Part shown: positions 1-64,000 of the stretch, piece by piece
How the letters are laid out: every line of letters begins with the position of its first letter
How positions within the stretch are numbered: the first letter of the stretch is position 1
Assembly (NCBI RefSeq): GCF_014696715.1
Contig: NZ_JACJQO010000001.1
Coordinates: forward strand, 310,001-374,000
Direction: 5' to 3'
DNA: 64,000 nt
Source: Pseudanabaena sp. FACHB-2040
GTDB lineage: Bacteria; Cyanobacteriota; Cyanobacteriia; Phormidesmidales; Phormidesmidaceae
Position numbers and translations under genes: made by a program
Notes under the pieces: generated by a model
What the model saw: the letters and a program-made list of their open reading frames with translations, nothing else
Told to the model about the DNA's origin: nothing
Databases searched by the model: none

Positions 1-480
1 TGGTTTGAACATGCTATCGAGGAAGAGGTGCTAGACATTCCAGTGCTGATCTGCGCGCCAGAAGAAATGATCTGGTCAAAGTCCTTTGTCATGGCCCGCG
101 ATCGCTACGATGGGGCCGATATTGCCCACCTAATCTTGGCCTGCGGTCAGACGCTCGACTGGTCGCGGCTGCTGCGCCAGTTTGGCCCCCACTGGAGGGT
201 GCTTTTTAGCCATTTGGTGCTGTTTGGCTTTATCTATCCGGGCAAGCGATCGCACATTCCCGCCTGGGTTATGGAAACACTGAGCCAGCGGCTGCTGCAA
301 GAAACTGGCCCCGCCGATGTCGCCGATAACTTCTGCCAAGGGCCGATGTTAGCCCCCCTGCAGTACCTCCCCGACATTGAAGACTGGGGCTATGAAGATG
401 CCAGGCTCCGTCCCCACGGCAGCTTAAACGCAGACAACGTAGCTGAGTGGACTGAGCACCTGCACGAGGAGCACGCTTAG
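1..480 (+). CDS. Nucleotidyltransferase-like protein, C-terminal part (5' truncated by window edge)
   Basis: The frame is open from base 1, so this is the last 159 residues of a longer gene; the GTG at 28 is probably an internal Val codon. The stretch CAPEEMIWSKSFVM followed by RDRYDGADIAHLIL resembles the C-terminal half of cyanobacterial proteins annotated as nucleotidyltransferase family, which I recognise by sequence flavour rather than by a named catalytic motif. The nucleotide-binding residues would lie upstream of the window. The product looks soluble, with no membrane segment. It ends at TAG, followed by a long gene-free stretch before lepB. The substrate is unknown. Confidence 0.6.
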   Translation, partial: WFEHAIEEEVLDIPVLICAPEEMIWSKSFVMARDRYDGADIAHLILACGQTLDWSRLLRQFGPHWRVLFSHLVLFGFIYPGKRSHIPAWVMETLSQRLLQETGPADVADNFCQGPMLAPLQYLPDIEDWGYEDARLRPHGSLNADNVAEWTEHLHEEHA

Positions 481-952
481 AGGCTGTCTAGGCGAAATTT
501 ATCAGCTCACAATGGCAAATACGCTCAAACCTACAGCGATTTCAGATCAGTAGGCTGCAGGCTTGGGTGGATGGGTGAATGGGTGGCGAATGCAGACGAG
601 AATGGCTGTGTCGAAGCTTAAAGCTGGGGAACTAAACTCGCTTCTGCGCCATCTTTCAAAACAATTCCTTAGCAAGCCCAGCGTTGTTCGCTTAGCCAAG
701 GTATAACTTTGGTCAGACAGGATCAAGGCAATGTCAAGGCGTCTACCCCTAAAGCCAGGTAAGTTCTTTGAAGTAGCTGCGGCAAGTGTCGGGGCAGCTG
801 CAGTCAGGAGCTGATCGCTATTGATTTGTCATTAGGCTGTCATAGGGTTGTGACACTGCAGCGCTATCTCTATAGGAGGACTGAGCAAAATCAGCGCCTG
901 CAACTACACTTTCCCTCTTTGAGCTCTCCATTTTTTAGGCTCTCCTCGTTTT
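481..952. other. Intergenic region upstream of lepB
   Basis: These 472 bases hold no convincing gene on either strand. The stretch near 565-592 has a short G-rich direct repetition of TGGGTG. The only regulatory candidate seen is a sigma70-like promoter close to lepB, listed separately. Confidence 0.5.
848..876 (+). promoter_or_regulatory. Candidate sigma70-type promoter of lepB
   Basis: TTGTGA (848-853) and TATAGG (871-876) are separated by exactly 17 bases and lie about 75 bases upstream of the lepB ATG. Both boxes are imperfect, so the call rests mainly on spacing and position. Confidence 0.35.
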
Positions 953-1489
953 ATGAGCGCACCTAAACAAACTAAACCTATCAATCCTTGGGTTGAAGCA
1001 GTGCAGACCATTGGCCTGAGTGTGGTACTCGCCTTTGGCGTCCGTGTCCACGTGGCCGAACCTCGCTATATTCCCTCTGGTTCAATGGAGCCGACCCTAC
1101 AAATCAACGATCGGCTAATTATCGAAAAGCTGAGCTACGACTTTGAACTGCCCCAGCGAGGCGATATTGTTGTCTTTCGTCCCCCGGAAACGCTCAATCA
1201 GAAAGATGCCTTTATCAAGCGGGTGATTGGGCTACCGGGCGATCTAGTGGAGGTCAAAGATGGTTTGGTCTACGTCAATGATCAGCCCCTAGAAGAGTCC
1301 TACATTGCGGCTCCGCCGGAATACCTATGGGGGCCAGTCGAGGTGCCAGAAGAGTCTTATCTGGTGCTGGGCGACAACCGCAATAAGAGCTTTGATAGCC
1401 ATATGTGGGGCTTTGTACCCAAGGATCACATCCTGGGTCGAGCCGTCTTTCGCTTTTGGCCACCGCAGCGGCTGGGCGGAATAGAGTAG
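953..1489 (+). CDS. lepB: Signal peptidase I
   Basis: Membrane-anchored serine protease (family S26) that removes signal peptides from exported proteins; in cyanobacteria it serves the cytoplasmic and/or thylakoid membrane. At 178 residues it has the short bacterial form: one N-terminal membrane segment (about residues 18-31), then the catalytic box [10 protein letters not shown] with Ser44, the general-base Lys89 in [10 protein letters not shown], and the conserved [14 protein letters not shown] box near the C-terminus. All the diagnostic boxes are intact. The ATG at 953 has no strong Shine-Dalgarno sequence, but the length fits the family. It is the first of two rightward genes, separated by about 100 bases from the next. 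Confidence 0.95.
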
Positions 1490-1590
1490 GCTCTCAAGGA
1501 AGCTAACAACCAACGGAGAAAGTGGAACAGTGCGATCGCAACTCCTAACCAACTGAGCTAACCTCGCATTACTCAGTTAGGGAGGTGGCT

Positions 1591-2991
1591 ATGGAGACGT
1601 TTGCACTATCTGGTTTGCTGACGGCAGCGCTAGTAAGTACCGCCCTGCTAGGGACAGAAACCGTTCCCCAAGGTGCGCTGATAGAGACCTCTTCACTACA
1701 AGCCACCCATCTGGCCGCCAGCCTGCCCACCAAAGCTCCCCTCACCCAGCAGCAAGACTGGCTGCAGAGTATTAACCGGCAGCAGATCGATCCCGCCGCC
1801 CTGCAGCAGCGATTTCCCACCGAGGCCCTGATTGAGTGGCTAGAGCAGGCCCGACAGCAAGGGACCGACCCGGCCCAGGTGCGGGCAGTTTTGCAGGCAG
1901 CAGATTGGCAAGACCAAGACTCAGACCTGCAAACGGCAGATCTCGATGGCGACGGTCGAGCCGAATGGCTGCTAACAATCAATCTTGGCCCCGATGAGAT
2001 GCCCTGGGGCCGCTCGGGAGACTTTTGGGTGATTGGCGATAGTCTGCTGTACCGCTTCTTTCAGCCTGTAGACTACTTTCGTGAGGTGAGAGAGCCGATC
2101 ATTCCCCTCGATCAAGATTTCTTTTTGAGCGCACCTCAGGTTTTAGCTGTTCAAGACTTTACGGGCGACAGTACAGATGAGGTTTTGCTGCGGCGGCAGG
2201 TCTGCGGTGCCCATACCTGCACCCACGCTTACTTTATGCTCGGCCACCAAGAAGGCCAGATCCGTCCTTTAATAGCGGCTCAAACTGAGCCTTTCCAGTC
2301 GGGTCAAGCCATTGTGTTGCATGACCCTGAGCTGCGTGGGCTGACCGATGAAACTGGGGATGGGATAGCCGATTTAGTGCTGCACACAGGTGTCATTGGC
2401 AGCGCTGGGGCAGGGGCTCAAAGAACCCGCACCGAGGTCTGGGCCTGGAATGGGGCTGTCGTGAGCCTAGCCCAGGTGCAGCTCGACCCTACTAACTACC
2501 GCTTTCACATTCTCTACGAGGCCAACGAAGCTTTTGAGCAGAATGACCTCGAACGCGCCCGCACTCTTTACCAGCAGGTGATTGAGGACAACAGCCTGGA
2601 GGACATGCAGTGGAGCGATGAGTTTCCCAGCTCCCGCGATAGCACCCTACAGTTTGCGGCCTTTCGGCTGACCCTGGTGGGCTTGAGAGAGAGCGATCGC
2701 AACACCGCCACCCAGTGGCAGGCGTGGCTACAGCAAACCTATCCCAACACGCCCATCACCGAAGCGGCGCGGCAGCTACTGGTGCTACAGGCCGAGATGC
2801 CCTTAGAAGCAGCCTGTGCAGCGGTTCGCGATACCCTGCTATCCCAGGAATCTCCTGAAGATGACTTTCCTGGCAGTGGTCCCACCGGCCCGCTGCGCTA
2901 TATGGGCTACGCCAATCCTTCTTTGGGCGCTGCAGAGGTCTGTCCTGACATCCGCATGAGCGAGCTTTCAATCGAACAGTTGCTCCGGTAG
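1591..2991 (+). CDS. Exported protein with FG-GAP/EF-hand-like Asp-rich repeats
   Basis: Product of 466 residues, family not recognised. The N-terminus is a hydrophobic stretch compatible with a signal peptide. Three spaced Asp/Gly-rich loops (DLDGDGRAEWLL, DFTGDSTDEVLL and DETGDGIADLVL) look like the calcium-binding loops of FG-GAP/VCBS or EF-hand-like repeats and suggest a beta-propeller-like periplasmic or surface domain. The C-terminal third is helical, with one TPR-like stretch (AFEQNDLERARTLYQQ). The start is placed at ATG 1591 because GGAGG at 1581-1585 has ideal spacing to it; the GTG at 1585 overlaps that ribosome binding site. Function is unknown; binding of a ligand or Ca2+ in the envelope is inference. 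Confidence 0.75.
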   Translation: METFALSGLLTAALVSTALLGTETVPQGALIETSSLQATHLAASLPTKAPLTQQQDWLQSINRQQIDPAALQQRFPTEALIEWLEQARQQGTDPAQVRAVLQAADWQDQDSDLQTADLDGDGRAEWLLTINLGPDEMPWGRSGDFWVIGDSLLYRFFQPVDYFREVREPIIPLDQDFFLSAPQVLAVQDFTGDSTDEVLLRRQVCGAHTCTHAYFMLGHQEGQIRPLIAAQTEPFQSGQAIVLHDPELRGLTDETGDGIADLVLHTGVIGSAGAGAQRTRTEVWAWNGAVVSLAQVQLDPTNYRFHILYEANEAFEQNDLERARTLYQQVIEDNSLEDMQWSDEFPSSRDSTLQFAAFRLTLVGLRESDRNTATQWQAWLQQTYPNTPITEAARQLLVLQAEMPLEAACAAVRDTLLSQESPEDDFPGSGPTGPLRYMGYANPSLGAAEVCPDIRMSELSIEQLLR

Positions 2992-2995
2992 CGGC

Positions 2996-3733
2996 TTAGC
3001 CACTAGGTTCCGACAGCCGCCCCAACAGCTCTAGCTGATTGCCTGGCCCAACTTGAAATACAACACTCTCCCCCGATCTCGGCACAATGTCGCTGATCGC
3101 CGTGATGTTGACCTGATGCGTGACCATGACAATCACACCAGGATCATCGGCATTCTCGGCCAAAAACTGCCGTAGCCGACTGGTTTGTGCCGCCTCCATA
3201 GCCCGATCTTGAAAGAAAGAATTGATCGGCGCAAAGGGTTCAACCGGAGCCAGATCAAGCAAATCTGCCGTCTCTAGACAGCGGCACCACTGGCTAGAGA
3301 GCACCCGGCTAACGACAATATCGCGACTGCGAAAGGCGGCACCAATACGAATAGCCTGCTGGCGGCCCGTCTCAGACAGATTGCGCTGGGTGGTGCAGTC
3401 TCCCAACCGAAAGTTGGCTGGGTCGCCAGTACCGGGTGCGATCGCATGGCGCAGCAGCACAACATAGCTCGCCTCTGCCTGCTGCAGCCTGACCCAAATC
3501 CCCGCCTCACTCAAGTTTGAGACCTGGATAGGGGGTGGTTCAGCTGACTCAGGCTCAGCCAATGGAGGGGGGGCGACAGGAGACAGGGCTGATTGGGGTG
3601 GCGTGGGATCAGTCACCGGGGGCAGCTCAGCCGCAGGAGGAGAAGGGTCTACTGCCTCGCCGCAGCCTGCCCCCAGCAGCAGGCTGCCCAACGCCCAAGC
3701 CAGGGCAGCCACTCTACAGTGTCTCATCGGCAT
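2996..3733 (-). CDS. Histidine phosphatase superfamily lipoprotein
   Basis: 245 residues. It starts with a lipoprotein signal (LGSLLLGAGC lipobox), followed by a Pro-rich linker to about residue 75. The catalytic core then shows the phosphohistidine motif LLRHAIAPGTGDPANF (an RHA variant of RHG), the SETGRQQA helix start, and the second catalytic histidine in VMVTHQVNITAI. This matches branch-1 histidine phosphatases of the SixA/phosphoglycerate mutase fold, here tethered to the outside of the cytoplasmic membrane or to the outer membrane. Substrate unknown. It converges on the preceding gene with only 4 bases between stops. Confidence 0.85.
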   Translation of the reverse strand: MPMRHCRVAALAWALGSLLLGAGCGEAVDPSPPAAELPPVTDPTPPQSALSPVAPPPLAEPESAEPPPIQVSNLSEAGIWVRLQQAEASYVVLLRHAIAPGTGDPANFRLGDCTTQRNLSETGRQQAIRIGAAFRSRDIVVSRVLSSQWCRCLETADLLDLAPVEPFAPINSFFQDRAMEAAQTSRLRQFLAENADDPGVIVMVTHQVNITAISDIVPRSGESVVFQVGPGNQLELLGRLSEPSG

Positions 3734-3752
3734 GGGTCAGGCTTGCTGCAGC

Positions 3753-4310
3753 TTACTCAAGTTCACCGACCTGGATTTGCCCGTAGCCCAAAAACTGGCC
3801 AACACTGTCTTCGCCAGCGGGGTAGGCGGTAATGCCCAACTCATAAACTCCGTCAGCAGGCCGTTTCTGAGGATTGAGCACAATAGACAGCGTAGTGCCG
3901 GGAGGGGCTGGGTTCTCTAGCACCACCAAAACCTGATTGAGATCTAGAGGAGTGCCACCGACGCTTGCTAAGGGAACCTCTGGCCCCAAGCCATAGGTGT
4001 CTCCAACAAAAACCTCAGTAGTATTGAGGTCAAAGGAAAGCCCTGCGTTAGAATCGCGCGGCTTGATGACCAGAGCTTCCAATGGCTCTGCTGCGGTCAA
4101 GGGAATTTGAATGACAACTTGGTAGCGCTCTGGCTCGCCGTTGGCCTCTAGGGGAGAAACATCAATCAGCTCCAGAGAACTATCAAACACTACTCTGCCG
4201 CTCGGCAGGCGGCCAGCAGCGGCCGGTAAACCGCTTACAGCGCTGAGCAAGCCATAGGACAACACGCTGGCAGTAACAGCCCCTGAAATGAGACTTAGTT
4301 TTGTTTTCAT
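3753..4310 (-). CDS. DUF2808 domain protein, exported
   Basis: 185 residues, starting at the ATG that opens MKTKLSLISGAV, a typical signal peptide ending near AAA. The mature part has the pattern of DUF2808, a family of small secreted cyanobacterial proteins of unknown role: VVFDSSLELIDVSP, an F-x-G-D-T stretch, and a beta-rich end YELGITAYPAGEDSVGQFLG. A purine-rich GAGGGG lies upstream of this start. An upstream extension to 4421 is possible but lacks a ribosome binding site and would bury the signal peptide. The gene is co-directional with the histidine phosphatase (19 bases apart), so they may be co-transcribed. Confidence 0.85.
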   Translation of the reverse strand: MKTKLSLISGAVTASVLSYGLLSAVSGLPAAAGRLPSGRVVFDSSLELIDVSPLEANGEPERYQVVIQIPLTAAEPLEALVIKPRDSNAGLSFDLNTTEVFVGDTYGLGPEVPLASVGGTPLDLNQVLVVLENPAPPGTTLSIVLNPQKRPADGVYELGITAYPAGEDSVGQFLGYGQIQVGELE

Positions 4311-4827
4311 GTCTTTTATTCCCCTCAAAGTAGGGTTCTCCAAATTGGGGATGGTCGGAATAGGTCTTGTTATTGATATCAAATCTTGCCTAGATCGTAT
4401 CGTCTGTTCATCAAGCGTCATCAGTCAAAAGGCTGCCATGAAATTCCTGAGTTCTTAGAGAACCCAGGGATTTCGCTTGACCGATGGCGCTATAGGCTTG
4501 CGATCGCACCTCCCAATTCGTAAAGAAAGAGACAGCTTGAGCTAGGGTTTCACCCGATAATTCAGAGGCTTTTCCCAGCTCCAGAGAGCATTCCCCGATG
4601 GTGAATGGACTGTTGATGTGACCCAGGAACTGCTAACGGTCTAGGCATATCACCGGAAATTCAAACCAATTTAAGGGTGGCTGTGACTTGCTTCTGAAGC
4701 GAAGAAGCAGGGAGAGGAGCTACAAAAGTCAGGGATTTTGGACACTGTGGGAAGAAAGTGCGATCGCAACGGAAAACGTGACTATCCCGGTCTGAAGTTT
4801 AGTTTCCTTCAACCGCCAAATTGCTCA

Positions 4828-4860
4828 ACCTGTAGTCCTTTAAGGCTGCAGGTCATTTTT
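4828..4860 (+). terminator. Orphan terminator-like hairpin
   Basis: ACCTG pairs with CAGGT around an imperfect inner stem (TAG-CC with GGCTG), and TTTTT follows at 4856-4860. No plus-strand gene ends here. It could terminate a small RNA or be fortuitous. Confidence 0.35.
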
Positions 4861-4916
4861 GTATCGGTTGCCACACCAGGCCGTCCGACGACCTTTGCTG
4901 CTGTTTAAGCAGCCAA

Positions 4917-4932
4917 AGTGATCCGAGTCACA
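4917..4932. promoter_or_regulatory. CRP-type (SyCRP1-like) binding-site candidate
   Basis: AGTGA-N6-TCACA matches the cyanobacterial cAMP-receptor consensus TGTGA-N6-TCACA at nine of ten fixed positions. It lies 165 bases upstream of the small gene at 5097 and about 600 bases from the DUF2808 gene, so its target is unclear. Confidence 0.3.
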
Positions 4933-5096
4933 TCTTTCATTGCTCAGAATCACTCAATTTGAGGCTCTGCATCACTTGCGTGGGGGAACCAAATCACTGA
5001 GAATTTATGCTTAGATCACGGAACTTAATGCAGCTGCATCACTTCGCTGATCGGCTTTTTCGGCCATATTTATTACAGTGCGCTTGAGGCTGCTAA

Positions 5097-5333
5097 ATGG
5101 ACCCCCAATGCTCCTTACTTCCCTTAGCTATCAGCGAGATATTGGCTGATGCTGCTACCACTGGGCAGCTAAGCCTCGCTGACAGGTATGGGTTGATGGC
5201 AGCAATCTTAAGCGAATCCCTCAGCGAGGAAGAACGGGCAGCAATTGACCGCCTGCTGCGAGCCGTTTTGCGGGGCCGGCTTCAGATTTCCAACCACCTC
5301 AGTACTGCCTTCCCCTATGAGCAGGCAGCTTAA
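5097..5333 (+). CDS. Small conserved cyanobacterial protein
   Basis: 78 residues. The core LADRYGLMAAILSESLSEEERAAIDRLLRAV is a helical module I have seen repeatedly in cyanobacterial proteins of this size, usually annotated as hypothetical. GAGG lies 8 bases before the ATG. There is no signal peptide or membrane segment, and the composition suggests a compact helical bundle. It precedes the urease alpha gene on the same strand with a gap of about 155 bases, so co-transcription is uncertain. Function unknown. Confidence 0.75.
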   Translation: MDPQCSLLPLAISEILADAATTGQLSLADRYGLMAAILSESLSEEERAAIDRLLRAVLRGRLQISNHLSTAFPYEQAA

Positions 5334-5489
5334 ACCAAAAATTCTCTCGCAAAAGTCCTCAAAAATACACTCTGCGAAAACGAATTGCGCCGTAGAATAA
5401 TTCGGATGCCAGCGCTTTGCCTCAAATTCTGTTCGAAATAGGGGTTTTTGCGCGGGTTCAGTTATCCGTCTTCCGCAAAGGAGTGCCCC

Positions 5490-7199
<1,710 letters not shown>

Positions 7200-7353
7200 C
7201 GCCCTATCTCCCTCACCTCCCCCCATCTCCCTAATCTTCCTCCCGCGTCCTGTGTCTTCCCTAACCGAACCAATTTGTTAACGGACCTAGGTGATTTTCC
7301 AAAGTTCGGGCCGCGTCTATTACTATCAGCAATAGTCAACGATTGATTTCTTC

Positions 7354-8202
7354 ATGGCCTCGCGCTCTTTTCCGCTGCCTAAGCGATCGCACCCCCTCTC
7401 GGGGCAATCTGCCCTGCTCTCATCGGATCTGCTGACTTACTATCGCAGTGTCAGCCATTCTCCTTTGACCGTGGTAGACGTAGAAACCACCGGCTCTGTC
7501 GCCTGCAAATCTCGCGTTATTGAAATTTCTGTGCTCCAGGGCAGCCTGGATGAGGGCATCCAGCACCAGGAAACCCACCTGATCAACGTTGGTGTGCGAG
7601 TTCCCCAAAACATTACCCAGATTACGGGCATTACCCCATCGATGCTGGTCAAAGCGCCCTATCCCGAAGAAGTCTGGCCAGAGCTGCTGCCCTACCTAGA
7701 GCAAGGCGTGCTCACCGCTCACAACGTGGATTTTGACTATGCTTTTATTCAGGCAGAGTACCGACAGCTAGAAATGTCGTACTCCCGCCCTGCCGAAAAG
7801 CTGTTTTGCACAGTGCTGCTGTCTCGACTGCTGCTGGCCGATTTGCCCTCACGCAGCCTGCCAGACCTGGTGCAGCACTTTGGCTTTGACGTGGGCCGCT
7901 CTCACAGAGCCGAAGCCGACACCCAGGCTTGCTGGCTGCTAGCTAACTACCTGCTCACCCTGATCCGTGAAGAGCCTGACGAGATTTTGCTGGCCCGCTT
8001 TGCCCAACAGTGGGTGCGCCTAAAAGATGCTGCCAAACTGCTGGGTCTGCCCAAGTCTCAGGTCAGAGATACGCTCAACGATCGCGGCGCAGAATGCCGC
8101 ACTTCCCGGCGCAACAGCCGCTTTCTCTACCGTCGTGGTGATATCGAGAACTTGTATCAGGAACTCAATAGCCAGCAGTTCTCCCTGGAGGGCACAGTTT
8201 AG
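7354..8202 (+). CDS. DEDDh 3'-5' exonuclease (DnaQ-like) with C-terminal HTH-like domain
   Basis: 282 residues. The exonuclease domain has all the DEDDh acidic residues: Asp42 and Glu44 in VVDVETTG, Asp128 in HNVDFDYAF, and His184/Asp189 in RSHRAEADTQ. It resembles the DNA polymerase III epsilon/DnaQ exonuclease family. After the nuclease, about residues 225-275 (VRLKDAAKLLGLPKSQVRDT, then FLYRRGDIENLY) resemble an excisionase/MerR-type DNA-binding helix-turn-helix, an addition absent from plain DnaQ. It probably removes nucleotides from single strands during repair; whether it partners with a polymerase cannot be told from here. Confidence 0.88.
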   Translation: MASRSFPLPKRSHPLSGQSALLSSDLLTYYRSVSHSPLTVVDVETTGSVACKSRVIEISVLQGSLDEGIQHQETHLINVGVRVPQNITQITGITPSMLVKAPYPEEVWPELLPYLEQGVLTAHNVDFDYAFIQAEYRQLEMSYSRPAEKLFCTVLLSRLLLADLPSRSLPDLVQHFGFDVGRSHRAEADTQACWLLANYLLTLIREEPDEILLARFAQQWVRLKDAAKLLGLPKSQVRDTLNDRGAECRTSRRNSRFLYRRGDIENLYQELNSQQFSLEGTV

Positions 8203-8305
8203 GGTTGCTGCAGAAGTGTCTTAAGGCGTCGCTCATACAAGCTGCTAAGGCCCAAATATAAGAGAGATTTGTAGCAGACTACCTGAATTACAGCCCCTAT
8301 CACCG

Positions 8306-8376
8306 TTATTCCTCAAGGATCTTAACCAGATCGTCGAGCATGATATCAAAGGTGAAGGCAAGTCGACGAATTGCAG
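8306..8376 (-). pseudogene. Tail fragment of a third copy of the small HTH gene
   Basis: Read leftwards, the sequence gives LTAIRRLAFTFDIMLDDLVK then ILEE and stop. This matches the end of the intact HTH gene at 8603-8815 (FTAIRKLALTFDVMIDDMVE then ILEE). Only the last 24 or so codons remain, and they abut the stop codon of the second copy. Confidence 0.7.
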
Positions 8377-8590
8377 TTAGGCTTCAACTGGCTCTATTAA
8401 ATCTTCAATGGATACGCCGAAGATCTCAGCTAACTTTCGCACTGACATCAAATTCACCATAACCATGCCGGATGAGTTTGCATAAGTTGCAACTGTACTG
8501 TAGGGAAGCCCTGCGCGAGAAGCGACTTCCTTGAGACTTCATCCTCGCTCTGTCGCCAACTCCTTAATCCGTAACCTGAACACGACTCAT
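8377..8590 (-). pseudogene. Decayed second copy of the small HTH gene (frameshift and Trp-to-stop)
   Basis: This is a paralogue of the intact gene next door. From the ATG at 8588-8590 it reads MSRV, then one extra base shifts the frame. In the restored frame it reads LRIKELATERG, then TGA (8539-8541) exactly where the intact copy has the tryptophan of RGWSLKEV, then SLKEVASRAGLPYSTVATYA and on to TAA at 8377-8379. Two independent lesions make it non-functional by the standard code. The DNA of the first half remains close to the intact copy; the C-terminal end (FGVSIEDLIEPVEA) has diverged, so the duplication is not recent. Confidence 0.75.
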
Positions 8591-8602
8591 TCTATCTACT
8601 GA

Positions 8603-8815
8603 TTACTCTTCAAGAATTTCAACCATATCGTCGATCATCACATCGAAGGTCAAGGCAAGCTTTCGGATTGCGGTGAAGTCCGTCATAGTCATTGATTCTC
8701 GCTGGGCATAGGTGGTGACGGTGCTGTAGGGAAGTCCTGATCGCTCGGCGACTTCTTTGAGGCTCCAGCCCCGCTCTGCCGCCATCTCCCGAATTTTCAG
8801 TCTAATTCGCCCCAT
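8603..8815 (-). CDS. Small HTH (XRE/Cro-type) transcriptional regulator
   Basis: A 70-residue protein consisting almost wholly of one helix-turn-helix domain: KIREMAAERGWSLKEVAERS is the first part, followed by the recognition region GLPYSTVTTYAQ and an amphipathic acidic tail ending in VEILEE. Single-domain Cro/C1-type proteins of this size usually repress their own promoter. A perfect 20-bp palindrome sits 12 bases upstream of the start, between this gene and the divergent gene at 8938, and is a natural operator. Two decayed copies lie directly downstream on the same strand. The target gene is unknown. Confidence 0.85.
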   Translation of the reverse strand: MGRIRLKIREMAAERGWSLKEVAERSGLPYSTVTTYAQRESMTMTDFTAIRKLALTFDVMIDDMVEILEE

Positions 8816-8827
8816 TTAAGATTGACA

Positions 8828-8847
8828 GAAAACGCAATTGCGTTTTC
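8828..8847. promoter_or_regulatory. Perfect 20-bp palindrome, candidate operator
   Basis: GAAAACGCAATTGCGTTTTC is its own reverse complement. It lies 12 bases before the HTH start codon and overlaps the TTGCGT box of a possible promoter (TATAAA at 8863-8868, 19-base spacer) for the divergent gene at 8938. Binding by the HTH protein is inferred from position and symmetry. Confidence 0.6.
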
Positions 8848-8872
8848 AATGAGTTGAGAGAGTATAAATAGC

Positions 8873-8902
8873 CGCTCCGGGAGCCTGGAAAACTTCGGAG
8901 CG
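8873..8902 (+). other. Stem-loop in the leader of the gene at 8938
   Basis: CGCTCCG (8873-8879) pairs perfectly with CGGAGCG (8896-8902) around a 16-base loop, in the likely 5' untranslated region of the next gene. There is no T-tract, so it is not an intrinsic terminator. Confidence 0.35.
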
Positions 8903-8937
8903 ACTACGTCCTATATCCCTTAAGGGGAAGTGAACTT

Positions 8938-9255
8938 ATGATACCAGTCTCACAGTTGCGGTGGCCAAAGACCGGCCCTTCAGAACCATCGCAGGCTGAC
9001 CCTTCAACCTGCTTAAAAACTCAGAGTCCCGGCCAATCCCCCAAGCTTTATCCTGCCGTCTACAAAGATGCACTCTCGCCCTGGTGCATTGTGCGGCTTT
9101 TGCCCAATATGCAGCGAATCACCGTTGCTCGATTTCGGCGACGTAACGATGCCGATGCCCATGTTCGAGTTCTGCGACGGTTGATTCCTGAGGGAACCTA
9201 TGTGATTTTGTTTGATGGTGCGATCGCAAGCCCTGCTCAGCCCTCCCAGCAGTGA
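8938..9255 (+). CDS. Conserved cyanobacterial small protein
   Basis: 105 residues. The first half is polar and low in structure. The second half (WCIVRLLPNMQRITVARFR, then DADAHVRVLRRLIPEGTYVI) has the look of a small alpha/beta domain that I recognise as recurrent in cyanobacterial hypothetical proteins. AAGGGG lies about 9 bases before the ATG. The gene is divergent from the HTH regulator and shares its intergenic palindrome, so it may be controlled by it. No function can be assigned. Confidence 0.65.
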   Translation: MIPVSQLRWPKTGPSEPSQADPSTCLKTQSPGQSPKLYPAVYKDALSPWCIVRLLPNMQRITVARFRRRNDADAHVRVLRRLIPEGTYVILFDGAIASPAQPSQQ

Positions 9256-9265
9256 AGCGTTATTC

Positions 9266-9300
9266 AGGGGTAATACTCCTAGCAAAAGAGTATTGCCCCT
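9266..9300. terminator. Bidirectional hairpin between convergent genes
   Basis: AGGGGTAATACTC (9266-9278) pairs with GAGTATTGCCCCT (9288-9300), 13 bp with one G-U wobble and a 9-base loop. It sits just after the rightward gene ending at 9255 and just before the end of the leftward gene at 9319. The U-tract is poor on both sides. Confidence 0.55.
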
Positions 9301-9318
9301 GGGTTGGAGCCTTGTTCA

Positions 9319-10500
9319 TCAAGCGTTAGACAAGCGCTTGACCGCCTGCCCCGCTAACTGCCAATGCGTCTCTGTTAACAGAGCCGGAATCTTGCTGGCG
9401 TGGGGACTACGCTGCAAGCAAAGGCTCAAATCTAGTCTGTCTAGGCTCTCTGCCTGCTTGCCAGGAAACCAGTGGCCCCCACTGCCCAACAGATTGTAGC
9501 GAGCCCTGGCAAACTCCTCCATCTCAAAAGCTTTCAGCAAATTGTGCAGCCAGAGAATAATCGGGATATTGATATTGCCGGGGGTCTCTTCGGGGGTGGG
9601 CAGCCCCACCTTCCAGGTACGGAGCCAGTCACTGCCTAGGGCTTCTAAGGCGGCCCGCTCTAGCTGCTGCAGGATGGGCGGCAAAATTTCTGCAGCATTG
9701 TCCAGCAGGGGCAGGGTTTTTAGGTGCTCGTCAAAGTCACTAGGACGAGCCGCACCAATGCTGAGAGTGTGGATCTGAGGATGGCTCAGGCAAAACAAAT
9801 TGTTGAAAACAATGGGGCTGAGCGGCGCGCACAGGTCTATCAGCTTCTGAGAAGGGTTGTAGAGGTGCCCCCCTTTGTCAGACGGACTGATTATAAATAC
9901 GCCCATATCGTGCCGAGTAGCGGCTTCAATAGCGGGCCAGTTGTCTTGCAGAATGTAGTACCAGTGCAGATTGACGTAGTCGAACTGGTTCGACTCAATG
10001 GCCTTGACGATCACCCAGGTAGGCGCGTGGGTAGAAAAACCAATGTGCCCAATTCGGCCCTGCTTTTGAAATTCTTTGGCTATTTCCAGACAGCCGCCGG
10101 GGCGCAGGGTTTCCTCCAACAGCTCTGCCGTGTTGACCCCGTGAATGCCCAGCAGATCCACGTAGTCGAGCCGCAGATTCTTTAGGGACTGCTCTAAGGT
10201 CTGGCGAAACTCTTTGGGGTCAGCAGTGGGCGAAACTTTAGTCTGCACAATCAGCTGCTCTCTGGGCAGCGTTGGCAAAATTTTCCCCAGCTGCACCTCA
10301 GAAGTGCCATAGCCTCGGGCCGTCTCGATATGGTTGATGCCCACCTCTAGAGAGCGGCGAATAGTCGCCTCTAGGTTCTCCTGATTCTTCTTTGGGATCT
10401 GCCACTGGGGAATGTCTTTCCAGGAGTGCTGGTAGCGCATGCCTCCACAGGAAAAAACGGGTATCTGTAGCTCAGTGCGACCAAAGCGGCGGTATTGCAT
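9319..10500 (-). CDS. Aldo/keto reductase with cysteine-less ferredoxin-like C-terminal domain
   Basis: 393 residues. The N-terminal 290 residues form an NADPH-type aldo/keto reductase barrel: FGRTELQIPVFSCGG, catalytic Tyr64 in ARGYGTSE, Lys88 in VQTKVS and His120 in LLGIH. The usual catalytic Asp near the Tyr is replaced by Glu59 (HIETARGYG). The last 100 residues have the layout of the [4Fe-4S]-binding C-terminal domain of one AKR subgroup (a G-I-N-I-P-like stretch, then a Y-x-x-L stretch), but the cluster cysteines are missing: GLPTPEETPGNINIP replaces the first Cys-rich segment and SLCLQRSPHASKIP the second. The carbonyl substrate is unknown. It lies downstream of rpiA on the same strand. 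Confidence 0.85.
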   Translation of the reverse strand: MQYRRFGRTELQIPVFSCGGMRYQHSWKDIPQWQIPKKNQENLEATIRRSLEVGINHIETARGYGTSEVQLGKILPTLPREQLIVQTKVSPTADPKEFRQTLEQSLKNLRLDYVDLLGIHGVNTAELLEETLRPGGCLEIAKEFQKQGRIGHIGFSTHAPTWVIVKAIESNQFDYVNLHWYYILQDNWPAIEAATRHDMGVFIISPSDKGGHLYNPSQKLIDLCAPLSPIVFNNLFCLSHPQIHTLSIGAARPSDFDEHLKTLPLLDNAAEILPPILQQLERAALEALGSDWLRTWKVGLPTPEETPGNINIPIILWLHNLLKAFEMEEFARARYNLLGSGGHWFPGKQAESLDRLDLSLCLQRSPHASKIPALLTETHWQLAGQAVKRLSNA

Positions 10501-10676
10501 AGGGAAGGGTCAAAAAGGGCCGTATTTTGAGGCGCGAAAGTACGCTTTCTAAGGCATTGTAAAGGAACTCACTGCTAGGTGCTCTCCTTTGGCCCTGAGC
10601 CGGGTTAGAGACTGCAATGCCCTTGCCCCGGCCCCTCTTCTCCTGTTCCAATAGCGCGACTAGGGGTTGCGATCGC

Positions 10677-11384
10677 TCACAGATTGCGAACGCTAGCCTG
10701 CCCGTCTTTAACTTCGCCGACCAGTACTTCCGTGGCAACGCCTACAAAGAGGCCATTTTCCAGTACGCCAGGGATGTTGTTGATGGTCCTTTCCAGCTCC
10801 GCCGGGTTATCAATGCCGGAAAAAGTCACATCCAGCACCATATTGCCCTGGTCGGTGATAACAGGGCCATCCTTCTTGATGCCCATCCGCAGTTCCGGTT
10901 TTCCGCCCAAAGCTTCCAGTGCTTTGGTGACGGGGGTAACGGCCATCGGCAGCACTTCCACCGGCAGCGGAAATGTGCTGCCCAGTTTGTCAACCAGCTT
11001 GGAGCTATCCACTACCACAATGAACTCTTTAGCCAGCCCGTCTACGATTTTTTCACGGGTGTGGGCCGCGCCGCCACCCTTGATCAGGTTGAACTGAGAA
11101 TCGACCTCATCAGCCCCGTCAATCGCTAGCGCAATCTCATCTGCCTCGTCTAGCGTCGTCAGGGGAATACCGTGCTGCTTAGCCAACACAGAGGCTTGAA
11201 AAGAGGTGGGAATGCCCTTGATATTGCTTAGTTCGCCTGACTTTAGCCGCTCTCCGATAAACTGAATGGCAAAAGCCGTAGTCGAACCGGTGCCCAACCC
11301 AATAACCGTATTGGACTGCACACGGGCAGCCGCCGCACGGCCCACTTCCTGCTTCATCAGCTTGACCGGATCTAGTTCGCTCAT
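10677..11384 (-). CDS. rpiA: Ribose-5-phosphate isomerase A
   Basis: Interconverts ribose-5-phosphate and ribulose-5-phosphate in the pentose phosphate and Calvin cycles. 235 residues, the normal length. Diagnostic stretches are present: the phosphate loop [14 protein letters not shown], the active-site segment AIDGADEVD and the [12 protein letters not shown] segment containing the catalytic Glu, then [11 protein letters not shown]. The protein is cytosolic. The nearest gene downstream on the same strand is the aldo/keto reductase after 176 bases, so an operon is not certain. Upstream (11385-11595) is a divergent intergenic region with a G/C-rich inverted repeat near 11512-11532. Confidence 0.97.
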
Positions 11385-11595
11385 CAGCCCATTTCCTCTC
11401 TAAGTCTCTCGATCTCCGGTTTCTAGCATGACCCAAAGTGGTACCCCTGGAAAGGGTTGCTAGATTAAGGGAGAGGGTTCGATAAGTTTGACCAAGGCTA
11501 ATCCTTGCTTCACTCCCCTATTTAGGGGGGCAGGGGAGATTGAGGCTCAGATCTCAGCAGACAAGAACCCTCCATAGAACCCTTTTAACTACGCT

Positions 11596-12498
11596 ATGCC
11601 GCAAACTTCAGACATCACGATTCCCCGATTGGGCCATCAGCGGGTTTGGTACTGGCGGGGCTGGCGCATTCGCTACAGCTTCTTGCTGCCCGAAGACCGG
11701 GCCGCTCAGGGCAAAACGCCGCTGCTGCTGCTGCACGGATTTGGCGCTAACCTCAACCAGTGGCGCGACAATCTCTATCCTCTCAGCCAGCACCGTCCGG
11801 TTTACGCACTTGATTTCTTAGGCTTTGGCGCTTCGGAAAAGGCGGCTGCACCCTACGGTACGGGGCTCTGGTCGGCTCAGGTGTTTGAGTTTTGGCAGAC
11901 TTTCATTGGCAGGCCCGTGATTTTAATGGGGCATTCCCTGGGGGCGCTGGTGGCGTTGACGAGTGCGATCGCATATCCCAACATGGTTGAGCGTGTGGTT
12001 ATGCTTACCCTGCCTGCTGCCCGTCAGGAGCTAGTTTCTGGCTGGGTCGATACGCTGTCGCGCCAGGTTGAGAGCATCTTTTCCACGCCGCTGTTGATGC
12101 GGCCGCTGTTTTGGTTTGTGCGCCGCCCCAAATTTCTCAAGAAGGTGCTCCAGTCGATCTACTTAGACCCGGCCCGCGTCGATGACGAGCTGATCTCCCA
12201 CTTTGCCCTACCCCCCACAGAACGAGGGTCGGCGCGGACGCTGTGCTACTTAGTGCGATCGCGCACCGCTGCTGATTTTAGTCCCAGCACCCAAGATCTA
12301 GTCACAGCCCTGGCAGTCCCAGCCCTGCTGATCTGGGGTGAAAGAGACCGAGTGGTGTCTCCTGCCTGGGCCGAGAAGCTGTCCCCGCTCAACCCTCTGT
12401 TGACTTATAGAGCCATTGCCGATGCGGGGCACTGCGTCTTTGATGAGCAGCCCGAAGCGGTCAATCGACTGGTGTTGGAGTGGGCTACAGGGGCCTAA
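11596..12498 (+). CDS. Alpha/beta-fold hydrolase
   Basis: 300 residues, cytosolic. Typical single-domain alpha/beta hydrolase: the oxyanion stretch LLLLHGFGANLNQW, nucleophile elbow GHSLGA (Ser), the acid in WGERDRVVSP, and the catalytic His in DAGHCVFDEQP. The cap region around residues 140-200 is helical. Cyanobacteria carry many such genes annotated as hydrolase or haloalkane dehalogenase-like; the substrate cannot be read from the sequence. It converges on the Ser/Thr kinase gene with 9 bases between stop codons. Confidence 0.88.
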   Translation: MPQTSDITIPRLGHQRVWYWRGWRIRYSFLLPEDRAAQGKTPLLLLHGFGANLNQWRDNLYPLSQHRPVYALDFLGFGASEKAAAPYGTGLWSAQVFEFWQTFIGRPVILMGHSLGALVALTSAIAYPNMVERVVMLTLPAARQELVSGWVDTLSRQVESIFSTPLLMRPLFWFVRRPKFLKKVLQSIYLDPARVDDELISHFALPPTERGSARTLCYLVRSRTAADFSPSTQDLVTALAVPALLIWGERDRVVSPAWAEKLSPLNPLLTYRAIADAGHCVFDEQPEAVNRLVLEWATGA

Positions 12499-12507
12499 AC
12501 CCAGGGA

Positions 12508-13611
12508 CTAAAACAAAGTGGCTGTACTGTTATTCTGGCCCGTTCGCTGCCGGGGCTGCTTGCAGGCGGTCCGCCGCATGCGCCACCGCCGAATTGCCGC
12601 TGCCTCGCGCTGAGTAGGGGTGAGATAGCCGTCTAGGGGCACAATCGGGGTTTCCCCATAGGGAGAGTCAGCCACCGGGGTCTGGGTGTTCATACAGTCC
12701 GACAGCACATCCAGGTAGGGCTCTAGGGCCAGCGCTCGCTCCAGTTCCTCTACTGTCTGATAGCGCTGGTCAAGGGCGGGCTGCACCATCTTCCGCAACA
12801 CCTTAGCAAAGTGGGGGCTAAGAGTCACTGTGTGCTCCCAGCGCACTTCGCAGGTGCGAGTATCAACATCAAACTCAAAGGGCACCTTGGCCGTCAGCAG
12901 ATACAGACAGGTCATGCCCAGCGCATAGATATCGCTAGCGTAGATGGGTCGTAGGGTCTGCTGCTCCGGCGGCGCGAAGCCAGGGGTGCCCACGAACTGA
13001 GTTACTGGAGACTGGAAAGAGCCCTCTTCACCCTCCGAAAGCAGCTCTCGCACCGCCCCAAAGTCAATCAGCACCAGGCGGTTGTCTTCTTGACAGCGAA
13101 TGATGTTGGGGGGCTTGATATCTCGGTGGATAATCCGGTGTCGGTGAATAAATTTGAGCACCGGCAAAATTTCCCGCAAGAAATGCTTAACCTGGTTTTC
13201 GCTTTGCCGACCAGAGCGGCGCACCTCCTGGGCCAGCGTTTCGCCCTGCACAAATTCTTGAACTAGATAAAAGTCTTCTTTAGCAGTGAAGTAGTCTAGC
13301 AGCTGAGGGATTTGGGAGTGCCCCCCCAATTTGGCTAAAATTCGGGCTTCTCGGACAAACCGCACCCTAGCCCGAGCCAAAGACATTTCGTTGCGAGTCT
13401 TGGGGCAAAGCTGCTTGATCACGCACAGAGGGCTGCCCGGCAGAGAAGCATCTTGGGCCAAGAAGGTGACGCCAAAGCCGCCTCGTCCTAGTACCCGCAG
13501 GATCCGGTAGCGCTCGCGAAAGAGCTGCCCCGTGCGGCAGTACGAGCGGATTTCTGCTTGGGCTGCTCGTTCATCCCGAAAGTCTGCAAGGTTGGCGGGC
13601 GAATCGTACAT
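12508..13611 (-). CDS. Hanks-type serine/threonine protein kinase
   Basis: 367 residues from the ATG at 13611; a TTG at 13677 would add 22 residues. Kinase subdomains are complete: Gly-loop VLGRGGFGVTFLAQD, the ATP-anchoring Lys in CVIKQL, catalytic loop HRDIKPPNI, LIDFGAV, and the P+1 region FAPPEQ. The GGFGVTF loop is the common cyanobacterial variant. After the kinase domain (about residue 285) come roughly 80 residues without a recognisable domain and with a basic C-terminal tail. No membrane segment is seen, so it is cytosolic. It lies 113 bases downstream of a sensor kinase gene on the same strand. Confidence 0.92.
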   Translation of the reverse strand: MYDSPANLADFRDERAAQAEIRSYCRTGQLFRERYRILRVLGRGGFGVTFLAQDASLPGSPLCVIKQLCPKTRNEMSLARARVRFVREARILAKLGGHSQIPQLLDYFTAKEDFYLVQEFVQGETLAQEVRRSGRQSENQVKHFLREILPVLKFIHRHRIIHRDIKPPNIIRCQEDNRLVLIDFGAVRELLSEGEEGSFQSPVTQFVGTPGFAPPEQQTLRPIYASDIYALGMTCLYLLTAKVPFEFDVDTRTCEVRWEHTVTLSPHFAKVLRKMVQPALDQRYQTVEELERALALEPYLDVLSDCMNTQTPVADSPYGETPIVPLDGYLTPTQREAAAIRRWRMRRTACKQPRQRTGQNNSTATLF

Positions 13612-13790
13612 GGGACGGCGGCGGGTAGGAGATGAGCTGATCGATGCACCCCTCAAACATAGCCGAGGGTTGGGCAACTTCGGTAGGGCAAACTGCCCAG
13701 GAAATCACCCAGCTTTCCTGGCACTATAGCACTGAATGGGTTGGTCGTTTGTAGGGCGAGAACAGCAGGGCGTAGCGGCACTAGACAGGG

Positions 13791-14885
13791 CTATACAGGC
13801 GGCAGCCAAAAGCGAAACTCGCTGCCCTGTCCTGGTTGGCTCTCGACCTCGATCTGCCCCCCCTGGATCTCGACTAAGCGGCGACAGATGGTCAGGCCGA
13901 CGCCCGTACCGCCGGAGGTGCGATCGCGCGATCGATCGGCCCGCCAAAACCGCTCAAAGACATAGGGTAGATCCTCTGCTGCGATACCAACCCCAGTGTC
14001 TCTAACAGCCACCCACATTTTGCCAGGCTCACTATAGGCTGACACTGTTATAGTGCCCTGTTCGGTATAGCGAAAAGCATTTCCCAGCAAATTTACCAAA
14101 ATTTGTTCAACCCGTTCAGGGTCTGCCTTGACAGCTGGGAGCGCAGCCGGGCAGATAAGCTCAAATTTAAGCGGATCATCCTCCGTCAGCTGGTCAGAAA
14201 AGCGCTGTACTAGGTTCTCCAGCAGCGGTCCTAAATGCACCGGCTGAAGCTGCACCGGCAGATACCCTGCCTCTAGCCTGGAAAGCTCCTGCAGGTCGTT
14301 GACTAAGCGCTGCAAACGGCTCATTTCGTGGGCTAGCCGCTGATAGAGATCGGCAGAGGGGGCTACCGTCTCGTCGGCCAGCCCTTCCAGATAGCCCTTA
14401 ACAATGGTCAGGGGCGTTCGCAGTTCGTGAGTGAGATCGCCCACCAGTTCTCGGCGGCGCTGCTCTACATCCTCCAAGTCAGCAGCCATGCGGTTAAAGC
14501 TCAAAGCCAGTCGCTGAATCTCTGGAATATCTGAATCGGGCACCCTTTCTGAAAACTGCCCGGAGGCAAACTGGCGGGTGACCTCTTCCATTTGATCTAA
14601 AGGCCGAATAATCCGCCGCGAAACCCAGTAGCTCAGCCCTCCGGCCGCGCTGCCCCCCAGCAGCACCGACCAGATCATGCCGCGCGTCCAGGCCAGCTCA
14701 AAGCCTCTAATCAGCTGGGTTTTGACCTGGCGCACGCTGAAGCTGTAGGTTTCAATCCGCTCTAGCGTTACCACAAAGATGCGGGGAGAGTAGAAACGGC
14801 CAACGCCCGCCAGGGTCACTATGCCAACCCCCATTACGACCAAGTGAGACAAGAAAAGGCGGCTACGCAGGCTGAGCTTGGACAT
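13791..14885 (-). CDS. Membrane sensor histidine kinase
   Basis: 364 residues from the ATG opening MSKLSLRSRLF. Order: a transmembrane segment (about residues 10-30), a short periplasmic loop of about 45 residues, a second transmembrane segment, HAMP (RRIIRPLDQMEEVTRQF), the HisKA phospho-acceptor in DLTHELRTPLT, then the ATPase domain with the N box (LVNLLGNAFRYT), DTGVGIA and GGTGVGL. This is the compact bacterial envelope-sensor layout (BaeS/PhoR-like). No response regulator gene is adjacent, so its partner is elsewhere. It is co-directional with the ferredoxin and hisZ genes upstream. Confidence 0.92.
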   Translation of the reverse strand: MSKLSLRSRLFLSHLVVMGVGIVTLAGVGRFYSPRIFVVTLERIETYSFSVRQVKTQLIRGFELAWTRGMIWSVLLGGSAAGGLSYWVSRRIIRPLDQMEEVTRQFASGQFSERVPDSDIPEIQRLALSFNRMAADLEDVEQRRRELVGDLTHELRTPLTIVKGYLEGLADETVAPSADLYQRLAHEMSRLQRLVNDLQELSRLEAGYLPVQLQPVHLGPLLENLVQRFSDQLTEDDPLKFELICPAALPAVKADPERVEQILVNLLGNAFRYTEQGTITVSAYSEPGKMWVAVRDTGVGIAAEDLPYVFERFWRADRSRDRTSGGTGVGLTICRRLVEIQGGQIEVESQPGQGSEFRFWLPPV

Positions 14886-14958
14886 AACACCAGAAAATAG
14901 GGTTGGGATTGACCGCAACGCTTTAGGTCAAACAATGGAATTGCCCAACCAAAACAGT

Positions 14959-15186
14959 TCAGGCAGGGGTACTTTGCAAATCAGGTTTTTCCTCTGGCAA
15001 AATTGCCCCCTCTACCGGGCATACCTGCAGGCAAATGCCGCAGTCAATGCAGGTCGAGAAATCTATCCAGTACCAGTCGGTTCCTTTGACGTTTTTGCCG
15101 GGACCTTCATGGATGCAGGCAACTGGGCAAGCATCAACACAATCGGCAACGCCCTCACAGACGTTGGTGACAATGGTATGAGACAC
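14959..15186 (-). CDS. Bacterial-type 7Fe/8Fe ferredoxin
   Basis: 75 residues. Two cluster-binding segments: C-x5-C-x3-CP in CEGVADCVDACPVAC and the classical C-x2-C-x2-C-x3-CP in CIDCGICLQVCP. The longer first spacing is that of [3Fe-4S]/[4Fe-4S] ferredoxins. It closely follows the sequence style of the conserved low-potential cyanobacterial bacterial-type ferredoxin (beginning MPHTIVT in relatives). A soluble electron carrier; its partner is not identifiable here. It lies 70 bases downstream of hisZ on the same strand. Confidence 0.93.
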   Translation of the reverse strand: MSHTIVTNVCEGVADCVDACPVACIHEGPGKNVKGTDWYWIDFSTCIDCGICLQVCPVEGAILPEEKPDLQSTPA

Positions 15187-15256
15187 GATAACTCCTTAGT
15201 TCAAACAACTGCGTTGGGGGAAATCTTGAAGATAAGAAAAAGTTTCCCCTACTAAG

Positions 15257-16498
15257 CTAGTTTAAGGATTCAATTTCCGGCAATCCGTCGGCCTCGATCC
15301 AGGCGATGCGGCTAATTCGTCGCAGCCGGGCCACTGCTCGAATCTGCTCAGGGTCACTGGCGGTATCGAGGTGGACTTCGACCCGCACCAGGCTAGCCGA
15401 TGCTCGAATCTTTTGAGCGTAGGTGAAGGCGGCAGCGACAGCTTGGGCGGTGGTGGGCACAATCAGCCACTCGCTAGGGGCCGTCTCTTCAGGCAGCTGT
15501 CCGCCCGCTAGCAGCACCTGGTGCAGCGCCTCTAGACTCCACATAAAGCCAATACCGGGATAGCCCTGGCCCTGGGGATGGAAGACGCTGAGCAGATTGT
15601 CGTAGCGGCCTCCCCGCCCTAGCACCTGGAAACCCGTGCTGGTGCGGCTGACCACTTCAAACACAACCCCCGTGTAATAGTCAAAGGTTTGAATCAGGCT
15701 CAGATCCAGGGTCAAAGCAGGCAGGGTCGAAGTGGCTTGCCCTGGAGCTTGGGTCACCTCACGCAGCAGGGCAATGAGAGACTTGAGCCGGTTCACGGTT
15801 TCTTGCTGCTCCAGCGTCAGGCCTAGACTAGAGACGCTCTGCAGCACGTCCTCTGGCTTGCCGCGCAGATCCATTAGCCGCAAGGCGCGCTGCTGTAGAT
15901 CTGGAGGTAGAGGCAGCGATTCTAGGGTAATTCGATCTAGGTGTGCGATCGCAGCTCTAACCTGCTCCCGCACCTCATCTGGAAAAGGCGAAAGCAGCGA
16001 CTGAGTTAGCCCCGCATCCCCCAAGATCAAATGCCAGTCTGATAGATTCAGTGCGGTCAGAGAATCAGCCAGCAGCAGCAAGATCTCCGCATCGGCCAGG
16101 TCTCCCCTAGCTCCCAACAGCTCAACGCCACACTGGTAAAACTCCTGCTGCCCACCCTGGCTGCCCTTATCGGCCCGCCGAAACACGTTGGCATTGTAGT
16201 AAAGCCGCTGTGGATAGGTCACCCGCGCCAGTCGGGTCACAGCTGTCCGAGCAATCGAGGCAGTCAGTTCAGGTCGCAGCCCTAGCCGTTCCTCCGAGCC
16301 AGGCTGCAGCTCAATCACCGTAGTCTGATCAATAGCCCCTCCAGCCATGAGCGTATCCATACGCTCCACGGTAGAAGTCATAATTCGGTGATAACCCCAC
16401 CGTTGAAAGACCTGCTCTAGCCGCTCCTCAATCCAGTATTTCTGAGCGACATCTAGAGGCAGTAAATCCTTTGTCCCCACCGGAGGTTGATAAACCAT
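15257..16498 (-). CDS. hisZ: ATP phosphoribosyltransferase regulatory subunit
   Basis: HisZ is a catalytically inactive histidyl-tRNA synthetase paralogue that pairs with short-form HisG to make the first enzyme of histidine synthesis and its feedback control. 413 residues. HisRS-like features are visible: PVGTKDLLP at the N-terminus, motif-2-like LRPELTASIARTAVTR, and FDYYTGVVFEV and GRGGRYDNLL in the core. The C-terminal anticodon-binding domain of true HisRS is not evident, which favours HisZ over HisS. Its start codon overlaps the stop of the upstream J-domain gene (TAATG, 1 base), implying translational coupling. Confidence 0.9.
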   Translation of the reverse strand: MVYQPPVGTKDLLPLDVAQKYWIEERLEQVFQRWGYHRIMTSTVERMDTLMAGGAIDQTTVIELQPGSEERLGLRPELTASIARTAVTRLARVTYPQRLYYNANVFRRADKGSQGGQQEFYQCGVELLGARGDLADAEILLLLADSLTALNLSDWHLILGDAGLTQSLLSPFPDEVREQVRAAIAHLDRITLESLPLPPDLQQRALRLMDLRGKPEDVLQSVSSLGLTLEQQETVNRLKSLIALLREVTQAPGQATSTLPALTLDLSLIQTFDYYTGVVFEVVSRTSTGFQVLGRGGRYDNLLSVFHPQGQGYPGIGFMWSLEALHQVLLAGGQLPEETAPSEWLIVPTTAQAVAAAFTYAQKIRASASLVRVEVHLDTASDPEQIRAVARLRRISRIAWIEADGLPEIESLN

Positions 16499-17415
16499 TA
16501 CTTCTTCTTCCCACCAAACAAACCAAACAGCCCGCCGCGAGGCTTATCTCCCGAGTCGCCACTGCCAGTCCCATCGCGAGGCGCAGTCTTTTCCAGATGC
16601 TTCTGAATCCGCTGAGCAACTTCGTCACCCGCGTTGATCTCCAGCGCCCGAGTCGCATGAACACGAGCCATCGTAGACTGCCCTGCCTTCAAATACACGT
16701 TGGCCAGCCGACTATGACAGACGGCACTGTTAGGATACGCTCGCAGCGCTTCTCGCAGCTCAATAATAGCCTTGGGATAGTCCTTTTTTTGCTCTAGCTC
16801 TCGAGCTCGATTGAGGTAGCCCTCTAAAATAGTCTCGCGATAGCGGCGCGGAGCACTAGTCGCTGGGGCACTTGCAGCAGGCGCACTCTGAGCTGTATCT
16901 GCTGCAGGTTGGGCAGGCGCACTCTGGGCTGCAACAGCAGGGGCTCCGGCCTTGCGTGTGACATAGACCAAATTTAACTCACTAATCTGCCCGGTAATGG
17001 CTAAAACCTCGTCCAAATCTTCATACTGTTTTTCAGCTAGTGCTTTGACTGCTGTGGTGTAGGCATAGTCAATATTGTTGCTGAGCATCAAGGCTCTAGC
17101 AGTTTCTAGCGACAGCTCAATCGTTTCTGCCTGCTGCATCAGCTGCTGCCCCCTCAGGCGCAAGACGACCGCGTGTTCGGTTGCAGCTTTTTCCTGGCTC
17201 AACGTTTCGTAGGCTGGGTTGACCAGTTTAGAGAGCAGTTCACTGGCCTGCTGCTTCTCGTCTTCAGAAGCAGCCAACAGACTGTCTGGATGCAGGCGGC
17301 GGGCAATTTTTAGGTACCGCTTGCGGGCTTCCTTAGGATCAGCGTCAATGGGAATGCCCAATATCGCATGATGATCTGCAAACTCTAGTCTGAATAATCC
17401 CTGGTCGATGTTCAT
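16498..17415 (-). CDS. J-domain protein with C-terminal TPR-like repeats
   Basis: 305 residues. The N-terminus is a DnaJ domain (HHAILGIPIDADPKEARKRY, then RRLHPDSL with the HPD triad needed to stimulate Hsp70). A helical middle follows, then an Ala/Pro-rich linker (about residues 158-188), then at least two TPR-like units (YLNRARELEQKKDYPKAIIE and HSRLANVYLKAGQSTMARVH) and a basic Gly/Lys-rich tail. J-domain plus TPR co-chaperones of this layout are common in cyanobacteria; the client is unknown. It is translationally coupled to hisZ downstream, which need not mean a shared pathway. Confidence 0.85.
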   Translation of the reverse strand: MNIDQGLFRLEFADHHAILGIPIDADPKEARKRYLKIARRLHPDSLLAASEDEKQQASELLSKLVNPAYETLSQEKAATEHAVVLRLRGQQLMQQAETIELSLETARALMLSNNIDYAYTTAVKALAEKQYEDLDEVLAITGQISELNLVYVTRKAGAPAVAAQSAPAQPAADTAQSAPAASAPATSAPRRYRETILEGYLNRARELEQKKDYPKAIIELREALRAYPNSAVCHSRLANVYLKAGQSTMARVHATRALEINAGDEVAQRIQKHLEKTAPRDGTGSGDSGDKPRGGLFGLFGGKKK

Positions 17416-17608
17416 GCCGGGTCACCCATTGCCGCAACCGTATAATCCCTATACCCTACAGGCCATATCTCAGTTTAGCCAGTCCTGGAACTTCCAAAAG
17501 TCATTCTTTCAGAACCAAATTCTACTCTCATCTATCTAGCCGGACTGAACTTTCAAAATTCAAGCATCCAACTGCCGGTACTTGCCCCCGTTTCAGACCT
17601 CCGGTACA

Positions 17609-18451
17609 TTATCCAGCCGCTTTGGGGGCAAATTGAGGCAGAGGCTGAATTTTCCCCAAAGTGTCTCGCATAATCCCATGAATGCACCCGTTGGTAGCCA
17701 AAATTCGCCCTGACCAAATATCGAAAGGGGTGCCGTCGTAAGCGCTCACTGAGCCTCCCGCCTCCTCGACCAACACAACGCCTGCTGCCATATCCCACGG
17801 AGACAACCCCCGCTCCCAATAACCATCCAGGCGACCACAGGCGATATAAGCCAAATCTACGGAAGCTGAGCCGCCCCGCCGCACCCCCTGGGTCAGGTGA
17901 GTGAAATGGCAAAACTCAGCATAGTTATTGTCCAGAGTTTCTCGACGATCATAGGCAAACCCTGTTACCAGCAAACTATCTGCCAGCGCTGCGGTAGTCG
18001 AAACTCGAATCGGCCTGCGGTTTAGAGTTGCCCCCAATCCCGCTGCTGCCCGGAACAGATCCTGATGCACTGGGTTATAAACTACGCCCAGACTGGGCTT
18101 GCCCTCGATCAGTAGCCCTATAGACACAGCAAAAAAGGGGTACTGGTGGGCGTAGTTAGTGGTGCCATCTAGTGGGTCAATGGCCCACAGACAAGGACTA
18201 GAGATATCGCCTGCCTGCCCTGACTCCTCTGCCAAAATAGCGTGACTGGCAGGCAGGTGCCGCTTTAAAACGCTTAAAATAGCCGCCTCAGCGGCTTTGT
18301 CGGCCTCCGTAACTAGATCGCCAGGCCGGCCTTTTTCCTCGATCTGGGTTAGCTTGCCCCAAAACTGCTCTAGCACTGCCCCACCTGCCAGGGCCGCCTC
18401 TGTCGCGATTTCCAAAAATTGCTGTAGCTCAGATGGGGACATCAAACTCAT
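17609..18451 (-). CDS. suhB: Inositol monophosphatase family protein
   Basis: 280 residues, a Mg2+-dependent Li+-sensitive phosphatase fold. Metal-binding motifs are intact: EADKAAE with the preceding LVTE, ILAEESG (Glu ligand), WAIDPLDGTTNYAH (Asp ligands) and SPWDMAAG near the C-terminus. Cyanobacterial members act on inositol-1-phosphate and sometimes on histidinol phosphate or fructose-1,6-bisphosphate, so the exact substrate is open. It follows the FdC2-type ferredoxin gene by 35 bases on the same strand, suggesting a two-gene transcript. Confidence 0.9.
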   Translation of the reverse strand: MSLMSPSELQQFLEIATEAALAGGAVLEQFWGKLTQIEEKGRPGDLVTEADKAAEAAILSVLKRHLPASHAILAEESGQAGDISSPCLWAIDPLDGTTNYAHQYPFFAVSIGLLIEGKPSLGVVYNPVHQDLFRAAAGLGATLNRRPIRVSTTAALADSLLVTGFAYDRRETLDNNYAEFCHFTHLTQGVRRGGSASVDLAYIACGRLDGYWERGLSPWDMAAGVVLVEEAGGSVSAYDGTPFDIWSGRILATNGCIHGIMRDTLGKIQPLPQFAPKAAG

Positions 18452-18486
18452 ACATCCTGCATTGTGTACGGGCCTACCCAGAGAAT

Positions 18487-18855
18487 TTAGTCATCTTCTA
18501 AGGGCAGGCCAAAACGGACTTTCCCCTTGCCAAAATACCGCCCGAACTGAAGTTCGTAAACCTCGTCCTCATCCTGAGTTTCGACCTCCAGGTCGGAGCG
18601 GGGGTAGCTGACACACAGCAGCGCGTAGCCCTGTTCTCGTAGGTCAGGAGAAAGACCCATCGCCTCTGGCTGAACCAGGCTGCCAGACTTAACCCGCACA
18701 GCACAGGCTGTGCAGGCTCCGTTGCGGCAAGAAAAGGGCAGATCGGCCCCCTGATTTTCGGCAGTCTGGAGAATGTAGCGGTCCTCAGGCACTTCGACGG
18801 TGTAAAACTGGCCTGTTTGTCGGTGGTAAATACGAATGGTATAAGTACGAGTCAT
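18487..18855 (-). CDS. 2Fe-2S ferredoxin, FdC2-type with C-terminal extension
   Basis: 122 residues from the ATG opening MTRTYTIRIYHRQTG (an upstream ATG at 18882 adds 9 residues). Plant-type [2Fe-2S] cysteines are in SCRNGACTACAV, with the fourth Cys in YALLCVSYP. Compared with photosynthetic ferredoxin it has the stretch EAMGLSPDLREQG and a C-terminal extension rich in acidic residues (DEDEVYELQFGRYFGKGKV), which are features of FdC2, a ferredoxin conserved from cyanobacteria to plant chloroplasts with roles in electron partitioning that are still debated. It is probably the first gene of a two-gene unit with suhB. Confidence 0.88.
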   Translation of the reverse strand: MTRTYTIRIYHRQTGQFYTVEVPEDRYILQTAENQGADLPFSCRNGACTACAVRVKSGSLVQPEAMGLSPDLREQGYALLCVSYPRSDLEVETQDEDEVYELQFGRYFGKGKVRFGLPLEDD

Positions 18856-19017
18856 AGCGGGCGCAGGCATTGCCTTCATCAAAAATAGCCAATAGAGAGA
18901 GGTGCCCCAACCATGATCTCACGAAAAATTATTGAATTTGCGTCAGAGGTTTATTAGGGGCAGAATCTCTGCTAGGATATCAATTCGGTGAGGTTAATAG
19001 CCTCTACCGCACCCTAT

Positions 19018-19104
19018 GGAGAGATGGCCGAGCGGTTGAAGGCGCAGCACTGGAAATGCTGTTTAGGGGTGACTCTAACGAGGGTTCGAATCCCTCTCTC
19101 TCCG
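19018..19104 (+). tRNA. trnS-GGA: tRNA-Ser(GGA)
   Basis: An 87-base class II tRNA. The acceptor stem GGAGAGA pairs with TCTCTCC (discriminator G at 19104), the anticodon stem CAGCA/TGCTG encloses the loop CTGGAAA with anticodon GGA, there is a long variable arm, and the T-loop GTTCGAATC. The CCA end is not encoded. It reads serine UCC/UCU codons. Confidence 0.97.
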
Positions 19105-19136
19105 TCCAGACAATGGCTGCTTAAAAGCCAAATATC

Positions 19137-19180
19137 CCAAGCTCCAGTGGATAGCTAGATCTGCCTGGAGGAGAGCTTGG
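19137..19180 (+). other. Inverted repeat after tRNA-Ser, in front of the Rof-family gene
   Basis: CCAAGCTC near 19137 pairs with GAGCTTGG ending at 19180, and the inner CCAG/CTGG extends the stem past a 2-base bulge. A second hairpin, CAGTCCTG (19254-19261) with CAGGACTG (19271-19278), lies nearer the gene. Either could be a leader structure or the processing/termination signal of the tRNA transcript. Confidence 0.4.
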
Positions 19181-19328
19181 ACATTGTCGCACCTCTCAAC
19201 TCTTGGTAGAGGCAGAAACCAACCAATTCCCTGACGCTAGAAGTAGAAGCGCTCAGTCCTGTTAGCACAGCAGGACTGGTTTCTAAAATTTCAACTTCGT
19301 AGTTTTCCCAAGTCAGGAGATTTAAGTA

Positions 19329-19577
19329 ATGAGTTCTTACACGCCAGTCAGTTGTGACCTTCAAGATCAGCTAGAGTCACTTGCGACCCTCCGACAGCCC
19401 TGTAAGCTTGTCTACCGGGATGAGGCTGGAGAGCAGCATGAGGCAGAAGATCTTATTGTCGACATTTATGCGGCCAACAAAGCGGACTATCTAAAGCTGC
19501 AAAACGGGACTGAAATCCGCCTAGACCGGATCGAATCGCTCAATGGTGACTCGGCCAATGGCGGCTCAGCAGCTTAG
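19329..19577 (+). CDS. Rof-family (Rho-binding antiterminator-like) protein
   Basis: 82 residues. The order YTPVSCDLQDQLE, a central beta-rich segment (KLVYRDEAGEQHEAEDLIVD), then ADYLKLQNGTEIRLDRIESL follows E. coli Rof (YaeO), which has YQPINCDDYDNLE and RELRLDKITSF at the same places. Rof is a small Sm-like-fold protein that binds Rho and blocks Rho-dependent termination. Cyanobacteria are generally reported to lack Rho, so the homologue here probably has another partner. AGGAG precedes the ATG by about 10 bases. It sits 6 bases from the convergent transporter gene, after a leader of about 220 bases from the tRNA. Confidence 0.8.
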   Translation: MSSYTPVSCDLQDQLESLATLRQPCKLVYRDEAGEQHEAEDLIVDIYAANKADYLKLQNGTEIRLDRIESLNGDSANGGSAA

Positions 19578-19582
19578 CGGCT

Positions 19583-21463
19583 CTAACTGCTGATCGCTTT
19601 TGCTTTTCTCCGTCGAGTTTGCCGCTCGTGGGCTAAGCGCTCAAAGCTGAGGGAAACCACGCCCAGGGTTACTAAAATGACGCCTACCCACTGGATAAAC
19701 TCCAGCGCTGATTTTTCGCCGGGGGTGATCACGTAGGCCAGAATCGCCGTAATTACCGGACCACTGGAGGAGATGATAGAGGCCTGGGCGGCTCCCATCA
19801 GCTTGACCCCATAGTTATTGCAGAGATAGCCTAGCAGCGTCAGCGATCCTAGCAGTAGCCCCCCTAAGTAAAGACCGCCAGGGCTGCTGGGTTGAGCTGG
19901 TTGGAGACCGAAGAAAGACCCCAGAATCAGAATTAGGCTAGTCAGCACAAAGATGGTGGAAAACTGCAGCAGACTCACCGGGACGGGATGCAGCCGCTGG
20001 TAGCTAAGCTGCATAGAAATTAGAAACAGTGCAAAGGCGGCACTAGACAGCAGTGCTGCCCCAACTCCCCAGATAGAAACACCCCCGCCTACCAGATCCA
20101 GATCTATTCGGGGTAGCGCTGTAAAGACAATTCCCATTGTGATGGCCAGCATTACCACTAGCCGCAGCGGCGTTGGCCGATCGCCAAACAGAAACCAGGT
20201 CAGAGGTACGGTGATAAGGGGATACATAAACAGCAGTGTCACCGCAACGCCGGGGCCAATATCTGAAATGGCCTTATAGATCAGCACCTGAGACATGAAT
20301 AAAAAGCCGCCACTGGCAACTACCTGGGCCAGGGGGCGGCGGTTTTGCCCTGTGATCAGGATGCGAATCTCCTGCCAAACATTGGGGTAGAGAAAGTTGG
20401 CAACCAACGCCATCAGCGGCAGTACCACGACCATCCGCAGCCACAACAGCATCAGAGAGTTGGGAATGTTGAGCGGGAAAATGCCCGCAATTGGAATTTG
20501 GCCAAAAATCTGACCGCCATAACCAATGACGCCGACAATGACGTTGTGAATCGAGAGGGCCAGGGTAGAGCAAATGATGAACAGCAGCCCCTGCTGTAGA
20601 ACGCTGAGTTGCCTCAATGGGCCTGGCGCTGTTCCCCCAGCGGCCGCAGGAGAACCTAATCGACTGGGCAGCGAGCCTGTATTGGGCGGAGTAGAGCGGG
20701 TCAAGGGCTGGCGTGGGCCTGGGTAATGGCCGTTGGTTACACCACCAGGGCTAAAGCCGTTGACCGTGGCTGCACCACCAGGATAGGGCTGAACTAAATA
20801 AGGTAGAGGCCGCCCGGATGAGGGCAACTCTACGCCACTGTAGTCGTTTTGCCGAGGCGACGTTGGCGCAGGAACAAGCTGAGTTTGAAGCTGTTGGCTC
20901 AGCCGATTTACTAGGGCGTCGAGAATGGCCTCTCCCTGCTGCTCCAGGCTGTGCATACGGCTGACCTGCTGGGATAAAGAGCTCTGGTAGCTGTTGAGGT
21001 CTTGCTGGAGGGATTGGAGCGTGCTGTGGAGGGTGGTATCTAGGGAGGCCAGCAGGCGATCGGTGTGGGGCAGAGTCGGGCTGCCGTTGAAGTCCGCTGA
21101 GCCGCTGAGTGAGGCGCTAAGGCTCTCAGAGAGCCGCGCCTGCAGGTGGGTTGCTAGCGCCTGAGCCAGCCGTTTGGCCCAGAGCTGCTGCTGCATGATC
21201 TGCTGCTGCGAGAGGGCCGAGTCGTGGTTGGCCTGCAGGGACTGATATCGCGATCGCAACGTTTCGTAGTCGCCCTCTAGTGCTTCGATATCGTCCATCA
21301 GCCGCTGCTTCCGCCTCTGGAGTTGCTCAATGTCTTGCGACAGTTGGGCCGACAGCGTCTGATGCAGCGTTTGTAAGTCCTGCGTCAGATTTTGCAGGAT
21401 AATTTCGGCTGCTTGGGTGCCCTGAGGGCTATTTTGATTGGGTAGGTTGTCACGCTGGCCCAT
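19583..21463 (-). CDS. EamA/DMT-family transporter fused to an N-terminal coiled coil
   Basis: 626 residues. Residues 1 to about 130 form a long coiled coil (LSQDIEQLQRRKQRLMDDIE and following, rich in Gln and Leu), then a Gly/Pro/Ser-rich linker to about 290. From about residue 300 to 615 there are ten hydrophobic segments arranged as two EamA repeats, as in drug/metabolite (DMT) exporters; the second repeat begins near ALLSSAAFALFLISMQLSYQ. A DMT transporter is usually about 300 residues, so the cytosolic coiled coil doubles the size and suggests oligomerisation or tethering to another protein. The transported compound is unknown. Confidence 0.88.
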   Translation of the reverse strand: MGQRDNLPNQNSPQGTQAAEIILQNLTQDLQTLHQTLSAQLSQDIEQLQRRKQRLMDDIEALEGDYETLRSRYQSLQANHDSALSQQQIMQQQLWAKRLAQALATHLQARLSESLSASLSGSADFNGSPTLPHTDRLLASLDTTLHSTLQSLQQDLNSYQSSLSQQVSRMHSLEQQGEAILDALVNRLSQQLQTQLVPAPTSPRQNDYSGVELPSSGRPLPYLVQPYPGGAATVNGFSPGGVTNGHYPGPRQPLTRSTPPNTGSLPSRLGSPAAAGGTAPGPLRQLSVLQQGLLFIICSTLALSIHNVIVGVIGYGGQIFGQIPIAGIFPLNIPNSLMLLWLRMVVVLPLMALVANFLYPNVWQEIRILITGQNRRPLAQVVASGGFLFMSQVLIYKAISDIGPGVAVTLLFMYPLITVPLTWFLFGDRPTPLRLVVMLAITMGIVFTALPRIDLDLVGGGVSIWGVGAALLSSAAFALFLISMQLSYQRLHPVPVSLLQFSTIFVLTSLILILGSFFGLQPAQPSSPGGLYLGGLLLGSLTLLGYLCNNYGVKLMGAAQASIISSSGPVITAILAYVITPGEKSALEFIQWVGVILVTLGVVSLSFERLAHERQTRRRKAKAISS

Positions 21464-21694
21464 GCGTCTCTGCCCCTAACTGTAGTGACTCTCTATTGCT
21501 TGAGCGTCGAGAGCACTCCTATTCTGCTCAATAAACCATGAAAGATCTCAAATAGTAATTTATTTTCTGTTTCGAAGCGAACTGACTTTCTGAGTTAAGG
21601 TGAAATTCTGTAGGTGAAACCAACGGGTTGACCTGGGTTCTGAAGACTAAACTGCTGGGAATGGTAGGGAACACAGCCACTGAAGCAACTGCCT

Positions 21695-23461
21695 TTGCTG
21701 CCTGAATTTCTCAAAGCTCGTCTATCTAGACGAATTGTCGCCTGGATCTTCCTCAGCATTGTGGTAATTGAGGCGGTGATTCTGGTGCCTTCGGTCTACC
21801 GCCGAGAGCGCGAGCTGCTGGGCTACCTGAGGGCGCTATCGGCAGCTCAGGCAGAGGGTATTTTAGGCACGCAAGAACTGGCGCAGATAGGCCATCAGGA
21901 ACTGCTGGTATACCTCCAAAAAATTCAGCAAAATCCAGTTGTTTTAGGCGGCACGCTCTATCGCCAAGACAGCAGCCCAATCGGCAGCTTTGGTCAGGCA
22001 CCCCAGCTGACGGCCCAGCAAATCCAATCTGGCAGGCAAGACCGCTACTGGCGCAGGCAAGACCGCTACGATGCTCTGTGGTCTATGTCTCCGCTAGAAG
22101 GGCGCTATATTCTGATTATTCGCCACGACACGACCCAGGTGCGGCAGGAGTTCTTTGCCTTTATTGGCCGGGTCGTATCTTTGGTCTTGGTTATCGCCAT
22201 CTTTGTCACTATTGTCACGATGCTAGGGCTTAAGCGCCTGCTGATTCAGCCAGTGCTGCAGCTGCGACAAGACCTGCTTAAGGCCGGAGCCGCCATCCAC
22301 GATGACGCTGATATTGGGGCGCTGGAGTTTGCCTCTAGGGCTAGCCTGAGACAGGATGAATTGGGCGATGTGGTTACGGCATTTGATCAGATGTTTGGTC
22401 AAATCACAGATGCGATCGCAACTCGTAAGGCCAGCGAAGCCCGCTTTCGCATGTTAGTGTCCCAAGCAGCCGATGCCTTTTTTGTACTTGATGCCGCCGG
22501 ACAGCTAACGGACATCAACCAGCAAGCCTGTGACAGCCTCGGCTATAGCCGAGAGGAGCTGCTCTCATTGACGATATTTGACATTGAACCAACCCTCACT
22601 CAAGCAACCTTTGAGCAGTTGTGGACGACGCTCAAACCAGGGCTTTACCTAGAGCGGCAAGGACAGCACCGCCGCCAAGACGGCACCCACTTTCCAGTAG
22701 AGGTTCGCCTAGGAATGGTGGAGTTGGGCAATCAGCCGATGATTTTGGCCCTGGCCCGAGATATTACCCAGCGGAAAAAGGCAGAGGCAGCCATGGCCCG
22801 ACTAGCCGAAATTGGCGAACTGGCTGCAATGACCGTGCACGAGGTGCGCAACCCCCTCACCACTGTATTGCTGGGGCTAAGGTCATTTCAAAGCCTGGAC
22901 TTGCCGGAGCGATCTCGGCAGCGGCTAAGCCTGGCACTAGAGGAAGCCGACCGATTACAGCGGCTCTTGAGCGAAATTCTGCTGTATGCCCGTCAGCAGA
23001 CCCTTGACCTCGTTGAACTGGAGCTTAACGGCTGGATTAGCGATCTAGCGCCCAGCATTCAAGCTTTGCCAATCGCCGAGAAACGTATTTTGCAAGGAGT
23101 TCCGGCTACCGAACCAATTTATGTTCAGGCAGACCGCAATAAGCTGAAGCAGGTGCTGATCAATCTTTTGACCAACGCCTGCGAGGCTGTCTCTGCTGGC
23201 GATACCATTACCTGGCAGGTAGAAAAGACCCCCCACCATCAGGCCCTGATCCGAGTAAGAAATGGTGGTGAACCCATCCCCGAGTCGGTTTTGCCTAAGC
23301 TGACTCAGCCCTTTTTTACCACCAAGCCCTCCGGCAACGGCCTGGGGCTAGCCATCACTCGGCGCATTGTAGAAGCCCATCAGGGCAGTCTCACCATTGA
23401 ATCGAGCAGAGGGGGAACGGTGGTGACGGTTAGCCTACCGGCCCTAGTGAAGTCGACGTAG
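21695..23461 (+). CDS. PAS-containing membrane histidine kinase (NtrB-like HEVRNPL box)
   Basis: 588 residues from a TTG start; the frame has a stop 10 codons upstream and no ATG or GTG between, so TTG 21695 (or a nearby CTG) must be used. Order: transmembrane segment (about residues 14-34), extracytoplasmic sensor of about 120 residues with a 7-residue direct duplication (RQDRYWR/RQDRYDA), second transmembrane segment (about 160-185), HAMP-like linker, PAS domain (about 245-370), HisKA with AMTVHEVRNPLTT, and HATPase with NLLTNACEAV and GNGLGLAI. The D-x-G-x-G box is weak (RVRNGGEPIPE). No response regulator is adjacent. Confidence 0.9.
   Translation: MLPEFLKARLSRRIVAWIFLSIVVIEAVILVPSVYRRERELLGYLRALSAAQAEGILGTQELAQIGHQELLVYLQKIQQNPVVLGGTLYRQDSSPIGSFGQAPQLTAQQIQSGRQDRYWRRQDRYDALWSMSPLEGRYILIIRHDTTQVRQEFFAFIGRVVSLVLVIAIFVTIVTMLGLKRLLIQPVLQLRQDLLKAGAAIHDDADIGALEFASRASLRQDELGDVVTAFDQMFGQITDAIATRKASEARFRMLVSQAADAFFVLDAAGQLTDINQQACDSLGYSREELLSLTIFDIEPTLTQATFEQLWTTLKPGLYLERQGQHRRQDGTHFPVEVRLGMVELGNQPMILALARDITQRKKAEAAMARLAEIGELAAMTVHEVRNPLTTVLLGLRSFQSLDLPERSRQRLSLALEEADRLQRLLSEILLYARQQTLDLVELELNGWISDLAPSIQALPIAEKRILQGVPATEPIYVQADRNKLKQVLINLLTNACEAVSAGDTITWQVEKTPHHQALIRVRNGGEPIPESVLPKLTQPFFTTKPSGNGLGLAITRRIVEAHQGSLTIESSRGGTVVTVSLPALVKST
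22033..22069 (+). repeat. In-frame 21-bp tandem duplication inside the sensor kinase gene
   Basis: A 16-base unit beginning CAGGCAAGACCG occurs at 22033-22048 and again at 22054-22069, a period of 21 bases, duplicating seven residues of the sensor domain without breaking the frame. Confidence 0.8.
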
Positions 23462-23589
23462 CCTGTGTTTTATAGAGCTTTTTTAATAGAGGACACAGGG
23501 GGAGTTAGCCCAAACAAAACTTCCCCGAACTATTTTGGCATTCGAGGAGATCTTGTTTAAGCCAGGATTCTGTTTGTCAGCCAACTGCC

Positions 23590-23952
23590 CTAAAAGGCAT
23601 CTAGGTCTAGCGCCCGCGAACCGCCCTGCTCCAGCATCAGCAAAATCTTGCCCAGCTGCGACCAGATCAGTAACCCAATCAGTAGGGTCATGGGAGCGCC
23701 CATCGCGTAAGCGACCTTGCCAGAAAACCCAAAGCCCTGAATTCCAGAGGCCAAGAACATACAGATCCCAATACAGATACCGAGGTAGGGAAGCTGTAGC
23801 TGAGGCCCGCGAAGGTTAGCCAAAATGCGGGTAGAGCGGTTTTCGTTCCAAGCTTTGACTGACTGCTGTAGGGTGTTGCTGAAGGCATAGCCGGAGGTGA
23901 GCGCAACAAACAGACCTGCAAGCAAAAGGACGTATGGCGGTTGTGGATACAC
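23590..23952 (-). CDS. Small integral membrane protein, cyanobacterial
   Basis: 120 residues from GTG 23952, chosen because AGAGGG lies 6 bases before it (a TTG at 23973 would add 7 residues). Three hydrophobic segments are evident: PPYVLLLAGLFVALTSGYAF, LPYLGICIGICMFLASGIQ and APMTLLIGLLIWSQLGKIL. A basic stretch (NENRSTRILANLRG) separates the first two. I do not recognise the family. It is co-directional with and 60 bases downstream of the ABC1 kinase gene, so it may be on the same transcript. Confidence 0.7.
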   Translation of the reverse strand: MYPQPPYVLLLAGLFVALTSGYAFSNTLQQSVKAWNENRSTRILANLRGPQLQLPYLGICIGICMFLASGIQGFGFSGKVAYAMGAPMTLLIGLLIWSQLGKILLMLEQGGSRALDLDAF

Positions 23953-24012
23953 TGGAATCCCTCTATGTAACAAACAATGAACCCGTGCCCAATTATATAA
24001 GGAAAGGCTGGG

Positions 24013-25728
24013 CTATCGAGGTTCTGCCTGAAAGGCGCTGCGCAGATCGGCCACGACAGGGACAACGGCAGCAGCTCGGTCAATAGAGTAGTCAGCCAGG
24101 GCTCCCCAGGCGACGCCCAGCAGCCGGGTAGGAGAAATGTCGTCTTTAACCAGCGCCCAGAGCCGCTGCACCTCCTCGGTGTGGAGCCGGTTATCTTCGG
24201 TCAGGGCCAGCAAGATTTCGCGCCGCAGGTAGTCGCCCTCCTCAGAAAGTAGATAACGCAGCCCCAACCCAGCAGTCGGCAGCAGGTCAAAGCTGCGATC
24301 GCTCCTAGCAATGGCAATCATGTTCTCCAACCGAGCCCACTGGAACTGCCCGTCTTTAAACAACACCTCCAGCAGCCGTCGCCTTAGGGAAGGGCTTTCT
24401 CCCATCAGCAGCCGCTTTGAGACATAGGGATAGGCAATGTCTAGGATCTTAAAGTCAGGATTCAGGCTTAGAGCCAGACCTTCCTGCGTTACCAGAGAGC
24501 GAATGATGAGGGCAAACTTGGCCGGTACACGGAAGGGGTAGTCATACATCAGCTCTGAGAACTGATCTGTGACCGTCTTAAAGTTAAACTCGCTAACTTT
24601 TGCCCCCAAAGCATCGCCTAGCACTTTATCTAGCGCTGGAATAATGCTGGCAAGATGGGAGTCTGGGGTCAAAAAGCCGAGCCCAACAAAGTCAGCAGCT
24701 AGCAGCTCATAGTCCTTGTTGATCAGATGAACCAGCGAATCAACCAGGGTTTCTTTGGTCTCTTGGCTGAGCTGGTCCATCATGCCAAAATCGATGTAGG
24801 CCATGCGCCCATCGGGCATCGCGAACAGGTTGCCGGGGTGAGGGTCGGCATGGAAAAAGCCAAACTCCAGCAGCTGCCGCAGCCCAGAGGTCACGCCGAT
24901 CTCAATCAGCTCGTCGGAGTTTAACCCAGCCTGCTTGATCCGCTCGGTATCCGTCAGCTTAAAGCCGTTGATCCACTCTAGAGTCAGTACCCGCTGGGTG
25001 CTGTAGCGCCAGTAAATCTCAGGCACTTTAACGTGAGGGTCGTCCCGGAAGTTGGTGGCAAAGCGCTCGGCGTTACGGCCTTCATTGAGGTAGTCAATCT
25101 CCTCAAATAGCTTGATGCCAAACTCATCCACAATCAGGGTGAGGTCGTGGCCCAAGTTGAGCGGCAAAAACCAGCCCAGCCAACCCGCCGCCCAGCGCAT
25201 CAAAAAGAGATCTCGGCAGATAGTCGGCAGCAGATTGGGCCGCTGCACTTTGACTGCTACTTCTTCACCGCTAAACAGGCGGGCTTTGTAGACCTGACCT
25301 AGGCTAGCGGCAGCAACGGGGTCAACGGAAAAAGTGCTGTAGATCTCTTCCGGCGTTTGCCCCAGCTCTTGCTCAATGATGGCTCTGGCAATCTGATTGG
25401 GAAAGGGTGGCAGCTGATCTTGAAGCTTGGTCAGTTCGTTTAAAAAGTCTTTTCTGATCAGATCAGGCCGGGTGGACAGGGCCTGACCCACCTTAATAAA
25501 AGTTGGACCGAGACGAGTTAGCGTTTGCCGCAGGTGGGTGGCTCGGACGTGCTTGTTAGCCTCTTCCTGACCCAGCCAGTGGTCAAACTGCATCGCCAAA
25601 ACAAACCCACCCATCCACCAAAGAATCTGGAGAGCCCGCCAGACCACTTCCCAAGGTCGGGAGCGGAAATAGCGGACAATGGTGGTGGCACTGTACTGGC
25701 GTAGCGGAAATTCTTGAGGGCCTTTCAC
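24013..25728 (-). CDS. ABC1/UbiB-family atypical kinase
   Basis: 571 residues from GTG 25728; GTG 25779 would add 17. Signature motifs of the ABC1 (AarF/UbiB/ADCK) family are intact: the KxGQ motif in FIKVGQALSTRPDL, the Ala-rich loop AAASLGQVYKA, VAVKVQRPN, the HADPHPGN catalytic loop and DFGMMDQL. In cyanobacteria and plastids this family supports plastoquinone/tocopherol metabolism and thylakoid lipid homeostasis. The C-terminal 100 residues have hydrophobic stretches that could associate with membrane. A 13-bp direct repeat lies upstream (25789-25814). Specific substrate not assignable. Confidence 0.92.
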   Translation of the reverse strand: MKGPQEFPLRQYSATTIVRYFRSRPWEVVWRALQILWWMGGFVLAMQFDHWLGQEEANKHVRATHLRQTLTRLGPTFIKVGQALSTRPDLIRKDFLNELTKLQDQLPPFPNQIARAIIEQELGQTPEEIYSTFSVDPVAAASLGQVYKARLFSGEEVAVKVQRPNLLPTICRDLFLMRWAAGWLGWFLPLNLGHDLTLIVDEFGIKLFEEIDYLNEGRNAERFATNFRDDPHVKVPEIYWRYSTQRVLTLEWINGFKLTDTERIKQAGLNSDELIEIGVTSGLRQLLEFGFFHADPHPGNLFAMPDGRMAYIDFGMMDQLSQETKETLVDSLVHLINKDYELLAADFVGLGFLTPDSHLASIIPALDKVLGDALGAKVSEFNFKTVTDQFSELMYDYPFRVPAKFALIIRSLVTQEGLALSLNPDFKILDIAYPYVSKRLLMGESPSLRRRLLEVLFKDGQFQWARLENMIAIARSDRSFDLLPTAGLGLRYLLSEEGDYLRREILLALTEDNRLHTEEVQRLWALVKDDISPTRLLGVAWGALADYSIDRAAAVVPVVADLRSAFQAEPR

Positions 25729-25788
25729 GGAGAACTCTACTGCTCCTGCTGAGACTAAAAACGTGTGACATGAACCCACTGGCCCATA

Positions 25789-25814
25789 TGTCTACAACAG
25801 GTGTCTACAACAGG
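25789..25814. repeat. 13-bp perfect tandem direct repeat upstream of the ABC1 kinase
   Basis: TGTCTACAACAGG occurs at 25789-25801 and immediately again at 25802-25814. It is either a pair of binding half-sites or a replication-slippage duplication. Confidence 0.6.
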
Positions 25815-25985
25815 CAACGAGCTTCTGCCCCATGAACCCGTGGGATGACTGGCTCCACTTTAGATCTTTAGGAAGATCGTCAGTGAACATAGCTCCTTAA
25901 ACATAGTATAGATAACTACAAATATCTTTGCGGCAAACAGGGCAAATTGTGACCATTCATTACAAATTTGCCCCATTGAGATAAA

Positions 25986-27125
25986 TCAATGAACCGCCTG
26001 TACCAAGGCTTCTTTGAGGCTATAGACCACTTTGGCCTGCTGGTCGAGGGACAGTTCTGGAAACATCGGCAGTGACAAAACCTGGCGAGCAGCTTGCTCA
26101 GATACCGGCAAGCTGCCTGGCTGGTAGCCTAGGTGGGCATAGACAGGCTGCTGGTGCAAGGGCAGCGGGTAGTACACCATTGGCAGCACACCCTGGGTCT
26201 GCATGTGTTGGCGAATGCGATCGCGCACCGCACCATCGGCTGCAGCCGCCTCTAGCCGGATGGTGTATTGGTTCCAGACGGGAGTGCCTCCGGCAATGGT
26301 CTGGGGTGTAATCACACCAGGAATCGGGGCCAGTAACCGCTCATACTCCTCAGCAACGGCTGTCCGACGAGCATTCCACTCATCTAGGTAGCGCAGCTTA
26401 ATCTGTAGAATTGCGGCCTGCAGCACGTCTAGGCGGCTGTTAATGCCAACAGTCTCGTGATAATAGCGAACCCGACTGCCGTGTTCTCGAATAACTCGGG
26501 CTGACTCTGCGATCGCAGGGTCATTAGTTGTCAGGGCACCGCCATCGCCGCAGCCGCCCAGGTTTTTGGTGGGAAAAAAGCTAAAGGCCCCTACATGGCC
26601 AATGCTACCTACCTGCTGCTCACCCCAGCGAGCCCCAGTAGACTGGGCGCAGTCTTCAATCACGGCAATTTGGTAACGCTCGGCCACCGCCATAACCGCC
26701 GCCATATCGATGGGCTGGCCAAACAGGTGCACCGGCATGATGGCGCGGGTCTTTTCAGTAATGGCCTGTTCCAGCTTGTGCACATCTAGGTTAAAAGTGC
26801 TGAGGTCAATATCCACAAAAACCGGGGTGGCTCCGGCAGCACTGATCATCTCAGCGGTGGCAATGAAGGTAAAAGGCGAGGTAATGACCTCATCTCCAGG
26901 GCCAATATTGAGCGCCCGCAGAGCTAGGTAGAGGGCATCGGTGCCAGAGTTGCAAACCACACACTCTGATGTGCCTACATACGCCCCAAACGCATTAGCA
27001 AAGGTTTCGACCAGCGGGCCATTGATGTATTGCCCCGATGCCAGCACCTGCATAACCGCAGCACCGACCTCATCTTGAATCGACTGAAATTGCTGAGTTA
27101 AATCAATGGGTGGAATTGCACTCAC
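25986..27125 (-). CDS. DegT/DnrJ/EryC1/StrS-family PLP aminotransferase
   Basis: 379 residues from GTG 27125. A sugar-aminotransferase fold: PLP phosphate contact near NSGTDALYLALRAL, an Asp in VIEDCAQSTGA, and the Schiff-base lysine in FSFFPTKNLGGCGDGGAL. The C-terminal region VYAHLGYQPGSLPVSEQAAR is family-typical. Such enzymes transaminate nucleotide-linked keto-sugars for surface polysaccharide or glycan synthesis. No other sugar-nucleotide gene is adjacent, so the pathway is open. Confidence 0.92.
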   Translation of the reverse strand: MSAIPPIDLTQQFQSIQDEVGAAVMQVLASGQYINGPLVETFANAFGAYVGTSECVVCNSGTDALYLALRALNIGPGDEVITSPFTFIATAEMISAAGATPVFVDIDLSTFNLDVHKLEQAITEKTRAIMPVHLFGQPIDMAAVMAVAERYQIAVIEDCAQSTGARWGEQQVGSIGHVGAFSFFPTKNLGGCGDGGALTTNDPAIAESARVIREHGSRVRYYHETVGINSRLDVLQAAILQIKLRYLDEWNARRTAVAEEYERLLAPIPGVITPQTIAGGTPVWNQYTIRLEAAAADGAVRDRIRQHMQTQGVLPMVYYPLPLHQQPVYAHLGYQPGSLPVSEQAARQVLSLPMFPELSLDQQAKVVYSLKEALVQAVH

Positions 27126-27311
27126 TCGTCACACTCACTCGTAATTAAGACAACAAAGCCGGTGCATGAAAGCTCTGACTCCCACAATCTGAAAGAGCGC
27201 AGGCAGAAACTTCACTGTGCCCAAAATCGCCTGCTACCATCATCTCCTAAGTTAATAGAATGATGAAGTCCTAGGGGCCACGCCCCTTTTTCCTTTAGGC
27301 AAAATTTATCT

Positions 27312-28091
27312 GTGGATGGCCTGATTCAACTCGATTTTACCCGGCTGCTCTGGGCTGTCGGCTTGATGGCTGTGGCGATTGGCCTGTCTAGCTGGCAGCA
27401 GTTGGGCTTGGGCTGGAGCTTAGCGATCGCAACCCTACGAACCATTGTGCAGTTAGTAGCGGTGGGCTATTTCCTGGCCATTGTGTTTGCCTGGCGCAAC
27501 CCGCTAGCGGTATTAGCGGTCATTTTAGTCATGCTGACTATTGCGGCGGTGGTGGCCCGCAACCGGATTAGCAAGAAACTGTCGCGGCTGCTGCCCCTGA
27601 TCTGGGCCTCTCTACTGGCTAGTACGGCTCTCACTCTGGCCTACACGAGCCTGCTGGTGATTCGCCCTGAGACTTGGTACGAGCCGCGCTACCTAGTGCC
27701 GTTGGCCGGCATTATTTTAGGCAATGCCATGAATGCCGCCTCGATTGCCGGTGATCGACTGCACAGCACAATGCAGAATAGCCGAGTCGAAATCGAAACC
27801 CATCTCAGCCTGGGGGCCACTCCCAAGCAGGCCATTGCCAACTACCGCCGGGAAGCCGTTAAAGCCGGACTCATTCCCACCCTCAACGCCATGATGGTAG
27901 TGGGCATTGTCACGCTTCCTGGCATTATTACTGGGCAGCTGCTCAGCGGCGTCAACCCCCTAGATGCTGCCCTCTATCAGATGCTGATTATGTTCATTTT
28001 GGCTTTCTCCACGCTGCTCACAGCCATTCTGGTGACCTACGGGCTAAGTCGCCAGTGTTTTAATTCAGCAGCCCAGCTGGTGCTGCCCTAA
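27312..28091 (+). CDS. fetB: UPF0014-family ABC transporter permease (FetB-like)
   Basis: 259 residues from GTG 27312. Multiple membrane segments with the family's conserved patches: ATLRTIVQLVAVGYFLAIVF, the PLAGIILGNAMNAASIAGDR stretch and HLSLGATPKQAIANYRREAV. FetB is the membrane component of the FetAB exporter, which in E. coli is associated with iron efflux. The ATPase gene fetA is not next to it here. Its stop codon overlaps the ATG of the next gene (TAATG), so the two are translationally coupled. Confidence 0.88.
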   Translation: MDGLIQLDFTRLLWAVGLMAVAIGLSSWQQLGLGWSLAIATLRTIVQLVAVGYFLAIVFAWRNPLAVLAVILVMLTIAAVVARNRISKKLSRLLPLIWASLLASTALTLAYTSLLVIRPETWYEPRYLVPLAGIILGNAMNAASIAGDRLHSTMQNSRVEIETHLSLGATPKQAIANYRREAVKAGLIPTLNAMMVVGIVTLPGIITGQLLSGVNPLDAALYQMLIMFILAFSTLLTAILVTYGLSRQCFNSAAQLVLP

Positions 28092-28576
28092 TGCTGTCTC
28101 AGCCTGCCGAGCTATCTTCTTGGAGAGTCGTTCCCGGCATCGTGGTGCCGGGGCATCAGGTTGCGTCTGGGCGAGCCACCCACAGCCCCTACCCTAGGGG
28201 TACTATTGAAATGCAGATGCCCCACTTTCAGGCCCGAGGACTGGATCTTGGGCCGGTTTTTCTGGGCACGCTGAACGTCTCCATTGCGCCGCTGGTGCCC
28301 AAGCTGGTGCAGCCAGAGATTACCCTAGCTCAGGTCAAGTGGTCGCCTCACCATCCGGCTGAAACCTTTTCTTTCTGCCGCTGTCAGGTAGAATTTGGGC
28401 AGCAGCTCTACCCTGGCTGGATTTACTACCCTCACCCAGAAACTAAACCGGCCCATTTTCAGGCTCCCTCTACTCTGGAAGTGCTGGCTCCCGCCATTGC
28501 TGGGCTGGCCTACGGTGCCCCGCTCCAGCTGGCGCTCAATCCTCAGGCGGTTCACATAGCCCATTCAATTCCTTAA
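28091..28576 (+). CDS. DUF120-like protein, possible relative of CTP-dependent riboflavin kinase
   Basis: 161 residues, no membrane segment. I align it by eye to archaeal CTP-dependent riboflavin kinase (RibK, DUF120): an opening GIVVPGHQVASG (VVSG in RibK), the hallmark FLGTLNVSI matching GTLN, a beta-rich middle, a late P-x-x-x-x-x-H stretch, and STLEVLAPAIAGLAYG matching the IEIIAP region followed by a Gly-containing loop. The gene overlaps fetB by 1 base and lies directly upstream of ribD. Kinase activity is inference; cyanobacteria normally use RibF for this step, so it might instead be a binding or inactive relative. Confidence 0.6.
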   Translation: MLSQPAELSSWRVVPGIVVPGHQVASGRATHSPYPRGTIEMQMPHFQARGLDLGPVFLGTLNVSIAPLVPKLVQPEITLAQVKWSPHHPAETFSFCRCQVEFGQQLYPGWIYYPHPETKPAHFQAPSTLEVLAPAIAGLAYGAPLQLALNPQAVHIAHSIP

Positions 28577-28594
28577 CCTGACTCATCCAATTCT

Positions 28595-28632
28595 GTAATA
28601 GGCTGTCTGTTCCGTAATAGGCTGTCTGTTCC
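28595..28632 (+). repeat. 19-bp tandem direct repeat upstream of ribD
   Basis: GTAATAGGCTGTCTGTTCC occurs twice head to tail (28595-28613 and 28614-28632), followed by a degenerate third start (GTACAATAGGC). It ends about 25 bases before ribD, where an operator or a leader element might lie. Confidence 0.75.
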
Positions 28633-28656
28633 GTACAATAGGCGACATCGTCTGAG

Positions 28657-29790
28657 GTGTGTGCTGTGCCCCCCGTTTCCCAGACCTATGACCCAGTACA
28701 CCGACAGTGGATGCAGCGCTGCTTGGAGCTGGCCCAGCAGGCCGCTGGGCAAACTGCGCCCAACCCTATGGTGGGTTCAGTCATTGTGCAGGCAGGGCAG
28801 CCAGTGGGAGAAGGCTTTCATCCGGGGGCAGGTCACCCCCATGCAGAAGTGTTTGCGATTCAGGCAGCAGGCGATCGCACGCTAGGCAGCACCCTCTACG
28901 TCAACCTAGAACCCTGCAACCACTTTGGCCGTACCCCGCCCTGCACCGAAACGGTAATTCAGGCAGGCATTCATCAGGTCGTCGTGGGTATGATCGACCC
29001 CGACTCTAGAGTGGCGGGCAGCGGCGTACAGCGGCTGCGCGAGGCCGGAATTGAGGTGATTGTCGGGGTTGAAGAAGCAGCCTGCCAAAAGCTCAATGAA
29101 GCGTTTGTGCATCGGGTCACCCAGCACGCTCCCCTAGGCATTCTTAAATATGCCATGACCCTAGACGGCAAAATTGCCACCACTACTGGGCACAGCACCT
29201 GGGTCACGGGGCCAGAGGCCAGAGCTACCGTGCACCGACTACGGTCGACCTGTGATGCGGTAATTGTCGGCGGCAACACCGTCCGGCGAGACAACCCCCA
29301 CTTAACAACCCACGGCCAAAGCACCCACACGCCACTGCGTGTAGTCATGAGCCGCGCCTTAAACCTGCCCACCACCGCCCACCTGTGGCAGACCGAGCAG
29401 GCCCCGACCTTAGTCTTTACCAGCGAGAAGGCCAGCCCCCAACAGCAAGATGCGCTGACGCATCAGGGTGTAGAAGTTTTGGTTTTACCTGACCTAAAAC
29501 CTCGCGCCGTAATGGCTGAGCTTTACCAGCGGGGCTGTGCGGCAGTGCTGTGGGAATGTGGTGGAACCCTAGCGGCCCATGCGATCGCAGATCGCAGCGT
29601 ACAGAAAGTTTGGGCTTTCATTGCCCCTAAGATCATTGGGGGCGTGCTAGCTCCGTCTCCTGTCGGCAATCTCCACCTTCATGAAATGACCGACGCCATT
29701 GCCCTACAGCACCTGAAGTGGCGAGCCGTTGGCCCCGATCTATTAGTAGAGGGCTATCTCAACTGGCCCGAACCCGATTACACCTCCTGA
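28657..29790 (+). CDS. ribD: Bifunctional riboflavin biosynthesis deaminase/reductase
   Basis: 377 residues. The N-terminal deaminase domain has the zinc motif HAEVFAIQAAG and the double-Cys PCNHFGRTPPC; the C-terminal reductase domain starts near GILKYAMTLDGKIATTTGHS and contains VIVGGNTVRRDNPHLTTH. Together they carry out the second and third steps of riboflavin synthesis on the GTP-derived pyrimidine. The start may be GTG 28657 or GTG 28666, the latter better spaced from TGAGG. The 3' end overlaps the convergent thioredoxin gene by 13 bases. A DUF120-like gene lies just upstream. Confidence 0.95.
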   Translation: MCAVPPVSQTYDPVHRQWMQRCLELAQQAAGQTAPNPMVGSVIVQAGQPVGEGFHPGAGHPHAEVFAIQAAGDRTLGSTLYVNLEPCNHFGRTPPCTETVIQAGIHQVVVGMIDPDSRVAGSGVQRLREAGIEVIVGVEEAACQKLNEAFVHRVTQHAPLGILKYAMTLDGKIATTTGHSTWVTGPEARATVHRLRSTCDAVIVGGNTVRRDNPHLTTHGQSTHTPLRVVMSRALNLPTTAHLWQTEQAPTLVFTSEKASPQQQDALTHQGVEVLVLPDLKPRAVMAELYQRGCAAVLWECGGTLAAHAIADRSVQKVWAFIAPKIIGGVLAPSPVGNLHLHEMTDAIALQHLKWRAVGPDLLVEGYLNWPEPDYTS

Positions 29791-30158
29791 TAGGGGTGAA
29801 TCCAGGACCCTTTGGCCTGGTAGGTCTGCAGCTCTCGACTGCGCATAAAGGCATCGAGCGCCTGACGCAAATCATCCTTTCCCCGGAAGCTGTCCAGCCG
29901 CTGAAAAGCTTCCCCGTTCTCAAAAAACAGGAGCGTCGGTAAGGTTGTCAGGCGAAACTGGTTGGCTAGGCGCAAGTTTTCATCGGCGTTGATGTCGACT
30001 AGAAGAATATGACCTTCCCACTCACTCTGAAAATGATTCAGAAGCGGGGCAATCATCTTGCAGAGACCACACCAGGGAGCCCAAAAGTGCACCAAAACGG
30101 GCACCGACGAGTCCAGGACTTCCCTCTTAAAAGTCTGTTCATTAACGGAGAGCGACAT
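29778..30158 (-). CDS. Thioredoxin-family protein with WCGLC active site
   Basis: 126 residues. Thioredoxin fold with LVHFWAPWCGLCKMIAPLLN (a CGLC instead of CGPC redox motif), the DINADEN loop and the cis-proline in TTLPTLLFF. The Pro-to-Leu change between the cysteines normally raises reducing power in model thioredoxins, but nothing more specific can be said. A C-terminal tail of about 20 residues is not part of the fold. The last 13 bases overlap ribD on the other strand. Confidence 0.9.
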   Translation of the reverse strand: MSLSVNEQTFKREVLDSSVPVLVHFWAPWCGLCKMIAPLLNHFQSEWEGHILLVDINADENLRLANQFRLTTLPTLLFFENGEAFQRLDSFRGKDDLRQALDAFMRSRELQTYQAKGSWIHPYQEV

Positions 30159-30747
30159 AAGTCTTTAAAATCTGTGTTTTAGTAAAACCCTTTGGGGATC
30201 ATTGTAATGGAGAAGAGAACGGAAGTTAATCCATTCCGTCAGATATTGTCGCCTCTCCGTAACAAGCAAAGCATTTTTCTCTGTCCATATATTTATTGTC
30301 TGAAAGAATTGAGTACCTTGTATCTTTTGCCTTACTCAGCTCTGTCTTAAGAGGGATGCGAAAATATTTTGCTCGGCTCGTACGCTCTGAGCATTCAGCC
30401 GCTGCTGCTAGAAACAACTTGCTGCTTAGTTTTCAGCTGTTTCTTACTGATTCTCCTTAAGGTAATCCTTAAGACAGTTGCCCCCTTAGTTAAGTCAATC
30501 TATTCACTCCTGGCAAAATTTATGGATGAGCTTCTGGTTGGAGCAGAGGCAATATCAAAAGTAATCCTTGGGATCACTCAAGTTCAGCCTCTAGGAGTGA
30601 TCAGAATCACACTGGTTTGCCGAACAATCTACCTTCAAAGCTAAAATTCTACGGCTACCCAAAAACAGTTGAAAAGCAACAAAAGGCTCAAAGGCTGTTT
30701 GAGAAGAACCCCAGATTCTCTGAGTTTCCGTTGTCCCTCAGCGCCTC
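30159..30747. other. Gene-free region, relatively AT-rich
   Basis: 589 bases with no gene I can support. One leftward frame ends in a Cys-x2-Cys stretch (KCFACYGEATI), but it lacks a ribosome binding site and any recognisable domain. The run of A/T around 30230-30640 is above the local average. It may be decayed sequence. Confidence 0.45.
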
Positions 30748-31461
30748 CTAGCGAAACTGCTGAGCCCAGGAAACTAAGGCCGGATGAGCCCACCAGAAAC
30801 CGAGGACAAATGCGCTTACTCCCAGATAGGAGGGCCGCAGAAACTCCTGCCACTTGATCTGCTGTTTTCCCTGCACAATTGCCCAGAAAGGAATAATGGA
30901 GGTGCGGGCCTTGACAGCTTCAAAGGCTTCACCGTAACGGGCATGCCAGCGGCGATCGCCGTGCCACACGGCAAACAAATGGTGAGCCACCAGCCCTAGG
31001 GACGTCACTAGCGTGAACGTTGTGCCCAGCCAGACGGTATGGGCCACGCACCAGATTACCTGGCCTACCATCTGAGGGTGGCGACAGATCCGGATAATGC
31101 CAGTTTCATAGAGGTGGACCTGAGGCTTCTCAATGGCCGCTACCTCTAACAGGTTGAAGGTAGCTGGGTAGAGGAAAAAGAATGAAACCGCTGACAGCCC
31201 CCAAACCAGCGACTGCATGCCAGGTACACCTTGGGCATTCCATAAGCGCAGCCCATCGTAGCGGTGGCTGATGAAGTAAACAATCAGGGTAACGGCAAAG
31301 GGAATGCTGACTAGGGCAAACAGTACCCGGTAGAGGCGGGGGCCTATTAGGGCTTCTCCTCGGGGTCGCAGGGCTGCTAGGCCGCTATGTGCGATCGCAA
31401 ACCCCAGCAACAGCGCCAGCATCACAAAGTGGCTGGGGGTTAACCAGGCAGCATCAGGCAT
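30748..31461 (-). CDS. NnrU-family membrane protein, likely 15-cis-zeta-carotene isomerase (Z-ISO)
   Basis: 237 residues with about six membrane segments. The core ICRHPQMVGQVIWCVAHTVW and the following stretches around HHLFAVWHGDRR and RTSIIPFWAI match the plant/cyanobacterial Z-ISO branch of the NnrU family, including histidines thought to bind the haem b cofactor. Z-ISO converts 9,15,9'-tri-cis-zeta-carotene to the 9,9'-di-cis form in carotenoid synthesis, in the membrane. A plain NnrU of denitrifiers is the alternative, but the sequence is closer to the cyanobacterial type. No other carotenoid gene is adjacent. Confidence 0.8.
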   Translation of the reverse strand: MPDAAWLTPSHFVMLALLLGFAIAHSGLAALRPRGEALIGPRLYRVLFALVSIPFAVTLIVYFISHRYDGLRLWNAQGVPGMQSLVWGLSAVSFFFLYPATFNLLEVAAIEKPQVHLYETGIIRICRHPQMVGQVIWCVAHTVWLGTTFTLVTSLGLVAHHLFAVWHGDRRWHARYGEAFEAVKARTSIIPFWAIVQGKQQIKWQEFLRPSYLGVSAFVLGFWWAHPALVSWAQQFR

Positions 31462-31611
31462 TACTCAACGCGCTCCCGCTCAAACCATTAAAGAATATAA
31501 CGCTATGTTACACGCCTGGGCTCATCAAACGGCAGAAGAATTGGGTCTGTGGCGAGCCGTGCGGTGAACTTTTCTCTGAAAAGAGATTTAAGCCCTCATC
31601 AGCAAGATACG

Positions 31612-31815
31612 TTAGCAAGATTCAGAGGTAGCTGTGGGGGAGAGCCAGTGAGTCCCTCCGCCCTGTCGCCGCCCTGGAAATTCATCTCGCCGTTTGCTTA
31701 AATTGACAGCAGCTTCTCCTGAAATTGCCTGCAGCAGCAGACTCAACAGACAAACCAATCCCAATAAAGACAGCAGTCGAGATGAGCACAGCAGTCTCTG
31801 ATCTCTGGTTTTCAT
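31612..31815 (-). CDS. Possible small secreted protein (PGRRQGGGT motif)
   Basis: 67 residues: a short basic start, a clear hydrophobic signal segment (LLSLLGLVCLLSLLLQAISG) and then SKRRDEFPGRRQGGGTH. The PGRR-x-GGGT stretch is found just after the signal peptide of many exported cyanobacterial proteins (DUF928-like), which are about four times longer. It may be a truncated remnant or a genuine mini-protein. No good ribosome binding site was found. The flanks (31462-31611 and 31816-32060) are otherwise empty. Confidence 0.4.
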   Translation of the reverse strand: MKTRDQRLLCSSRLLSLLGLVCLLSLLLQAISGEAAVNLSKRRDEFPGRRQGGGTHWLSPTATSESC

Positions 31816-32060
31816 AGTGTGTTTGTTTTTGCTCAGCCCCTAGGTCAGAGCCGAGAGTAGACGCCCTGAAACAACAGCGCACTTGGAGGCGCTAGCCCCT
31901 AGTGCCGTTAGATACTCTATGTCCATTTGAGCCTAGTTTTCTGCTGGCATCGACAGCGGTCCTACGGAAATGGAATTTTAGGGACTTTGCAGAAAATTGA
32001 TGGCGGCAATTCACAGGTTAATGGTCAGATCTCTCAAGCGCTGCCATAGTCTGTAAAAGC

Positions 32061-32846
32061 TCATAGTCCCATTGGCAGGACGAGTGCTCCTAATGCGATC
32101 GCAATGGCGGCTCCCAGCAAGGTATTGATGACATTCACCCACTCATTGGTCAACCAATCCCACTCAGTTTGGAGCGTAGCCCCGATTAAGCTTTCTAGAT
32201 TAGTTGCAATGAAAGCCGCAACCAGACACAGGGCAATCGCTATTGGCGGCATCAAGCCTAGACCCCAGCCTAGCAGCGCCATAACAGCGGCAGCAGCAAC
32301 CCCAGCCAAAGTGCCCTCTAGGCTAACCGCCCCTTCTGTCCCAGCAGGCACAGGCTTTAGAGTCGTAATTAAATAAGTTCGCTGGCCGTAGGCCTTGCCC
32401 ACTTCAGAGGCCGTAGTATCGGCCAATTTAGTGCAGAAGCTGGCCACATAGCCCACGCTCAAAAGGCTTACCCAGAGCGACTGTTGGCTATCTCCATTCC
32501 TTAGCGCCAGCAGCAAAATGCCTAGCGCACATAGCGTGCCGGTCAGGGCCGAGCCCCAAACATTTTCTGGCCCTCGCTGACCCGAGCGCTTTTCGGCAAT
32601 CCCAGCCGCTTCTTTTTGGGCCATGCCAATTCGAGTGACTGCCGACCCCACCAAAAAGTAAACCATCACCACCGCATATCCCCGCCAGCCCAAGCAGCCC
32701 CAAATCAACACCCCCAGCACCCAGGCATGACCGTAGCCTGCTGGCGTTAGCAGTTTCTTGGGCAATAGCCAGGCCAGCCCTAGCAGCAGCGAATTTAGCA
32801 AAACTGCCACCAGCCAGGGATTGAAAGACGTCCAGTTAACCAGCAT
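32061..32846 (-). CDS. DUF92/TIGR00297 membrane protein, VTE6-like phytyl-phosphate kinase
   Basis: 261 residues with about six membrane segments. The family-typical patches are GRRxx-free: FCTKLADTTASEVGKAYGQR and TLKPVPAGTEGAVSLEGTLAG, the latter containing the conserved PAGTEGAVS loop. DUF92 includes plant VTE6, which phosphorylates phytyl phosphate to phytyl diphosphate for tocopherol and phylloquinone synthesis, and cyanobacterial homologues are assumed to do the same. The role here is inferred from family membership. Confidence 0.85.
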   Translation of the reverse strand: MLVNWTSFNPWLVAVLLNSLLLGLAWLLPKKLLTPAGYGHAWVLGVLIWGCLGWRGYAVVMVYFLVGSAVTRIGMAQKEAAGIAEKRSGQRGPENVWGSALTGTLCALGILLLALRNGDSQQSLWVSLLSVGYVASFCTKLADTTASEVGKAYGQRTYLITTLKPVPAGTEGAVSLEGTLAGVAAAAVMALLGWGLGLMPPIAIALCLVAAFIATNLESLIGATLQTEWDWLTNEWVNVINTLLGAAIAIALGALVLPMGL

Positions 32847-32944
32847 AGGAGCAGCAACTCCATCGATTAGGTTTTCCCTATGCTAAGCCCGGATTGAGCA
32901 AGGCGAAAGGAAAATGCCCGCCCGCAGGAAAACAGCCGCTTAGA

Positions 32945-33364
32945 TCAATAGCGTTTTTGAATATGGAGACAGTTGCGCTGATCGGATGTGGGCTGGTAGT
33001 CGAGAGTGTCAGCAACTTTATGCATAATTCTCAATCCCCGCCCCCCTTCAGAGTCGGGGGTCGTTGTTGCCAGCTTGCCCTCCAGGACAGTATCTAGGTC
33101 AAACCCAGGGCCTTGGTCCCAAATCCGGATATCCACTACTTGGGGGGAGAGCGTAACCTCTATTTGGATCGGGGTTTCTTCGGATAGCCCCTGGTGGGCA
33201 TGGCGAATGACGTTAGTCAGTCCCTCAATCAAGGCTAGCTGACACTGTAGCCACACGTCATGAGGGACAGAGGGCTCTTGAAACTGATCGAACCAGACCA
33301 GAACTTGCTTTAACGCTTCACGGTCGGTCGTAGTCTGAATTTGGCTTTGCTGCAAAATGGTCAA
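32945..33364 (-). CDS. Anti-sigma-type serine kinase (RsbW/SpoIIAB-like HATPase)
   Basis: 139 residues forming a single GHKL ATPase domain: N-box LIEGLTNVIRHAH, G1 box WDQGPGFD and the late G2-type stretch GGRGLRIMHKV. Such proteins phosphorylate a serine in a STAS-domain antagonist and bind a sigma factor or other target. A STAS gene lies 10 kb away at 42.7 kb, not adjacent, so partner pairing is uncertain. The start at 33364 is an ATG that overlaps no neighbour; the next gene upstream is DUF3493 with 121 bases between. Confidence 0.88.
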   Translation of the reverse strand: MTILQQSQIQTTTDREALKQVLVWFDQFQEPSVPHDVWLQCQLALIEGLTNVIRHAHQGLSEETPIQIEVTLSPQVVDIRIWDQGPGFDLDTVLEGKLATTTPDSEGGRGLRIMHKVADTLDYQPTSDQRNCLHIQKRY

Positions 33365-33485
33365 TTGGCAATGACCCTAAGGTGACTACCGCTTACACGC
33401 CCAACTTTAACACTGGATTGAGGGCAGGTAGGTAGATGCGGATGCCCACGGGAATTGCTCTGAGCTTTTCTGCTCTATCTAGATT

Positions 33486-33767
33486 CTAAGGCTTGCGATC
33501 GCGGTTTTCCCATTTAAACAAAACAATCACCCCAGCGACAATCCCAACCTGCAGCAAAAAATTGGGTAATGCCGCCCCTACCTCTCGTCCGGCCAAGATT
33601 TGCGTCAAAAAAACAAAGGCCCCAATTGCGCCTGAAGCCCCCACCGTCCCGTATACAAACTGTCGCAGCCCCTTATAAGGATTTTTTGCTTCAGCCCTCA
33701 ACCGAGCATATTTTTCTGGGTTAATGTTTTCAGGAGGCCGTCTTTTCGGAGAGGAGGGTTCGCTCAT
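33486..33767 (-). CDS. DUF3493 membrane protein
   Basis: 93 residues. The conserved opening EKYARLRAEAKNPYKGLRQF is followed by two membrane segments (VYGTVGASGAIGAFVFLTQI and the LLQVGIVAGVIVLFKW region). DUF3493 is a cyanobacterial/plastid family; a plant member (LPA3) helps photosystem II assembly, which suggests but does not prove a thylakoid role here. Confidence 0.85.
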   Translation of the reverse strand: MSEPSSPKRRPPENINPEKYARLRAEAKNPYKGLRQFVYGTVGASGAIGAFVFLTQILAGREVGAALPNFLLQVGIVAGVIVLFKWENRDRKP

Positions 33768-33823
33768 GGGTTAGTAAAAACAAATTTCCTCTATTCTCTC
33801 AGGAAGTGAGCGGGTAAGGCTGT

Positions 33824-33829
33824 TATACT
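33824..33829 (+). promoter_or_regulatory. Candidate -10 box of tRNA-Thr
   Basis: TATACT lies 17 bases before the tRNA 5' end, placing a start site a few bases ahead of the gene. No convincing -35 box is visible. Confidence 0.4.
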
Positions 33830-33846
33830 AGTTGACCGAAAAGGTT

Positions 33847-33918
33847 GCCGATGTGGCTCAGTGGTAGAGCACTCGATTCGTAATCGAGCGGTCGCGGGTT
33901 CAAATCCCGCCATCGGCT
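33847..33918 (+). tRNA. trnT-CGU: tRNA-Thr(CGT)
   Basis: 72 bases. The acceptor stem GCCGATG pairs with CATCGGC (discriminator T at 33918), the anticodon stem CTCGA/TCGAG encloses TTCGTAA with anticodon CGT, and the T-loop GTTCAAATC is normal. The CCA end is not encoded. It reads ACG threonine codons. Confidence 0.97.
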
Positions 33919-33972
33919 TCAAGGTAAAATTGAAAATGCTTGTTACTTCAATTAGCGTTGCGTTGGCTCCGG

Positions 33973-34010
33973 CTGACCGGGATGCGGTGATAGCTGCGGT
34001 GCTCGGTCAG
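33973..34010 (+). other. Hairpin downstream of tRNA-Thr
   Basis: CTGACCG (33973-33979) pairs with CGGTCAG (34004-34010), with two further possible pairs inside. It is followed by a pyrimidine-rich stretch rather than a clean T-tract. It may be the tRNA transcript's end signal. Confidence 0.35.
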
Positions 34011-34084
34011 TGAGGCTTCTCTTTCATGAGCTGAAGCTACCCACTACCGCGTCAACCTTTGAAAGCATGGATAGCCCAACCCCT

Positions 34085-34330
34085 TTATTCGTCTGCTCTA
34101 GGCCGATGCATCAGGCTAATTACCTCATTTGGATTGCGAGTTTGCATTAATCGTGACCAATCCTTCACCTCGGCGATCCTGGAAATATGAAGCAGACGAA
34201 TAATCCCTCTGACCCAATTTGGTGCACCGATCAAAATCATTCGGTTTGCCCTTTTTTCAGACCTCAGCAGGTTATTGATCATCATTTCTATCGATAAAGC
34301 ATCTGGCCGCTCGGGTTGTTGCTCTGCCAT
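34085..34330 (-). CDS. Small protein divergent from an HTH regulator
   Basis: 81 residues from the ATG at 34330, with GGGAG 6 bases before it. It is a helical, basic protein: DALSIEMMINNLLRSEKRAN, then GAPNWVRGIIRLLHISRI. No membrane segment and no known domain. It is transcribed away from the HTH gene at 34435 across a shared region containing two matched 18-bp palindromes, so the two genes are probably controlled together. Confidence 0.7.
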   Translation of the reverse strand: MAEQQPERPDALSIEMMINNLLRSEKRANRMILIGAPNWVRGIIRLLHISRIAEVKDWSRLMQTRNPNEVISLMHRPRADE

Positions 34331-34355
34331 ACTGCACTCCCTTTGCATCTCTTTC

Positions 34356-34373
34356 TGTTTGCAATTACAAACA
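34356..34373. promoter_or_regulatory. Operator candidate 1 (TGTTTG-N6-CAAACA)
   Basis: TGTTTGCAATTACAAACA, with perfect 6-bp half-sites, lies 25 bases before the start of the leftward small gene. The same palindrome recurs 34 bases further on. Confidence 0.65.
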
Positions 34374-34389
34374 TTATCACCTCAATCTC

Positions 34390-34407
34390 TGTTTGCAAAT
34401 ACAAACA
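34390..34407. promoter_or_regulatory. Operator candidate 2 (TGTTTG-N6-CAAACA)
   Basis: TGTTTGCAAATACAAACA differs from the first palindrome at one central base and shares its immediate flanks. The 34-base spacing is about three helical turns, compatible with cooperative binding by a small HTH dimer such as the product of the adjacent gene. Confidence 0.65.
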
Positions 34408-34434
34408 TTTACTTGGTGATCTCTCTCTGACACG

Positions 34435-34689
34435 ATGAGAGGCATGGGAAAAGCCGGAAAAGCACTCAGGACGGTGCTCGAAACCTATAGCATCAGTCAA
34501 AACCGCCTAGCGGTGACAATGGGCATCAACCGTTCCACCGTGTATCAATGGTTTAACGAAATCACAGATCCCTCAGCGGAGTCTGTCATCCAAATTTTCA
34601 ATGCCTTAGAAAACCTTAACCCCGACGCAGCTAAAGAATTCCTTGCTCTTTATGTAGGTCGCCCCATCCTAGGCGACGAGCCATCCTAA
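34435..34689 (+). CDS. HTH (XRE-type) transcriptional regulator
   Basis: 84 residues from ATG 34435, or 81 from ATG 34444 (MGKAGKALRTVLE, the likely conserved start). Helix-turn-helix: VLETYSISQNRLAVTMGINR then STVYQWFNEITDPSAESVI, a Cro/C1-like fold seen in a recurring cyanobacterial family of small regulators, followed by a helical tail (NPDAAKEFLALY). It probably binds the paired palindromes just upstream and controls itself and the divergent small gene. Confidence 0.85.
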   Translation: MRGMGKAGKALRTVLETYSISQNRLAVTMGINRSTVYQWFNEITDPSAESVIQIFNALENLNPDAAKEFLALYVGRPILGDEPS

Positions 34690-34714
34690 ATGTTCTGACG
34701 CAAATCGCGCTCGT

Positions 34715-35287
34715 TCACCGCCCTGCGGCCAAAACCCTAGCAGTTACAAGCTCCAAATCAGCAAACCGGGGCGACACAATCACCTGTTCGCCCTGAAAAA
34801 CCTGCTCCTCATACAGGCCATCCACCCACTCAAAGACAGTGACCTTCTGAGCAATCGGATCCACTATCCAATATTCGGAAATGCGCCGTCCAGCATACTC
34901 AGTACGCTTGTGGCGATAATCTCGATTCCCCTGCTGAGGGCTGACCACTTCAACCACCAACAGCGGAGGCGGCATATCGTGAGTGATCACACATCGGGTT
35001 GCGCCCTCTAGCGCTGCCGCCGCTTCTTCAGATAAAACTACCAGATCGGGCTGCCGTGCCGTTGCCCTTGCTCCACTCACAGCAATCTGTGCCCCAATTC
35101 TCAAGCGGTAGTAGGGAATGCCGCTCTGTAGAAACGCAGCAAATAAAAAGGAGGCGATTTGATTGTTTAAGTCACTTTCTGGCGGCATGGCGATCAGTTC
35201 CCCATCCACCAATTCATAGCGGGTGTCGGTGCCGTCGTCATAGTTGAGGTAGTCTTGCAGGGTCATCAGTTTGGCGGCAACAGACAT
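34715..35287 (-). CDS. Uma2-family (DUF820) putative endonuclease
   Basis: 190 residues from the ATG opening MSVAAKLMTLQDYL. The fold is that of restriction-endonuclease-like PD-(D/E)XK proteins of the Uma2 family: YELVDGELIAM (acidic residues), the P-D in RQPDLVVLSEEA, and LLVVEVVSP with E-V following beta strands, then HKRTEYA. Uma2 genes are present in tens of copies per cyanobacterial genome and their biological role is unknown. An extension upstream to 35467 overlaps moaA and is unlikely. Confidence 0.88.
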   Translation of the reverse strand: MSVAAKLMTLQDYLNYDDGTDTRYELVDGELIAMPPESDLNNQIASFLFAAFLQSGIPYYRLRIGAQIAVSGARATARQPDLVVLSEEAAAALEGATRCVITHDMPPPLLVVEVVSPQQGNRDYRHKRTEYAGRRISEYWIVDPIAQKVTVFEWVDGLYEEQVFQGEQVIVSPRFADLELVTARVLAAGR

Positions 35288-35366
35288 AGCCTCTACCCTC
35301 AGTAAGCTGGGCGCGTAGCACTTTGCTGTAGGTACTATGATATCTTCCAGGCTTCCACCAGGTAAC

Positions 35367-36353
35367 CTATCCGCCGATCTGAGACATAGTGCGACTGTAG
35401 GCCCCAGTAGTGCCAGAATCGCGCATTTTGTAATTGATTTCGGGTTTGGCAGCCAGCAGTTCGGCAACCTGATCGCGCAAGTAAGTCAGGGGCTTGCCGT
35501 CGCGCAGTAGCGTTCTTAGGTCAATTTGGCCGGTTTCGTTGAGCAGGCAGGGGCGCAGCCAGCCATCAGCAGAGAGGCGCATGCGGTTGCAGCGATCGCA
35601 AAAACACTCCGACATCTGACTAATAAATCCCAGCGTCCCCTTCGCCCCCGGAATCTGAAACACATCGGCAGGGCCATTGCCGCGCACAGTTGATTCGGCC
35701 AGACCCCAGCGATCGCGAATTCGCTGGCGCAGTTCTTCCGAAGACACCCACCCCCGATTCTGGAACAGGTCACCATTGCCGATGGGCATAAACTCAATAA
35801 ACCGGACGTGCCATTCCCGCTCTAAGCTCAAAGCTGCTAGATCCAACACCTCATGGTCATTCACGCCAGGGATAACCACCACATTCAGCTTGAGAGGCGA
35901 AAAGCCCACCTGATGAGCCGCTTGAATTCCAGCCCAAACCTCATGCCAACGCAGCCGTCCCTTACCGCCTACAATCTCCTGAAAGATCTGCGGGTCTAGC
36001 GAGTCTAGGCTAATGTTAATGCGCCGCAGTCCGGCATCCCAAAGAGGCTGGGCTAGGGTTGCTAACCGAAAAGCGTTGGTGGTCATAGCCAGGTCTTCGG
36101 TCTGGGGCAGCGTCGCAATGTCTTGCACAATCTCCACCACATCAGGGCGCAGCAGCGGTTCACCGCCCGTCAGCCGAAAGCGGGTAAAGCCCAGGGGGAT
36201 AAAGACCTCCTGCAGCAGCACCCGGATTTCATCACGGGTCAGCCAGTTTTGCCGCAGCACATATTCAATTTCCGAGCCCTCTGGCATACAGTACTGGCAT
36301 TGAAAGTTGCAGCGATCGATCAGGCTAATGCGCAGGTAGTCAATGCGGTTCAT
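35367..36353 (-). CDS. moaA: GTP 3',8-cyclase (molybdenum cofactor synthesis)
   Basis: Radical SAM enzyme that starts molybdopterin synthesis by rearranging GTP. 328 residues from the ATG opening [10 protein letters not shown], which fits the family; an ATG at 36407 would add 18. N-terminal [4Fe-4S] cysteines are in [14 protein letters not shown], the glycine-rich SAM site in [13 protein letters not shown], and the second cluster in [15 protein letters not shown] followed by RPCLL. Both clusters are complete. The C-terminal residues lack the usual double Gly-Gly only in position (IGG is present as the last residues). No other moa gene is in the window. Confidence 0.95.
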
Positions 36354-36741
36354 TAATGGCAGCGATAGATTAGGGGACTCAAGCGCTTTGGGAGTTCCCA
36401 GAAGCATATCAGCAGACAATTGAGATCTAAATGGGGCTTTCTCTAGTGTGACAACCAAACCTAAGCAATGGCTGAGAAAAGCTCTTGAGGAAGGCACGAT
36501 GTCAGCGGGGTATAGCGAAAATCTTGCAAGTTCTAAAGATTAAAGATCTTTCCCTAGGTAGCTGCATCTGTCGGCTTAGAATTTGATATCTCCCCTATCT
36601 TTAAATTGAGATAGACAGTGAATGCCCTATCAAGCAGGGGCTGAGCCCAGATAAATAGGGGAATCATTTGCACAGTTCTGAAAAACGCAGCACCTAAGTT
36701 TGACTGGCCACACACATCCCCTACCGATCCCAGAGAGACTG

Positions 36742-38820
36742 ATGACTTTGAAGGTACTGCCAGGGCAGAGCTATCCGCTGGGTGCGACTGTCTACGCGAT
36801 TGGCGTAAATTTCTGTATCTATTCCAAGCATGCAACGGGCATGGACCTGCTGCTGTTTGACGGCCCCGAAGATCCCTATCCGGCCCGCACCATTTCCCTC
36901 GACCCGCGCTGGAATCGAACCTTTCAGTACTGGCATGCGCTAGTGCCAGGGCTTAAGGCAGGCCAGGTTTACGCCTATCGTGCCCACGGCCCCTATGCTC
37001 CCGATCAGGGATATCGGTTTGACCCGACCAAGGTTTTATTTGACCCCTATGCCCGTGCGATCGCAGGCGAAGCCCTCTACGACCGCGAAGCCGCCATCGC
37101 CTACGCGCAAGACAACAGCCCTCAGGCCCTCCGGAGTGTTGTCGTCGACAACCGCACCTACGACTGGGAAGGCGACCGACCGCTGCGCCTGCCCTTCGCC
37201 TCCAGCATTATCTACGAAATGCATGTCGGGGGCTTTACTCGCCACCCCAACTCCGGTCTGCCCGACCATACCCGAGGTACATATGCTGGTGTGATCGAGA
37301 AAATTCCCTACCTCCAAGCCCTCGGTATCACCGCCGTCGAGCTGCTGCCGATTCACCAGTTCGACCGCCAAGATGCTCGCCCCGGCCTGGAAAACTACTG
37401 GGGCTACAGCACCCTGGCCTTTTTTGCACCCCACCGAGCCTACAGCTCCCGCCAAGACCCCCTAGGGCCCGTCGATGAGTTTCGGGATATGGTCAAAGCC
37501 CTGCACAAAGCAGGCATCGAAGTCATCCTAGACGTGGTGTTTAACCACACTGCCGAAGGCAACCATGAAGGGCCAACCCTGTCCTTTAGAGGGTTAGACA
37601 ACCACACCTACTACATTCTGGACGCCAAAAATCCGGCCTACTACGCCAACTTCAGCGGCTGCGGTAATAGCGTCAAAGCCAATCATGCGGTAGTAGGCCG
37701 AATGATTATCGACAGCCTGCGCTACTGGGTCTCGGAGATGCACGTAGATGGCTTCCGTTTTGACCTAGCCTCGGTGCTGGCGCGAGATATGTATGGCCAT
37801 CCCGTCGATGATCCCCCGATTCTCTGGAGCATCGAGTCAGACCCGATTTTAGCGGGCACCAAGATGATTGCCGAAGCCTGGGATGCTGCCGGACTGTACC
37901 AGGTAGGCAGTTTTATTGGCGATCGCTTTGCCGAATGGAACGGCCCTTACCGGGACCACGTGCGGCGGTTTGTCAAAGGCGACAGGGGAGCGGTTCCAGA
38001 ACTAGCCGATCGCATTTTGGGCAGCCCCGACATCTACCCTTCTCCTGACCGAGAGCCAGACCGCAGCATTCACTTTGTCACCTGCCACGACGGCTTTACT
38101 CTAAACGATCTGGTTTCCTACAACCGCAAGCACAACGAGGCCAACGGAGAGCACTGCCGCGACGGCACTAACGACAACCATAGCTGGAACTGCGGCTACG
38201 AAGGGCCAACCGACAACCCCGAAATTGAAAAGCTGCGGCTACGGCAAATCAAGAATCTCCTGACCCTGGTATTTTTCTCCCAAGGCACACCGATGCTGCT
38301 GATGGGCGATGAGGTGCGTCACACCCAGCTCGGCAACAACAACGCCTACTGCCAGGACAATGAATTGAGCTGGTTCAACTGGGATGCTGTTGAAAAAGAG
38401 GCTAATCTGCTGCGCTTTACCCAGGGGCTGATTAGGCTGACTCAGAAATTGAAAACGCTTCAGGTAGAGCGGGTGTTAACCGTTACCGACATTTGGGATC
38501 ACAGACCCCACGTGGTTTGGCATGGCACTCAGCTCAAGCAGCCAGATTGGTCGGAAAATTCCCATAGTCTGGCCTTCACCCTGCGCCATCCAGCGGCTAA
38601 TGAGGAGCTGCACATTATGCTCAACGCTTACTGGGAGCCACTGATCTTCGAACTGCCTGACCTAGAGCCTAACCAGCGCTGGTATCGCATTGTTGACACG
38701 GCAGTAGCTAGCCCCCGAGACTTCTGTGACTTAGAGCATGCCCCCATGTTCGACGGGACTGCCTATCCAGTTGGGGCTCGCTCTTCGGTAGTGCTGATGG
38801 CTCAAAAGAAGCGTTTATAG
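36742..38820 (+). CDS. glgX: Glycogen debranching enzyme
   Basis: Isoamylase-type GH13 enzyme (glycogen degradation) that cleaves alpha-1,6 branches of limit dextrin. 692 residues from ATG 36742. N-terminal CBM48-like domain, then the catalytic barrel: DVVFNHTAEG, nucleophile Asp in DGFRFDLASVL, acid/base Glu in MIAEAWDAAG and the transition-state Asp in FVTCHDGFTL. The C-terminal beta domain follows. The residue pattern NDNHSWNCGYEGPTD is typical of isoamylase/GlgX. It is cytosolic, and no other glycogen gene is adjacent. Confidence 0.95.
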   Translation: MTLKVLPGQSYPLGATVYAIGVNFCIYSKHATGMDLLLFDGPEDPYPARTISLDPRWNRTFQYWHALVPGLKAGQVYAYRAHGPYAPDQGYRFDPTKVLFDPYARAIAGEALYDREAAIAYAQDNSPQALRSVVVDNRTYDWEGDRPLRLPFASSIIYEMHVGGFTRHPNSGLPDHTRGTYAGVIEKIPYLQALGITAVELLPIHQFDRQDARPGLENYWGYSTLAFFAPHRAYSSRQDPLGPVDEFRDMVKALHKAGIEVILDVVFNHTAEGNHEGPTLSFRGLDNHTYYILDAKNPAYYANFSGCGNSVKANHAVVGRMIIDSLRYWVSEMHVDGFRFDLASVLARDMYGHPVDDPPILWSIESDPILAGTKMIAEAWDAAGLYQVGSFIGDRFAEWNGPYRDHVRRFVKGDRGAVPELADRILGSPDIYPSPDREPDRSIHFVTCHDGFTLNDLVSYNRKHNEANGEHCRDGTNDNHSWNCGYEGPTDNPEIEKLRLRQIKNLLTLVFFSQGTPMLLMGDEVRHTQLGNNNAYCQDNELSWFNWDAVEKEANLLRFTQGLIRLTQKLKTLQVERVLTVTDIWDHRPHVVWHGTQLKQPDWSENSHSLAFTLRHPAANEELHIMLNAYWEPLIFELPDLEPNQRWYRIVDTAVASPRDFCDLEHAPMFDGTAYPVGARSSVVLMAQKKRL

Positions 38821-39006
38821 GTACAACAAGCTTACGGGTACAACAAATCGTGGGGCCGGTTCTTAAATGGCCCAGTTCGGCTAACCCCCTGGAATTTCCG
38901 CCCGTACTCGTACCGACATTACGTTACGTTAAGAGTAGGAATTGCCTTTGCTATTTTTAGCAGGGGTGAGCACCCCACACAACTTCAAGTTCCAACAGGA
39001 TTCGAT

Positions 39007-39408
39007 ATGGTTGAGAAGATTCAAAAAACTGAGGCAGAGTGGCAGCAGCAGCTGACCCCAGAGCAGTACCAGGTCACCCGCAAAAAGGGCACAGAACGCG
39101 CCTTTACTGGAGAACTCCACGACAATAAGGCCAAGGGCACCTACAAGTGCGTCTGCTGCGGTACCGAGCTGTTTAGCTCCGACACCAAGTTCGACTCGGG
39201 CACCGGCTGGCCCAGCTTCTGGGCTCCCAAAAATCCTGAAAATGTGGCCGTCAAAACTGATTTCAGCCATTTCATGGTTCGTACCGAAGCACTCTGTGCC
39301 GCTTGCGATGCCCACCTAGGCCACGTCTTTAATGATGGCCCAGCCCCTACCGGCAAGCGCTACTGCATGAACTCAGCATCTCTAACCTTTGAGAAGCAAG
39401 ACAGTTAG
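39007..39408 (+). CDS. msrB: Peptide methionine-R-sulfoxide reductase
   Basis: 133 residues. Repairs methionine-R-sulfoxide in proteins. Structural zinc cysteines occur as two CxxC pairs ([11 protein letters not shown] and [14 protein letters not shown]), and the catalytic cysteine is in [11 protein letters not shown]. The conserved [11 protein letters not shown] block is present. AGG precedes the ATG by about 7 bases. It is a stand-alone gene, and msrA is not next to it. Confidence 0.96.
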
Positions 39409-39619
39409 ACTGAAACGTTTGCCAGAACGAGCCATTCCAACCAAATCTGCTCAAAACTTGGGCGAGGGCGCTTGTTGAGGAGTGTCCTCGCCACCCTCAT
39501 ACCGATTTCCCCTATCTAGCTGCAGATGATCCCTGGTAGGGGTACAGGGCCTGTGCCTAGTGCAGTGTCTGTAGTTTTGAGCAAGAGAACGGGTATCACC
39601 CTCTATAGGATTTCGTTGC

Positions 39620-40426
39620 ATGCGTCTCCACGTAAAAGTTCAGGGGCAGGGGTTTCCTATTCTTTGTCTCCACGGCCATCCGGGTTCTGCCCAGAGCATG
39701 ACGGTTTTTACCGATCACCTGTCTCGCCGCTACTGCACGCTGGCCCCTGATCTGCGCGGCTATGGACAGAGCCGTGCCCATGAAGCCTTTGCCATGACCG
39801 ATCACTTAAACGATCTAACCCAGCTGCTTGATGAAGAGGGCATTGCTGAGTGCCTAGTTCTAGGTTGGTCATTAGGAGGCATTTTGGCAATGGAGTTGGC
39901 GCTGCGCCAGCCAGAGCGGGTTAAGGGGCTAATCTTGGTAGCAACGGCAGCTCGACCCTGGGGCAACCATCCACCTATTTCCTGGCAGGACAACCTGTAC
40001 ACCGGAGTTGCCTCGATCTTAAACCGAGTGCAGCCCGGCCAGAACTGGGTAATTGAAACCTTTGGCAAGCGCTCCCTTTACCGCCACCTGATTCAGCAGC
40101 ACACCCCAGCTGCCTATCAGCGGCTAGCGTCAGACGCACTGCCAGCCTATCTGCAAACGTCACCCCATGCTCACCGGGCGCTCAACCAGGCTCTACAGCA
40201 GCGCTACAACCGTCTAGATGCGATCGCACAGTTGCCAACCCCCTCACTAATGCTCTGGGGCGAATGCGATCGCCACATCACACCCGAATCCAGTCGGGAG
40301 ACGGCTCAGCATTTTCAAAATTGCCAGAGCCACGAGTACACCAATGTTGCCCACCTATTCCCCTGGGAAATACCCGATCGGGTTCTCGGTGACATTGACC
40401 ATTGGTTAGGCCAGACCTTTGCTTAA
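39620..40426 (+). CDS. Alpha/beta-fold hydrolase
   Basis: 268 residues, soluble. Oxyanion stretch FPILCLHGHPGSAQS, nucleophile elbow LGWSLGGILA (Ser), catalytic acid in GECDRHITPES, and His in NVAHLFPWEIP. The HGHPGS start is like proline iminopeptidase/haloperoxidase-type hydrolases. AGGA precedes the ATG by 8 bases. It converges on the DUF1816 gene, with a perfect 13-bp hairpin between them. Substrate unknown. Confidence 0.88.
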   Translation: MRLHVKVQGQGFPILCLHGHPGSAQSMTVFTDHLSRRYCTLAPDLRGYGQSRAHEAFAMTDHLNDLTQLLDEEGIAECLVLGWSLGGILAMELALRQPERVKGLILVATAARPWGNHPPISWQDNLYTGVASILNRVQPGQNWVIETFGKRSLYRHLIQQHTPAAYQRLASDALPAYLQTSPHAHRALNQALQQRYNRLDAIAQLPTPSLMLWGECDRHITPESSRETAQHFQNCQSHEYTNVAHLFPWEIPDRVLGDIDHWLGQTFA

Positions 40427-40449
40427 GCAGCGACAGACCCCAAGCAGCA

Positions 40450-40479
40450 GTTAGAGACGTCATTAGTGACGTCTCTAAC
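40450..40479. repeat. Perfect 13-bp hairpin with AGAGACG core
   Basis: GTTAGAGACGTCA (40450-40462) and TGACGTCTCTAAC (40467-40479) form a perfect stem with a 4-base loop between two convergent genes. It shares the AGAGACG/CGTCTCT core with the hairpin at 55236-55263, as expected for a dispersed cyanobacterial inverted repeat. It might also act as a bidirectional terminator, although no T-tract follows. Confidence 0.7.
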
Positions 40480-40528
40480 TACTCGCAGTGGCAGCACAGT
40501 ACGAAGCCAGGATTTTAAGAGGGCTGGG

Positions 40529-40816
40529 TTAAGATTGACCAGAAAAAGCAGGGGAGAACCCCCTTCGATAGTCCTCACTGTTGTCAATGGTTAACTCTTC
40601 CGGTCGGGCACAGCGCCGGATGTCGATTCTAATTCGCTGGGCACCTTCCTGCTCGAGATCTTCGATATAGCCAGCTTGAGCAGTTTGAGCCTCAGCCTTC
40701 TCGTTGAAAGGGCCGAAAAAATAGGTGCAGTTGGGGGACTCAGTTTTGATCTCAATCCACCAGGCTTTGCCAAAACCGAACAGGTTATCGAGTAAACGAC
40801 TAAGGGGGTTGCTCAT
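40529..40816 (-). CDS. DUF1816 protein
   Basis: 95 residues. DUF1816 core KAWWIEIKTESPNCTYFFGP then FNEKAEAQTAQAGYIEDLEQ, the small alpha/beta domain found in cyanobacteria, often near phycobilisome or stress genes in other genomes. No membrane segment. Function unknown. It lies 59 bases downstream of the rRNA methylase gene. Confidence 0.85.
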   Translation of the reverse strand: MSNPLSRLLDNLFGFGKAWWIEIKTESPNCTYFFGPFNEKAEAQTAQAGYIEDLEQEGAQRIRIDIRRCARPEELTIDNSEDYRRGFSPAFSGQS

Positions 40817-40875
40817 AGCTTCTGCCTATCTACCTGTGCTGACTCAGAAAAAACTTCCTGCGCTTCTCAGTATTG

Positions 40876-41949
40876 TTATACTTCTTTACTTTTGTTTTGC
40901 AAAGAGGTGATCTGAAGTTGATTTACCCACTGCTGACGATAAACCTCATACAGCGCCATGCCTGTAGCAACGGATGCATTCAGGCTAGGAGTTGCACCCC
41001 GCAACGGAATCGATATTAGCTCATCACAGGATTGCTGTACAGTCAGGCTGAGGCCGTCTCCTTCAGCTCCCACAACCAGCACCGTAGGCCGATCAAAGGC
41101 CACATTGTGCAGGGGCTGACTGGCCTCTGAAGACAGCCCATAAATCCAAAAGCCAGCATTTTTGAGGGCTTCTAAAGCTCGCTTTAGGTTAACCACGCGC
41201 GCGACGGGGAGCGTTTCTAGCGCTCCGGCTGCGACCTTAGATACAGTCGATGTGATGCCTGCTGCTCGCCGCTGCGGAATGATGATCCCCTGACCCCCTA
41301 GTGCTTCGGCTGTGCGAATAATCGCCCCTAGATTATGGGGATCAGTAATGCTATCCGCTGCCACGAGCACCGGAATCCTAATGTCTTTTCTAGCTTTGGC
41401 CTGCTCAATTAAATCTTCCAAATCTTTGTAGTCGTAGGAAGAAGCTTGAGCGGCAATGCCTTGGTGGTTAGCACCCTCTGTGATTTGGTTGAGGCGGCGC
41501 ACGTCCACTTCGTCGATCACGGCTCCATTTGCCTTGGCAGCCTCTAGGAGCGTCAAAAATCGGGGATCATAGCGCAGTCGCTCGTTGATCCAAACCCGGT
41601 TGAGGGGTCGCTGGTTGGTAATAGCGGCTTCGACGGCATGGCGACCATAGATCAGATCCGGGGACTCTTCTACAACATCTGCAGAAGCAGGCGCAGCCGA
41701 CTCGGGAGCAGTGGGCTGGGCCGCTAGGACAGGTTTAGGAGCTCTGATGACGCGCTTAGCAGGCCTGCCTTGGTAAGACGGGCTTTTGCGAGGGCCTTTG
41801 GAGGGACCTTTAGAGGGACCAGCAGAGCCTTTAGAAGGACCTTTAGAGGGGCCTTTAGCGCTAGAGGAAGCTGATCCCCGATAGGGCCGCCCTTTTTGAG
41901 GACGATCAGCAGATTTCTTAGGGCGGGGTGTAGGTTTCGGAGATGGCAT
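40876..41949 (-). CDS. rlmB: 23S rRNA (guanosine-2'-O-)-methyltransferase, RlmB/SpoU family
   Basis: 357 residues. The last 250 residues are a SPOUT methyltransferase with its substrate-binding domain ([20 protein letters not shown]) and SAM knot motifs ([42 protein letters not shown]). The N-terminal 90 residues are low-complexity and very basic, with repeats of KGPSKG and PSKGPRKSP, an extension that may bind RNA non-specifically. The likely target is the conserved G2251-type guanosine of 23S rRNA. It lies in a leftward run from carA. Confidence 0.9.
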
Positions 41950-42201
41950 GGAGCTCCCTCAAAAAAAGACCGAAAAAGATGATGTTCGGGTTGCGAATGT
42001 GCGCAGCCCGACGACAGGCTAGAAAATAGAGGCTGGGAAAATAGGGTTAGCCAGGATTTAACAGTCCCTGGTTGGCTGTTTCTATCTATGGGCTCTACTG
42101 ACCCACTCTAACAATTCACCCGACTAAATTGAAGAGCGTAAGGCCACAGGTTGGGGACAGAAAGCCGGAGAAGCAACATGCCGCCCAAGGCACAGGGTCA
42201 A

Positions 42202-42696
42202 CTACAGGCTATCTGTCAATGTCAGATCGACATAGCTGAATAACTCTGTTAGACGATGGGGATCGGTGAGGTAGAGATACCCAATCAGGGCCTCGAAGCC
42301 GGTGGCCTGCTGATAAATTTGGGGATCGATGCGCCGAGGCCCCCGAGGAGACGCATTACGCCCTTTTCTTAAAATGTCTTGCTCATCCGCTGTTAGATAG
42401 GGGGTGAGCTTAGACAGTTGATGGGATTGCTGCTCAGCCCTCACCTGACTAACAACTTTCTGATGGTATGCCTGAATTCGGCAAGGGGGGGTTAGAAAAA
42501 AGCCCCGAACAAACAGTTCATAGACCGCATCTCCGATATAGGCTAGCGCAATCGGCGACAGAGCCTGCACTTGACCATTCGAGAGGGACATTGGAGAACC
42601 GGGTTCCAACAAAATATCCCTCAAACGAACGAGCACTTGTAGGCTCAGGCCAACCTTCTCAGCGTCCTCGGAAGCATCGCTGCTTCCTTTAGACAT
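42202..42696 (-). CDS. mrnC: Mini-ribonuclease III
   Basis: 164 residues. Catalytic RNase III domain without a dsRNA-binding domain. The signature LSPIALAYIGDAVYELFVRG carries the acidic GDAVYE box, and ATGFEALIGYLYLTD the second acidic motif. Mini-III matures 23S rRNA ends. It starts 20 bases after the STAS gene on the same strand, so they are likely co-transcribed. Confidence 0.9.
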   Translation of the reverse strand: MSKGSSDASEDAEKVGLSLQVLVRLRDILLEPGSPMSLSNGQVQALSPIALAYIGDAVYELFVRGFFLTPPCRIQAYHQKVVSQVRAEQQSHQLSKLTPYLTADEQDILRKGRNASPRGPRRIDPQIYQQATGFEALIGYLYLTDPHRLTELFSYVDLTLTDSL

Positions 42697-42716
42697 CGCA
42701 ATGACGCCTTAGGAGG

Positions 42717-43079
42717 CTACTCAACGGCTGCGATCGCATCATCCACAGAATCCCGCAATGAGAGAAACTGCTCCAATCGTACCAGCTTGACCGTTTGAGT
42801 GACGCGAGCATTGGTGACCACCTGGACAGAACCGCCTTCGGTTTTGGCCTTCTTCACCAGCTGCACGAGGGCACCTAAACCAGAGCTGTCAACAAAATCA
42901 ATTGCAGACAGGTCAAGGATGATATTGCGAGGGCCTTCCTCAACGAATTTGTTCATCACCTTCCGAAAGGTCGGCTCTGAAAACGCGTCTAGAAGACCCG
43001 TGAGGCGGAAAATTTGACAATTTGCCCTGACATCTCGGGTGCCTCGCAAGCTTACAGTCAGGGTCAGTGGCTCAGCTAT
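42717..43079 (-). CDS. STAS-domain anti-sigma-factor antagonist
   Basis: STAS fold: IFRLTGLLDAFSEPTFRKVM, the phospho-acceptor region LSAIDFVDSSGLGALVQLV with the DSSG serines, and KLVRLEQFLSL. Such proteins are phosphorylated by RsbW-type kinases and relieve anti-sigma inhibition. The start is unusual: the first standard start codon is TTG 43049, which has no ribosome binding site, whereas AUA at 43077-43079 has GAGGAGG 5 bases upstream and opens IAEPLTLTV, a plausible N-terminus. I chose AUA as likeliest, giving 120 residues; the TTG form has 110. Confidence 0.85.
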   Translation of the reverse strand: MAEPLTLTVSLRGTRDVRANCQIFRLTGLLDAFSEPTFRKVMNKFVEEGPRNIILDLSAIDFVDSSGLGALVQLVKKAKTEGGSVQVVTNARVTQTVKLVRLEQFLSLRDSVDDAIAAVE

Positions 43080-43084
43080 AAGAA

Positions 43085-43091
43085 CCTCCTC
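43085..43091 (-). promoter_or_regulatory. Strong Shine-Dalgarno in front of an AUA start candidate
   Basis: GAGGAGG on the minus strand lies 5 bases before AUA (43077-43079) and 35 bases before the first conventional start TTG, so it decides the start of the STAS gene. Confidence 0.6.
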
Positions 43092-43129
43092 ACAGAATGC
43101 TCCAAATGGACGGTTTAGTATAGGTCAGG

Positions 43130-43135
43130 ATTATA
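43130..43135 (-). promoter_or_regulatory. Consensus -10 box (TATAAT) of the STAS gene
   Basis: A perfect TATAAT on the minus strand, about 50 bases before the AUA start candidate. A TTGCCA lies 15 bases further upstream as a rough -35. Confidence 0.5.
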
Positions 43136-43259
43136 CCAACTTCAAGCGGTTGGCAACTGCTTATAACATCTCTCCACATCTCCTCAGCGCTGTATCCCTC
43201 TTCTAACAGAATCTGACCTTTACAGAATCATTCTGGCGAGGGTTGGCCCAGGTGCCTCC

Positions 43260-44420
43260 TTAAGCCACAACGCTGCTGGGCTGACTGTCCCGCATCGACT
43301 CTACAAATTTTTGGAAGAGGTAGTCGGCATCGTGGGGGCCAGGGCTAGCCTCTGGGTGGTACTGCACTGAAAAAATCGGCAGCTTTTTGTGCTGGATTCC
43401 GGCTACGGTGCGATCGTTCAAGTTCAGATGAGTGATGGCTACCGATTCGATCGGAACCGAATCCGCATCTAGGGCAAAGCCGTGGTTTTGGCTGGTGATT
43501 TCTATCCGTTCGCTTAGGCCACAGGGTTGATTTAGCCCTCGGTGGCCAAACTTGAGCTTAAAGGTAGACGCGCCCAGAGACAGACCCAGAATTTGGTGAC
43601 CCATGCAAATACCGAAGGTGGGGAGCTGCTGCTGCAGTAGGGCCTGTACCAGAGGCGGGGCTTCGACCACCGCAGCCGGGTCACCTGGCCCATTAGACAG
43701 AAAAATGCCGTCAGGCTGGTAGCTCAAGATGGTCTCAACCGACGTATCTAGAGGTACCACAATGACTCGACAGCCGTAGCTAACCAGCCGCCGCAGAATA
43801 TTGCGCTTAATGCCAAAATCAATCGCTACAACAGTTAGTAGAGGTTTGCTGTCGTCTCTAGGCTCTGCGCCAAACTCCCAACTCGGATCGGTGCCCTCGG
43901 TCCACTCATAGACCTCACGGGTGGACACTTCACGCACCAGGTTCAGGCCTTCCATACTGGGTGCAGCCTGAAGTTGGCGCAGTAGCTCCTCGGGGTCGAG
44001 CACTTCAGTCGAAATGGCCCCGTTCATCGCGCCGACTGTCCGCAGCTTGCGCGTTAGCGCACGGGTATCAATGCCGTAGATGCCGGGAACCTTGTGGTGC
44101 TTCAGGTATTCGGGCAGGGATTGAGTAGCACGCCAGTTGCTGGGTTGGGAGCACACGTTACGAGCGATCGCACCTCTGATAGAAGGCCGAGCAGATTCTT
44201 CGTCTTCTGGATTGACTCCGGTATTGCCTAACTCAGGATAGGTAAACGCTACAATTTGACCGCAGTAGCTGGGATCGGTCATAACTTCCTGGTAGCCAGT
44301 CATACCTGTATTGAAGACCACTTCTCCCATAACCGTTCCCGCTGCTCCAAAGGACCAGCCCCGGTAAATCGAACCATCTGCTAATACCAGTAATGCTGGC
44401 TGAGCTTCCGAAAGCGCCAT
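43260..44420 (-). CDS. carA: Carbamoyl-phosphate synthase small subunit
   Basis: Glutaminase subunit supplying ammonia for carbamoyl phosphate (arginine and pyrimidine synthesis). 386 residues from the ATG opening [12 protein letters not shown]-terminal domain with [20 protein letters not shown]-terminal class I glutaminase with the nucleophile Cys in [11 protein letters not shown] and the His/Glu pair in [11 protein letters not shown]. All catalytic residues are present. carB is not in the window. It leads a leftward run of five genes. Confidence 0.97.
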
Positions 44421-44542
44421 ACTCGACCTTGAAGAATTGGTGAAACTATTTTGAAACTGCTCCACGAGCGCTACTATCCTATAGCCTCGGGGCATGATTA
44501 GGGTAGCCTAGGTCATCGGACGCAGATAAACACAGGAAAACT

Positions 44543-45382
44543 ATGCACTGGCGTTCATATACAGCAATGATTGTAGCGATTAGCAGCCTGACCGTCGCCA
44601 GCGGCTGCGGTAGCAAAGTAGCCCTAGAGAGCTCTACTGTGCCAACCCCAGCAGCGGCTGCGCCCGCACCTACTCCCGCTGCACCTGCGCCAGCTGCAAC
44701 TGAAGTTTCTACAGCCCCCGCTGCAGATGCTCCTGCTGCCCCTTCACAGAGCTATTTTCGAGAGGGCGTCAACCGAGCCACCAGCGCCGTCAATATTGGC
44801 AAGTCAGCCCAGTCTCCAGATGATTGGAAGCTAGCCACCAGTCGCTGGGAGCAGGCCCTTAGCCTAATGCAGAAAGTGCCTGCCAGCGATCCTAACTACG
44901 CCACTGCGCAAACCAAGATCAAAGAGTATCAGCAAAATCTGGCCTCAGCCCAGCAACGGGTCAATGGAGTGCCCCGAGCTGCCGCTAGCGCCACTCCCGC
45001 TAAAGACAGCAGCGGCTTGGTCGCGCAAATTCCAATTGTGGAACGGCGAGGCGGCACCCCGGTGGTTCCCGTCACTTTTTCCGGGCAGAAGGGCAAACAA
45101 CAGTTCTCTATGCTCTTTGATACTGGGGCGACCGGCACCTTAATTACGGCAGAGATGGCCAATGCCTTGGGCGTGGTCATTGTTGGCGAGACAATAGCCA
45201 CCATTGCCGACGGTAGTCAGGTCTCCCTTCCCATCGGCTACGTAGACGCGATTGAGGCAGGCGGCCTGCGCAAGGAAGCCGTACTGGTGGCTATTGGGGG
45301 CGATGTAGGCCTGCTTGGTCAAGATTTTTATGGTAAGTACGGCATTTCCTTGGGCAGCAACAGCATCGGCCTGTACGAGTAG
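44543..45382 (+). CDS. Retropepsin-like aspartic protease lipoprotein
   Basis: 279 residues. A lipoprotein signal (TVASGC lipobox), then an Ala/Pro-rich linker to about residue 70, a helical middle region with TPR-like spacing, and a C-terminal retropepsin-like domain with the catalytic FDTGATGTLI and the second hydrophobic-Gly motif near GLLGQDFYGKYGI. Such single-domain proteases work as dimers. AGGA lies 5 bases before the ATG. It is divergent from carA. Confidence 0.88.
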   Translation: MHWRSYTAMIVAISSLTVASGCGSKVALESSTVPTPAAAAPAPTPAAPAPAATEVSTAPAADAPAAPSQSYFREGVNRATSAVNIGKSAQSPDDWKLATSRWEQALSLMQKVPASDPNYATAQTKIKEYQQNLASAQQRVNGVPRAAASATPAKDSSGLVAQIPIVERRGGTPVVPVTFSGQKGKQQFSMLFDTGATGTLITAEMANALGVVIVGETIATIADGSQVSLPIGYVDAIEAGGLRKEAVLVAIGGDVGLLGQDFYGKYGISLGSNSIGLYE

Positions 45383-45568
45383 AGCTGAGTAACGGCAGGT
45401 GAGGTGCGATCGCATCTCCAATAGCTCCAGCTACTCTCCAATAAAATTTAGCCAAGCTAACCCAGAGGGCCCAAACCTTTGGGCTGGCTCCGTTCATGCA
45501 TGCAGAACCGTCTGTTTGCTCGAATACAGCATGATTACAGATTCCGCCCGTGACGGCTGAGCTGCCCA

Positions 45569-48500
45569 ATGGGCACACTTAAACCATTCTCTGCTGTAAC
45601 AAATACTTCAGTGACTCGATTCAACAAATTCCTAGCGAACCTGAGCCTTGGGGTAAGGTTGGGATTAGGGTTCGGCGGAACAATCTTCCTGTCAGCCCTA
45701 GTTCTAGGGGCAGCCGCAGGGACTCTAGCCCAAAACCGGATTGAACAAGACATTGGCAGGGAGCTGAACCATCTGGCAGACCAGATGTCAGACCAGCTAG
45801 AAGTCAGTATGTTCGAGCGCTACCGCGAAATTCAGATCATCGCCGGGCTAGAGCCATTCCGCAATTCGCAGACCCCAGTTGCCCAACAGCAGGCCCTGCT
45901 AGACACCCTACAAACCACCTACCCCAGCTATTCCTGGATTGGCTTTGCGGATACCCAGGGCATCGTTCGGGCCAGCACCCAGGGGATTTTACAGGGCAAA
46001 AACGTAGCCGAGCGACCCTGGTTTATCAACGCACAGCAGGCCTCCTTTGTCGGGGATGTTCATGAAGCACTGCTGCTGGCCAAGCTGCTGCCCCCCAACC
46101 CTAATGGGGAGCCCCTTCGCTTTGTCGATGTTTCAACCCCAGTAACCAACGCCCAGGGCGAGTGGCAAGGAGTTTTGGGCGCACACCTAAGTTGGAACTG
46201 GGTCGAAGCGGTCGAAGCCTCTCTGGTCGAGCAAGTGGGCGGCAACAAAGAGGTATTTATCCTCTCGCCTACCGGCACAGTGCTGTTGGGGCCTGCCCCT
46301 TGGCAGGATCAGGAACTATCTCTAGACAGCTTGCGCTTGGCCCAGTCCCAGCAAAGTGGCTATGTTGTAGAGGAATGGCCCGATGGCAAAGCTTACCTGA
46401 CCGGGTTTGTGCAGTCCCAGGGCTACGACAGCTACCCTGGGCTGGGCTGGATTATTTTAGTGCGAGAGCAAACCGACACGGCCTTTGCTCCTGCGCAGGC
46501 TCTTTATTGGCAAATTTTGGGGGGCGGCTTCTTTTTGGGCGGGGGCTTTGCCCTGCTGGGCTGGCTGGTTGCGGCCCGCATCACCAACCCGCTACTGAAA
46601 ATCGCAACTGCCGCCGATCAGATTCGTCAGGGCAATCGCACCGCTTCGATTCCTGTGTTGACAGGCAAAACCGAGACCGCTCAGCTGTCCCAAGCGCTGC
46701 ACCAGATGGTGGCCAATCTAGTTAGCCAGGAACAGGCGCTAAAACAGGCCAATCACGAGCTGCAAAGACAGCTTGAGCTGAGCGATCGCAAAGACAAATC
46801 TCTACAGCGCAGCGAGGAGCAGCTGCGCCAAATTGTTGACAACATTCAAGATGCGCTGCTGCTTAAGGCGGTCAACACAGGTGAAGTGATTTACTTCAAC
46901 CCCGGCTATGCCAAGCTCCACCAAGAAATCACCACTGGCGAAACAGCTCAAGACCCACAGGCGTGGCTCAGGCTGATCCACCCCCAAGACCAGGGACGCG
47001 TCACGCTGAAAATGCAGGCCCAGTATCGGGGAGAGGGCTTCCTAAACGAAGAGTATAGGCTGGTTTTACCTGATGGCTCCGTTCGCTGGATTTGGGATCG
47101 CGCTTTTCCCATCCGGGATGAAGCTGGTCAGGTCTATCGCTATGCCGTAATCAAGCGAGACATTACTGAGCGCAAATACTCCGAAGCCATTCTCAAAACG
47201 CTGATAGAAAGTACCGCCTCAACCACCGGCCAAGACTTCTTCTCCACCCTGGCTCAGCGCCTATCCGAGGTGCTTGATGTCGATCATGTGTTTATTGCCG
47301 AGCGAATTGGCGAAGAGCTACGAACTCTGTCTTTTTGGTCCCAAGGGCAGTTCCAGCCCAACATCACCTACCGGCCTGACAATACCCCCTGCCATGTCAT
47401 CTTGAATGAAGGCATTTACTGCTTCAGCAACAATGTGGCAGAGCAGTTTCCAGACAACGAATACCTGACCAGCCTCCAGGCGCAGGGCTATTTTGGCGTT
47501 GCGATTACCAACGTTGTCGGCGAAGTCCTTGGCACGCTTTGTATTGTCAGCAGCAAGGCCCTCGATAGCCCCGACCGCTATACCGCCCTACTGCAGGTCT
47601 TTGCCATTCGGGCCGCAGCAGAGCTAGAGCGGCAGCGGGGAGAAGCAGCGCTCAAAGAAAGTGAAGGCCGATTCCGCCTGCTGGCCGAAAACACCCGAGA
47701 TTTAATCTGCCTGCATCGGCCAACCGGGCATTTCCTGTATCTCAGCCAGTCCTGTCAAGCCCTGCTGGGATTTGCAACTGAGGAGTTGATTGGCAGCACC
47801 CCCTACGCCCTCATGCACCGAGACGATCGCCGCCGCATTCAGCTCGAAGTTCATCACATGATGCGGCAGGGCAATCCATCGCCCATTACTTACCAGGCCC
47901 GCCGAAAAGATGGCCAATACATTTGGCTGGAGAGCCTGATTAAGGTCATTAGTAACGAGATAGGAGAGGTTGTTTACTTTCAGACCAGCTCTCGCGATGT
48001 TACCGATAAAATTCGAGTTCAGCAGCAGCTTCAGTACGATGCCACCCACGACGGGCTCACCGGCTTGTCAAATCGTAGCCTGTTGCTGGAACGGCTAGCC
48101 CTAGCTCTAGAGCGGGCCAAACGCCATAGCGACTTCCACTTTGCCATCTTATTTATTGATCTTGATCGCTTCAAGGTGATCAACGACAGCCTTGGACACT
48201 TAGCGGGCGATCAGCTGCTGCGGTTAACCGCTCGCAAACTAGAAAAGACAATTCGCCCAATTGATCTGGCTGCTCGCGTGGGCGGTGACGAGTTTGTGCT
48301 GCTAATAGAAGAAGTGAGCGGCCTACAGGAAGCTATTCGCATCGCTGAACGAATCTTGACCTGCCTAAATACGCCTATAACCTTAGAAAAGCAGGAAGTC
48401 GTGGTCAATGCCAGCATCGGCATCATGATGGGAACGCCTGACTATGAGTGCAATCTGGATCTGCTGCGAGATGCCGATATTGCCATGTATTGCGCTAAAG

Positions 48501-49393
48501 CTAAGGGAAAAGCCTGCTATGCCATTTTCAACCCAGAGATGCATACTCAGGCGCTCAAGCAGCTCAAGCTGGAAAACGATTTACGGCGAGCCCTAGAAAA
48601 CCAGGAATTTAGGCTACATTACCAGCCTATCGTTGATCTCTCAACCGGGGAGCTCTTAGGGTTTGAAGCGCTGGTTCGGTGGCAGCCGTCGGTGGAGGGC
48701 GTAGTCTCGCCTGCCGAATTTATTCCAATTGCTGAAGAAATCGGCCTGATCGTACCGCTTGGCAGCTGGATTTTGCATGAAGCCTGCCGCCAAATGGCCA
48801 GCTGGCAGAGCCAGTTTCCTGAGGCGGCCACTCTTAAGATGAGCGTTAATTTATCAGTCCAGCAGCTGCGGGAGGCGGACTTGCTCTCCCTGGTAGAAAA
48901 CGTTTTGGGAGACACGGGGCTGCCTGGTCACTGCCTGGCACTGGAGATTACAGAAAGTATGCTGATGCAGGATGTTGAGGCCGTCAGCTGTTTGCTTGAG
49001 CAGCTGAGATCTCTTTCTATTCAAATCAGCATTGATGATTTTGGCACTGGCTTTTCATCTCTTAGCTATCTTCATCGGCTGCCGGTCAACAATCTCAAAA
49101 TTGATCGTTCCTTTGTGAGCAATCTCTGCGATAGCCAAAGAAATCTCGGCATTGCTGAAACAATTATTGCCCTAGCCAACCAGCTTGGGATTGGCACCAT
49201 CGCTGAAGGCATTGAAACCCAGGAGCAGCTAGAGCAGCTAGATGCAATCGGCTGCAGGCTGGGTCAGGGGTATCTTTTTAGCCCACCTGTTAGCGCTGAG
49301 GCCGCCAGTAAATTGGTTGGCCGGGTGGGTCAGCCGCTTGTTCTTAGTCCTCTCTCAAGCGACGAGAACGAACTTCCATCAGCGCCTGGCTAA
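45569..49393 (+). CDS. dCache-HAMP-PAS-GAF-PAS-GGDEF-EAL diguanylate cyclase/phosphodiesterase
   Basis: 1274 residues. Order: transmembrane segment (about residues 30-50), an extracytoplasmic dCache-like sensor of about 250 residues, a second transmembrane segment (WQILGGGFFLGGGFALLGWL), HAMP, PAS (about 420-540), GAF (about 550-690), PAS (about 705-820), GGDEF and EAL. The cyclase motif is intact (ARVGGDEFVLL) with an RPID inhibitory site 5 residues before it, and the phosphodiesterase is intact (FEALVRW, with LEITESMLMQD, DDFGTGFSSLSYL and IDRSFV). It probably makes and breaks cyclic di-GMP under an extracellular signal. Its last 50 bases overlap the convergent HAD gene. Confidence 0.93.
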   Translation: MGTLKPFSAVTNTSVTRFNKFLANLSLGVRLGLGFGGTIFLSALVLGAAAGTLAQNRIEQDIGRELNHLADQMSDQLEVSMFERYREIQIIAGLEPFRNSQTPVAQQQALLDTLQTTYPSYSWIGFADTQGIVRASTQGILQGKNVAERPWFINAQQASFVGDVHEALLLAKLLPPNPNGEPLRFVDVSTPVTNAQGEWQGVLGAHLSWNWVEAVEASLVEQVGGNKEVFILSPTGTVLLGPAPWQDQELSLDSLRLAQSQQSGYVVEEWPDGKAYLTGFVQSQGYDSYPGLGWIILVREQTDTAFAPAQALYWQILGGGFFLGGGFALLGWLVAARITNPLLKIATAADQIRQGNRTASIPVLTGKTETAQLSQALHQMVANLVSQEQALKQANHELQRQLELSDRKDKSLQRSEEQLRQIVDNIQDALLLKAVNTGEVIYFNPGYAKLHQEITTGETAQDPQAWLRLIHPQDQGRVTLKMQAQYRGEGFLNEEYRLVLPDGSVRWIWDRAFPIRDEAGQVYRYAVIKRDITERKYSEAILKTLIESTASTTGQDFFSTLAQRLSEVLDVDHVFIAERIGEELRTLSFWSQGQFQPNITYRPDNTPCHVILNEGIYCFSNNVAEQFPDNEYLTSLQAQGYFGVAITNVVGEVLGTLCIVSSKALDSPDRYTALLQVFAIRAAAELERQRGEAALKESEGRFRLLAENTRDLICLHRPTGHFLYLSQSCQALLGFATEELIGSTPYALMHRDDRRRIQLEVHHMMRQGNPSPITYQARRKDGQYIWLESLIKVISNEIGEVVYFQTSSRDVTDKIRVQQQLQYDATHDGLTGLSNRSLLLERLALALERAKRHSDFHFAILFIDLDRFKVINDSLGHLAGDQLLRLTARKLEKTIRPIDLAARVGGDEFVLLIEEVSGLQEAIRIAERILTCLNTPITLEKQEVVVNASIGIMMGTPDYECNLDLLRDADIAMYCAKAKGKACYAIFNPEMHTQALKQLKLENDLRRALENQEFRLHYQPIVDLSTGELLGFEALVRWQPSVEGVVSPAEFIPIAEEIGLIVPLGSWILHEACRQMASWQSQFPEAATLKMSVNLSVQQLREADLLSLVENVLGDTGLPGHCLALEITESMLMQDVEAVSCLLEQLRSLSIQISIDDFGTGFSSLSYLHRLPVNNLKIDRSFVSNLCDSQRNLGIAETIIALANQLGIGTIAEGIETQEQLEQLDAIGCRLGQGYLFSPPVSAEAASKLVGRVGQPLVLSPLSSDENELPSAPG

Positions 49394-50144
49394 GTTCTAA
49401 AAATCCTTGGGATTCTGGGTTGTCAGTGACGTAGACGGGCTGGTGCTGCAGGATTTGCCAGTAGTGCTTGATGTTGGCAACGCCGACAGAATGGGGAAAG
49501 GCTGCGGGATCAAACAGGCTTTCGTCGTTGGGGCTATCGCCAACGGTGACAACTTCGTTTGGCGTGATGCCGGGAAAGTTGCGGGTAAGCACTTGAAGCA
49601 GGGCTGCCGCTTTGCTTTGGTGGGCTAGCTTAATGTGGCACTGCACAGTGCTAAAGGTAAAGCCCCAGCCAGCGCGATCGCACATCTGCGCCATTTCCTC
49701 TAACTCAGGCTGGGTTAACCCGGATATATCAAAAGTCCAGTCTGTCAGGCGGTAGCGGTTATCGCCAGACGGCTGTAGATGCGGCCACTGAGCCTGCAAA
49801 GTTTCAAACATCTGGGCTAGCTGCTGGCGGTGGATAGTGAGATCGGCAATATCAACCAGTAGGGTGGGATCGAGGTGAGACTTGGGAAAGAAAAGGCCCC
49901 CGTTTTCTGCGATCGCACCTGCTACCGGCAAGTACTGCACTAGACCGCTCACCCAGCCTGCCGATCGACCTGTGACAATGACTACAGCAATACCAACCGT
50001 CTGTAAGTCCTGCAGTGCCTGAATGAGAGCAGGGGTGAATTCGCCCTGCCAAGTCAATGTGCCATCCATATCGGAGGCAACTAGGCGGAAGCTAGATCGC
50101 CGTTTTGCGAAAAATGGGCTAGAAAGTACATGAAAATCGGGCAT
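49344..50144 (-). CDS. HAD-superfamily (subclass IIB) phosphatase
   Basis: 266 residues. HAD motifs: nucleophile Asp in VASDMDGTLTWQG, Thr/Ser in VIVTGRSAG, Lys in LAHQSKAAALLQV, and VVTVGDSPNDESLF. The IIB cap lies in the middle (about residues 90-190), as in sugar or phosphoglycerate phosphatases. The substrate is not determinable. The 3' end overlaps the convergent GGDEF-EAL gene by 50 bases, which is longer than usual. Confidence 0.9.
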   Translation of the reverse strand: MPDFHVLSSPFFAKRRSSFRLVASDMDGTLTWQGEFTPALIQALQDLQTVGIAVVIVTGRSAGWVSGLVQYLPVAGAIAENGGLFFPKSHLDPTLLVDIADLTIHRQQLAQMFETLQAQWPHLQPSGDNRYRLTDWTFDISGLTQPELEEMAQMCDRAGWGFTFSTVQCHIKLAHQSKAAALLQVLTRNFPGITPNEVVTVGDSPNDESLFDPAAFPHSVGVANIKHYWQILQHQPVYVTDNPESQGFLELSQALMEVRSRRLRED

Positions 50145-50192
50145 ACGTCCTCAATTGTGTGCTTTATCTAGAGGAACAAACTAAATAAGGCT

Positions 50193-51854
50193 ATGGCTCC
50201 ACTGTCCCCCGACCAGCGCAACTACTACTACCTCGTCGAGGCCGCCCGCACCGGGATTCACAAACCTATCCTGGCAGCCTTACACGCTGTCCAAAAACAG
50301 CCCCTGTTTCCAGAGGGCGAAACTGGGCTAGGCATTGCCCCTGCTAACCGCATCGCGCTGGAACAGGTCAACAGCTTTCCCACTCAGGTCCAGTATGCGG
50401 CCAATACGATCCGTAGCCTAACCGATGTGCTGATTGCTGAGGGCTGGCAGGGAGCGGATCTGTGGAATGCAGCCCAGGGGCGCTATAGCGATCGCTTCAT
50501 CAACCGCATTGCCGAAGGCTACACCCCACCCCCGGCCAATACCGCCGCTGCCAGACTAGAACCCTCCAACGCCCAGGCGCTGCTGGCCGCCTACCAGGCC
50601 GACATCGCCGCCGATTACGAAGCCTATCAGCTGCCCCAAAGCTTAGCGGGTCTAGACCGCAATTTGCTGGCCTTTGCTGAGCGCATTCCCCCCAACTATG
50701 TCCGCCTTGACTTTCAGCGCCAAGCCCTGCTAGAGACAGCCCGGATCTGGCGCAGGCTCAACACCCAGGAGGAAGTGACTGCGGCCCTTGGGGTAGCCGT
50801 TACAGGCGAGGTTGTAGATGAGGCAGACCTAGACCGACGGCTGGTGGAATTTGTTCAGCAGGCGTCTCGCTACTACAGCGGCTACCCCTACCAGCGGGAG
50901 GCCCTGATCCGCCTGGTGCAGCTCTGGCGACAGCTAGATGCGCGGGAAGAGGCGATTCAGTGGCTAGAGACCAACGATCCCTTTGCCACCGAAACCAATG
51001 TGCAGATTGTCGATCCGGCGCTGATTGCGTTTGTGCAGCGTCTGCCGACCTTCTACCGGGGGCTGGGCGACCAGCGCTTTGCAGTAACTGAAGCCTATCG
51101 CCTTTGGAACAGGCTAGATTCACGGACAACGGCCATTCGCGCTTTGGGTGTTGACCCCGATGCTCTGTTGAATAATGCCAATAACCCGGAAGCCCTAAGA
51201 AGCGCAGCTCAGCAGGTGGATCGGGCTTTGTTAGACTTCATTGCCCGCGTTCCCAGGATCTATGCTGAAACCGAGGTGCAGCGAGAGGCTCTAATTCGCC
51301 TGGTGCAGCTCTGGCGACGATTAGACAACCGCACTGCCACCCTACAGTCTCTCTTTGAAGACCTAAGGCGAATGTCGCGAGCTGAGCGCACCTCTCCCGA
51401 CGCAATGCCTGCCCCCACCCCACCCCCGGCTCCGGCCCGCCCAGCTCGCTGGACGCCCAGCAACATTCAGCTAGCGGCAGCAATTTTGCCCAATGGCAAC
51501 TTTACCTGGGCTGAGGCTACCCAGGGCGGCTCCCGCATGCCTCCCGACCAAGCCACCGTCAACGCCATTGTTAGAATCGCAACTTTGGCTCAGCGGGCAC
51601 GCGATCGCATTGGCCGCCCCTTCCGCATCACTAGCTGGTATCGCCCGCCTGCCATCAACCGCAGTGTGGGAGGAGCCTCCCAGAGCCGCCACATTGTGGG
51701 TGATGCCATTGACTTCTATGTCGATGGGCTATCGGGTACCCAGGTTTACCGCTCCCTCGATCCTTGGTGGACTGGTGGTTTAGGGCGCTATAGACAGTTT
51801 CCCTACCTGTGTCATCTTGATGCGCGGGGATACCGGGCGCGGTGGTTGAATTAG
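50193..51854 (+). CDS. M15 peptidase (D,D-carboxypeptidase-like) with four helical repeats
   Basis: 553 residues. The C-terminal 150 residues are a peptidase M15A domain: RITSWYRPPAINRSVGGASQ, the zinc ligands SRHIVGDAIDFY and the late HLDARGYRARWLN. The middle holds four degenerate repeats of about 85 residues (LLAFAERIPPNYVRL, LVEFVQQASRYYSGY, LIAFVQRLPTFYRGL and LLDFIARVPRIYAE starts), each ending in a W-R-R/N-L-D-type motif, perhaps for peptidoglycan or protein binding. No clear signal peptide is visible at the ATG (AAGG is nearby), so export is uncertain. Family-typical activity on D-Ala-D-Ala is inference. Confidence 0.85.
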   Translation: MAPLSPDQRNYYYLVEAARTGIHKPILAALHAVQKQPLFPEGETGLGIAPANRIALEQVNSFPTQVQYAANTIRSLTDVLIAEGWQGADLWNAAQGRYSDRFINRIAEGYTPPPANTAAARLEPSNAQALLAAYQADIAADYEAYQLPQSLAGLDRNLLAFAERIPPNYVRLDFQRQALLETARIWRRLNTQEEVTAALGVAVTGEVVDEADLDRRLVEFVQQASRYYSGYPYQREALIRLVQLWRQLDAREEAIQWLETNDPFATETNVQIVDPALIAFVQRLPTFYRGLGDQRFAVTEAYRLWNRLDSRTTAIRALGVDPDALLNNANNPEALRSAAQQVDRALLDFIARVPRIYAETEVQREALIRLVQLWRRLDNRTATLQSLFEDLRRMSRAERTSPDAMPAPTPPPAPARPARWTPSNIQLAAAILPNGNFTWAEATQGGSRMPPDQATVNAIVRIATLAQRARDRIGRPFRITSWYRPPAINRSVGGASQSRHIVGDAIDFYVDGLSGTQVYRSLDPWWTGGLGRYRQFPYLCHLDARGYRARWLN

Positions 51855-52120
51855 GCGCAAAGGGGCAGGCTTGGTTGGGGCAAGGGGGCCTACTTCGCAA
51901 CTAATAGCCGCTTCTTTCCCAAAATCAACTTGCCGGAAATCATCAGCGAGTGTTTTCAAAGTTGTGTTTCCGGGACTGTGGCTAGAGATGCAAGACACGG
52001 CCTGATCCCTACCGGATAGTCAGAACGTTTGTACTGAGTTATATTGCTGGCCAAACACCCGAATTGAGTAGCAAGCTACTATATTAAGGATTGTTGTGCG
52101 CCCCTTTTTGCCGTTGCCCC

Positions 52121-55100
52121 ATGCCCAAATCGGACGCTTCTGTGAAGAAATCTGCTGGCTCTCGCAATGGCAAGGTTGCTGAGAAAAATGGCCATCACCC
52201 CCGCCAGGCAGCCGTAGATGAGGCCGTTATTCGGATTCGGGGGGCGCGACAGCACAACCTCAAGGACATTGACCTAGAGATTCCCCGCAATCAGCTGATT
52301 GTATTTACAGGGGTTTCAGGATCGGGCAAGTCTTCGCTGGCCTTTGACACCATCTTTGCTGAGGGCCAACGGCGCTATGTGGAGTCGCTCAGTGCCTACG
52401 CCCGACAATTTTTGGGTCAGGTCGATAAGCCTGACGTAGATGCCATTGAGGGCCTTAGCCCGGCCATTTCTATTGACCAAAAATCGACCTCCCACAACCC
52501 CCGCTCTACGGTGGGCACGGTAACGGAGATCTACGACTACCTGCGACTGCTATTTGGTCGAGCCGGGGAGCCGCACTGTCCGGTGTGCGATCGCTCCATT
52601 TCGCCCCAAACCATCGACCAGATGATCGACCGGGTGATGTCGCTGCCCGACCGCACCCGTTTTCAGATCCTAGCTCCGGTGGTACGCGGCAAGAAGGGTA
52701 CTCACAAAAAGCTGCTTTCTAGCCTAGGGGCGGAAGGCTTTGTGCGAGTGCGGGTAAATGGCGAGATTCGGGAGCTGACTGACAATATTGAGCTAGACAA
52801 GAACTACGCCCACACCATTGAAGTGGTCGTAGACCGGCTAGTGAAAAAAGAGGACTTGCAGGAGCGGCTAGCCGATTCTCTGGCGACCTGCCTGAAGCGG
52901 TCTGAGGGGATTGCTGTAATCGATATCCTCAGTGAGGCAGGGGAGCAGGAGGGCAAGGGATCAGGAGAGCAGGGAAGTAAGGTGGTGCCGCTGAATCCTA
53001 ATGCGCTCTCTGACCGGCTGCCGATGGCGGCTGAGGCCGAGGGCAGCTACGGTAGCCCCAAGGAACTGGTCTTTTCGGAAAACTTCGCCTGCCCGCAGCA
53101 CGGGGCGGTGATGGAAGAACTTTCTCCCCGACTCTTTTCTTTTAACTCGCCCTATGGAGCCTGCCCCCACTGCCACGGTTTGGGCAACCTGCGGACCTTT
53201 TCAGCTGATCTGGTGGTGCCTGACCCGACGCTGCCGGTTTATGCTGCGATCGCACCTTGGTCTGAAAAAGACAATACCTACTACTTCTCGCTGCTCTACA
53301 GCGTGGGGCAAGCCTTTGGCTTTGAGATTCAGACTCGCTGGGATCAGCTCACGCCGGAGCAGCAGCACATTGTGCTCCACGGCTCCACCGAAAAGATCTA
53401 TATCGAGAGCGATTCTCGCTACCGCGAAGCCAAGGGCTATCACCGCCAGTACGAGGGCGCACTGCCCATTCTAGAGCGGCAGTACCGCGAGTCTACCTCC
53501 GACCTCCACAAGCAGAAGCTAGAAAAGTACCTAATCGACCAGCCCTGCGAAGTGTGCAAAGGCGCGCGGCTCAAACCCGAATCGCTGTCGGTCAAAATTG
53601 GCCCTCACAACATTCAAGACCTCACAGAGGTTTCTATTCGCGACTGCCTCAGCCGGATTGAAGGTTTGGTGGGAGAAAGCGGCGATTCTCCTCTGCTCTC
53701 GTCTCGGCAGATGCAGATTGGTGATCTGGTGCTCAGAGAAATCCGCGCCCGCCTAGAGTTCATGCTGGATGTGGGGCTAGACTACCTCACCCTGCACCGC
53801 ACTGCCATGACCCTCTCAGGCGGCGAAGCCCAGCGCATTCGATTAGCCACCCAAATTGGATCGGGCCTCACTGGCGTGCTCTACGTACTAGACGAACCTA
53901 GCATCGGCCTACACCAGCGCGACAATGATCGCCTGCTCAACACCCTGCATCGCCTGCGCGACTTGGGCAACACCCTAATTGTGGTGGAGCACGACGAAGA
54001 CACCATTCGAGCTGCCGACTATCTGGTAGACATTGGCCCTGGAGCTGGCGTGCATGGCGGGCGAATTGTGGCGGCTGGCGGTTTAGAGGCGGTAATGGAA
54101 GCCCCAGACTCTCTGACCGGAGCCTATCTCTCCCAGCGCCAAGTGATTCCCACTCCGGCAGAGCGGCGACCGGGTAATGGCCGCAGCCTCAAAGCCAAAA
54201 ACGCCCGCCGCAACAACCTCAAGAACCTGGACGTAGAAATTCCCCTGGGCACGCTGACCTGCGTGACAGGCGTTTCTGGATCTGGCAAATCTACGCTAGT
54301 CAATGAGCTGATCTACCCCGCTCTACAGCACCACTTTGGCGTTAAAGTGCCCTTCCCTAGAGAAATGGACGAGCTGGCCGGACTGAAGGCGCTAGACAAG
54401 GTGATCGTCATTGACCAGTCGCCCATTGGCCGCACCCCCCGCTCTAACCCGGCTACCTATACCGGCGTTTTTGATGTGATTCGCAATCTGTTTACCGAGA
54501 CGATTGAGGCCAAGGCCCGAGGCTACAAAGCTGGGCAGTTTTCCTTCAACGTTAAGGGCGGTCGCTGCGAAGCCTGCAGTGGTCAGGGGGTGAACGTAAT
54601 TGAGATGAACTTTCTGCCCGATGTCTATGTGCAGTGCGAGGTCTGCAAAGGAGCCCGCTACAACCGGGAAACGCTGCAGGTGAAGTACAAGGGCAAGAGC
54701 ATTGCCGACGTGCTCAATATGACGGCAGAAGAAGCCGCCGACTTTTTCCAAAACATTCCCCAAGCGGCCAGCCGTCTGCAGACGATGGTGGACGTGGGTC
54801 TGGGCTACATTCGGCTGGGCCAAACCGCGCCGACCCTGTCTGGAGGTGAAGCCCAGCGGATGAAGCTGGCCTCGGAACTGGCCCGCCGCTCTACTGGCAA
54901 AACCCTCTATTTGATTGACGAACCTACAACAGGTCTGTCTTTCTATGATGTTCACAAGCTGCTGGACGTGGTGCAGCGGCTGGTAGACCGGGGCAACTCG
55001 GTGCTGATGATCGAGCACAACCTGGATGTGATCCGCTGTTCTGACTGGATTGTTGATCTGGGGCCTGAGGGCGGTAACCGGGGCGGCGAGATTATCGCCG

Positions 55101-55216
55101 AGGGTACTCCCGAAGAGGTGGCGAAAAATCCTCGGTCTTATACGGGCACGTATCTGGCGCGAGTGCTGGAGCAGCACCCGCCTATTCCAATTCCAAAACC
55201 TGTCGAGGTGGGTTAA
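52121..55216 (+). CDS. uvrA: UvrABC system protein A
   Basis: Damage-recognition ATPase of nucleotide excision repair. 1031 residues from ATG 52121, preceded by a basic N-terminal stretch. Two ABC ATPase halves: first Walker A TGVSGSGKSSLAFD with LSGGEAQRIRLATQ, second TGVSGSGKSTLVNE with LSGGEAQRMKLASE. Zinc fingers are present (CPVCDR with CEVCKGARLKPE, and CEACSGQGVNV). A short insertion rich in Gly/Glu/Ser (about residues 279-300, EQEGKGSGEQGSK) is unlike the conserved sequence. The product is cytosolic. Confidence 0.97.
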   Translation: MPKSDASVKKSAGSRNGKVAEKNGHHPRQAAVDEAVIRIRGARQHNLKDIDLEIPRNQLIVFTGVSGSGKSSLAFDTIFAEGQRRYVESLSAYARQFLGQVDKPDVDAIEGLSPAISIDQKSTSHNPRSTVGTVTEIYDYLRLLFGRAGEPHCPVCDRSISPQTIDQMIDRVMSLPDRTRFQILAPVVRGKKGTHKKLLSSLGAEGFVRVRVNGEIRELTDNIELDKNYAHTIEVVVDRLVKKEDLQERLADSLATCLKRSEGIAVIDILSEAGEQEGKGSGEQGSKVVPLNPNALSDRLPMAAEAEGSYGSPKELVFSENFACPQHGAVMEELSPRLFSFNSPYGACPHCHGLGNLRTFSADLVVPDPTLPVYAAIAPWSEKDNTYYFSLLYSVGQAFGFEIQTRWDQLTPEQQHIVLHGSTEKIYIESDSRYREAKGYHRQYEGALPILERQYRESTSDLHKQKLEKYLIDQPCEVCKGARLKPESLSVKIGPHNIQDLTEVSIRDCLSRIEGLVGESGDSPLLSSRQMQIGDLVLREIRARLEFMLDVGLDYLTLHRTAMTLSGGEAQRIRLATQIGSGLTGVLYVLDEPSIGLHQRDNDRLLNTLHRLRDLGNTLIVVEHDEDTIRAADYLVDIGPGAGVHGGRIVAAGGLEAVMEAPDSLTGAYLSQRQVIPTPAERRPGNGRSLKAKNARRNNLKNLDVEIPLGTLTCVTGVSGSGKSTLVNELIYPALQHHFGVKVPFPREMDELAGLKALDKVIVIDQSPIGRTPRSNPATYTGVFDVIRNLFTETIEAKARGYKAGQFSFNVKGGRCEACSGQGVNVIEMNFLPDVYVQCEVCKGARYNRETLQVKYKGKSIADVLNMTAEEAADFFQNIPQAASRLQTMVDVGLGYIRLGQTAPTLSGGEAQRMKLASELARRSTGKTLYLIDEPTTGLSFYDVHKLLDVVQRLVDRGNSVLMIEHNLDVIRCSDWIVDLGPEGGNRGGEIIAEGTPEEVAKNPRSYTGTYLARVLEQHPPIPIPKPVEVG

Positions 55217-55235
55217 GTGTCTAGGGCGTTGGGGA

Positions 55236-55263
55236 GTAGAGACGCGGTTAATTGCGTCTCTAC
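55236..55263. repeat. Perfect 10-bp inverted repeat with AGAGACG core
   Basis: GTAGAGACGC (55236-55245) and GCGTCTCTAC (55254-55263) with an 8-base loop, 20 bases after the uvrA stop. It shares its core with the hairpin at 40450-40479. From 55320 to 55440 there is also a G/C-rich stretch with CCCCCTGCCCCCC and GGGGGGATTAGGGG runs, typical of cyanobacterial repetitive intergenic DNA. Confidence 0.7.
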
Positions 55264-55490
55264 TCTTTGGATGATCTAGCAGGATTGTTTAACAGGCTGC
55301 TTGAGAGGTAGCAAAGGTTATTTGGATCCCCCCTGCCCCCCTTGGAAAGGAGGGGAAAGGCCTCCTTTTCCTACGCCTTTGGCGCATGCCGGTAAGGGCT
55401 ATGGGGGGATTAGGGGGAATCGCTGCCGAGGTACCAAAAAGGTCTTTTCAAACAGCCTCTAAACGGAAGGGCCTCTAGGCCGTGATCGCT

Positions 55491-55724
55491 CTATTCAAGC
55501 GGGATGCGCTTGGTGAGAATGGACATCCATTCGTTGCGGCGGCCGGTGGGAATGGGTTCGCACCAGTCGTTGGGTTCGGCGTAGCCACGTTTGTGCAGGA
55601 AGTTGATGGTGCTGCTGATGGCGGAGAGGGAGCCATAGAGTAGATGGCGCAACTCTTCGTAGTCGGTTGATGGGTCAGCCGAAAGGGGGGACGCCGGTGC
55701 GCCCGAATCGGATGGTTGAAACAT
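55491..55724 (-). CDS. Small conserved cyanobacterial protein
   Basis: 77 residues. A polar N-terminus leads into the conserved core YEELRHLLYGSLSAISSTIN, FLHKRGYAEPNDW and TGRRNEWMSILTKRIPLE, a small helical protein present in many cyanobacteria and of unknown function. The likely Shine-Dalgarno AAGGA lies about 12 bases before the ATG, inside a stem-loop (55731-55794) that could hide it. Confidence 0.75.
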   Translation of the reverse strand: MFQPSDSGAPASPLSADPSTDYEELRHLLYGSLSAISSTINFLHKRGYAEPNDWCEPIPTGRRNEWMSILTKRIPLE

Positions 55725-55730
55725 GGTTGG

Positions 55731-55794
55731 TCTGCTTCCTTAAATAGGGTGAATGCCCCACTCCTGAATAAAGGGAGATGGGGAAGGAAGCAGA
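55731..55794 (-). promoter_or_regulatory. Long stem-loop sequestering the ribosome binding site of the gene at 55724
   Basis: On the minus strand TCTGCTTCCTT pairs perfectly (11 bp) with AAGGAAGCAGA, which contains the AAGGA Shine-Dalgarno of the next gene. A further inner stem (CCCCA with TGGGG, and CTCC with GGAG) supports the fold. The arrangement could switch translation on and off, for example by temperature or a bound factor. Confidence 0.5.
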
Positions 55795-56194
55795 ACCCAG
55801 TCCCTCAGCACGCCCCGCTGTAGTGCAATTCGAGGTGGCTAGGGTATCATCACCAAAGCCCCCGACTGCGTCGACAGTCGCGGTGGTTAGCCGCCTGTGG
55901 GTGCTGTCACACCTTCAGGTGGCGCTAAGTTCGTGAGTTCTGCGAACGGCTGCTACGGGTTAATGCAACAGCTTAGGGATAGAGAATACACTTCCTATTA
56001 ACCAGAGTCAACCGTAGTCGGGCAAGTTTTTTCCTTTGTTGACCCTCGTTTCTAGGTTCTGCCTGGGAATGAAGCCTTGTGGCTCCACTGCTTGAGATGA
56101 ATGTCTTGAGCAGATGCTGAAACGCGGACGCAGCAAGGGCTTGAGGGGGGTCGATAGGCTATGTTGCAGTGCTGTCTATTGATGTGCATCAAAG
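55795..56194. other. Gene-free region containing a three-hairpin cluster
   Basis: Stems at 55863-55880 (CGACTG/CAGTCG), 55887-55928 (TTAGC-CGCCTG with CAGGTGGC-GCTAA, one bulge) and 55929-55947 (GTTCG/CGAAC) follow each other with almost no gap. I see no gene here; a structured small RNA is possible. The rest, up to the repeat array, is unremarkable. Confidence 0.45.
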
Positions 56195-56200
56195 CTTATG

Positions 56201-56420
56201 ACGTTGTGCATTGAGTACATTGCAAAGTGCGCTGTGCAAATAAGGTGTTGCTCTATGTTCAGAACGTTGTGCATTGACGATAGGCTCTATTGAGCGGTCT
56301 ACACGTTATGTTGAGTGCTCTACATAACGTGTTGAGGCTTTAACATAAGCTATTGAGCTGTCACAACGTTCTTGCGGGTCGTCACAACGCCCTTGCGAGT
56401 CCTCACAACGCCCTATTGCC
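56201..56420. repeat. 21-bp-periodic degenerate tandem repeat array
   Basis: Six contiguous 21-base units run from 56295 to 56420 (unit starts 56295, 56316, 56337, 56358, 56379, 56400). The first three share ACGT/AACG-like middles and TTGAG ends, the last three share CACAACG-CC(C)TTGC-G. The word ACGTTGTGCATTGA recurs at 56201 and 56264, exactly 63 bases apart. Read leftwards, the last units give heptads such as GRCEDSQ, GRCDDPQ, ERCDSSI, with stops, so no intact gene is present. Confidence 0.7.
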
Positions 56421-56445
56421 GCTGCAATGAAACCTATTCAGTCAC

Positions 56446-56895
56446 CTACTGCAAAGACTCAACCTGATCGTCAGGTGGGGGATGTCGGCCAATAGCCAAA
56501 TCCGTTGCTCGGATGGCGAGGATGCGATCGCGATTTAGCGCTAAAGCTGTAACAGTTGCTCTGCCTGTAGGAGTTAGCCCAACGACCTCTAAGAGATCAG
56601 ATGACCAGGCAAAGTGATCATGCCATCGCTGCAATCGAGGATTAAACAGGGCAACTTCAACGCCTGTTTGAAAATCAGTTACCGCTTGACGATTTGACTT
56701 GCGCCGGTTGCAGTGAAAACAAGCCAAGGCAAGATTTTCTAGATCGTCAGAACCTCCTGCCGTTAGGGGGATGATATGGTCGATAGTGAACTGAACATAT
56801 TGCCATTGTTCGGAAGCGTGGCAATACTCACAAAGGAATTTAGCTCTTCGACGCACCTGCCGTTGCATTTCAGCAGGAATCTTCTTTCGAGCCAT
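56446..56895 (-). CDS. HNH endonuclease
   Basis: 149 residues. A typical HNH nuclease with treble-clef zinc site: CEYC near the start, then FTIDHIIPLTAGGSDDLENL and ALACFHCNRRKS (Asp-His then Asn-His box and the second Cys pair). HNH proteins of this size and spacing cut DNA in phage, homing and defence contexts. The C-terminal half (about residues 80-149) is a separate alpha/beta segment without a known domain. The gene is last in a leftward four-gene unit and begins 2 bases after the stop of the preceding small gene. Confidence 0.9.
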   Translation of the reverse strand: MARKKIPAEMQRQVRRRAKFLCEYCHASEQWQYVQFTIDHIIPLTAGGSDDLENLALACFHCNRRKSNRQAVTDFQTGVEVALFNPRLQRWHDHFAWSSDLLEVVGLTPTGRATVTALALNRDRILAIRATDLAIGRHPPPDDQVESLQ

Positions 56896-56897
56896 AT

Positions 56898-57176
56898 TTA
56901 CGAATCCTGTTTAGAACTCTCTAAAATGAGGTTCCTAACGGTACGATTCACGAAGCTAAGATAATCATCAATTTCCTCATACCGATCTAACTCGGCTTCT
57001 TCAGCTTCGTCCAAAGCAGCCTCTTGGTGCTTATCTAAAAGCTCCTGGATTCGATCTTGAATGGTTTTAGAAGCTCGAAAAATAGGAATACCCTCTTCCA
57101 AAGCAATGCTGACAGCACCCTCAATAGGAAGAGAACCGGGAAGATTGTTAAGTGTTGGCAAGGATGGAATAGCCAT
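56898..57176 (-). CDS. Small acidic protein paired with the HNH gene
   Basis: 92 residues. Conserved cyanobacterial architecture: LNNLPGSLPIEGAVSIALEE, then GIPIFRASKTIQDRIQELL and the strongly acidic EAALDEAEEAELDRYEEIDD, ending in SFVNRTVRNLI. I recognise the same pairing, small protein directly upstream of an HNH nuclease, from other cyanobacteria. It could be an antitoxin-like or adaptor partner of the nuclease. No membrane segment. Function not known. Confidence 0.75.
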   Translation of the reverse strand: MAIPSLPTLNNLPGSLPIEGAVSIALEEGIPIFRASKTIQDRIQELLDKHQEAALDEAEEAELDRYEEIDDYLSFVNRTVRNLILESSKQDS

Positions 57177-57190
57177 GACAGAGAATTTAA

Positions 57191-59389
57191 TTAAGAGCTT
57201 TGACTAATAAGAGTGGCAAATTGCCTATCACTACGAATGGTATCGAAATCTGAGTCGGTCTTTGCCATTTCTCGGTATTTAGAATCTAGAGAGACAGCTT
57301 GCTGTAAAAAATAAATAGCGTTTTTAGGATCTCCCTGTAGCCCGTAGCAACAGGCTTTGTTATACAGGGGGCTAGGGTCATCGGGTTTGATTTCGAGCGC
57401 TTTTTCATACGATGCGATCGCATCTTCGTAGCGGCCCAAGTAGCCTAGCGCAATGCCCCGATGGTCCCAAGCTTGGTGAAAGTCGGGTTTGATTTCGAGC
57501 GCTTTTTCATATGATGCGATTGCATTTTTATGGCAATATAAATAGTTGAGCGCAACGCCCTGATAATCCCAAGCTTGGTAGAAGTCGGGTTTGATTTCGA
57601 GCGCTTTTTCATACGATGCGATTGCATCTTCATAGCGGCCCAGATCAATCAAGGCATTACCCCGATTGCTCCAAGCTTCGTAGTCATCGGAATTAGTTTT
57701 AAGAGCTTTGTCAAACGATTTAACTGCATCTTCATGACGCCCTAAACAGTTAAGTGCAAAACCCCAATGCCCCCAGGCTGGGTGAAAGCCTGGATTAATT
57801 TCGAGCGCTTTGTCAAACGATTCAACTGCATCTTCATAGCGACCTACATAGGTTAGTGCAATACCACGATGATTCCACGCTGTATGGAAGCCTGGATTAA
57901 TTTCAAGGGCTTTATCAAACGATTTAACTGCATCTTCATAGCGGCCCAGGCCCATCAATGCGTTACCCCGATTGATCCAAACTGCATAATCACCAAAACT
58001 TGCTTTAAGGGCTTTGTCAAATGATTTGATTGCATCTTCATGACGTCCCAGGTTTACTAGCGCATTACCCCGATTGTTCCAGGCTTCGTGGAAGTTAGAA
58101 TTAACTTTGAGAGCTTTGTCAAATGATTTAATTGCATCTTCATGACGTCCCAGGTTGATTAGTGTATTGCCCCAGTTATTCCAGGCTTCGTGGAAGTTGG
58201 GATTAATTTTAAGGGCTTTGTCAAACGATTTAACCGCATCATCATAGCGCCCCAGATTGACTAGCGCAAATCCTCGATTATTCCAAACTATACAATCATT
58301 GGGCCTAATTTCGAGGGCTTTGTCGTACGATAAAATCGCGTCATCATAGCGCCCCAGATTGACTAGCGCAAATCCTCGATTATTCCAGACCTCATAACCA
58401 TTGGGCCTAATTTCGAGAGCTCTGTTAAATGATTCAATTGCATCTTCATAGAGTTCCAGACCGACTAGCGCATTGCCCCGACTGTTCCAAACTGCATAAT
58501 CATCAGGTCTGATTTTGAGGGCTTCACCATACGATGAGATCGCGTCCCCATAACGGTTTAGTTCACTTAATGCAATGCCTCGGTTGCTCCAGGCTGTATG
58601 AAGATCAGGCTTAATTTCAAGGGCTCTGTCATAAGATGCAATTGCAGCTTCATGGTCTTGAGAGGCTGTAAAAAGATTGCCTTGCTCAAAATAGAGGTTG
58701 ACCTCATCAACACTGTCAGAATAGCCTGCATCTAAAAGCGATTGAATCTCGAAAATTCTTTGGCTTCGCTCAGTTTGAGACCAACTAAGATACTTCTCAT
58801 AAGCTCCCTGTAGCCATATCTCCCGTGATTTTTGGGACAGCTGCTCCGAATCTTCTACGTACTGAAAAATACCAGAGCGCCAATCAAAGAAATCTGGAGC
58901 ACGCTGCACCAAGTATCTAATTGCAAAAACAGGCAGCAAAAAGACCAAGCAAGTACCAAAACTATCTCGAAAGTGTTCGCGCTGCTGGTTTAGATTTATC
59001 AAGATAGGGGGAACACCATGCCAGCTATAGGTATAGATCTTCTCGCTGCTCCAACCAAGCTGTTTTTTGGTTTCCTCGTAGTCGTAGAGCGAATATTCTA
59101 GTCCTTGAATAAACAGCACTTCGGTAGAAGTATGTTGGTCTAGAAAGCACTTAATTTGCTTGAAAACGTTGCCGTCTTCTATCGGCTTCTCAAACTTAAG
59201 AACTTCTGTCTTTTTAGTGGTTAAGTCTTTGCAAATTCGCTGGATAATTTTGTCGCTACCAAAGGGCGTGCACTGCACAAAAAACAGGCCAAACCCTTGA
59301 GTACGCCGCAGACCATTCAGCAGCGCCTGATATTCCTCTTCAGGATCTGCTTTGAGGTCATCTTCGTCCCAGTCGAGCAGGTTAGTCAT
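57191..59389 (-). CDS. Pseudo-ATPase/TPR protein of the four-gene unit
   Basis: 732 residues. Residues 1 to about 220 resemble the P-loop domain of STAND-type regulators (GLFFVQCTPFGSDKIIQRIC, STEVLFIQGLE and the later LINLNQQREHFRDSFGTCLV then APDFFDWRSGIF), but the Walker A is degenerate (CTPFGSDKI instead of GxxGxGK[ST]). From about residue 235 follow 13 tandem tetratricopeptide repeats of 34 residues (YEDAI-S-x-KALEI-P and AWxNRGxAL blocks) and a poor fourteenth. Neighbouring repeats are nearly identical at the DNA level with a 102-base period. It starts 2 bases after the stop of the ATPase gene upstream. Probably a ligand- or partner-sensing scaffold. Confidence 0.85.
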   Translation of the reverse strand: MTNLLDWDEDDLKADPEEEYQALLNGLRRTQGFGLFFVQCTPFGSDKIIQRICKDLTTKKTEVLKFEKPIEDGNVFKQIKCFLDQHTSTEVLFIQGLEYSLYDYEETKKQLGWSSEKIYTYSWHGVPPILINLNQQREHFRDSFGTCLVFLLPVFAIRYLVQRAPDFFDWRSGIFQYVEDSEQLSQKSREIWLQGAYEKYLSWSQTERSQRIFEIQSLLDAGYSDSVDEVNLYFEQGNLFTASQDHEAAIASYDRALEIKPDLHTAWSNRGIALSELNRYGDAISSYGEALKIRPDDYAVWNSRGNALVGLELYEDAIESFNRALEIRPNGYEVWNNRGFALVNLGRYDDAILSYDKALEIRPNDCIVWNNRGFALVNLGRYDDAVKSFDKALKINPNFHEAWNNWGNTLINLGRHEDAIKSFDKALKVNSNFHEAWNNRGNALVNLGRHEDAIKSFDKALKASFGDYAVWINRGNALMGLGRYEDAVKSFDKALEINPGFHTAWNHRGIALTYVGRYEDAVESFDKALEINPGFHPAWGHWGFALNCLGRHEDAVKSFDKALKTNSDDYEAWSNRGNALIDLGRYEDAIASYEKALEIKPDFYQAWDYQGVALNYLYCHKNAIASYEKALEIKPDFHQAWDHRGIALGYLGRYEDAIASYEKALEIKPDDPSPLYNKACCYGLQGDPKNAIYFLQQAVSLDSKYREMAKTDSDFDTIRSDRQFATLISQSS

Positions 59390-59391
59390 GG

Positions 59392-60720
59392 TTACGAAGC
59401 AGTTAGAGCAGCTTGGGCAGCCTTAAACTCAGGGATATCTTTGATCAGCGGATGCACGTCGTACCAACACTTGAGATCGTCGTTCTCATCAAAGTAGCGA
59501 TACTCCATAATGCAGCGGCGAAAGAGCAGGTCGCGGTAAGCTTCTTCATTTTCAATGGTGCGAGTCTTTGCCACTTGAGCCAGTGCAGCCCACTGGTCTT
59601 TCTCCACCGTGCGACGGTAGGTATCTTGAGTTTCAGCAATGGCACGACGCACCGCGCGGGTAGGAATAGGCAGCGCATTGGTGCGGTTCAGCGCCTCCTT
59701 AATCAACAGCAGCAGCTCCCGCACATGGCCGCCGCTAGCAAGGCAAACCTGCTCTGCCACGTCTGGCCCCTCAAAAACGTCGCGCTCCAGGCTGACCTCA
59801 GGAATGTAAGGCGCAATGCGGCGAATCAGCACCTCCTGAATTTTTGCCACCCCCGGCGGGTGTATCGCTCCATCCGGCGTTTGAATCATGATCATCGGCA
59901 GCAGGTTGGGGTTGCCGTAGATCTCCTTCAGGTCATTAGCCCGATTGGAATACACCATCGAAATCGGGATGGTGTAAATCAGGTGACAGTCTAGCCCCTT
60001 AAGCTGCTCAAAGCGGTCTAGAAATATCTCATCGTGGTTGCTGCGGCCATTGTCATTGTGAATCGGCACAATCCGATCTAAGTTGTCAGCGATGACAACA
60101 ATGTGTTTCTTATCGGAGGGCAGATTACGTCTGCCATCTTCAATAAATTGGTTCAGGGCATTGACCAGCGTGACCGTGTGTGGGTTCACCAAATCTCGAA
60201 TCTTGCTGCGCTCGCTGGGCACCGCCCGAATTGCGGTGGTGATCTCAGCAAATTGGCTGGCCAGCACCTTCACATCCAACGAATCTAGCTCAATTCGGGT
60301 TTGACCGATGTCATGAAGCGCCTGCCCCCGCTCTCGAAACCAGCTAATTAGCGGTTTTGGGTCAGCATTTTTGAGTTCTTCTAACAAGTGCCGCGTACAG
60401 GCCAGCAAAATATCGGTATATTGCACATCCTGCGGGTCGATGTCGCCATCGTCTCCCACCGCCGGAAAGTACACTACCAGGCAGCCCTTTTCCTCCAGGT
60501 CTTTTTTGAGCCGTAGCAGCTCCGTCGATTTGCCTGCACCCCGGTGCCCTGTGTAAAGCTGGCAGGTGTAGCGGTTAGAGCGTAGGATCTCCGGCCCCAG
60601 ATCCATCAGCACATTAGCCTCGCCCCGCTCAGCCTCACAATCTACATAGGCCGGATCGCCCGGCTCCAAAGGCTTGAAGGGATCAACCGCATTGTAAATG
60701 TCGGTCAAAACATCACTCAT
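59392..60720 (-). CDS. P-loop ATPase of the four-gene unit
   Basis: 442 residues from the ATG opening MSDVLTDIYN (an extension to 60807 has no better start). Intact Walker A GHRGAGKST near residue 58 and a Walker B-like strand HIVVIADNLDR. It then has GLDCHLIYTIPISMVYSNRA, a sensor-type region, and SGGHVRELLLLIKEALNR near the end, all resembling STAND/AAA ATPases of the KAP-like type. It is the first gene of the unit; downstream TPR, small and HNH genes follow with gaps of 2, 14 and 2 bases. A hairpin terminator separates it from the genes upstream. Confidence 0.85.
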   Translation of the reverse strand: MSDVLTDIYNAVDPFKPLEPGDPAYVDCEAERGEANVLMDLGPEILRSNRYTCQLYTGHRGAGKSTELLRLKKDLEEKGCLVVYFPAVGDDGDIDPQDVQYTDILLACTRHLLEELKNADPKPLISWFRERGQALHDIGQTRIELDSLDVKVLASQFAEITTAIRAVPSERSKIRDLVNPHTVTLVNALNQFIEDGRRNLPSDKKHIVVIADNLDRIVPIHNDNGRSNHDEIFLDRFEQLKGLDCHLIYTIPISMVYSNRANDLKEIYGNPNLLPMIMIQTPDGAIHPPGVAKIQEVLIRRIAPYIPEVSLERDVFEGPDVAEQVCLASGGHVRELLLLIKEALNRTNALPIPTRAVRRAIAETQDTYRRTVEKDQWAALAQVAKTRTIENEEAYRDLLFRRCIMEYRYFDENDDLKCWYDVHPLIKDIPEFKAAQAALTAS

Positions 60721-60802
60721 AGGGCAAATCGGAGATTGTGCCTCTAATAGTAGCGAATTGGCCGATTTGAGTTGCGCTGTTTTCCTCAAAGGCGACAGAA
60801 AC

Positions 60803-60836
60803 AGCAAGCCCAGGTTGGTTACAACCTGGGCTTGCT
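60803..60836 (-). terminator. Intrinsic-terminator hairpin after the pirin operon
   Basis: AGCAAGCCCAGGTTG (60803-60817) and CAACCTGGGCTTGCT (60822-60836) form a perfect 15-bp stem with a 4-base loop. On the minus strand it lies 5 bases after the stop of the gene at 60842 and is followed by GTTTCTGTC, a weak U-tract. It insulates the ATPase unit from the pirin genes. Confidence 0.75.
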
Positions 60837-60841
60837 CAGAA

Positions 60842-61255
60842 CTAGCTATTTGCTCCTGCCGCTAACAGCGTGGCGACATCTGCATGAGCAAAGACCACAT
60901 CTGGGTTTTGCTGCAAGGCGGCATCGTACTTCATAGCGAAGGTATCACCCAACTCATCCGGGCGAAGCAGAGCGCGAATAGATGCGAGGATTGCCGCAGC
61001 ATCTTCCGTCCCTGGCTCATCGGCCTGCAGCAGATCGTCAACCTGCACAATCTGCTCCGAGAGCGGGTGCAGCCACGCAAACTGATCGTGGTGAATTGCC
61101 AGCTGCAGCAGTTCGCCTTTAGAAACCTGTCCGCGCACCTTTTCATAGGTCAAGCGCTCAGTGTTTAGCAACAGTTGATGCAGGCGCAGCAGCTTCAGAC
61201 GCAGCTCGCTGAGCAGCTGATGTTGATTAATGCGCTGTTGTAGGATGTTAAGCAT
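60842..61255 (-). CDS. Conserved protein translationally coupled to pirin
   Basis: 137 residues from the ATG at 61255, which overlaps the pirin stop by 8 bases (ATGCTTAA). It is a helical, soluble protein: LLSELRLKLLRLHQLLLNTE, KGELLQLAIHHDQFAWLHPL and ASIRALLRPDELGDTFAMKY. I do not recognise a named domain; relatives that follow pirin genes in cyanobacteria exist to my memory. The function is likely linked to the pirin protein because of the coupling. Confidence 0.7.
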   Translation of the reverse strand: MLNILQQRINQHQLLSELRLKLLRLHQLLLNTERLTYEKVRGQVSKGELLQLAIHHDQFAWLHPLSEQIVQVDDLLQADEPGTEDAAAILASIRALLRPDELGDTFAMKYDAALQQNPDVVFAHADVATLLAAGANS

Positions 61256-62141
61256 GGATTTGTCCCATCTTTCCATTGCGATAGTCTTCAATTGCCTGAA
61301 TAATTTCGGCTTCGGTATTCATCACGAAGGGGCCATAGCGCACCACCGGCTCATTTAGCGGCACACCTGCGATCAGCAATAGATCGAGGGGCTGGGCAGC
61401 ATCGGCAGGGTTGGCTATGGCAACCTCCCCCCCATCCTGAGCAAAGATCACCATCTGCCCATCCTCACCCCGTTCCTGCTCCGCCCCAAACAGGCCCGAT
61501 CCATCCAGCAAATAGGCAAAAGCGTTGTACTCCGGCGGCACCGGCTGAACTAATGAGGCCCCCGGCTGCAGCGTCAGGTGCAGATAGATAATCGGCGTGC
61601 GCGTCTCGATCACCGCTTTCGCCCCAAGAGATTCCCCAGCAATCACCCGCACCGTCACCCCGCCATCTGCCGTTTGCGCCACCGGAATTTTCGCCGCTGG
61701 GATGTCCTGATAGCGAGGGGCAATCATCTTGTCGTGTCGGGGCAAGTTCACCCATAGCTGAATACCGTGCAGCCGTCCTCCCGTGCGGGTAAATTCGGCC
61801 TCTGGCATTTCAGAATGCACCACCCCTGCCCCTGCCGTCATCCACTGCACATCGCCCGGATTTAGCAGCCCGGCATGGCCCTCAGAGTCCTTGTGCTCTA
61901 GGCGTCCGTCTAATATGTAGCTCACAGTTTCAAACCCACGGTGGGGATGATCGGGTGCACCCTTCGCCTGACCTGGCCCTAAGTCCATCGGCCCAAGTTC
62001 ATCTAGCAAGAGAAAAGGGTCAAATTCTGAGAAGCTGCTCTTGGGGAACGGGCGGCGCACCCGAAACCCTGCCCCTTCTAGCGTCTCTACACTGTTCACG
62101 ATTCCGGCAATAGTTCGTAGCGTTTGAGTTTGCACGGTCAT
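61248..62141 (-). CDS. Pirin-family cupin protein
   Basis: 297 residues. The bicupin pirin fold with the metal site in PDHPHRGFETVSYILDG (His ligands) and GAGVVHSEMPE (His, Glu), then FTRTGGRLHGIQLWVNLP. Members are iron-binding and have quercetinase or redox-sensing transcription-cofactor roles in different organisms. The gene is divergent from a PadR-type repressor, with two inverted repeats between them, so it may be regulated by it in response to an aromatic or electrophilic compound. Confidence 0.93.
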   Translation of the reverse strand: MTVQTQTLRTIAGIVNSVETLEGAGFRVRRPFPKSSFSEFDPFLLLDELGPMDLGPGQAKGAPDHPHRGFETVSYILDGRLEHKDSEGHAGLLNPGDVQWMTAGAGVVHSEMPEAEFTRTGGRLHGIQLWVNLPRHDKMIAPRYQDIPAAKIPVAQTADGGVTVRVIAGESLGAKAVIETRTPIIYLHLTLQPGASLVQPVPPEYNAFAYLLDGSGLFGAEQERGEDGQMVIFAQDGGEVAIANPADAAQPLDLLLIAGVPLNEPVVRYGPFVMNTEAEIIQAIEDYRNGKMGQIHA

Positions 62142-62172
62142 ACAGGTACCTCCTCAGAATTGCTTTTGAATC

Positions 62173-62199
62173 GGACAAACTTAGTTGTTCTGTTTGTCC
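62173..62199. promoter_or_regulatory. Inverted repeat GGACAAAC-N11-GTTTGTCC
   Basis: Perfect 8-bp half-sites in the region between the divergent pirin and PadR genes, 30 bases before the pirin start. Candidate operator. Confidence 0.5.
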
Positions 62200-62201
62200 T
62201 A

Positions 62202-62219
62202 TATATGATTAGTCATATA
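62202..62219. promoter_or_regulatory. Inverted repeat TATATGA-N4-TCATATA (PadR-like)
   Basis: Perfect 7-bp half-sites with a 4-base spacer, resembling the AT-rich ATGT/ACAT-type boxes bound by PadR regulators. It lies directly beside the first repeat and could block both promoters. Confidence 0.5.
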
Positions 62220-62284
62220 GTAGCATGGGAGTATATAAGCCTTAGGAGTAGGGCTTGTTCGCCCATTCGTTCGGTAAACCGCCT

Positions 62285-62869
62285 ATGTCCCTTGCCCACG
62301 TTATCCTCGGCCTACTTCAGCAGCAGGAGAGGACTGGCTACGACCTCAAAACGGAGTGCTTCAATCAGTGCGTTGCCCACCTGTGGCCAGCCGACCAGGC
62401 CCAGATCTACCGCACCCTCGACAAGCTAGAAAAGCAGGACTGGATTACCTGCACCGTCGAAATTCAGCAAGACCGTCCCAATCGCAAGATCTACTGCATC
62501 ACGGAGACAGGTGTTGCAGAACTAACCCGCTGGCTGCAAACCCATCAGCCCCCCCCGATTGTGCGAGAGCCTCTGCTGGCGCAGCTGCACTTTGCAGCCC
62601 AACTGCCAAATGCCGCCATTCTGCATCTGCTAGAGCAAGAACTGGCAGCACGGCGCGAAAAGCTGGCTGAGTGTGAGGCGCTGCAAAACAATTTTTCCTC
62701 AGACACCGATCCCGCTCTGCCCAGCGATGACTCGGTAGCCAGCCGCGAGCAAAAGCTGCGTCAACGGGTACTGGAGCTAATGATTCAAAGGGAGCAAACT
62801 AATCTGAACTGGCTGCAAAACACGATTGACACCATCGCCAACCCAGGCAACTCCTCAATTCCTAGTTAG
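62285..62869 (+). CDS. PadR-family transcriptional regulator
   Basis: 194 residues from ATG 62285. The winged-helix PadR domain is clear: AHVILGLLQQQERTGYDLKT, then DQAQIYRTLDKLEKQDWITC and TVEIQQDRPNRKIYCITETG. The C-terminal part (about residues 110-194) is the usual helical dimerisation/effector domain. PadR proteins repress detoxification genes and release them on binding phenolics or drugs. Regulation of pirin is inferred from divergence and the palindromes. The Tat-exported aldo/keto reductase follows 60 bases downstream. Confidence 0.92.
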   Translation: MSLAHVILGLLQQQERTGYDLKTECFNQCVAHLWPADQAQIYRTLDKLEKQDWITCTVEIQQDRPNRKIYCITETGVAELTRWLQTHQPPPIVREPLLAQLHFAAQLPNAAILHLLEQELAARREKLAECEALQNNFSSDTDPALPSDDSVASREQKLRQRVLELMIQREQTNLNWLQNTIDTIANPGNSSIPS

Positions 62870-62929
62870 GATGTGAGCATTGTTAAACTGCTGTCTCTTT
62901 GCCTCTTTTGCAAATTTTGGAGGCTGACT

Positions 62930-63958
62930 GTGACCCATCGCAACACCCGACGCAACTTTCTGCTCACTGGTCTAACGGTTGCGAGCGGCATCATTGGCAC
63001 TGCTGCTTGCCGGAATACTTCCCCAACTTCCCCAACGGCTTCATCTGAAGCTGTCCCTGTCGCACAAATCCCGACCCCGGTGTCGCCGCCTGCTGCTGCG
63101 ACAATCGCCGAAATGCCCATGCGAACTCTGGGCCGCACTAGCGTTTCTTTGCCTCTGCTCGGTCTAGGTGGATCTGCTTCTCCTCTGTCGCGCCCGCAGG
63201 AGGAAGCGCAGGCCATAGATATCATCCACCGCGCCCTGGAACTAGGGATTCGCTATTTTGATACGGCCTCTAACTACGGCCCCAGTGAAACATTCTTGGG
63301 CAAAGTGCTGCCCATCCATCGCTCTGAAGTATTTATCGCCACTAAGACCAGCCAGCGCAGCCGCGACGAAGCCTGGCGCGAACTAGAGCAGTCTCTTCAG
63401 CGGCTGCAGACTAGCCGCATTGATCTCTGGCAGTTTCATGCCCTCACCTACGACTGGGATGTAGAGTCTCTTCTAGACACGCAAAGGGGCGCAATCAAAG
63501 CGGCTGAGGAAGCCAAGGAGCAGGGGCTGATTCGGCATATCGGCGTGACTGGGCACCACAACCCCGACATTATTGTCAAAGCCATTCAGCAATACCCCTT
63601 CGACACGGCCCTAGTGCCGATCAACGCTGCCGACAAGCACACGCGTAAATCCTTCATCAACACCGTTTTGCCTGTGGCCCAACAGCAAAATGTTGGCGTC
63701 ATTGCTATGAAGGTACCAGCCTATGGTCGCCTGTTTAAGCCGGGTGTGCTCAAGGGTATGGGCGAGGCCATGGACTATGCGCTGTCTCAAACGGGTGTGC
63801 ATACCTGCGTCATTGCTGCCGATACCCTAGAGCAGCTAGAGGAAAATGTGACGGTGGCGCGACAGTTTGAGCCGCTGTCCACCGAGGCCATGACTGACAT
63901 GGAACAGCGCACCGCTGCGGTGTGGCAGGAGAATAGCTTCTTCCGCAACTGGACGTAG
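62930..63958 (+). CDS. Tat-exported aldo/keto reductase
   Basis: 342 residues from GTG 62930, chosen because GGAGG lies 6 bases before it and because it opens a twin-arginine signal (NTRRNFLLTG, then a hydrophobic stretch and TAAC). The Pro/Thr-rich linker to about residue 60 leads to an AKR barrel: GRTSVSLPLLGLGG, catalytic Asp and Tyr in RYFDTASNYGPSE, Lys in FIATKTSQRS and His in WQFHAL. Unlike the reductase at 9319 it has no C-terminal extra domain. It is probably exported folded with its cofactor, and may belong to the PadR response. Substrate unknown. Confidence 0.9.
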   Translation: MTHRNTRRNFLLTGLTVASGIIGTAACRNTSPTSPTASSEAVPVAQIPTPVSPPAAATIAEMPMRTLGRTSVSLPLLGLGGSASPLSRPQEEAQAIDIIHRALELGIRYFDTASNYGPSETFLGKVLPIHRSEVFIATKTSQRSRDEAWRELEQSLQRLQTSRIDLWQFHALTYDWDVESLLDTQRGAIKAAEEAKEQGLIRHIGVTGHHNPDIIVKAIQQYPFDTALVPINAADKHTRKSFINTVLPVAQQQNVGVIAMKVPAYGRLFKPGVLKGMGEAMDYALSQTGVHTCVIAADTLEQLEENVTVARQFEPLSTEAMTDMEQRTAAVWQENSFFRNWT

Positions 63959-64000
63959 GGGGCTGTCTGGTTTGGGGTTGTTTCGAGGGGTGTTGGGTCG

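Follow-up and report, generated by a model that had tools for sequence, protein, structure and literature searches.

Four leftward genes lie almost end to end in a 64,000-nucleotide stretch of the cyanobacterium Pseudanabaena sp. FACHB-2040 (contig NZ_JACJQO010000001.1, positions 310,001 to 374,000; hereafter the window), and the question raised by this locus is whether they work as one system. A sequence-only reading of the same DNA had proposed that they do, as a defence-like unit in which a P-loop ATPase and a protein with a degenerate P-loop and TPRs form a sensor that controls an HNH nuclease, with a small acidic protein as adaptor or inhibitor. The genome containing the window is 6.28 Mb in size. 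The four genes, their spacings (intergenic gaps of 2, 14 and 2 bases) and their main motifs are as claimed, and the open reading frame (ORF) calls agree (Table 1).

Table 1. Features of the locus, in window coordinates
Feature	Position	Strand	Basis
P-loop ATPase, 442 aa	59392..60720	(-)	ORF, Walker A, predicted fold
Partner protein of 732 aa, with degenerate P-loop domain and TPR array	57191..59389	(-)	ORF, Pfam, alignment, AlphaFold model
Partner N-terminal domain: degenerate P-loop, inactive STAND/AAA+-like; the constant part of the family	58712..59389	(-)	Alignment, structure match
Partner TPR array, 13-14 repeats	57290..58714	(-)	Pfam; tandem DNA repeats of 102 bp
Small acidic protein, 92 aa, pI 4.3, antitoxin-like, in no known family	56898..57176	(-)	ORF, family comparison
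HNH nuclease, 149 aa, toxin-like	56446..56895	(-)	PF01844, conserved residues
Terminator-like hairpin, 15-bp stem, loop of 4	60803..60836	(-)	Between upstream gene and ATPase

The proteins and the boundaries of the locus

The ATPase carries an intact Walker A motif (GHRGAGKST, 60523-60549), and its key glycines and lysine are invariant in an alignment of 23 relatives, which bears out the earlier description. A Walker B-like VIADNLDR, which follows the family pattern of an hhhADNLDR strand, and a sensor-2-like SGGHxR motif are also present. Structure matching of the predicted model (pLDDT 90) placed the protein nearest to ORC/Cdc6, the archaeal ATPase SSO1545, TnsC and mitochondrial mS29/DAP3; the fold match to mS29 (DAP3) has an E-value of 5e-4, and ORC/Cdc6 rank above it. 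Judged by its motifs and its model, the protein is an ORC/Cdc6/DAP3-like P-loop ATPase that is predicted to be active. The Pfam model nSTAND_NTPase5 scored below cut-off in 17 of the 23 family members (best E 6e-5), and the family showed no nSTAND model above the Pfam cut-off and no nSTAND2 match, with the proviso that Pfam may hold no nSTAND2 model. Most genomes of the order (57 of 65) encode relatives of the ATPase, frequently as several paralogues, and a scan of named bacterial genomes returned a single relative, in Leptolyngbya sp. SIOISBB. Sequence searches for relatives of the ATPase, the partner and the small protein among solved structures gave nothing meaningful.

The partner protein had been credited with 13 TPRs and a degenerate P-loop, and both descriptions hold: Pfam finds 13 or 14 repeats depending on the model, and the N-terminal domain has an AAA+-type fold in its AlphaFold model but no GK[ST] in any of the 24 partner domains aligned. 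Lacking this motif, the domain probably cannot bind nucleotide in the ordinary manner. The AlphaFold model (pLDDT 84) matches the AAA+ folds of RAD17-RFC, Hda and ORC (E ~4e-4, probability 0.97-1.0) with TM scores of only 0.3-0.44, and the structural matches of the ATPase and the partner together are modest in this respect (TM 0.3-0.5). Both alignments contain invariant arginines, which may or may not correspond to the arginine finger conserved in both proteins of the nSTAND2 two-gene system. Profile-profile comparison (hhalign) detected no sequence similarity of the partner domain to the ATPase, and a kinship of the two by sequence was rejected. The number of TPRs differs among relatives of the partner. 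Furthermore, third codon positions have a higher AT content in the partner gene than in the adjoining ATPase gene in all 11 loci checked (L061-L082 and window 57191-60720), and a proposal of operon-wide horizontal transfer from GC content alone was dropped for this reason.

Upstream, the locus is bordered by a strong hairpin (-30.8 kcal/mol, z = -6.3), which had been thought to insulate the unit. Its strength stands, while insulation was an interpretation; given that the hairpin lies directly 3' of a co-directional gene (60842-61291), it is most simply the terminator of that gene and most likely marks its end. The ATPase start at the ATG at 60720 is consistent with its homologues, and an alternative, longer TTG start at 60807 would adjoin the hairpin. 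At the other end of the locus, short tandem repeats of 21 bp are found just 3' of the HNH gene (56309-56414).

Two gene pairs and their distribution

The ATPase and its partner are a two-gene unit found cyanobacteria-wide. In about 26 of the 28 order loci nearest to the window with enough sequence, the ATPase gene is immediately followed by a partner gene with the same N-terminal domain. This domain is present in 62 of the 292 genomes of the phylum sample, and the ATPase adjoins the partner in essentially all of the best 30 phylum loci. In L146 and L147 the ATPase lies on the far side of the partner, and longer stretches reveal tandem arrangements. Distant ATPase paralogues (26-35% identity) retain the two-gene plan, with partner C-termini that consist of nSTAND1, with or without WD40, or of other TPR arrays; GT4 and HEPN C-terminal modules were not seen among the partners. 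Thus, the conserved adjacency, the intact Walker A and the AAA+-type folds in both proteins support the idea of a STAND-like pair of ATPase and TPR sensor.

Several loci depart from the simple plan. ATPase and partner genes stand in tandem in L229, L233, L236, L237 and L238, and in L233, L236 and L237 there is an extra partner of ~200 aa with the P-loop domain and without TPRs. The genome containing the window itself holds a distant paralogous pair (L091:4602-10323, in G000:C6:227500-241000), comprising an ATPase of 479 aa and an nSTAND1 protein of 981 aa. An opposite-strand gene beside that pair has a borderline match to a caspase domain (Peptidase_C14), just below cut-off.

The second pair consists of the small gene, which comes first, and the HNH gene 2 bases behind it. 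The HNH protein matches PF01844 (E = 1e-16), and its zinc cysteines (C22/C25/C59/C62), D39-H40, N54 and N63 are invariant in 14 relatives; compared by sequence with solved structures, it finds only generic HNH/Cas9/IscB domains. The small protein matched no catalogued family and no known antitoxin family in profile searches. The median pI is 4.5 in the small family vs 7.7 in the HNH family. The small gene lies directly upstream of the HNH gene in 63 of the 64 best HNH matches (>198 bits, 292 genomes), a ratio that may be somewhat inflated because only HNH genes with a small neighbour went into the HNH profile. In the sole remaining case, L156, the two genes are separated by a putative transposase ORF (L156:1501-3246). 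About half of the ~121 small genes in the 292 genomes have no HNH gene, and of two orthologous loci with common flanks (L154 and L155), L155 has lost the HNH gene and retained the small one. An HNH gene that nearly always has a small neighbour, together with a small gene that is often solitary, is a pattern typical of toxin-antitoxin (TA) pairs. By this pattern of sequences the two genes are a putative autonomous TA-like pair, and the suggestion that the small protein inhibits the nuclease gains support from the same antitoxin-like asymmetry.

Within the order and the phylum the small-HNH pair lies in unrelated genomic contexts, patchily and with changing neighbours, and a Chondrocystis plasmid carries a copy. 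A search for phage-encoded HNH relatives found none. In two loci (L165:1-3238 and L166:1-3238) a small-gene homologue seemingly lies inside a NACHT/STAND-like gene, as if a TA cassette had been inserted, and in L165 a PIN-like gene also lies within that gene; the NACHT and PIN labels were read from the sequence rather than from a profile search.

The two pairs rarely meet. Among ~30 order loci, the small-HNH pair adjoins the ATPase-TPR pair in 2, namely the window and L064 (G049), which has the same four-gene order, and in L079 (G004) the small gene stands alone behind the ATPase-TPR pair. In the 292-genome sample no close small gene was found near a partner gene except the window's own, and L242 has a distant version of the small-HNH pair behind a partner gene; because the phylum was searched as a sample only, these and the other phylum counts are estimates. 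In a tree of the small and HNH sequences the window falls outside a clade (support 100/98) that contains L064 and L079, which implies that the four-gene combination arose more than once or was often broken up. The adjacent cases have different flanking genes, and among defence-family profiles none matches the four-gene set as a system. The sequence-only reading had itself allowed that the unit would be a chance neighbourhood if its two halves usually occurred apart. The co-occurrence of the four families was checked, and the halves do usually occur apart, so the claim of one system fails. Each gene, the ATPase-TPR pair and the small-HNH pair are beyond chance; the fixed four-gene set is not.

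Toxin-antitoxin modules behind the partner gene

A TA module of some kind lies directly downstream of 17 of 59 informative partner genes vs ~5 of 326 control genes (Fisher p = 2e-11), a frequency ~20 times that behind ordinary genes; the TA labels behind these counts combine Pfam matches with sequences read by eye, on naive gene calls, and some of the loci are related by descent. The controls were long ORFs from 40 stretches of 20 kb in the same genomes, picked arbitrarily at round coordinates and put through the same pipeline. After removal of the small-HNH cases and collapse of related loci, the p-value is still 2e-6. The modules lie on the partner's strand and, besides the small-HNH cases, represent HicAB (L063), RelBE-type (L069, L072), VapBC/PIN (L070, L075, L217, L220), Phd-PemK (L225), UPF0175 (L212, L213, L215) and DUF4258-DUF2283 (L239, L251) pairs or families. 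The small genes behind partners matched 16 Pfam families, every one of them TA-type or HNH; the control set matched 56 families, and among the 25 listed 3 are TA-type and 22 are not.

Other positions and other genes gave low counts. A TA module was found upstream of the ATPase in 1 of 57 cases, behind ~1 of 20 TPR genes without an ATPase (mostly one orthologous family) and behind ~1 of 16 distant ATPase/partner paralogues. Set against these counts and the controls, the downstream association is strong and one-sided. The remaining 42 of the 59 partner genes have no TA module behind them, so the ATPase-partner module does not need one. Of the link first proposed between the two halves of the locus, the fixed set is therefore lost, while an association of the pair with TA modules in general is far from random.

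The locus is thus probably a mosaic, in which a STAND-like ATPase-partner switch stands beside a self-sufficient TA-like pair in a slot that is recurrently filled by TA modules. The ATP-binding ORC/DAP3-type ATPase would probably assemble with the partner's P-loop domain, which lacks the nucleotide motif, and the fast-changing TPR array of the partner may sense a protein or peptide ligand. The acidic small protein would restrain the HNH nuclease. The slot directly behind the partner appears to have been filled repeatedly by unrelated TA modules, and here the small-HNH pair would be its occupant; if the switch and the TA pair are coupled at all, that coupling is something we infer.

What keeps TA modules in this slot can be explained in more than one way. 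The chances seem evenly balanced that the slot is an insertion hot spot. On this reading the 3' end of the partner gene would receive or retain TA cassettes because it is tolerant, repeat-rich or under selection for keeping the locus, and the cassettes would have no functional link to the switch. The TA families are unrelated and come and go among relatives, as a landing site would predict, and the small gene also turns up within the seeming NACHT gene of L165/L166. The third-position GC of the small (0.36) and HNH (0.41) genes, compared with 0.62 for the ATPase, would likewise suggest a recent arrival; however, the partner gene is also low in third-position GC in 11 of 11 loci, which makes base composition weak evidence for this. 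The hot spot is further opposed by the few TA modules behind the distant paralogues and behind TPR-repeat genes without an ATPase, although the latter comparison is weak, being dominated by one orthologous family.

Alternatively, the switch may sense invasion or stress and control whichever TA nuclease lies behind it, perhaps through binding or breakdown of the antitoxin, and the two modules would then cooperate wherever both are present. Such an arrangement would account for why TA modules from unrelated families are so strongly enriched on one side only, immediately behind the partner and on its strand, and STAND systems with variable effector parts have been described (PMC8195603, PMC7159879). 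However, 70% of ATPase-partner pairs have no TA module, related loci have different modules or none, and TA pairs, small-HNH above all, also live alone elsewhere, so we regard control by the switch as unlikely. Equally doubtful is a cyanobacteria-wide bipartite STAND-like switch whose plug-in effectors are TA modules, exchanged among six or more unrelated families (the uncatalogued small/HNH pair being one) at a constant position downstream. That all four genes form a dedicated defence system, in which the ATPase and TPR sensor gate the HNH effector and the small protein is adaptor or inhibitor, is very improbable: the recurrence of the gene order in G049 and the lone small gene behind the pair in G004 speak for it, but the separation of the two pairs in the great majority of loci largely refutes it as a conserved set, and neither the tree nor the flanking genes unite the adjacent cases.

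Comparison with described systems

The closest description of the ATPase-partner pair, likened by description and not by alignment, is the nSTAND2 two-gene system, in which an active and an eroded STAND P-loop gene are adjacent and the eroded one carries, by fusion, a C-terminal module that varies (Kaur et al., 2021; PMC8195603). nSTAND2 is described as kin of DAP3, CR-ATPase and RNA12 (PMC8195603), and DAP3 appears among the fold matches of the ATPase here. The pair likewise comprises two adjacent genes with P-loop modules, one with an intact Walker A and one without GK[ST], and its inactive domain is fused to variable C-termini (TPR, nSTAND1, WD40). However, these C-termini are TPR or nSTAND1/WD40 instead of the GT4 or HEPN of nSTAND2, the best fold matches are to ORC/Cdc6, no nSTAND Pfam model scores above cut-off, and TA modules lie downstream. 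In the MoxR-vWA-iSTAND ternary system, which is common in cyanobacteria, an inactive STAND domain acts together with an active AAA+ protein (2020; PMC7159879). The locus shares with it an inactive STAND-type domain beside an active ATPase, also in cyanobacteria, but contains no vWA or MoxR domain in the four-gene unit, and for most related loci only the beginnings of the neighbouring sequences were read.

Type II toxin-antitoxin modules have been surveyed by Makarova et al. (2009; PMC2701414). The small-HNH pair resembles them in having two small adjacent genes, the acidic one first and the nuclease second, in its mobile and patchy occurrence and in a first gene that is often solitary; it differs in that the putative toxin is HNH-type and the small protein lies outside known antitoxin families. 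The term "HNH" is absent from the main text of that survey and of a Synechocystis survey (PMC4963859). Septu (PtuA/PtuB) also combines an ATPase with an HNH protein, and the HNH protein here matches PtuB profiles (E 5e-11), mostly through the common HNH fold. In contrast to Septu, the ATPase has no PtuA match and the constant neighbour of the HNH gene is the small gene; identity with Septu was ruled out, given that the ATPase is not PtuA and the match to PtuB is weak. In the open literature we found no paper on an HNH/small TA pair or an ATPase-TPR pair in cyanobacteria, nor on TA modules behind an ATPase-partner switch, and such absence is weak evidence.

If the TA slot is functional, a sensor switch would be borrowing ready-made TA pairs as effectors, and the debated purpose of chromosomal TA modules could be tested in a single type of locus, where nature has already made many swaps. 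Should it be a landing site only, the locus still points to a candidate HNH toxin-antitoxin family that is widespread in cyanobacteria, and to a two-gene STAND-like family whose sensor ends are exchangeable.

Elsewhere in the window, the Rfam model 5_ureB_sRNA matches positions 5645-5931 on the reverse strand with 138.7 bits, antisense to an ORF at 5448-7199(+) that is probably a urease gene, and this match may reflect only conserved coding sequence.
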